In this document: positions 1-20,223 of the stretch, piece by piece
How positions within the stretch are numbered: position 1 is the first letter of the stretch
Layout of the letters: each line of letters opens with the position of its first letter
IMG/VR virus record: IMGVR_UViG_3300006919_000625
Location: 1-20,223 of that record
Length of the DNA stretch: 20,223 nt
Origin: a virus
Strand: one strand, 5' to 3'
The notes under the pieces: model-generated
What the model saw: only the letters and a program-made list of their open reading frames with translations
Told to the model about the DNA's origin: nothing
Database searches by the model: none
Translations under genes and position numbers: made by a program

Positions 1-177
1 CGGATTGAGAAGCAAAGGCACGGGGCATTTGAGGGAGGGTTTGCGTTCTACAACCACCCGAGTTTGCAGATGACCGCCATTGAGGGGAAGGCAATCCCCT
101 TTGATTTCAATGACTTAATTCGGACAGAAAATGAGGAAATTTGTCCGAAGATCGACCTAGACCAATTTGATTTTTGA
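1..177 (+). CDS. C-terminal fragment of a probable phage replicative helicase (DnaB/Twinkle type)
   Basis: The reading frame is open from base 1 and stops at TGA 175-177, so only the last 58 codons are present. The motif KQRHGAFEGGFAF resembles the end of the RecA-fold of phage DnaB/T7 gp4-like helicases. There, a Lys-x-Arg-x-Gly segment near the C-terminus is followed by a beta strand and an aromatic-rich tail. Such a protein would unwind DNA at the replication fork. The rest of the gene, including Walker A and B, is outside the window, so the call rests on a short match. It sits immediately upstream of the recombination genes on the same strand, as expected for a replication module. Other P-loop ATPases cannot be excluded. 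Confidence 0.5.
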   Translation, partial: RIEKQRHGAFEGGFAFYNHPSLQMTAIEGKAIPFDFNDLIRTENEEICPKIDLDQFDF

Positions 178-178
178 T

Positions 179-204
179 GTGTGGCACAAGTGCTTCTGCC
201 ACAC
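179..204. repeat. 8-bp perfect inverted repeat in the intergenic gap
   Basis: GTGTGGCA (179-186) and TGCCACAC (197-204) are perfectly complementary around a 10-base loop, starting two bases after the helicase stop. A strong stem can form in RNA, but A-rich rather than U-rich sequence follows on the + strand, so it is not a classical intrinsic terminator. It lies about 20 bp upstream of the predicted -35 element. It could therefore be an operator, an RNA processing site or a 3'-end stabiliser for the helicase message. Confidence 0.55.
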
Positions 205-224
205 GAAAAAAGTTACAAAAAAGC

Positions 225-253
225 TAGACACACTGACTGATGTTTGTTTTAAT
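225..253 (+). promoter_or_regulatory. Candidate sigma70-type promoter for the recombination operon
   Basis: TAGACA (225-230, 5/6 match to TTGACA) is followed after exactly 17 bases by TTTAAT (248-253, 5/6 match to TATAAT). Transcription would start near 259-262 and give a leader of roughly 20 bases carrying the AAGAGGG ribosome binding site before the ATG at 283. The surrounding 178-282 gap is the only gap longer than 15 bp in the window, which supports a promoter here. The call rests on consensus matching only. Confidence 0.5.
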
Positions 254-282
254 TAAATCGACTTTAACAAGAGGGAAAAGCT

Positions 283-672
283 ATGCACTTGAAAACTATA
301 GAAGATTTCTTAAATCGCGAAGACGTATTCACTTGGGTTGACGGTGATTACGTTGACCTTCCAGACGAGTTAGCCGATGAATTGATCGCCCTGGCGGTGA
401 GAGATTCAGGGTTCGACTTCCTGCTAAACGCACTCCACAGCCAAGCCTATTGTGAGACTTTCGCGACTGACTTAGTGAAAGCCTTACAGTCTGGCAAGCT
501 ATTTGATATTGCCATGTTCCACGAGCGAGCCATTGACGCGCTACGGGGACACGCTCGGCATATTGTGGACATCAATGCTGACATCGCGGTCGCAGCCTAC
601 AAGAAGTTTCAACGCCAATACGAAGAAGGCGAAATCCAGAACGCCAAAATCCTAGAATTCAAACCATTTTAA
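283..672 (+). CDS. Hypothetical early protein, 129 aa
   Basis: This is the first gene after the candidate promoter. It has a clear AAGAGGG ribosome binding site and an ATG start. The protein is acidic, predicted largely helical, and has no signal peptide, membrane segment or cysteine cluster. I do not recognise its family. It ends 12 bp before the Sak3-type gene and is certainly co-transcribed with it, so a role in replication, recombination or early host takeover is a contextual guess only. Base composition matches the neighbouring early genes. Confidence 0.75.
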   Translation: MHLKTIEDFLNREDVFTWVDGDYVDLPDELADELIALAVRDSGFDFLLNALHSQAYCETFATDLVKALQSGKLFDIAMFHERAIDALRGHARHIVDINADIAVAAYKKFQRQYEEGEIQNAKILEFKPF

Positions 673-684
673 GAGGGGAATAAC

Positions 685-1221
685 ATGACTTGGGAAACAC
701 TCAGCAAGATCAACGTAAATGACCACACAGAAAAGAAGGGTAATTTAACCTATCTCTCGTGGGCTTGGGCATGGCAAAAGCTCATGGAGCATTACCCTGA
801 TTCTGTCTATGAATTCGCACCTAATGAGTATCACCCTGACGATTCAGTGACGGTTCATTGCACCCTTACGGTTGATGGTATTACCCGTCCGATGTGGTTG
901 CCTGTGATGGATAACCGCAACAACGCCATCTCTCAGCCAACTAGCCGTCAAATTTCTGACACTAAGATGCGCTGCTTGGTCAAAGCAATCTCAATGTTTG
1001 GCCTTGGCTCTTATATCTATGCCGGGGAGGATTTGCCGCAGGACAACTCAACCATCTCCGAGGAACAAGCTCAAACGCTCAACAAGCTCCTACAAGAGAC
1101 GGAAAGCAATTCCGAAAGGTTCTGTAAGGCTTTCAAATGTTCGTCCGTTTCAGGGCTTCTCCTGAAGGATTACGACCAAGCCCTCAAAGCACTCAACAAG
1201 AAGAAGGAGGCCATGAAATGA
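685..1221 (+). CDS. Sak3-type single-strand annealing protein (DUF1071)
   Basis: The 178-aa protein begins with a Trp/Tyr-rich stretch (LTYLSWAWAWQKL, about residues 21-33), followed by SQPTSRQISDTKMRCLVKA and FGLGSYIYAGEDLP (about residues 105-119). These are hallmarks of DUF1071, the Sak3 family of phage single-strand annealing proteins. Such proteins anneal complementary ssDNA after a partner exonuclease has resected a duplex end. The exonuclease is present two genes downstream, giving a lambda Red-like pair. The C-terminal 50 residues are charged and probably linker-like. The start at 685 follows an AAGAGGGG site. The stop overlaps the next ATG (ATGA). Confidence 0.85.
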   Translation: MTWETLSKINVNDHTEKKGNLTYLSWAWAWQKLMEHYPDSVYEFAPNEYHPDDSVTVHCTLTVDGITRPMWLPVMDNRNNAISQPTSRQISDTKMRCLVKAISMFGLGSYIYAGEDLPQDNSTISEEQAQTLNKLLQETESNSERFCKAFKCSSVSGLLLKDYDQALKALNKKKEAMK

Positions 1222-1427
1222 GCGACCCAGTAATAGCAGACCTTAACCGTTATCTCTCCGCTCAGGAGGACGCTCTTGACGAGGAGGAGCAGCTTGAGCT
1301 TGAGAAGAACCGCGAGCTAAAACGTGAAGTCTCTGCCATCCTTGATTCTGATATTTCGGACAAAGTTTCTAAAATTGTGTCCTTGATTGAGTTTGAAATC
1401 CTTGAGGCTAAAGATGCGTTGCATTGA
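1218..1427 (+). CDS. Small acidic helical protein, 69 aa
   Basis: The ATG at 1218 overlaps the preceding stop in an ATGA junction and is preceded by a strong AAGGAGG (1204-1210). This makes it a much better start than the upstream in-frame ATG at 1137, which would lie deep inside the Sak3-type gene. Residues 17-35 are Glu/Leu-rich (DEEEQLELEKNRELKRE), probably a short coiled coil. The family is not recognised. It sits between annealing protein and exonuclease and overlaps the exonuclease start by 14 bp, so an accessory role in the recombination complex is possible but unproven. Confidence 0.7.
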   Translation: MSDPVIADLNRYLSAQEDALDEEEQLELEKNRELKREVSAILDSDISDKVSKIVSLIEFEILEAKDALH

Positions 1428-2007
1428 TTGCGAGCAGGGTACGGAGGAATGGCTGCAAGCTCGCTGCGGCGTTCCTTCTGCCTCAATGTACTCCAAGATA
1501 GTTACCACTAAAGGCCAGTGGTCTAAGTCTGCTCAAGGGTATATCGACCAATTAGTCATGGAGAAACTGACAGGACAGCCTACCAAGTTTGAGCAGAATG
1601 AGTGGATGCTCAGAGGGACGGAGTTAGAACCCGAGGCCAGAGACTTCTACTCATTCATAACTGACCAGGATGTCACTGAGGTAGGGTTTTGTTTGCACGA
1701 CACACTTGCTACTGGCGCGTCACCTGACGGCCTAGTGGGGGAAGACGGAGGGCTAGAGATTAAATGCCCTATGCCTGAGACGCATCTCAAGACGCTTAAG
1801 GCTCAGGTTATACCGTCAAAGTATTATGCACAGGTCATGGGCAATCTGTGGATAACAGGAAGAAAGTGGTGGGACTTCATGTCCTATTGCCCGGATGAAG
1901 ACTTCTTCATTACTCGCATTGAGAGAGATGAAGATTACATTGCCAAGCTCGAAGAGCATTTGACTAGAGCTGTGGCGTTAATTGAGGAGGGCGTACAAGC
2001 CTTTTAG
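1414..2007 (+). CDS. YqaJ/lambda-exonuclease-type 5'-3' recombination exonuclease
   Basis: The 197-aa protein shows the PD-(D/E)XK core of the YqaJ viral recombinase family. N-terminal QGTEEWLQARCGVPSAS (residues 8-24) is followed by RGTELEPEAR (67-76, conserved Glu), TGASPDGLVG (100-109, metal-binding Asp105), LEIKCP (114-119, Glu115 and Lys117) and YYAQVMGNLW (137-146, conserved Gln140). Such enzymes resect one strand of a duplex end to feed ssDNA to an annealing protein, here the Sak3-type product. I chose the ATG at 1414, with GAGG six bases upstream, over 1387 because homologues begin close to the EEW motif. About 200 aa is typical for the family. Confidence 0.88.
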   Translation: MRCIDCEQGTEEWLQARCGVPSASMYSKIVTTKGQWSKSAQGYIDQLVMEKLTGQPTKFEQNEWMLRGTELEPEARDFYSFITDQDVTEVGFCLHDTLATGASPDGLVGEDGGLEIKCPMPETHLKTLKAQVIPSKYYAQVMGNLWITGRKWWDFMSYCPDEDFFITRIERDEDYIAKLEEHLTRAVALIEEGVQAF

Positions 2008-2016
2008 GAGATAAAG

Positions 2017-2244
2017 ATGGAATACGATAATACTAACCGTGGTGTGCTGTTCAAACAGACTGACAAGAAGAACGATAAAGCTCCTGACTACAAGGGTAGC
2101 TTTAACTACAAGGGTTCTGAATTCAAGATTGCGGGTTGGATTAAAACGTCCAAGACGGGAAATCCTTTTCTAAGTATCTCTGTGGATGATTTTGTTCCGC
2201 AGCAGAAAGAAGAATCAATCTCATCAGAGGACATCCCATTCTAA
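2017..2244 (+). CDS. Small candidate ssDNA-binding protein with SSB-like acidic tip, 75 aa
   Basis: The body has an alternating beta-strand pattern (YKGSFNYKGSEFKIAGWIK, then GNPFLSISVDDF) compatible with a small OB-fold or similar sheet. The C-terminus ends in SSEDIPF, closely matching the acidic tip of bacterial SSB (DDDIPF), through which SSB recruits repair and replication enzymes. It follows the exonuclease by 9 bp with an AGGAG site. A role as a minimal ssDNA-binding or SSB-tip-mimic protein in the recombination set fits sequence and context. I cannot name a defined family, and the length is well under a classical SSB (about 110-180 aa). Confidence 0.6.
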   Translation: MEYDNTNRGVLFKQTDKKNDKAPDYKGSFNYKGSEFKIAGWIKTSKTGNPFLSISVDDFVPQQKEESISSEDIPF

Positions 2245-2441
2245 TGATTCACGTTGGCGAATGTATCAGAGAGTACCAATCCCAAAAGGGGATAAAGTCT
2301 GTAGACGTTGCCAACGCTTTGGGGTGGTCGAGGGGGACGTACAGTGCGTTCCTCTCGCGTCCTAACCCTACGGTGAATACCTTGGTGAAGGTGTGTGAAG
2401 CACTGGGGTGCAGCGTTACGGAGGTGGTTAGCTTTGACTGA
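2244..2441 (+). CDS. Cro/Xre-type helix-turn-helix DNA-binding protein, 65 aa
   Basis: The protein is a single HTH_3/Xre domain. It has an initial helix (GECIREYQSQKG), the HTH proper (VDVANALGWSRGTYSAFLS, about residues 20-38) and a helix-rich end (TLVKVCEALGCSVTEVV). Length is normal for a Cro-like regulator or plasmid/phage antitoxin. The ATG overlaps the previous stop codon by one base (TAATG). Its place within the early operon, with no divergent partner and no integrase nearby, suggests an early-gene transcription modulator rather than a classical lysogeny switch. The target operator is unknown; the inverted repeat at 179-204 is one candidate. Confidence 0.8.
   Translation: MIHVGECIREYQSQKGIKSVDVANALGWSRGTYSAFLSRPNPTVNTLVKVCEALGCSVTEVVSFD
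2420..2427 (+). promoter_or_regulatory. Strong ribosome binding site deciding a TTG start
   Basis: GGAGGTGG lies 6 bases before the TTG at 2434. No ATG or GTG in that frame has comparable spacing, so this site fixes the start of the following small gene inside the end of the HTH gene. Confidence 0.65.
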
Positions 2442-2583
2442 GATAACCCGAGAAGAGCTTGCTAAACAAATTAAGGAGTATCTTGAGAAGGGAGGCACGA
2501 TAACCAAAGTGCCTTCCGGTGCTTCGGCCTCCCAGGATGCGTCTAAAAACTACTCGTTTAGTAAGAACAGAAACATAGACTAA
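2434..2583 (+). CDS. Small phage protein with TTG start, 49 aa
   Basis: Translation from TTG 2434 gives a basic 49-aa protein. It has a helix (EITREELAKQIKEYLEKGG) and a short loop (TITKVPSGAS) resembling small proteins seen in many phages, where a helix ending in Lys-Gly-Gly precedes an 'xTKxPxG' motif. Their function is unknown to me. An in-frame ATG at 2395 is possible but lies inside the HTH gene and lacks a ribosome binding site. The gene overlaps the HTH gene by 8 bp, so the two are probably translationally coupled. Confidence 0.6.
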   Translation: MTEITREELAKQIKEYLEKGGTITKVPSGASASQDASKNYSFSKNRNID

Positions 2584-2592
2584 GAGGGATGT

Positions 2593-3003
2593 ATGAATTC
2601 TACATTTTGGACAGTAAAAAATTCTGTAAGTCGTGACGAGTTTATCAAGTTCGTCAATGAGACTTGCGAGGAAGGGAAGGAAGTTACCTTCCAGTGGGTC
2701 GTGGGCAACACGAGGACAAAGCAGCAAAACAACGCTTTGCACCTGTACTGTAGAAACCTAGCTGAAGCCCTGAATGATGCAGGGTATGACATGAAGAAGA
2801 CCATCAAGCAGGAAGTAGATATTCCGTGGTCTGACGATCTTGTAAAGAAGTTCCTTTGGCGACCTATCCAGAAGGCCGTCACTGGAAAAGACTCAACGGC
2901 GCATCTCAAGAAAGAACAATACAACGAGGTGTATCAAATCCTGAACCGCCATTTAGCTGACAAGTTCGGTGTGTCAGTCCCCTTCCCGCAGGCCGAGCCA
3001 TGA
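2593..3003 (+). CDS. NinB-like recombination protein (tentative)
   Basis: The 136-aa protein contains NTRTKQQNNALHLYCRNLAE (about residues 39-58), a 'xTxxQNxALHxY' signature found near the N-terminus of NinB/Orf-like and related phage proteins. It continues with LVKKFLWRPIQKAVTGK (about 85-101) and LNRHLADKFGVSVPFP (about 117-132), segments I associate with a widespread phage family of unknown biochemical role. Lambda NinB (Orf) is a recombination mediator that acts with SSB on ssDNA. The neighbouring exonuclease, annealing protein and NinG-like gene make a recombination role plausible. The match to NinB itself is weak outside the QN motif. Confidence 0.5.
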   Translation: MNSTFWTVKNSVSRDEFIKFVNETCEEGKEVTFQWVVGNTRTKQQNNALHLYCRNLAEALNDAGYDMKKTIKQEVDIPWSDDLVKKFLWRPIQKAVTGKDSTAHLKKEQYNEVYQILNRHLADKFGVSVPFPQAEP

Positions 3004-3185
3004 TCTTTGATAAATTCCAAGACGCACTGGAAGAGGCAGAGTTCTTAGCTACTGGCGAGAAGAAGGTATACGCCATTGACGTAGTAGGCGAGCAGTACAA
3101 GGTTCGTCTAGCAGGGCGCAGAGGAACTCACAACAAGCTAGAGATTTCAGGCCGCAGGTCGGGGAGGAAGACATGGCGCAAGTAA
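3000..3185 (+). CDS. Hypothetical basic protein, 61 aa
   Basis: The start overlaps the preceding stop (ATGA) and the gene runs without interruption into the next coding region. The N-terminal half is acidic and helical (FDKFQDALEEAEFLATGEKK). The C-terminal half is strongly basic (LAGRRGTHNK, SGRRSGRKTWRK), so it could contact nucleic acid. No family is recognised. Coding is supported by operon packing and by composition like its neighbours. Confidence 0.6.
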   Translation: MIFDKFQDALEEAEFLATGEKKVYAIDVVGEQYKVRLAGRRGTHNKLEISGRRSGRKTWRK

Positions 3186-3355
3186 AGAATAAAACAAAAC
3201 GCTGCGAGCTGTGTGTGCAGTTTATGGAGCGAGAGTTAAAGAGCGAGAGTATCTGCGACAAGTGTTTGTCTCTTATAGCAAAATACGATTCATTGTGGAG
3301 GTTTAGTGGTGATAGAGATAGCGTGTATCGCAATGGCGATCTACTTCGAGGCTAG
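3173..3355 (+). CDS. Small zinc-ribbon-like protein, 60 aa
   Basis: The ATG at 3173 follows GGGGAGGAAG, a strong ribosome binding site, and overlaps the previous gene by 13 bp. Two CxxC pairs (Cys11/Cys14 and Cys28/Cys31, separated by 13 residues) could bind one zinc ion. The remainder is charged. The gene overlaps the downstream hydrolase by 50 bp, unusually long for this operon. The C-terminal 17 residues are therefore constrained by two frames and may not matter for function. A DNA- or protein-binding adapter is a guess. Confidence 0.55.
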   Translation: MAQVKNKTKRCELCVQFMERELKSESICDKCLSLIAKYDSLWRFSGDRDSVYRNGDLLRG

Positions 3356-3704
3356 ATCAGAACCCCTCGAAGGGCAGGTGGCAGTGGCTAATACTATTAT
3401 GAACAGGGTGGAAAGCCCTTACTTCCCTGACACCCCTTGCGAGGTGGTGAAGCAGGGCAGGTACTGGGCAGGCCATCCGCTTAGAAATCAATGCCACTTC
3501 TCGTATTGGTGTGACGGAAAGCCTGAAGTGATAGATGACGAGAAGGCTTACACTCAAGCCCTGTCTATCGCGGTACACGCCGAGAGGCTTTATGATGTCA
3601 CTCAGGGTGCGACTTACTACCACAGGGAGGACGTTAATCCTTATTGGGTTGACGGCCTTGGGACTAGGCGGCAGATAGGCCGTCATATATTTTATAGGGA
3701 GTAA
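3306..3704 (+). CDS. SleB/Hydrolase_2-type cell-wall hydrolase (endolysin candidate)
   Basis: The 132-aa product matches the Hydrolase_2 (SleB/CwlJ) family. It has YFEARSEPLEGQVAVANTIM (residues 13-32, with the expected catalytic Glu15), then NRV, YFPDTPCEVV and QCHFSYWCDG. These enzymes cut peptidoglycan glycan strands. The protein is a single catalytic domain with no signal peptide, so a holin or similar release route would be needed. The start is GTG at 3306 or the adjacent GTG at 3309. GGAGG at 3297-3301 gives better spacing for 3309. The gene is unusual in being on the early strand, far from the other lysis-type genes. Confidence 0.8.
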   Translation: MVIEIACIAMAIYFEARSEPLEGQVAVANTIMNRVESPYFPDTPCEVVKQGRYWAGHPLRNQCHFSYWCDGKPEVIDDEKAYTQALSIAVHAERLYDVTQGATYYHREDVNPYWVDGLGTRRQIGRHIFYRE

Positions 3705-3706
3705 GT

Positions 3707-3901
3707 ATGAGTTCGTCTGATTTACAAGAAGCAATTTGTCAAACCACATGCGCTATACACGACAGCATTATTGCAGATCGACATAACATCAAATATGAAA
3801 AAATACTTGTCGAGCATTTGAAATATCTTTTGGAGGTGCAAAGAGCGAAATTCAGTGATGTTGACGCAGGGAAAATAGTTTGGCTAAAGGAGCAAACATG
3901 A
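3707..3901 (+). CDS. Hypothetical protein, 64 aa
   Basis: The gene begins with ATG after TAGGGAGTAAGT, two bases past the hydrolase stop. The protein is mainly helical (EKILVEHLKYLLEVQRAKF) with two cysteines near the start (Cys11 and Cys15). No signal peptide or membrane segment is seen and no family is recognised. Coding is supported by its position in an unbroken co-directional run and by the ATGA overlap with the next gene. Confidence 0.6.
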   Translation: MSSSDLQEAICQTTCAIHDSIIADRHNIKYEKILVEHLKYLLEVQRAKFSDVDAGKIVWLKEQT

Positions 3902-4080
3902 GCACAGACATGATGGAAGTGATACACAAAGCCATTGACGAGCTACAGATCGGCTTGGATAAAATTGAAGACAAGCAAGTCAAGGAGACATACAATGCTT
4001 TAGTGGCTTTACAAATAGAGCTGCACAGGAAGTACACTTCACACTACACGAAGAGGCTCGGCCTTTATGGCAGTAAATAG
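3898..4080 (+). CDS. Hypothetical helical protein, 60 aa
   Basis: The start at 3898 is chosen over 3880 because AAAGGAG lies 5 bases upstream and the ATG overlaps the previous stop (ATGA). The product is an amphipathic, probably two-helix protein (MEVIHKAIDELQIGLDKIED followed by KETYNALVALQIELHRKY) with a basic tail. The heptad-like pattern suggests a helical hairpin or a small oligomer. Function is unknown. Confidence 0.6.
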   Translation: MSTDMMEVIHKAIDELQIGLDKIEDKQVKETYNALVALQIELHRKYTSHYTKRLGLYGSK

Positions 4081-4258
4081 CGAAGGCGATTATGACATGC
4101 CGCTTGATGTAGCAGCGGCTAGGAAGTCCTACCCTGTTACGAACAGGAAGTTTAGCGAGGCTCTTATCAAGCTGCGCTATGACCGGATGGATAGAGAGAC
4201 TCAGATCAGAGCTGAGAAAACCCTACTCTCTCTTAAGGATGGGCGGTATTGGAAATGA
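4067..4258 (+). CDS. Hypothetical protein, 63 aa
   Basis: The gene overlaps its predecessor by 14 bp and its stop overlaps the NinG-like start (ATGA). The product is charged and helical in its second half (RKFSEALIKLRYDRMDRETQ). It may be a small DNA- or protein-binding accessory factor, but no motif allows a call. The ribosome binding site is weak (GAGG at some distance), consistent with translational coupling. Confidence 0.55.
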   Translation: MAVNSEGDYDMPLDVAAARKSYPVTNRKFSEALIKLRYDRMDRETQIRAEKTLLSLKDGRYWK

Positions 4259-4713
4259 CTAGAGCTGTGAAGCGCAGGGTCAAAAGGAAATCTAAACCCA
4301 AGACCAAGACCTCGGCTCAGTTAAAGCAAGAGTGCTACAAAGCTGTACAAAAATTAGCCAGATTGGCAGCATCGGACGACAACGGATACTGTTCCTGTGT
4401 GTCCTGCGGAGTGACTAAGCATTACAAAGATATGCAAGGCGGTCATTTCATCCCGAAAGGCAACTCTTCTTACTGGGCGTTAGAGATAGAAAACGTCCAC
4501 CCTCAGTGTCCTGCGTGTAATATGTGGGGCATGCGACACGGTTCAGCTGCGCAGGAATACACCCTGTTCATGGAGGATATGTACGGTCGCCCCTTCGTGG
4601 AGGAGATGATCGCGAAGAAGTCCACCCCTGTGAAGAGGTACAAGGCAGACTACGAGGAGCTTCTTGCGGAGTTCCAAAAGCTAATTGACCACCACGAGAA
4701 GAGGATATGCTAG
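4255..4713 (+). CDS. ninG: NinG (Rap)-like recombination nuclease
   Basis: The 152-aa protein has a basic N-terminus (residues 1-20) followed by the NinG zinc/HNH-like core. The core comprises CSCVSCG (Cys48, Cys51), MQGGHFIPKG (His64), ENVHPQCPACN (Asn80, His82, Cys85, Cys88) and GSAAQEYTLFM. Lambda NinG/Rap is a structure-specific nuclease acting on branched recombination intermediates such as Holliday junctions and D-loops. That fits the annealing protein and exonuclease upstream. The ATG at 4255 (ATGA overlap) is preferred to TTG 4249. Length is somewhat under lambda NinG (about 200 aa), mostly through a shorter C-terminus. Confidence 0.85.
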   Translation: MTRAVKRRVKRKSKPKTKTSAQLKQECYKAVQKLARLAASDDNGYCSCVSCGVTKHYKDMQGGHFIPKGNSSYWALEIENVHPQCPACNMWGMRHGSAAQEYTLFMEDMYGRPFVEEMIAKKSTPVKRYKADYEELLAEFQKLIDHHEKRIC

Positions 4714-5285
4714 GGGCTGTCACTTTTACAAAAGAACATCTAAAAAAAATGAGGTCTTGCCGAGGCGGGTTTTGCAAAGCTCAAATTGATTTGTGTAGGA
4801 AAATAATAAAAGAATTAACTGGCAGTGATAAAGGAAAGCCATCCAAGCTTGTTGGGTTAAAGATAGACCAAAGCATGATTAATCTTTTGATTAACACCAG
4901 AAACCAAAGTCTTCAGGGTTACGCTCCTAAAAAAACAAGAAAAAAACAGAGGAGGCATAGGTCATTCAATAAACCTCAAAGCACTCAAGAAGCAGAAAGA
5001 TCGAAATTAAAATCGCAAGCCATACCAAGTCAGCTATTCTATAAATCGCGACAGTGGAGGGAGTTAAGAGTTTCTGTTCTTGAAGAGTATGAATGTAAAT
5101 GTATGATGTGTGGTTGTAGCCCAAAGGAACACGGGATTGTAGTTCATGTAGACCACATAAAACCAAGAAGCACTCACCCTCATTTAGAGCTAAAAAAAGA
5201 TAATCTTCAAATTTTGTGCGAAGATTGCAACCTTGGTAAGTCTAATTATTACATCACCGATTGGCGGCCTTTCAAATGCTCGTAA
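4707..5285 (+). CDS. HNH endonuclease with an N-terminal phage module
   Basis: The 192-aa protein ends in an HNH domain: EYECKCMMCGCSP (Cys132, Cys135), VVHVDHIKPRS (Asp149, His150) and NLQILCEDCNLGKS (Cys171, Cys174, Asn175). It should bind zinc and cut DNA. The N-terminal 70 residues (FTKEHLKKMRSCRGGFCKAQ, then PSKLVGLKI) resemble a small stand-alone phage protein of unknown function. A Lys/Arg-rich linker (about 75-100) joins the parts. The gene is more AT-rich than its neighbours (one 60-base sample at 4921-4980 has 21 G+C, 35%), so recent acquisition as a mobile or homing-type endonuclease is plausible. Confidence 0.8.
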   Translation: MLGAVTFTKEHLKKMRSCRGGFCKAQIDLCRKIIKELTGSDKGKPSKLVGLKIDQSMINLLINTRNQSLQGYAPKKTRKKQRRHRSFNKPQSTQEAERSKLKSQAIPSQLFYKSRQWRELRVSVLEEYECKCMMCGCSPKEHGIVVHVDHIKPRSTHPHLELKKDNLQILCEDCNLGKSNYYITDWRPFKCS

Positions 5286-5773
5286 CACTTAACGAAAAAG
5301 AACAAGAGTACTGTCAAAAGATAGGGTCTGATAGATATAATTTATGCAGACAACAAGGTCTTAAACAGTTAAGGATTGACGACTCACCGCTAGATGTAGA
5401 AACACTAGGAGTAGAGGGAGAGTTTGTCTTTGCCAAGGTGTTTGGGTTTGACTACCCCACGGCAGAGGGCGCTGATGGTGGTGTGGACTTCGAGGAAGGA
5501 GGTCTGACCATAGATGTTAAAGCTGCATCTCAAGAGCATTACAATCTCATTTTCAGAAGTTTAGAGTCGTTTAAGTCTGATACCGCTGTCCTCGTGGTCA
5601 AAGTCTCAGATAACACCTTGAGGCTTGTAGGTGTAATCTCTAGGAAGAAGTTTGAAGAGATAGCAGGAAACATGCCGAGCAGACCGGAAAGCTACATCGT
5701 CAAACAAAAAGATTTATTTCCTCTCAAGAACCTATGGGATGAGATAGGCAAGCGGAGATTTAAGAATGGATGA
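5276..5773 (+). CDS. PD-(D/E)XK-like putative nuclease
   Basis: The 165-aa protein contains GVEGEFVFAKVFG (residues 45-57, with conserved-type Glu47/Glu49), AEGADGGVDF (63-72) and LTIDVKAAS (77-85, Asp80-x-Lys82). This order of an acidic helix, an Asp on a strand and a D-x-K motif is the layout of restriction-endonuclease-fold nucleases. The second half (DTAVLVVKVSDNTLRLVGVI) continues the beta core. It could be a recombination, degradation or restriction-type nuclease. ATG 5276 is preferred over TTG 5261 because it overlaps the HNH stop by 10 bp as elsewhere in this operon. Family assignment is by motif only. Confidence 0.65.
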   Translation: MLVTLNEKEQEYCQKIGSDRYNLCRQQGLKQLRIDDSPLDVETLGVEGEFVFAKVFGFDYPTAEGADGGVDFEEGGLTIDVKAASQEHYNLIFRSLESFKSDTAVLVVKVSDNTLRLVGVISRKKFEEIAGNMPSRPESYIVKQKDLFPLKNLWDEIGKRRFKNG

Positions 5774-5993
5774 CGAGCTAGTATTTGTCTTTCAGATGAT
5801 GAGTCTTGACGAGCTAGACGACTGGGTTAATGAGTTCGTCACTGAGTCAGAAGGCAGGGATAGGAATGCTATCTGTACTATGACCTTCGCGATGGAGTCC
5901 ATGTATTCCTTCATCGCAGACAGCGAAGAAAGAATGAACGAGTACAAGATGTTTAAGTCACAGTTTAACCCCGAGCAGGAGTTGTTACATTGA
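5766..5993 (+). CDS. Hypothetical acidic protein, 75 aa
   Basis: The ATG overlaps the preceding stop by 8 bp. The protein is strongly acidic and helical (SLDELDDWVNEFVTESEGRD) with several Met and Phe residues. The acidity may hint at DNA mimicry or at binding a basic partner, but no known anti-restriction family is recognised. Its stop overlaps the TTG start of the DUF3310 gene. Confidence 0.6.
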   Translation: MDDELVFVFQMMSLDELDDWVNEFVTESEGRDRNAICTMTFAMESMYSFIADSEERMNEYKMFKSQFNPEQELLH

Positions 5994-6241
5994 AGTCTAC
6001 CGATTACCAAGTGGCAGGCGACCACTACAAGAAGCTAAAGATTCAACCAGTAGAGTACATCCTGGCTAACAATCTAGGGTTCTGCGAAGGGGCTATCGTG
6101 AAGTACATCTCTCGATGGAGAGACAAGGGGGGAGTCGAGGACTTGCGGAAGATTAAGCAGTTCTGTGAGTTCTTGATTGAAGAGGAGTTAAAGAACAAGC
6201 CCCTCCCCACGATGGAGGAGAGGCGTTTGCCGAGGGGTTAA
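5990..6241 (+). CDS. DUF3310 protein (possible nucleotide kinase-like phage protein)
   Basis: The 83-aa product carries the DUF3310 signature: YQVAGDHYKKLKIQPVEYIL (about residues 6-25), then GFCEGAIVKYISRWRDKGG (about 30-48), then EDLRKIKQFCEFLIE. The family is common in phages and is sometimes annotated as a nucleotide kinase, without good proof. The start is TTG at 5990, with AGGAG (5977-5981) upstream and a TTGA overlap with the previous stop. It is the last gene of the rightward operon, and its stop directly abuts the stop of the leftward operon. Confidence 0.85.
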   Translation: MKSTDYQVAGDHYKKLKIQPVEYILANNLGFCEGAIVKYISRWRDKGGVEDLRKIKQFCEFLIEEELKNKPLPTMEERRLPRG

Positions 6242-8695
6242 TTATTGCTGTTGAGATTTCCACGCAGCTTCAATAACGTTAAAATATTCTCCGCTTGCTT
6301 TCTTGAAGTTTTCCAATTCTCCTTTAGCTGCAAGCTGTCTGTAAAGAGCAGCCTTGGCTGAAGGAGTTCCTGTTCTAGCAATTCTCATTTTTTCTGATAG
6401 ATCAAGTTTAGCAGCGTCTTGCCTTGCGCTTTCTATCTGGGCAGATCGTGATACAGCCGAAGTTGCAGGCTCAATTTTTTGCAGTCCCTGAGCAATAGAT
6501 TTTTGCGCTTGAGTTTGACCTGCAAGTATTAACTGTCCAGTTTCACTTCCTAAAAATCTTCCAAGCGGAGCTAAAGAGGCTAGACTTATAATTCCTCCTA
6601 TTCCTCCTCCTGTAAAAAATCCTCCTGCTGCCGCCATAGACGCATATAAATAAGCAGGTCTTCCTTCTTTCGGGCTAACAGAAGGCATCAAGTCCTTAAC
6701 TTTTTTAAGTTGATCTAAGTCTTTTGTTAATTTCACCTGTACGTCATTATACTCTTGAACAACGTCATCCATTCCGCTTAACTGTGCTTGTGTTTGTTTT
6801 TTTGCTAAAGCCTTTGCCTCTCCCTCTAGCACCCCTACAGCAGAAGCTATTTTTGCTTTTTGCAATCTAGCCGATGATTCTGCTGCTTTTTGTGTCAAAG
6901 ATTTTACTTTTGAGGAGTAATCATTTAACTCGTTAGCTTCTTTATATAATACTCCTTTTCCTGCCGCAAATTGTCTAGTTCCAAGATTTTTGCTTAAAGA
7001 TGAAAGCCATTCTTTTGCGCTAAACGCTCCTTTCGCACCTGACCTAGAGGCAGCAGATACAGCATCCCTTAAGGAAACAAAGTGCTTATAATTTTTTATA
7101 TCTGAGTCAAATTTTATTCTGTCTGACGGATTTAATTTAGCACGAACAGTCTCATTTACTTGATCTAAAATTTTTCTGTTTACTAAAGAGATGCCAGCTT
7201 GTCTTGGATTCTCGAATGAAACTGATTTTGAGCTAATTTTATTACGCAAAGATAAAATATCTTCTCCAGAAATCCAACCCTGCTTATTAGTATTTCTTTC
7301 TAAAAAAGAACCTATCGCAGTATCTACGTCTTTTTTACTTAGCCCGTAAAGATCAAACGCATCATCAAGCTCTTTTGCAACTTTGGCTTGCATCTGATCA
7401 ATAAATTGAGTTTTATTAATTTGAAAACTTTTTCTATTTACTACTTCAAATCCTTTAGAAGTCCAGTTATCAGAAAGCTCAGAAAAAGCCTCATTTACAT
7501 TTTTCTTACTAAGAATAGATGCTTCAGTTTTTTTACTAATAGAAGAAGGCAAAGATAAAGTAAAGGCTTTTTTACGGAACTCATTCTCAGCACTTATAAC
7601 AGATTGATTAAGTTTTTGAGTTCTTGCCGTTAAAGCCACATTTCTTCTATCTATTATTTTTGCCTCGGCATTTGCAGTAGCTTCTTTTACTCCCTTTAAT
7701 TGCAAATCTTCATTTTTTTTCAAAAGAGCAGTAGAAAAATCTTCTTGATTCTTTAAATACTTAGTCATGCCAGATGTTTCTTTTATAAGATTCATTCTTG
7801 CCTGACCTTCTGCTACTTTTGTTTCAAATGGAGCTGCATATTTTTTGTTTTGCTGAGCTATCAATCCTCTTGCTACAGGAAGGTCTTTTACTATTCCTTT
7901 GTATATATTCTCTAAAGCCTTTCCGTCTTCTGACATTGAAAGACCTCTAAACCCTTCTTCTGTTCTTAGTTGTCTGGATACTCTTTGGTCTGAAGCAGCT
8001 CTTACTGCTTTACCAAGTCCTTTTAGCGCAACTCCTGTTGTCACTGAACTTATCATCCCGTCAATAGCAGACTGCCCTAGGTCTGCCCCTTGTTGAGAAT
8101 AACCAACTCCTGATAAAGCTCCAATAGCAGCCATTTCAGCGACAGGAGCTATAGGTGAAGAAAGAGCCGCTCCTCTTGATAAAACAGAAGAAACAGAAGC
8201 AGGAACTCCAGAGGCGACCTGAGATATTGCTTTTGTTGCTGTAGGAGCAGCAGAAGCGGCTCTTGACGCTAATGTAGTAGCGCCTCTCGCAATAGCTCCT
8301 CCAAATGGAGTTACGGCAAGACCTCCTGCTAAATTTAAAGCTAAAGAAGCTTCTGGAAATTTTTCTTGGTAAGCATTTCTTTCAGCCTCCATTTCCATGA
8401 CTGTATTTTCATATAGAGAAGAATAGCTTTCAGTAGACCCTGTTGCCAATTTTGTTGCTGCGCTTACTGCCGAAGCTATTTCGTCAGAAAACCCAAAAGT
8501 AACGCCATCTAAAAACATCATGGCAGCCATCGTTGGGTCATCATACCAAGACTCATCTGACAAAACCGATCCGCTTAACAAAGCATTCATGCCTTCTGGT
8601 ACATATTGCTTGCGAGTTTCTTGTTGCTCGGTTGTGCCTCGAAGAATTGCTAACGTATCTCCAGTGGCATAAGTTTTTTTACTTTGCTCAGCCAT
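6242..8695 (-). CDS. Putative internal virion/DNA-ejection protein, 817 aa
   Basis: This is the last gene of the late operon. The N-terminal part has TFGFSDEIASAVSAAT followed by a helix with ERNAYQEKFPEASLALNLAG. I associate this pattern (FGF-DE, then EKFP-x-SL-x-LxG) with ejection or internal core proteins of podovirus-like phages. Long Lys/Ala/Glu-rich helical segments fill the middle. Two glycine-rich hydrophobic stretches (about residues 120-150 and 682-717) could insert into membranes. Such proteins leave the particle and form a channel across the cell envelope. The gene is very AT-rich (16 G+C in the 60 bases 7681-7740). Its ribosome binding site is weak. Confidence 0.65.
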   Translation of the reverse strand: MAEQSKKTYATGDTLAILRGTTEQQETRKQYVPEGMNALLSGSVLSDESWYDDPTMAAMMFLDGVTFGFSDEIASAVSAATKLATGSTESYSSLYENTVMEMEAERNAYQEKFPEASLALNLAGGLAVTPFGGAIARGATTLASRAASAAPTATKAISQVASGVPASVSSVLSRGAALSSPIAPVAEMAAIGALSGVGYSQQGADLGQSAIDGMISSVTTGVALKGLGKAVRAASDQRVSRQLRTEEGFRGLSMSEDGKALENIYKGIVKDLPVARGLIAQQNKKYAAPFETKVAEGQARMNLIKETSGMTKYLKNQEDFSTALLKKNEDLQLKGVKEATANAEAKIIDRRNVALTARTQKLNQSVISAENEFRKKAFTLSLPSSISKKTEASILSKKNVNEAFSELSDNWTSKGFEVVNRKSFQINKTQFIDQMQAKVAKELDDAFDLYGLSKKDVDTAIGSFLERNTNKQGWISGEDILSLRNKISSKSVSFENPRQAGISLVNRKILDQVNETVRAKLNPSDRIKFDSDIKNYKHFVSLRDAVSAASRSGAKGAFSAKEWLSSLSKNLGTRQFAAGKGVLYKEANELNDYSSKVKSLTQKAAESSARLQKAKIASAVGVLEGEAKALAKKQTQAQLSGMDDVVQEYNDVQVKLTKDLDQLKKVKDLMPSVSPKEGRPAYLYASMAAAGGFFTGGGIGGIISLASLAPLGRFLGSETGQLILAGQTQAQKSIAQGLQKIEPATSAVSRSAQIESARQDAAKLDLSEKMRIARTGTPSAKAALYRQLAAKGELENFKKASGEYFNVIEAAWKSQQQ

Positions 8696-8709
8696 AACTT
8701 TGCACCGCT

Positions 8710-10245
8710 TTAATTAATAGATTCAATTTTCAATTCAGTAATAGGCTCTTCAGTATACCAATTCTCTTGCCCGTCTTGACTTATTTCTCTGAAGTATATT
8801 CTTCCATTTAATACTTTAACATCTTGGTATGTTGATAAGTTAGTGTTAAGTCTAACTGGTAGATTTGATTCAGCCCCAAGCTCTATTGCTAAGAAGTTTG
8901 TATAATGATTTTCAATCTTTTGCAAAGCATCTAAAATCAATTCAGGGTCTTGTAAATTATTCAAAGAAGCTACTGTTGATTTCAGTAATGCCAATTCTCT
9001 ATCTGATACGTTGCCTAAAGCGCCGCCTGTTTTTGATCTTCTTCTCATTAACTCTAGCCTATCAAAAGCCAAATTTGCTTCTAAAGGCTCAATAACGGCG
9101 TTAAGATTTCTTTGAGGTTGCAAAAACAAAGCTTCAACAGGAGCAGAGCCAAGAGATTTGATAAGCTCTGGCACTTGCCCTGCAGCTCTTGAGCTATTTT
9201 CTAGTATATCTCTAGCCTTATAAATTGCAGATATGTTGTTTTCATATTTAGAAAGAGCAGAAAGCCCTTCTTCATAAGGAACAGCCCCATAAGTTTTTCT
9301 TGTTGCGCTTGTTTGAGGTTCAGGCGTAGCCTGTTGAGGCTGCAATATTGCAGGAGGCTCTGCATTTGGATCAATTTCGCCTTGCTCGCTTATAGTGCCT
9401 TGACCTGCAATTGTAGAAGAAACAGTCTGCCCTGAAATTAATCTTGGCAAATCACTAGCAGCAACATTAATAGCTACTGGATTGTTTGGGTCAGCCGTTA
9501 ATCCGACTACTCTTTGAACTCCGTTAGCATCTGTAGTTTGTATCCAATTTTGAATTCTTAAATCTTCAACAGGCTCAGTTTCACCAGTTGAAGTGTTTAA
9601 AATTCTTCCTCCATTTACAACAGACCACCTAGTCTGATTATTTCTTTCATTTTGAGCAAGAGCGTTCATTACTTGTTCTGCTGACAATTGCCTTCTTAAG
9701 AACATATTTCCAAGAAGAGGGTCTTTTTCCATAATTGCTCTAGCAGTTGTTTCTGCTCCTGCATTAGCTAAAGCCCTATCAGCAGCATTTTGTGTTAAAG
9801 CTTCTGTTTGAAGCTTTGCTTGTTCTAATTGTTGAGTTTGCAAGTCTCGTGACAGCTTTCTATCTTCAGCTTCTTTTGTTTTCTGAGCCGCAGCTTGACG
9901 CAGAGCAGCAGCGCGAACAGGATCAATAGACTGCAAAGCCTGGGCAGCTTGTAACAAGCTATCAGGATTCTCAGGGTCTAAGTCCTTAAGTTGTTCTGCC
10001 ATCTTCTCCCCAGTAGTCCGAGGATCAATGCCAATCATAGGCTGCACTGCCCTGCGGAGGTCTTCCTGACGCTGTACGCCAAGCTGACCTGCTACCTGAG
10101 CAAGAGGGGCTAACGCTGCTGCACGACCGCGAAGACCTGATGACAAGAGCTGACCTTGTACCATGCCCTGTTGGAGTAGTTTTTGTTGACGCTGTTCAGG
10201 AGTATCAATGATGTCCGCGAACAGGCTTTGAATGTTTATAGCCAT
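8710..10245 (-). CDS. Putative internal virion/DNA-ejection protein, 511 aa
   Basis: The N-terminal third is Gln/Ala-rich and helical (QRQQKLLQQGMVQGQLL, AAALRQAAAQKTKEAEDRKL), typical of ejection or core proteins that unfold for passage through the tail. The middle has a beta-rich insert (about residues 205-255), a Pro/Gln linker follows, and a mixed C-terminal domain ends the protein. The start overlaps the upstream stop (TAATG) with GGAGG 9-10 bases away. Base composition changes sharply inside the gene near 9890: the first ~115 codons resemble the upstream structural genes, and the remainder resembles the AT-rich 817-aa gene. Confidence 0.6.
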   Translation of the reverse strand: MAINIQSLFADIIDTPEQRQQKLLQQGMVQGQLLSSGLRGRAAALAPLAQVAGQLGVQRQEDLRRAVQPMIGIDPRTTGEKMAEQLKDLDPENPDSLLQAAQALQSIDPVRAAALRQAAAQKTKEAEDRKLSRDLQTQQLEQAKLQTEALTQNAADRALANAGAETTARAIMEKDPLLGNMFLRRQLSAEQVMNALAQNERNNQTRWSVVNGGRILNTSTGETEPVEDLRIQNWIQTTDANGVQRVVGLTADPNNPVAINVAASDLPRLISGQTVSSTIAGQGTISEQGEIDPNAEPPAILQPQQATPEPQTSATRKTYGAVPYEEGLSALSKYENNISAIYKARDILENSSRAAGQVPELIKSLGSAPVEALFLQPQRNLNAVIEPLEANLAFDRLELMRRRSKTGGALGNVSDRELALLKSTVASLNNLQDPELILDALQKIENHYTNFLAIELGAESNLPVRLNTNLSTYQDVKVLNGRIYFREISQDGQENWYTEEPITELKIESIN

Positions 10246-11369
10246 TAGCTAGAGCCTCCACCTGTGTTAACCCAATTAAAAAAGTCATTCCATGTAGTTA
10301 CATCACCGGAAGGACTGGCGTTTTGTGCTGCTGTGCGATTACCCAAACTAGTTGCCGCTGTCGCAGCGTCAGTAATAAACGATAAAGGATTGTTGCTTCC
10401 CGAGGAGTTTTGTTGTCCTGTTTGCTCGCCCTTCAACAAATCAAACAGACCTTGGAACTGCTGCTGACGTAGAGCGTTGGCTAGCGCTGCGTAACCTAGC
10501 TGAGACTCTAGCGTAGACTCTGCAAGCTGAGTACCAAGACCTAGACCTGAAGACTGTAGCGCAGAGGCTATTCTTGAGGCTTCTAGCTGTGGCTCTAATG
10601 TCGCGAGTAGTTGTTGTTGTGGAGCGTAACCTGTTGGGATAGCTGACAGACCTAGCTCGCCAAGGAGTCCTAGTCTTGCTCGTGTCTCACCCAAACCCTG
10701 TAGAGTCTGCTGTGATTGTAGAGCCTGCTCCTGACGAGCCTGCTCCATAGCACTAACACCAAGACCTGCTTGCTGTTCTGCTATAGCCTTTTCTAAGGCC
10801 AACTGCTCAGGCGTACCGCCAAACATGGCAGTCCTAACCCCTAACCTACCCTGGCCTGCTAAACGCTCTTCTAGCCCTAACCTTGCACGTTCCTGCTCGG
10901 GTGTAAGAGTAGCCTGTAGGCGACCGAATATCTCCTGCTCGCGAGCAGCTCGTTGAGAAGGGTCTTGAGTCAGCATACCTATGACATTGGCTTGCTCCTC
11001 AGCTCTTGCCGCAGGGTCGCCCAACATGCCAAAGGCTTGAGTGCCAAAGCCTAAGAGGTTTTCCTGTAGCTTCTGCTCAGTAGGGCTAAGGGCTGTGCCT
11101 AAGCCTCTTTCACTCATGGTAGCTCTAGCCCCTGTAGGTGTAGTTACCGTGAAAGGCTTGAACTCAGACTGACGCTGTATCTCGCCTAAGATGCCGCCTT
11201 CATACTGAGGAACGGTAGGCTGACCAAAGACCGCAGCGACATCCCTTTCACCGAGCTTCTCGATGTCAGAGATAATCTTCTGTTGCGCGGCTGCACCGCC
11301 AATACCCGCTAAAAGATTCCCTGTTGAACTTCCGGGAATGCCTTTTAGATACTCCATTAATTCTTCCAT
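10245..11369 (-). CDS. Putative ejection/internal virion protein, 374 aa
   Basis: The protein is rich in Gln, Ala, Leu and Gly, with long helices (PEQERARLGLEERLAGQGRL, MEQARQEQALQSQQTLQGLG). It begins with a Gly-rich amphipathic segment (GNLLAGIGGAAAQQ) and ends with a Ser/Asn/Gly-rich tail. This makeup is usual for podovirus ejection proteins encoded directly after the tail-tube genes, but there is no catalytic motif and no transglycosylase Glu signature. The gene is linked to both neighbours by TAATG overlaps, and GGAGG precedes its ATG. It forms a three-gene block with the next two genes. Confidence 0.6.
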   Translation of the reverse strand: MEELMEYLKGIPGSSTGNLLAGIGGAAAQQKIISDIEKLGERDVAAVFGQPTVPQYEGGILGEIQRQSEFKPFTVTTPTGARATMSERGLGTALSPTEQKLQENLLGFGTQAFGMLGDPAARAEEQANVIGMLTQDPSQRAAREQEIFGRLQATLTPEQERARLGLEERLAGQGRLGVRTAMFGGTPEQLALEKAIAEQQAGLGVSAMEQARQEQALQSQQTLQGLGETRARLGLLGELGLSAIPTGYAPQQQLLATLEPQLEASRIASALQSSGLGLGTQLAESTLESQLGYAALANALRQQQFQGLFDLLKGEQTGQQNSSGSNNPLSFITDAATAATSLGNRTAAQNASPSGDVTTWNDFFNWVNTGGGSS

Positions 11370-11602
11370 TAGTAAGTACCTCCATCAATCGTGTCGAACG
11401 TAGACGTACCACTAACAACTAGGTTAGCCGCTGTTACTGTTCCTGTGAATGTTGGCGAAGCCGTGTCACTCTTAGTCGCTACGGCTACTGCGATTGCGTC
11501 AAATTCAGCTCCGACTTCAGAGCCTTTAACAACCTTGGCAGGGTTGCCGCTAACCAAAGCGTCCTTGGCTGCGAAGTTAGTAAGTTTGGTATAGTTAGAC
11601 AT
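11369..11602 (-). CDS. Small fibre-like structural protein, 77 aa
   Basis: The N-terminal half (FAAKDALVSGNPAKVVKGSE then VGAEFDAIAVAVATK) resembles the virion-anchoring start of tail fibres in T7-like and related phages. The SPTFTGTVTAANLVVSGT segment is the usual beta repeat of fibre shafts. The protein stops after one repeat, so it may be a mini-fibre, a tail-nozzle plug or a remnant of a longer fibre. It lies between the tail-tube gene and the ejection proteins, with TAATG junctions on both sides and an AAGGA ribosome binding site. Confidence 0.6.
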   Translation of the reverse strand: MSNYTKLTNFAAKDALVSGNPAKVVKGSEVGAEFDAIAVAVATKSDTASPTFTGTVTAANLVVSGTSTFDTIDGGTY

Positions 11603-13125
11603 TAGACTATCCTTCCCATCAGAGCTTGAATATCAATTTCCTGCAAGGCAATAGGGTTGCCTTCCACTGTGGTTTCAACACCTACCGAGACAACTGTTCC
11701 TTGCCCCGAAGCGTTGATCTTCTTGCGTTTAATCAATGCAATAGACGATGAATACTCAGCGTCTGTGTTGAATTCTGAGATGTTGTACTGAGCAACATTA
11801 GACTGAGGCAGTACATAGGCTTGCTTCCTGTAGTTACCTGAGAAGTCATACGCCCAATTGAGTACGACCGTGGCCTCAGCACCATCAAAGGTAGTGAGGT
11901 TAATCTTCTTTAAGAACTTTAGGCTTGACGTACTACCAAAGCTCAAGGGGTGACTGAAGTAACTTAGCTGATAGCTTGTACTGTTATCTTCGTACCCTGT
12001 GTACTCACCAATCCCATCTGCTACCCCGAGGTATAGCTCCTCAGAAGAAGTCTCCGCGAAGCAAAGAGGGTTGATATGCGACCAAGTAGTCGCCCTGAAA
12101 CTCCCATCCTGTAGGGGGAAACGTGTGTCAAAGGCATAGACCACACCTAATATTGGGAAGTTTAGTAACACAAACGCCTGTCGTGGCGAGTAGTGCATAC
12201 TGATATTCCCTGTCTCTGCCGCGAAGAGAGACTTAATATCATTGTTGACGTTCTTTGAGATGTCTCCAATAGGGGCTGACTTCTCTTGAATTGTCCTTGA
12301 CAAACTACGAACACCTGAGTCGTCTAGGAATATCAGGTCTTTACCCGTGGATACTAATGCGTCCCTACCTACACAGCCTACGTTAGAGATTGTATCAGAT
12401 AACGTCATACTAGCAGGGGAGTCAGCGCCCTCGTAGACAAGGATGGAGTTCCTGCCAAAGATGATCAGAAAGCCGTTATGAGCCGCCAGGGCTGTGATAA
12501 CGTCATACCCTGTAGGCCATACGTTAGTTACGTCTATCGAGCCTGACGAGCCTCCTGACCACGCTGTGCCGTCTAGCAGGTCAGACCAATAGATCGTAGA
12601 CTTGTCATCGTCAAAGTCTGCCACCCACATACGACCAAACGCAGCGATAGCTACATGCCCCTCGGGAGGAGTGCCTGTAGCGTGGGAGTGTGTAGACATT
12701 GGCACAACTACGCCCGTGTGGTCTGCATACACCAAAGGCTCATAGCCGCGTTGGAAGAAGTACATATGGTCGTTGAAGTTGACCATCTTCCAATTACTCT
12801 CTGTGATTGCGTAAGACGCAGGAGTCTCATCTACCATTGTGGTAGTGCCTGAGAATATCTTGTTGTTACCTGCTGAGAAGAAAGTCACATCCCCATCAGC
12901 AGCAACAAACTCGCCCATAGATTCTACGCCGTCAGACGAGCCAAGAAGATCGTTACCATTCAGGAGTTCATACCCCTTCCTTGCGGCAATACGACCTTCC
13001 TTGTCAATCACACAGTTATCCGCGACAGCAGAGAAACTTGCGTCCTGTGCTAACGGGGCATCTTGAGTGTTAATACCCGCAAAGCCCGGAGCGGTAATGG
13101 TGATACTTTGGAGTTGTTGTGCCAT
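11602..13125 (-). CDS. Tail tubular protein B/stabilisation-like tail protein, 507 aa
   Basis: The N-terminus (FAGINTQDAPLAQDASFSAV, then DNCVIDKEGRIAARKGYELL) is the characteristic opening of podovirus tail-nozzle or P22 gp10-like stabilisation proteins, followed by many beta strands suggesting a propeller body. Motifs such as HMYFFQRGYEPLVY, RMWVADFDDDKSTIYWSDL and HNGFLIIFGRNSILVY fit that fold. The product should form the distal tail tube under the adaptor encoded just upstream. The ATG directly follows the adaptor's stop codon, with GGTGG upstream. There are no membrane segments and no enzymatic motif. Confidence 0.75.
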   Translation of the reverse strand: MAQQLQSITITAPGFAGINTQDAPLAQDASFSAVADNCVIDKEGRIAARKGYELLNGNDLLGSSDGVESMGEFVAADGDVTFFSAGNNKIFSGTTTMVDETPASYAITESNWKMVNFNDHMYFFQRGYEPLVYADHTGVVVPMSTHSHATGTPPEGHVAIAAFGRMWVADFDDDKSTIYWSDLLDGTAWSGGSSGSIDVTNVWPTGYDVITALAAHNGFLIIFGRNSILVYEGADSPASMTLSDTISNVGCVGRDALVSTGKDLIFLDDSGVRSLSRTIQEKSAPIGDISKNVNNDIKSLFAAETGNISMHYSPRQAFVLLNFPILGVVYAFDTRFPLQDGSFRATTWSHINPLCFAETSSEELYLGVADGIGEYTGYEDNSTSYQLSYFSHPLSFGSTSSLKFLKKINLTTFDGAEATVVLNWAYDFSGNYRKQAYVLPQSNVAQYNISEFNTDAEYSSSIALIKRKKINASGQGTVVSVGVETTVEGNPIALQEIDIQALMGRIV

Positions 13126-13773
13126 CTATACCACCATAAATGTAGTTTCATCAGGGAAGCGGTTAGCGTCCATCGCAATAGCATCTGACAAAGCGGTAGA
13201 GGCTACAGCAAATTGCTCTGCTGCTGACTGACCGCCTGTCTCTCCTCTTTCCCGTAGAGCCATAGCGTAGGCCATCTGAACCACAGGGTTGTAGGGGACT
13301 TTGATCTTAGTAGAGTCTTCAGTAATAACACCCTGCCCTTTCGCAAGGTCAAACCGAAGGTTGTATATACCGTCAGGCTGAGGGTAGACCTTAACCTTGA
13401 GGTCGTCATTATCATCTACACCTGAGACGTAGTAACACACAGGAGTCCCCGAGGTGACATCTTGGTTGTAGTAGACGTTGTTAAAGAAAGCCGTAGTTTG
13501 TAAATCCATAAACCTGTTGGCTGTGTCATTGACTACGCCTTTAATCACACACTCCTGACCTGAGCCTGTGATGGAATACTCTGACGTCCCCGAGACTGTA
13601 GGGATAACCGTAGTCTCTCGAAGAGCAGCCCAATTCCATGAGTTTTCTACCGTCCTCTTCGCGTCATTTAAGAAGTCTCCAATCAATGCGGAGTAGTCAG
13701 ACTCTAGCGCGGTAGAGGCTTGGTCTTCACGCAATCTTCGTAGGACGTTATTGATTGCTTCAAGATATGTCAT
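13126..13773 (-). CDS. Head-tail adaptor/tail tubular protein A-like, 215 aa
   Basis: The protein begins MTYLEAINNVLRRLRE, followed by DYSALIGDFLNDAKRTVENS and WNWAALR. This is the helical N-terminus of tail tubular protein A (gp4/gp11-type adaptor) proteins, which form the dodecameric ring under the portal. A beta domain with VYPQPDGIYNLRFDLAKG and C-terminal helices (AMALRERGETGGQSAAEQFA) completes it. I chose ATG 13773, preceded by AGGAGG at 13779-13784, over the upstream ATG 13806, which lacks a good site. It overlaps the previous gene by 14 bp and is followed at once by the tail-tube-B-like gene, the standard order. Confidence 0.75.
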   Translation of the reverse strand: MTYLEAINNVLRRLREDQASTALESDYSALIGDFLNDAKRTVENSWNWAALRETTVIPTVSGTSEYSITGSGQECVIKGVVNDTANRFMDLQTTAFFNNVYYNQDVTSGTPVCYYVSGVDDNDDLKVKVYPQPDGIYNLRFDLAKGQGVITEDSTKIKVPYNPVVQMAYAMALRERGETGGQSAAEQFAVASTALSDAIAMDANRFPDETTFMVV

Positions 13774-14866
13774 TGTTGCCTCCTGCGGCTGAAAGGAACT
13801 GACCAAACATTCCTTGCTGTACGTTTTCCAACTTAGTAAATTGTGTTGGGAATAAGATAGATTCTGTAATCGGCGCTTCGTTCAAGATGTTTTGAATCAA
13901 AGTAACGCTAGGCTTCTTGGGTAACTCAGGAAGTATGGTTGGCGTAATCGGCTCAGGAGTAACCGGAGTATCTAAGATAACCGTTTCATCACCAACTACA
14001 GTTTCATCATCATCTGATATGACAGTTGCATCACCTCCGTTTGCAACCTCTCCGCCTGTAACCTCTCCGGCTGTAACCTCTCCGTTTGTTACTTCTCCGT
14101 TTGTTACTTCTCCGCCTGTATCACCTAAGCCTTGATTTTCAATAGCAGTGCCTGACTCCGCAGCGGCTTGATTGATAGACTCAACCGTATTTCCTGTTGC
14201 GATAGCTACATCTCCTACTGACATACCTCGATCATTGACTACATCCACAACATTTTTAATTGCGTCACGGTTGTATACGCCAAAGATGTCTAAGGCTTTC
14301 TCAAGGATAACGTCAAAGTCTGCGCCCTTATCTACTTTTTCCCACTCTGATTCCATAGCAGCTTTTGCAATTGCGGCCGCGTCTTTATCTACAGGAACTA
14401 CAGAAGGGTCAAGCATGTCTACTTGCGTTAAATCGTTTTCTAAGCCTGTAGAAAAGTCTTCAGTCTCTTGAGATTCTAAAAAGTCAGACAGCTCTTCGCG
14501 GATGTTTTGTTCTGTATCCGGGTCAAGCCCTGTAAGAGTATTGTATTGCTGCTGTATCTCCTCGGCAGGAATACCTGTTTGTTCAGCAACTTGATCTACA
14601 GTAACAAGCCCTTGGTCTAGCAAACCTTTAACATAGTCTGTCTCAAACCGATTAATTCCATCTGCAACATTAACGGGTTGCAAAGCGCCTTGTACCGAAA
14701 AAGGCACAACGCTAGGGACACCTTGATCTTCAATAGCAGAAATAATACGATCAGTGTACTGTTCGTTTTCAAGCATACCAAGCTCAGGGCTTGCGCCTTT
14801 TTGAGCAAGCCCACCAAGAAAGCCGCCTAGACCTCCAAAATCCTGTCGAAATACATTGTCACCCAT
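13760..14866 (-). CDS. Acidic repeat-containing virion-associated protein, 368 aa
   Basis: The protein opens with a glycine-rich segment (FGGLGGFLGGLAQKG) like an ejection or internal protein. It continues with acidic helices (PDTEQNIREELSDFLESQET) and then a low-complexity region of five GEVT(N/A/G)-type pentapeptides. A DDDE stretch and a Pro/Thr linker (VTPEPITPTILPELPKKP) follow, before a short C-terminal domain. No enzyme motif is seen. It lies just before the adaptor gene in the structural run, so a virion or assembly role is likely. The acidic linkers suggest a flexible, extended protein, but I do not recognise the family. The start overlaps the upstream stop (TAATG). Confidence 0.6.
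   Translation of the reverse strand: MGDNVFRQDFGGLGGFLGGLAQKGASPELGMLENEQYTDRIISAIEDQGVPSVVPFSVQGALQPVNVADGINRFETDYVKGLLDQGLVTVDQVAEQTGIPAEEIQQQYNTLTGLDPDTEQNIREELSDFLESQETEDFSTGLENDLTQVDMLDPSVVPVDKDAAAIAKAAMESEWEKVDKGADFDVILEKALDIFGVYNRDAIKNVVDVVNDRGMSVGDVAIATGNTVESINQAAAESGTAIENQGLGDTGGEVTNGEVTNGEVTAGEVTGGEVANGGDATVISDDDETVVGDETVILDTPVTPEPITPTILPELPKKPSVTLIQNILNEAPITESILFPTQFTKLENVQQGMFGQFLSAAGGNNDIS
13779..13784 (-). promoter_or_regulatory. Ribosome binding site fixing the adaptor start
   Basis: On the minus strand AGGAGG lies 5 bases before the ATG at 13773. It favours that start over the in-frame ATG eleven codons upstream at 13806. Confidence 0.7.
14035..14124 (-). repeat. Six tandem 15-bp units encoding a pentapeptide repeat
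   Basis: On the + strand the unit is CTCCGNNTGNNACNT, starting at 14035, 14050, 14065, 14080, 14095 and 14110. Units 4 and 5 are identical and the last is degenerate. Read on the minus strand it encodes Gly-Glu-Val-Thr/Ala plus a variable residue. The unit length is in frame, so copy number can change without a frameshift. Confidence 0.9.
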
Positions 14867-15108
14867 TACACAATACCTTTATCAAAGTTTGTGGGTTTAG
14901 CGCCTGAACGCATTGCTGCTGCTACACCTGAGGAAACATAAAGACCGTTGCCTGTAATGCCGCCCGACCAACCATTTTTACCAAAAAGAAAACTACAAAC
15001 TTTGTCTCGAATATCTACAGGCAATTTGTTTAGCATCCAAGCCTGATCTTTTTGAGAGGCGCTATAAAATCTTTTAAGTTCTAATTTAAGATTTTCAGCA
15101 TTAACCAT
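14866..15108 (-). CDS. Hypothetical protein, 80 aa
   Basis: The gene is bounded by TAATG overlaps at both ends. The N-terminal half is helical and charged (LKLELKRFYSASQKDQAWML). The C-terminal half is glycine-rich (GKNGWSGGITGNGLYVSSGV) and could be a flexible virion-associated tail. There is no signal peptide, and the single cysteine is not in a motif. The family is not recognised. A structural accessory role is inferred only from its position next to the 368-aa protein. Confidence 0.55.
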   Translation of the reverse strand: MVNAENLKLELKRFYSASQKDQAWMLNKLPVDIRDKVCSFLFGKNGWSGGITGNGLYVSSGVAAAMRSGAKPTNFDKGIV

Positions 15109-15287
15109 TACTCGTCCTCATCTACTAACAGGTTATTCGTGAGGGCAGACTTATAAGTCTCCATCAAACCTATTAGGATTATAGGGCTAACGCCCTTTTC
15201 AATTTCTGACTCGACCCAATTCCCAAGTTGTTCCATTGAGTCTTCTATTAACTTGTCTGTCTTGTTGTCGGGAAACTCTACAATCAT
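15108..15287 (-). CDS. Hypothetical acidic protein, 59 aa
   Basis: I set the start at ATG 15287, which overlaps the TGA of the preceding lipoprotein gene (ATGA). A longer reading from 15374 would run deep into that gene. ATG 15293 is a two-codon-longer alternative. The protein is acidic and helical (DKLIEDSMEQLGNWVESEIE) with a short hydrophobic middle (PIILIGLMETYKSAL) that is too short for a confident membrane call. Function is unknown. It ends with DEDE and joins the next gene by a TAATG overlap. Confidence 0.55.
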   Translation of the reverse strand: MIVEFPDNKTDKLIEDSMEQLGNWVESEIEKGVSPIILIGLMETYKSALTNNLLVDEDE

Positions 15288-15496
15288 GGGCATACATCCG
15301 GTAAAAGTATTCCTGTTGTTGTAAAGATTACTGTTCTGCCTGCTTTGCGAATATGAGTCACAGGAGCGGTACAATAAATCTTAAAGTCTTCAACCAACCC
15401 CTTAGTGATGTCACCACAATCATACCCGTCTGAGAGGTTGTCGGTGATGGCGCAGCTCGGCAATACTAAGGTGCATATCATTAACCATCTTTTCAT
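15284..15496 (-). CDS. Small putative lipoprotein (o-spanin-like candidate), 70 aa
   Basis: From ATG 15496 the product starts MKRWLMICTLVLPSCAITDN, a positively charged start, a hydrophobic core and a lipobox-like LPSC with Cys15 as the lipidation site. The Pro at -2 is not ideal. The mature part is about 55 residues with further cysteines and no second membrane segment. The gene overlaps the last 77 bp of the lipase gene in another frame, and its own stop overlaps the next ATG, which supports real translation. Rz1-type outer-membrane spanins are similarly small and overlapping, but they usually carry proline-rich mature regions, which are not obvious here. Confidence 0.55.
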   Translation of the reverse strand: MKRWLMICTLVLPSCAITDNLSDGYDCGDITKGLVEDFKIYCTAPVTHIRKAGRTVIFTTTGILLPDVCP

Positions 15497-16112
15497 ACCC
15501 ACCCATCGAATGATCTGAGATTGCATCGCCTAGTCCAAAGTCATTGCTGACGTAACCCTTAGGGGGATTGAAGAACACCTGCCCCCAATTATCAAAGTAT
15601 ACTAAGTCTTGGTTTGCGTCAGGCTTGTATCCGATTTTAGGGATACGACTCACAACATCACTGCCTGAGACGTAAGACACCTGTACATCGTGGTTCATTT
15701 GCTTCTTAGAGCCGCGAAGGAAAACCCGTGGCTTGCCAAAGGTAATCATTGTAAGGTCTGTGAAGTCCCTACAAGCCCACGCTGACAGCTCAGCTAACGC
15801 CCCGCCAAGAGAGTGTCCGGTAATAACAGTCTTCTTGTGAGGAGTTAGTAAACGCCTGATTCTTTTCCACACCGACTTGTGTGCCATAGCGAACCCACCG
15901 TGAGTCCACCGTCTGTTGTAGTACGCAGGGAAAGCTGACAGGTTAAACAGCCAATCCCCTAAAGAGTTAGTTCCGCGAAAGACAACGTAGTCGCACTCAG
16001 GCGTAGATTTAACATACGCCACAGTAGAGGTTAGCTTATTCTCTATCTTGATAGCGCCAACCATGTCATCTTTGTAAGCGTCTAGTGACAGCTTTGCGGC
16101 AACCTTTTGCAT
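15420..16112 (-). CDS. Class-3 lipase-type alpha/beta hydrolase
   Basis: The 230-aa protein has FRGTNSLGDWL (residues 45-55, oxyanion region), VITGHSLGGALAEL (96-109, nucleophile Ser101), VSGSDVVSRIP (148-158, likely catalytic Asp152) and ISDHSMGGYEKM (198-209, likely catalytic His201). This is the complete triad in the order and spacing of Lipase_3 enzymes, which cleave acyl esters of glycerolipids. There is no signal peptide, so release would depend on a holin or cell breakage. It lies between two small lipoprotein genes and downstream of a holin-like gene, suggesting a lysis or membrane-damage role. The start at 16112 (TAATG overlap) is preferred over 16124. Confidence 0.85.
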   Translation of the reverse strand: MQKVAAKLSLDAYKDDMVGAIKIENKLTSTVAYVKSTPECDYVVFRGTNSLGDWLFNLSAFPAYYNRRWTHGGFAMAHKSVWKRIRRLLTPHKKTVITGHSLGGALAELSAWACRDFTDLTMITFGKPRVFLRGSKKQMNHDVQVSYVSGSDVVSRIPKIGYKPDANQDLVYFDNWGQVFFNPPKGYVSNDFGLGDAISDHSMGGYEKMVNDMHLSIAELRHHRQPLRRV

Positions 16113-16288
16113 TACTCTACACACTCGATCTGAATAGTGTTAGGTGCGACTACATCTGCAATGGCTTCGCGGTTAGCTAGTCGTTGAGTGGGTGACAGCT
16201 CGCAGTATTTCTCCACTGCGCCGCCAACCATATCTAGTGACGAGCAAGACGCGAGGAACATAACGGGTACGATCAGTAGCTTTTTCAT
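16112..16288 (-). CDS. Small outer-membrane-type lipoprotein (o-spanin candidate), 58 aa
   Basis: From ATG 16288, with GGAG upstream, the protein reads MKKLLIVPVMFLASCSS. This is a classic lipoprotein signal with lipobox LASC and Cys15 as the lipidated residue. Ser at mature position +2 favours outer-membrane sorting under the +2 rule. The mature chain is about 44 residues with two further cysteines. Size, signal and position after a holin-like gene match Rz1-like outer-membrane spanins, although no embedding i-spanin gene is present in another frame. A phage-encoded envelope lipoprotein with another job (for example superinfection exclusion) is the alternative. Confidence 0.65.
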   Translation of the reverse strand: MKKLLIVPVMFLASCSSLDMVGGAVEKYCELSPTQRLANREAIADVVAPNTIQIECVE

Positions 16289-16290
16289 AG

Positions 16291-16542
16291 TTACTCCATA
16301 AATCCAAAGAAAGCCGCAATACCTGCGGAAAGTAATATCCAAACAATTCTTTCTGTTGCCATCGAGGTAGCAATGTTTTCTGCCATAGAGTCCATCTTCT
16401 GCTCCATGCTGTCTACCTGTGACTCGATCTTAGACTGACGGTTGAAGACCGTGACTAACCTTTCTTCTACTCTAGCTAGAGAGATAATGGCCTCCTGTAG
16501 AGAGTCTATCTTCTTTTCTACTCGTGAAAGTCGGTCTTCCAT
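16291..16542 (-). CDS. XhlA-like coiled-coil membrane protein (holin candidate), 83 aa
   Basis: Residues 1-60 form a strong coiled coil (MEDRLSRVEKKIDSLQEAI, then ARVEERLVTVFNRQSKIESQ). A single C-terminal hydrophobic segment (IVWILLSAGIAAFFGFM, about residues 66-82) follows. This matches the XhlA/hemolysin-type holin-associated layout. It would sit in the inner membrane with the coiled coil in the cytoplasm or periplasm. It precedes the lipoprotein and lipase genes, so a role in lysis is likely. One membrane segment alone does not prove holin activity. Confidence 0.65.
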   Translation of the reverse strand: MEDRLSRVEKKIDSLQEAIISLARVEERLVTVFNRQSKIESQVDSMEQKMDSMAENIATSMATERIVWILLSAGIAAFFGFME

Positions 16543-16549
16543 GCTGCAC

Positions 16550-17737
16550 CTATAGCGTTAAATCAGCTACCTTGCGGCTGCTTCTAAGTTGATAGATATG
16601 GCGTAATGCTTCACCGCCTTCCCTATGGAAGACTATTTGGTGCATCGCTGATGCTGCACCGTACCCTGCCCCTGCATGCCACGAGTCAGGTGGAGCTAGG
16701 GTTGCAAAGGATTCTACAAATACACCGTTGTCTGTCTCTAACAGAGTCTGATGGTGTATATGTCCTACTAGCCATTTGCGGTAGTTAGTAGACGACCACT
16801 GCTCAGGCAGCATCTTGGGCAACAGGGAAGCGAGTTTAGGCGCTCTAACCTTATCCCCGTGATGTACTGCTATTAAGTTCTTGCCAAACTGTAGAGTGTG
16901 AAAGAACCCGTGAGGGTCTAGTATTGTTACTCTTGGTTCGTTGGCGTAGTAATACTTTAGTATCAACGCAAGGGCTATGGCAGTGTCGGAGTCGTGATTA
17001 CCACGAGCCATAATGACTGTAGCCTTCTTGTGCTTCTCTAACATCTTCGAGATGGAGTACACAAAGGTCTGAGCTGCTACGTCTAAGACCACTTCAATCC
17101 GGGTATCTACATCTAGCTTAGTGCCGCCAAAGGTCGTACCACCTGAGCCGTTAGCGTGGATAAAATCTCCCACGTTAACTAACAACGCATTCTCAGAAGG
17201 AGGCGCTAGGTCTACTAAGTAGTCTATAGAATCCCTCATAGACTCTGAGGCTATCTTGGTGTCATAGTCTCTTTCCTTAGTCTCTCTCGCGTCAGCCCTC
17301 ATGCCGAAGTGTGCGTCACCAATTACAATTGTAGGCAACAGGTCAGCGTCAAACTTCTTAATCTTAGGCTTAGCTTGCTTCTTAGCTTTGGGCAGGTCTT
17401 TAGTTAAACCTTCCACGAAAGCCTGTATAGCTTTGTCTCGCTCGGCCTCTTTCATTGTCCTGCGAGTCTTTAACCAAGCCTTGTTGCCTTCATCGTCCTC
17501 ACTGTAGATGCTGCGACCAATGACTACCTCGCCCTCAGGAACGTGACGAGTCGCATCCCAACTAGATGACAAACCGCGTTCAGCCGCACAATTTTGAACG
17601 GCTCTAACGTGCTCGCGAAGAGTAGACGGAGTAATGCCTAACATCGCCGCAGCTTTAACGGCAGACTCACCGCTTTCTTCCCAAGCTCTTATGGCTTCGC
17701 GCTGTCGTGCTGTCTTAGCGTAATCAATTAGATTCAA
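16550..17737 (-). CDS. HTH-metallophosphoesterase phage protein, 395 aa
   Basis: Residues 10-45 form a helix-turn-helix (QREAIRAWEESGESAVKAAA, then LGITPSTLREHV), as in terminase small subunits or sigma region 4. Residues ~60-125 are a linker (ATRHVPEGEVV, KAWLKTRR). The calcineurin-like phosphoesterase domain follows with all metal motifs: GDAHFG (140-145), GDFIH (190-194), GNHD (246-249), HHGD (292-295) and GHIHH (325-329). The architecture recurs in many phages with no established substrate. DNA binding plus a dinuclear-metal phosphoesterase suggests a nuclease or nucleotide phosphodiesterase. The start is TTG at 17735-17737, overlapping the upstream stop (TTGA), with GGGGCGG upstream. Confidence 0.82.
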   Translation of the reverse strand: MNLIDYAKTARQREAIRAWEESGESAVKAAAMLGITPSTLREHVRAVQNCAAERGLSSSWDATRHVPEGEVVIGRSIYSEDDEGNKAWLKTRRTMKEAERDKAIQAFVEGLTKDLPKAKKQAKPKIKKFDADLLPTIVIGDAHFGMRADARETKERDYDTKIASESMRDSIDYLVDLAPPSENALLVNVGDFIHANGSGGTTFGGTKLDVDTRIEVVLDVAAQTFVYSISKMLEKHKKATVIMARGNHDSDTAIALALILKYYYANEPRVTILDPHGFFHTLQFGKNLIAVHHGDKVRAPKLASLLPKMLPEQWSSTNYRKWLVGHIHHQTLLETDNGVFVESFATLAPPDSWHAGAGYGAASAMHQIVFHREGGEALRHIYQLRSSRKVADLTL

Positions 17738-18198
17738 AGCACCGCCCCTACTATGGCTAGAACAGAAACAAGTAACACGCCACCAATGAACACAAAACCT
17801 ATAGTGTCAATAATCATACGTTTCCTAGCAGCTCTTGCTTTAGCCGCATCAAGTCTTTGCTTTCTAATGACCTGACGCTGACGCATCATCTCAACGTAAA
17901 AGTTTTGGCCTACCGTTAAGACGATTAACTCACGGAGCTTCTTTTCCATCTCCTGAGTCTTGTGCTTTGCCATTGTGATTTGCAGAGCTGTGGACTCTAC
18001 AGACCCTTTCGCAAATATCTTAGACACCGTAGAGGCATTGTTTATCTCAGCCTCTGCTTCGAGTATCTTGTCTTTACTATCAAAGAACGCACCAAACTTA
18101 TGCGCTAAGTCTTGTATCTCGTGTCCTTTGTTTACAGCTTGGTTTATATAATTAAACGCCTTACCTGCTGCGTTTACTGCTGCGATAATCTCTATCAT
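17734..18198 (-). CDS. Membrane-anchored phage protein, 154 aa, unknown function
   Basis: The protein has N-terminal helical, Ala-rich sequence (AAVNAAGKAFNYINQAVNKG), a central helical region, a strongly basic stretch (MRQRQVIRKQRLDAAKARAA, about residues 108-127) and a C-terminal transmembrane segment (GFVFIGGVLLVSVLAIVGAV). I have seen similar proteins in marine podovirus-like genomes without a known role. The basic patch just before the membrane segment predicts that the N-terminal domain is cytoplasmic. I set the start at ATG 18198, with GAGG eight bases upstream. A TTG one codon earlier is possible. Confidence 0.65.
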   Translation of the reverse strand: MIEIIAAVNAAGKAFNYINQAVNKGHEIQDLAHKFGAFFDSKDKILEAEAEINNASTVSKIFAKGSVESTALQITMAKHKTQEMEKKLRELIVLTVGQNFYVEMMRQRQVIRKQRLDAAKARAARKRMIIDTIGFVFIGGVLLVSVLAIVGAVL

Positions 18199-18410
18199 CA
18201 ATAAGCCCTCACCTCTTCAGGGTTTGCTACTCTTGGCAAACAATAGGCCGCGAGGGTTATCTGTCTTGGTTCTGCTTTGATCGTTCTTTCTACCTTGCCC
18301 TTGACTATTGCATTGGCAAAGTAGTTACACCGATTGATGTCGTAAAAGTACATATCAGATGACTCGACCTGCCCGTTGACCAAGACCATTAGCAAGAACA
18401 GGTGTGTCAT
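18198..18410 (-). CDS. Small exported or membrane-associated protein, 70 aa
   Basis: The N-terminus (MTHLFLLMVLVNGQVESSDM) is a short hydrophobic stretch that could be a signal or anchor, although no positive charge precedes it. The remainder has two cysteines (in INRCNYFANA and LAAYCLP) that could form a disulphide outside the cytoplasm. Size and features are like small periplasmic proteins in phage lysis or late regions. No family is named with confidence. The start overlaps the upstream stop (ATGA). Confidence 0.55.
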   Translation of the reverse strand: MTHLFLLMVLVNGQVESSDMYFYDINRCNYFANAIVKGKVERTIKAEPRQITLAAYCLPRVANPEEVRAY

Positions 18411-18682
18411 TGATGATCTTCTTTATGGAATCTTAAATCGGTTTGCAGAATCAACACATCCTTCTGCAATTGTATGACCTGTTCTTCCAACGTTCTTATA
18501 TCAGGGAAGATATAGTTGTTCTGATTACCTCTCAGGTTTCTAGTCTCCTGAGCGTTTTCATCTATACCTTCACTGACTCTAGCGTACCCCCAAGTGGTAA
18601 AAGCCACTATTGAGATGATCTGTAATAACCAAACTACACTGATCGTAATTTCTGATTTGTCATTTAACTTTGGGGCTGACAT
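18407..18682 (-). CDS. Small membrane protein with periplasmic coiled coil, 91 aa
   Basis: Residues ~11-34 form one transmembrane helix (EITISVVWLLQIISIVAFTT). The rest is helical and charged, ending in a coiled coil (IRTLEEQVIQLQKDVLILQT, about residues 62-81). An N-terminal anchor with an exported coiled coil is the layout of inner-membrane spanins (Rz-like), but also of other phage membrane proteins. The ribosome binding site is weak. The gene lies 8 bp after the tail-assembly-chaperone gene, at the head of a run of small membrane genes leading to the lysis-type cluster. Confidence 0.6.
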   Translation of the reverse strand: MSAPKLNDKSEITISVVWLLQIISIVAFTTWGYARVSEGIDENAQETRNLRGNQNNYIFPDIRTLEEQVIQLQKDVLILQTDLRFHKEDHQ

Positions 18683-18690
18683 TATTCACG

Positions 18691-19215
18691 CTATGGTTTG
18701 ACAGGCCAGTCTGCTTCTTCCAAGTTCGGGAAGTTAGCGTGGCTAGTAATGTCACGCAGGGCTTGCCTGTAGTCTAGCCAAATCGTTGGCACTTGAATGC
18801 CAAGGCTGTCTTGGGCGTTCTGGTCTACTGCTTTGACTGTTACCCAGTCTGATTCGGCGAGTAGTTTATCACGCTGTGTTCTGACAGCATCCGCAGCCTT
18901 AGCATCCAGATCAGCCTGATAAGCCGCCTCATGCTCTGCCTTAGTGGTAGTTACGCCGTCCTCTGTAGTGTCAGCAAACATATCCACTACTGTCCAAGCC
19001 TGTACCCAGTTGCCGTTAGCGTCCTGTGTAGCGCCGTTACGGACTGCTTGAGTGTAGCCAGTAGTGTCGGGCTTAGGAGCTGCGAGTACAGGGTCTATGC
19101 CAAGAGCAGCGCAGACGTTAGCGTCCCATACTTTAGGCAGTGAAGTGTTGCTGTGCATTCTGCGTAGCTCGCCTTGACTCTTTAGCTCGCCCGTTGATTG
19201 AATACGATATTCCAT
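18691..19215 (-). CDS. Tail fibre assembly chaperone (Phage_tail_APC type), 174 aa
   Basis: The C-terminal third contains RTQRDKLLAESDWVTVKAVD and then IWLDYRQALRDITSHANFPN and EADWPVKP. This is the signature of the Phage_tail_APC (assembly chaperone) family, where a helix ending in SDW and a YRQALRD helix precede a WP-x-KP tail. The N-terminal part has beta strands and an Ala/Asp-rich helix (AEHEAAYQADLDAKAADAV). The product is expected to assist folding or attachment of the tail fibre encoded immediately upstream and is usually not in the finished particle. AGGTGA precedes the ATG. Confidence 0.78.
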   Translation of the reverse strand: MEYRIQSTGELKSQGELRRMHSNTSLPKVWDANVCAALGIDPVLAAPKPDTTGYTQAVRNGATQDANGNWVQAWTVVDMFADTTEDGVTTTKAEHEAAYQADLDAKAADAVRTQRDKLLAESDWVTVKAVDQNAQDSLGIQVPTIWLDYRQALRDITSHANFPNLEEADWPVKP

Positions 19216-19223
19216 TATGTCAC

Positions 19224-20223
19224 CTATGCTATTGCTAAGAAGATGTATGTTTCGCCACTAGCGTTTACGTTGCCACCTGAATTTACAATAAACCCACTAC
19301 TATCAGGCTCAATATCTATGCCTGAATCAGTAAATTCGGCAATAGTTGAATTTAGATAAAGTACAGGGTCATTATTTACCGTAATGCCTCTTTCGCTATC
19401 GAAGACAACCCAGTTTGAGCTTAGTGTTGTCCCTTTAATTAGTACAAACCTAGCACCTGCACTAAACCCACAGTCAATAGTTTGATTAGAACCATTACCT
19501 GTGTAGCTGCCTACTTTGCTTACTCCTGCTAGTGTGGCGAAGAGGTAGGCTATGTAGTTTCCTGTAGATATAACAGCACCACTACCGCCTGTTGTAAACG
19601 TGGTAGATGTCACAGAGTCAATGTAGCCATCTGTAGGAGAAGAAGAACTAGTTAAATTAAGTTCCATTTGAACAAGAGTTCCACCAAAATTAGAACTCCA
19701 CGTCCAGTTAGCAGCACCACTTCTTTTTTTGACTATTACTGCCTCAGGCGCTACTCCCAAGTTATGGTTTGTGGTCAATGGCGACCCTGCCGCAGTATAA
19801 GCCACCACATCAAAAAAGCCTGTGGCGCGTTTGAATGCCCATCCAATATCGTTTGAGTCTCCCGAAGTGCTAGTTCCGTTTTGATAATCAAACTTAAAAA
19901 ATGCGCTATCAGATGTTTCCGCAGAAGTAGAGGCAGATGACATATATTTATCACCAGTTAGCCTGCTTCCGAACAAAGAGCCTAAATAACCATATCTGTA
20001 TGTTTTAATAAGTAAGTCTGTTGCAAAGTTTGAAACAAACCTTGGAGTACCGCTACCAGTTCCAAGTTGCGGACTAAAAACCTCAGTCCCAGACTCAGGC
20101 GTTTTCATTGGGCGGCGTATGGCTATGTAGATGTAGGTTGAATTAGAGGTTAAACCCGTTGCTCTCCAATTAATACCAGTTGCATTAGGAGATGAACCCC
20201 AAGGATTAGGTGAAGCTTCAGCA
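19224..20223 (-). CDS. Tail fibre/receptor-binding-type protein, C-terminal part (5' end beyond the window)
   Basis: The frame is open without a stop from 19224 to the window edge, so the ATG at 20108 is internal: the upstream codons give STYIYIAIRRPMKTP, a run conserved in phage tail-fibre proteins. At least 333 residues are visible. Repeated beta modules include FFDVVAYTAAGSPLTTNHNL, GVAPEAVIVKKRSGAANW, YIAYLFATLAGVSKVGSYTG and a terminal GETYIFLAIA, typical of fibre domains that display variable host-contact surfaces. It would bind the host receptor. The assembly chaperone gene follows directly. The region is AT-rich and probably fast-evolving. Confidence 0.75.
   Translation of the reverse strand, partial: AEASPNPWGSSPNATGINWRATGLTSNSTYIYIAIRRPMKTPESGTEVFSPQLGTGSGTPRFVSNFATDLLIKTYRYGYLGSLFGSRLTGDKYMSSASTSAETSDSAFFKFDYQNGTSTSGDSNDIGWAFKRATGFFDVVAYTAAGSPLTTNHNLGVAPEAVIVKKRSGAANWTWSSNFGGTLVQMELNLTSSSSPTDGYIDSVTSTTFTTGGSGAVISTGNYIAYLFATLAGVSKVGSYTGNGSNQTIDCGFSAGARFVLIKGTTLSSNWVVFDSERGITVNNDPVLYLNSTIAEFTDSGIDIEPDSSGFIVNSGGNVNASGETYIFLAIA

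Follow-up and report, generated by a model that had tools for sequence, protein, structure and literature searches.

The sharp change in base composition inside the 511-aa gene of this phage is, with a probability that we put at about 0.87, a recombination joint at which an exchangeable cassette of ejection proteins begins, in a short-tailed phage of an uncultured type. The window, that is the whole stretch of DNA that was analysed, is a complete virus record of 20,223 bases. Its structural block lies on the minus strand and codes, in this order, for an adaptor-like protein of 226 aa and for proteins of 507, 77, 374, 511, and 817 aa, and it meets the plus-strand genes head-on at 6241/6242 where the stop codons abut. 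As judged from alignments, the segment from about 9885 to 6245 differs as a block from the nearest backbones, L088 and L004, and in related viruses the same block is replaced between nearly the same edges with its two genes inherited together. The overall arrangement is a constant core, a swappable tail, a constant anchor, a swappable cassette, and a constant flank, and the features that make it up are as follows.

13126-13806, minus strand: 226-aa adaptor, backbone; Pfam SU10_adaptor, E 2.3e-12.
11602-13125, minus strand: 507-aa tail/connector protein, backbone; weak annotated matches, 92% amino acid identity in L088, L004, and L020.
10423-11369, minus strand: conserved core of the 374-aa protein, residues 1 to about 316, a probable first ejection protein; 96-97% amino acid identity in L004 and L088, alignment of 45 sequences.
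10247-10422, minus strand: exchangeable C-terminal tail of the 374-aa protein, second swap module; a gap in DNA similarity in relatives, 16 tail types in 52 loci.
9889-10245, minus strand: constant N-terminal block of the 511-aa protein, residues 1 to about 119, common to the backbone relatives; 88-93% by blastn to L088, L004, and L005.
9880-9893: 5' joint of the exchanged cassette, where DNA similarity to L088, L004, L005, L036, and L023 ends.
8710-9888, minus strand: variable distal part of the 511-aa protein with AT-rich third codon positions (GC3 0.21 for 8710-9840); 13 distal families among 54 sequences.
6242-8695, minus strand: 817-aa protein, second gene of the cassette and probable partner ejection protein; GC3 0.22, co-assorts with the distal family.
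6240-6247: 3' joint, which closes the cassette where the 817-aa gene and the convergent 83-aa gene meet stop codon to stop codon; DNA similarity resumes here and contig L002 spans it.
5990-6241, plus strand: 83-aa DUF3310 gene (Pfam PF11753), conserved right flank; 99, 99, and 98% amino acid identity in L088, L004, and L020.

In P22 the genes follow the order adaptor, DNA stabilization, small needle-like gene, and ejection genes. Comparison of the window with such a P22-like set showed the same order, namely, the SU10_adaptor protein, the stabilization-like 507-aa protein, and then the proteins of 77, 374, 511, and 817 aa. It is likely, on sequence grounds, that the 374-, 511-, and 817-aa proteins have an ejection role. 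The 507-aa protein has weak matches (23-32%) that are annotated as DNA stabilization, tail, or structural proteins and that lie in phages of Microcystis, Roseobacter, and Pelagibacter and in one unassigned record. Pseudanabaena phage Pan3 has an adaptor, a stabilization gene, a needle gene, and three ejection-labelled genes in that order, plus two extra small genes. Because it is the third ejection gene of Pan3, and not the second, that matches residues 379-448 of the 511-aa protein, the correspondence with Pan3 is not gene by gene. PHROG 917, described as 'released from the phage upon host infection', was matched by the distal parts of L012, L061, and L067 (3 of the 39 relatives scanned), and these matches start at residues 95-120; the 511-aa protein of the window matches phrog_24864, a family of no assigned function. 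Pfam gave nothing above the cut-off for the 817-, 511-, 374-, and 507-aa proteins; ten next-gene proteins from other cassettes had no Pfam match at E 0.01 either, and PHROGs placed three of the ten in tape-measure-like or unknown families and seven in none. When the alignments of the 817-, 511-, and 374-aa proteins were searched against profiles of solved structures, the matches were at chance level, with best E values of 0.09, 0.1, and 0.25, and no ejection protein was among them. The 374- and 817-aa proteins had no match at all in cultured phages. Only the near-identical L002 was found in a single-sequence search with the 817-aa protein, and an alignment search was needed for its other relatives. 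A profile scan of genome contigs with the 374 alignment found no relative and hence no host link. The structure models were poor, with a mean pLDDT of 51.3 for the 511-aa protein (6 sequences) and 50.8 for the 374-aa protein (45 sequences). An alignment of 39 homologues of the 511-aa protein is conserved to about residue 116, and the joint would lie near the start of a long helix (residues 109-174) that is predicted with moderate confidence.

The original prediction contrasted 36 G+C in the 60 bases at 10081-10140 with 16 at 7681-7740, and our recount gave the same numbers; both of these 60-mers are extremes, a count of 36 or more being reached by 1.7% of 60-mers and one of 16 or fewer by 1.2%. 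A change-point test with 200 permutations was applied to the third codon positions between 14866 and 6244 in the minus-strand genes. The main break in GC3 was at 9930 with a 2-log-likelihood interval of 9840-9969 and an LLR of 78 that was reached by none of the permutations, and across it GC3 goes from 0.442 to 0.221 in the direction of the genes. The composition switch had been placed near 9890 within one open frame, and 9890 falls inside this interval. When the 511-aa gene was tested alone the break was again at 9930 (9834-9969), with GC3 going from 0.448 to 0.216 (LLR 10.7, 0 of 200 permutations). Downstream of 9930, as far as 6244, the test found no second significant GC3 break; there is a second significant break far upstream at 13954, where GC3 goes from 0.306 to 0.473 (0 of 200 permutations). 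The arginine codons follow the same line. In the 507-, 374-, and 511-aa genes down to 9889 there are 25 CGN, 5 AGA, and 12 AGG codons, and downstream of 9889 there are 7, 45, and 7, respectively (CGN vs AGA, upstream vs downstream, Fisher p 3e-10). The claim of CGN upstream and AGA below is borne out in both halves, and the 12 AGG codons upstream had gone unmentioned in it.

The relatives used for comparison were viral contigs matched by the 511- and 817-aa proteins and, for the 374-aa protein, by the best 80 of 108 matches. Among the matches listed, the closest backbones are L088 (the same contig as L009), L004, and L020, whose 374-aa proteins are 97, 96, and 82% identical to that of the window and whose 507-aa proteins are 92% identical in each case. 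The distal part of the 511-aa protein and the 817-aa gene have no detectable match in L088 or L020; in L004, whose cassette is of the window's own family, they are 31 and 33% identical. On either side of the cassette the flanks are 88-94% identical in DNA to L088 and L004. A drop in similarity had been expected at about 9.9 kb, and DNA similarity indeed ends at 9893 in L088 and 9880 in L004, as it does at 9890 in L005, 9880 in L036, and 9884 in L023; in other relatives it ends at 9859 (L054), 9973 (L012), and 10000 (L020). It resumes at 6247 in L088, 6246 in L004, 6243 in L036, 6240 in L020 and L012, and 6225 in L054. Inside the cassette there are two short matches to L004 and one to L054, at 70-78%. 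Similarity to the same relatives stops abruptly at the joint and returns beyond the module and, because it ends and resumes at the cassette edges, residues 120 or so to 511 and the 817-aa gene (about 3.64 kb) behave as one exchanged block. L001, which carries the cassette most similar to that of the window (59-61%), aligns over the whole stretch, with 64.9% DNA identity over 5977-10201, and its protein identity dips to 0.38-0.47 at residues 121-200.

Placed as a single break, the 5' edge is likeliest at 9992-10010 against L088, L005, L033, and L020 and at 9884 against L023; against the first four it is two-stepped. A survey of joints was done with 138 pairs that have N-termini at least 85% identical over the first 200 aligned columns and belong to different distal families. 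The breaks were at nt 200-260 of the 511-aa gene in 115 of these pairs and at nt 280-400 in the other 23, and since they cluster in this way there are two preferred joint zones. The break of the window with its nearest backbone, L004, falls in the second zone.

Separate phylogenies, which had been suggested along with the original prediction, were found to conflict. They were built under LG+G4, without a mixture model, for 13 viruses with both parts; the backbone was represented by the 374 core and residues 1-110 of the 511-aa protein (L093 with a partial 374) and the cassette by the 817 homologues. The backbone tree pairs the window with L004 (94/100) and L054 with L065 (100/100), and the cassette tree pairs the window with L054 (100/100) and L004 with L065 (100/99). 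In the AU test the backbone data rejected the window with L054 (p 2e-5) and L004 with L065 (p 3e-5), and the cassette data rejected the window with L004 (p 3e-78); these p values are guides, as some branches are long and the clades were chosen after the pairwise identities had been seen. For the window/L004 and L054/L065 pairs alike, identity is 92-98% over the backbone proteins and 33-36% over the cassette.

A usable 511 homologue was present in at least 88 entries (the window included and a few contigs counted twice), of which 76 were complete and 300 aa or longer; after sequences with 95% identity over 90% of the length had been collapsed, 54 remained, the window among them. Single linkage at E 1e-5 with half coverage divided their distal parts into 13 families. 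Distal identity does not follow the identity of the 374-aa gene (rho 0.01, 1326 pairs) or of the 507-aa gene (rho 0.00, 741 pairs); the backbone genes 374 and 507 correlate with each other at 0.745, and the N-terminal block of the 511-aa protein (511N) correlates with the 374-aa gene at 0.55. Co-assortment was examined in the 44 loci that have both a 374 tail and a complete next gene. All 102 pairs that share a distal family also share a next-gene family, when 46 would be expected after shuffling, and there was no exception among all 46 loci with a complete next gene. There are six next-gene families, one of which takes in 30 loci from seven distal families. Since the next-gene families are broader, the relation is nested and not one-to-one. 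Eleven hand-picked pairs were compared for recent transfer. Upstream of the 511 start codon L085 and L049 are 69.8% identical, and over the 6.3 kb that begin there they are 97.6% identical; for L029 and L080 identity rises at this codon from 83.7 to 94.8%. L072 and L044 show 97.1% identity as far as nt 253 of the gene and 94.6% beyond the cassette, with different cassettes in between. A distal identity of 1.00 between L052 and L076 was not accepted as a transfer; the two belong to different distal families, their next genes are 23% identical, and the value likely reflects a very short overlap in an alignment with free ends. The region has been used for exchange repeatedly and is not the site of a single event, and the variation in it is of module type. 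The recombination joint that had been proposed from composition, with the distal part swapped together with the 817-aa gene, is supported beyond composition by the DNA edges, the AU-rejected trees, and the 102 of 102 co-assorting pairs.

An old codon bias specific to the domain or gene, for example one due to low expression of ejection proteins, and inherited vertically with no exchange, is a rival explanation of the step, and a general drop among the relatives speaks for it. GC3 is lower after residue 150 than before residue 115 of the 511 homologue in 52 of 54 sequences, and in 39 of 39 the 507-aa gene exceeds the 511 distal part in GC3, and likewise in fourfold GC. The fourfold GC of the distal part is also below that of 511N in 39 of 54 sequences (median difference 0.035, p 0.005) and below that of the 374-aa gene in 37 of 51 (median 0.048). 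A small general distal drop thus exists and speaks for some old or intrinsic component. However, the drop is small, and the next gene has no general drop, the 374-aa gene being higher in 22 of 43 loci and 511N in 18 of 46. The fourfold step for the whole cassette (511 distal part plus next gene, against 374 core plus 511N) is positive in only 25 of 42 loci with a median of about 0.01, and that of the window, 0.161 (from 0.310 to 0.149), is the largest of the 42. In the related backbones, namely, the window, L088, L004, and L020, the GC3 of the distal part is 0.22, 0.36, 0.26, and 0.35. Uniform similarity across the break combined with the same step, which had been named as the sign of an old feature, was also looked for, and L001, which is similar throughout, lacks the step (GC3 0.36 and 0.36). 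Since the general step is small, the step of the window is the largest, and L001 has none, the bulk of the GC step of the window belongs to its own cassette; the difference in composition across the joint is specific to the module, with the small general drop besides. As similarity also collapses at the joint and the trees conflict, inherited codon bias is a very improbable explanation. With exchange, an AT-rich step would be expected if the cassette came from a more AT-rich donor and had not yet adjusted.

Somewhat less improbable, but still unlikely, is a chimeric assembly, in which two co-occurring strains would have been joined within the conserved 511 start to give the window. Next to the joint there is indeed a stretch with high conservation between strains, a place at which assemblers can switch, and the exact 35 bases over the 5' joint were found in no other viral contig searched, in a search that may omit near records; because of this the 5' joint of the window rests on one record. 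On the other hand, in L001 and L054 the same distal family follows directly on each virus's own N-terminus, a separate contig, L002, spans the 3' joint with 99.98% identity over 5987 bp, and 16 of 17 chosen near-duplicate pairs repeat their arrangement at 99.5% or more across the joint region (1400-1800 bases). These pairs, to which L089/L090 is the exception, are differently numbered metagenome records of which some may share reads. The population-wide pattern, moreover, is independent of the window. It is hardly credible that very strong diversifying selection made the distal region diverge where it stands, with no exchange. Some distal families are probably remote homologues, cross-family alignments sometimes going past residue 300, and L004, with its near backbone, has a cassette of the window's family at 31-33%, all of which such divergence could accommodate. 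It does not fit flanks that are 88-94% identical in DNA beside a cassette that has no match (L088) or about 33% protein identity (L004), nor the 94-98% identity of cassettes whose backbones show only 70-77%. Because the identities of flank and cassette are discordant in both directions, transfer and not drift in place is needed.

We infer the ejection function, the mechanism of exchange, and the selecting force behind the exchanged cassette. Co-infecting phages would exchange it by homologous recombination through two conserved stretches, one at the start of the 511-aa gene and the other in the convergent gene beyond 6241. The N-terminal 120 or so residues would stay since they are fitted to the phage's own virion. 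The exchanged pair would meet the host envelope during DNA entry and would have to match each other, as gp20 and gp16 of P22 do, and variation in the host envelope or superinfection-exclusion systems may keep many cassette types in circulation.

A second swap module, of which the original prediction had made no mention, is present in the gene before the 511-aa gene. The last 58 or so codons of the 374-aa gene (10247-10422) are replaced in L088, L004, L064, and L031; in these relatives the DNA gap runs from 10247/10252 to 10416/10422, the edges agreeing within a few bases, and the 374 cores are 74-97% identical in protein. About 16 tail types were found among 52 loci by single linkage of local alignment scores, and this number is approximate because type 0 joins some tails by their shared first residues. 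Tail type has no association with distal 511 family (8 shared pairs vs 10.6 expected, p 0.865) and is associated with residues 3-8 of the 511-aa protein (33 shared vs 18.8 expected, p 0.0015); the tail thus tends to move together with the beginning of the gene that follows. When the cores of two loci were 90% or more identical in DNA, the tail was the same in 11 of 26 cases (50 loci compared). In the opposite direction, the window and L025 have cores 67% and tails 93% identical, and L036 and L017 have cores 69% and tails 99% identical. L089 and L090 are 86% identical in the 374 core, have tails without a match, and are then 95.4% identical from the 511 start, a pattern that looks like a start-codon exchange. 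Identity at fourfold sites in the 511-aa protein is 0.68 for residues 1-20, 0.66 for 41-60, and 0.61 for 61-80, and 0.42-0.43 for residues 21-40 and 81-120; the maximum in 43 blocks of the 507- and 374-aa genes is 0.61, with sequence sets that differ between genes. The high-identity blocks would fit short near-identical tracts used in exchange, and this is only suggestive. The tail peptide gave only chance matches (E 3 or more) in cultured phages. One tail type (L015, L012, L085, L056, and L086) has an internal duplication of a unit of about 20 residues ending in GIPR. Compared with the window, L064 has 507- and 226-aa proteins that are 99-100% identical and a 374-aa protein that is only 74% identical; judging from L064, the 374 core itself may be exchanged too.

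Mosaic ejection proteins, and two of them needing joint exchange, are already known from P22-like phages. In P22, replacing gp16 or gp20 alone by that of Sf6 abolishes infectivity and replacing both together restores it, while gp7 is replaceable alone (PMC10883804). Genes 16 and 20 are described there as being among the most variable virion genes, and changes in them overcome SieA exclusion (PMC10883804). Exchange of ejected-protein genes across host species has also been reported for these phages (PMC10883804, PMC2629481). The proteins gp7, gp20, and gp16 resemble the set in the window in having a better-conserved first protein and two very variable ones (PMC10883804, PMC2629481). In the window set, too, the second and third proteins are exchanged as a matched pair and the first independently, and the natural exchange pattern matches the gp16/gp20 pairing rule. 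There are differences from P22. The proteins of the window have no direct sequence match to those of P22, and there is no cultured relative. The joint is inside the second protein with its first 120 or so residues kept, and the first protein has its own swappable C-terminal tail; the P22 passages at hand describe neither (PMC10883804, PMC2629481). The intragenic joint, the constant N-terminal anchor, and the tail pool are a variant on known mosaicism. In literature titles and the starts of abstracts we found no swappable tail of a first ejection protein and no such intragenic joint; subscription papers were mostly uncovered and absence is unproven.

Two other systems are similar in part. Tailspikes of the P22 group are described as having a conserved head-binding N-terminus (residues 1-115) and dissimilar C-terminal parts (PMC2629481), and here, too, a constant N-terminus is joined to a variable remainder. 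However, the variability in the window falls in a protein presumed to be internal and injected, and an entire second gene goes with it. In T7 the three proteins gp14, gp15, and gp16 form an envelope-spanning conduit, and the internal virion proteins of T7 are described as undergoing rapid divergence and mosaicism (PMC8954989). The proteins of the window have no sequence match to them, and a Pfam scan of the 374-, 511-, and 817-aa proteins found no peptidoglycan-hydrolase domain.

We also put forward, tentatively and as somewhat short of an even chance, that these phages draw on freely reassorting, interchangeable injection parts from a small common pool, with about 14 cassette types and about 19 independent tails, joined at recurrent exchange points (the 511 start codon, nt 200 to 400 or so of the 511-aa gene, and the last stop codon), and that the combination of parts would match host envelope or exclusion types. 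The numbers 14 and 19 are Chao1 estimates from type counts, in loci found with window-based queries. Tail fibres are the textbook site where phage specificity is swapped. The swap here would act later, at the crossing of the envelope, and with separable units. If the reassorting-parts reading is true, host matching would be by combination, as with tail-fibre serotypes, but at the membrane-crossing step. Should the tails and cassettes turn out to decide which cells a phage can enter, or which resident phages shut it out, a small module catalogue could serve to read, and to test, entry specificity. Natural populations would then, if this is true, show the matched-pair rule known from P22 hybrids. 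Both the intragenic anchor and the independent pool of tails are worth following.

The window has other variable features. A variable island at 13868-15107 takes in all but the last 36 or so codons of a 368-aa gene, and an 80-aa gene. Its edges are at 13867-13905 and 15096-15108 in L088, L020, L064, and L031, and at 13867 and 14726 in L025; its GC3 is low (0.33 and 0.26), and the GC3 change-point at 13954 is close to the island edge (13867-13905 in five relatives). The 368-aa protein has short repeats (GEVTNGEVTNGEVTAGEVTGGEV) at about 14033-14116. At 4707-5285 there is an AT-rich 192-aa gene (GC3 0.35) with an HNH-like motif, recognized by eye, which has no match in L088, L004, and L020 and is present in 3 of 45 loci; it looks like a mobile endonuclease insertion. 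In the minus-strand block, a 234-aa protein (15420-16124) matches a PHROG esterase/lipase family (E 4.5e-22). The 132-aa protein at 3306-3704 matches Pfam Cell Wall Hydrolase (E 8e-24) and is likely, from this match, a lysis enzyme.
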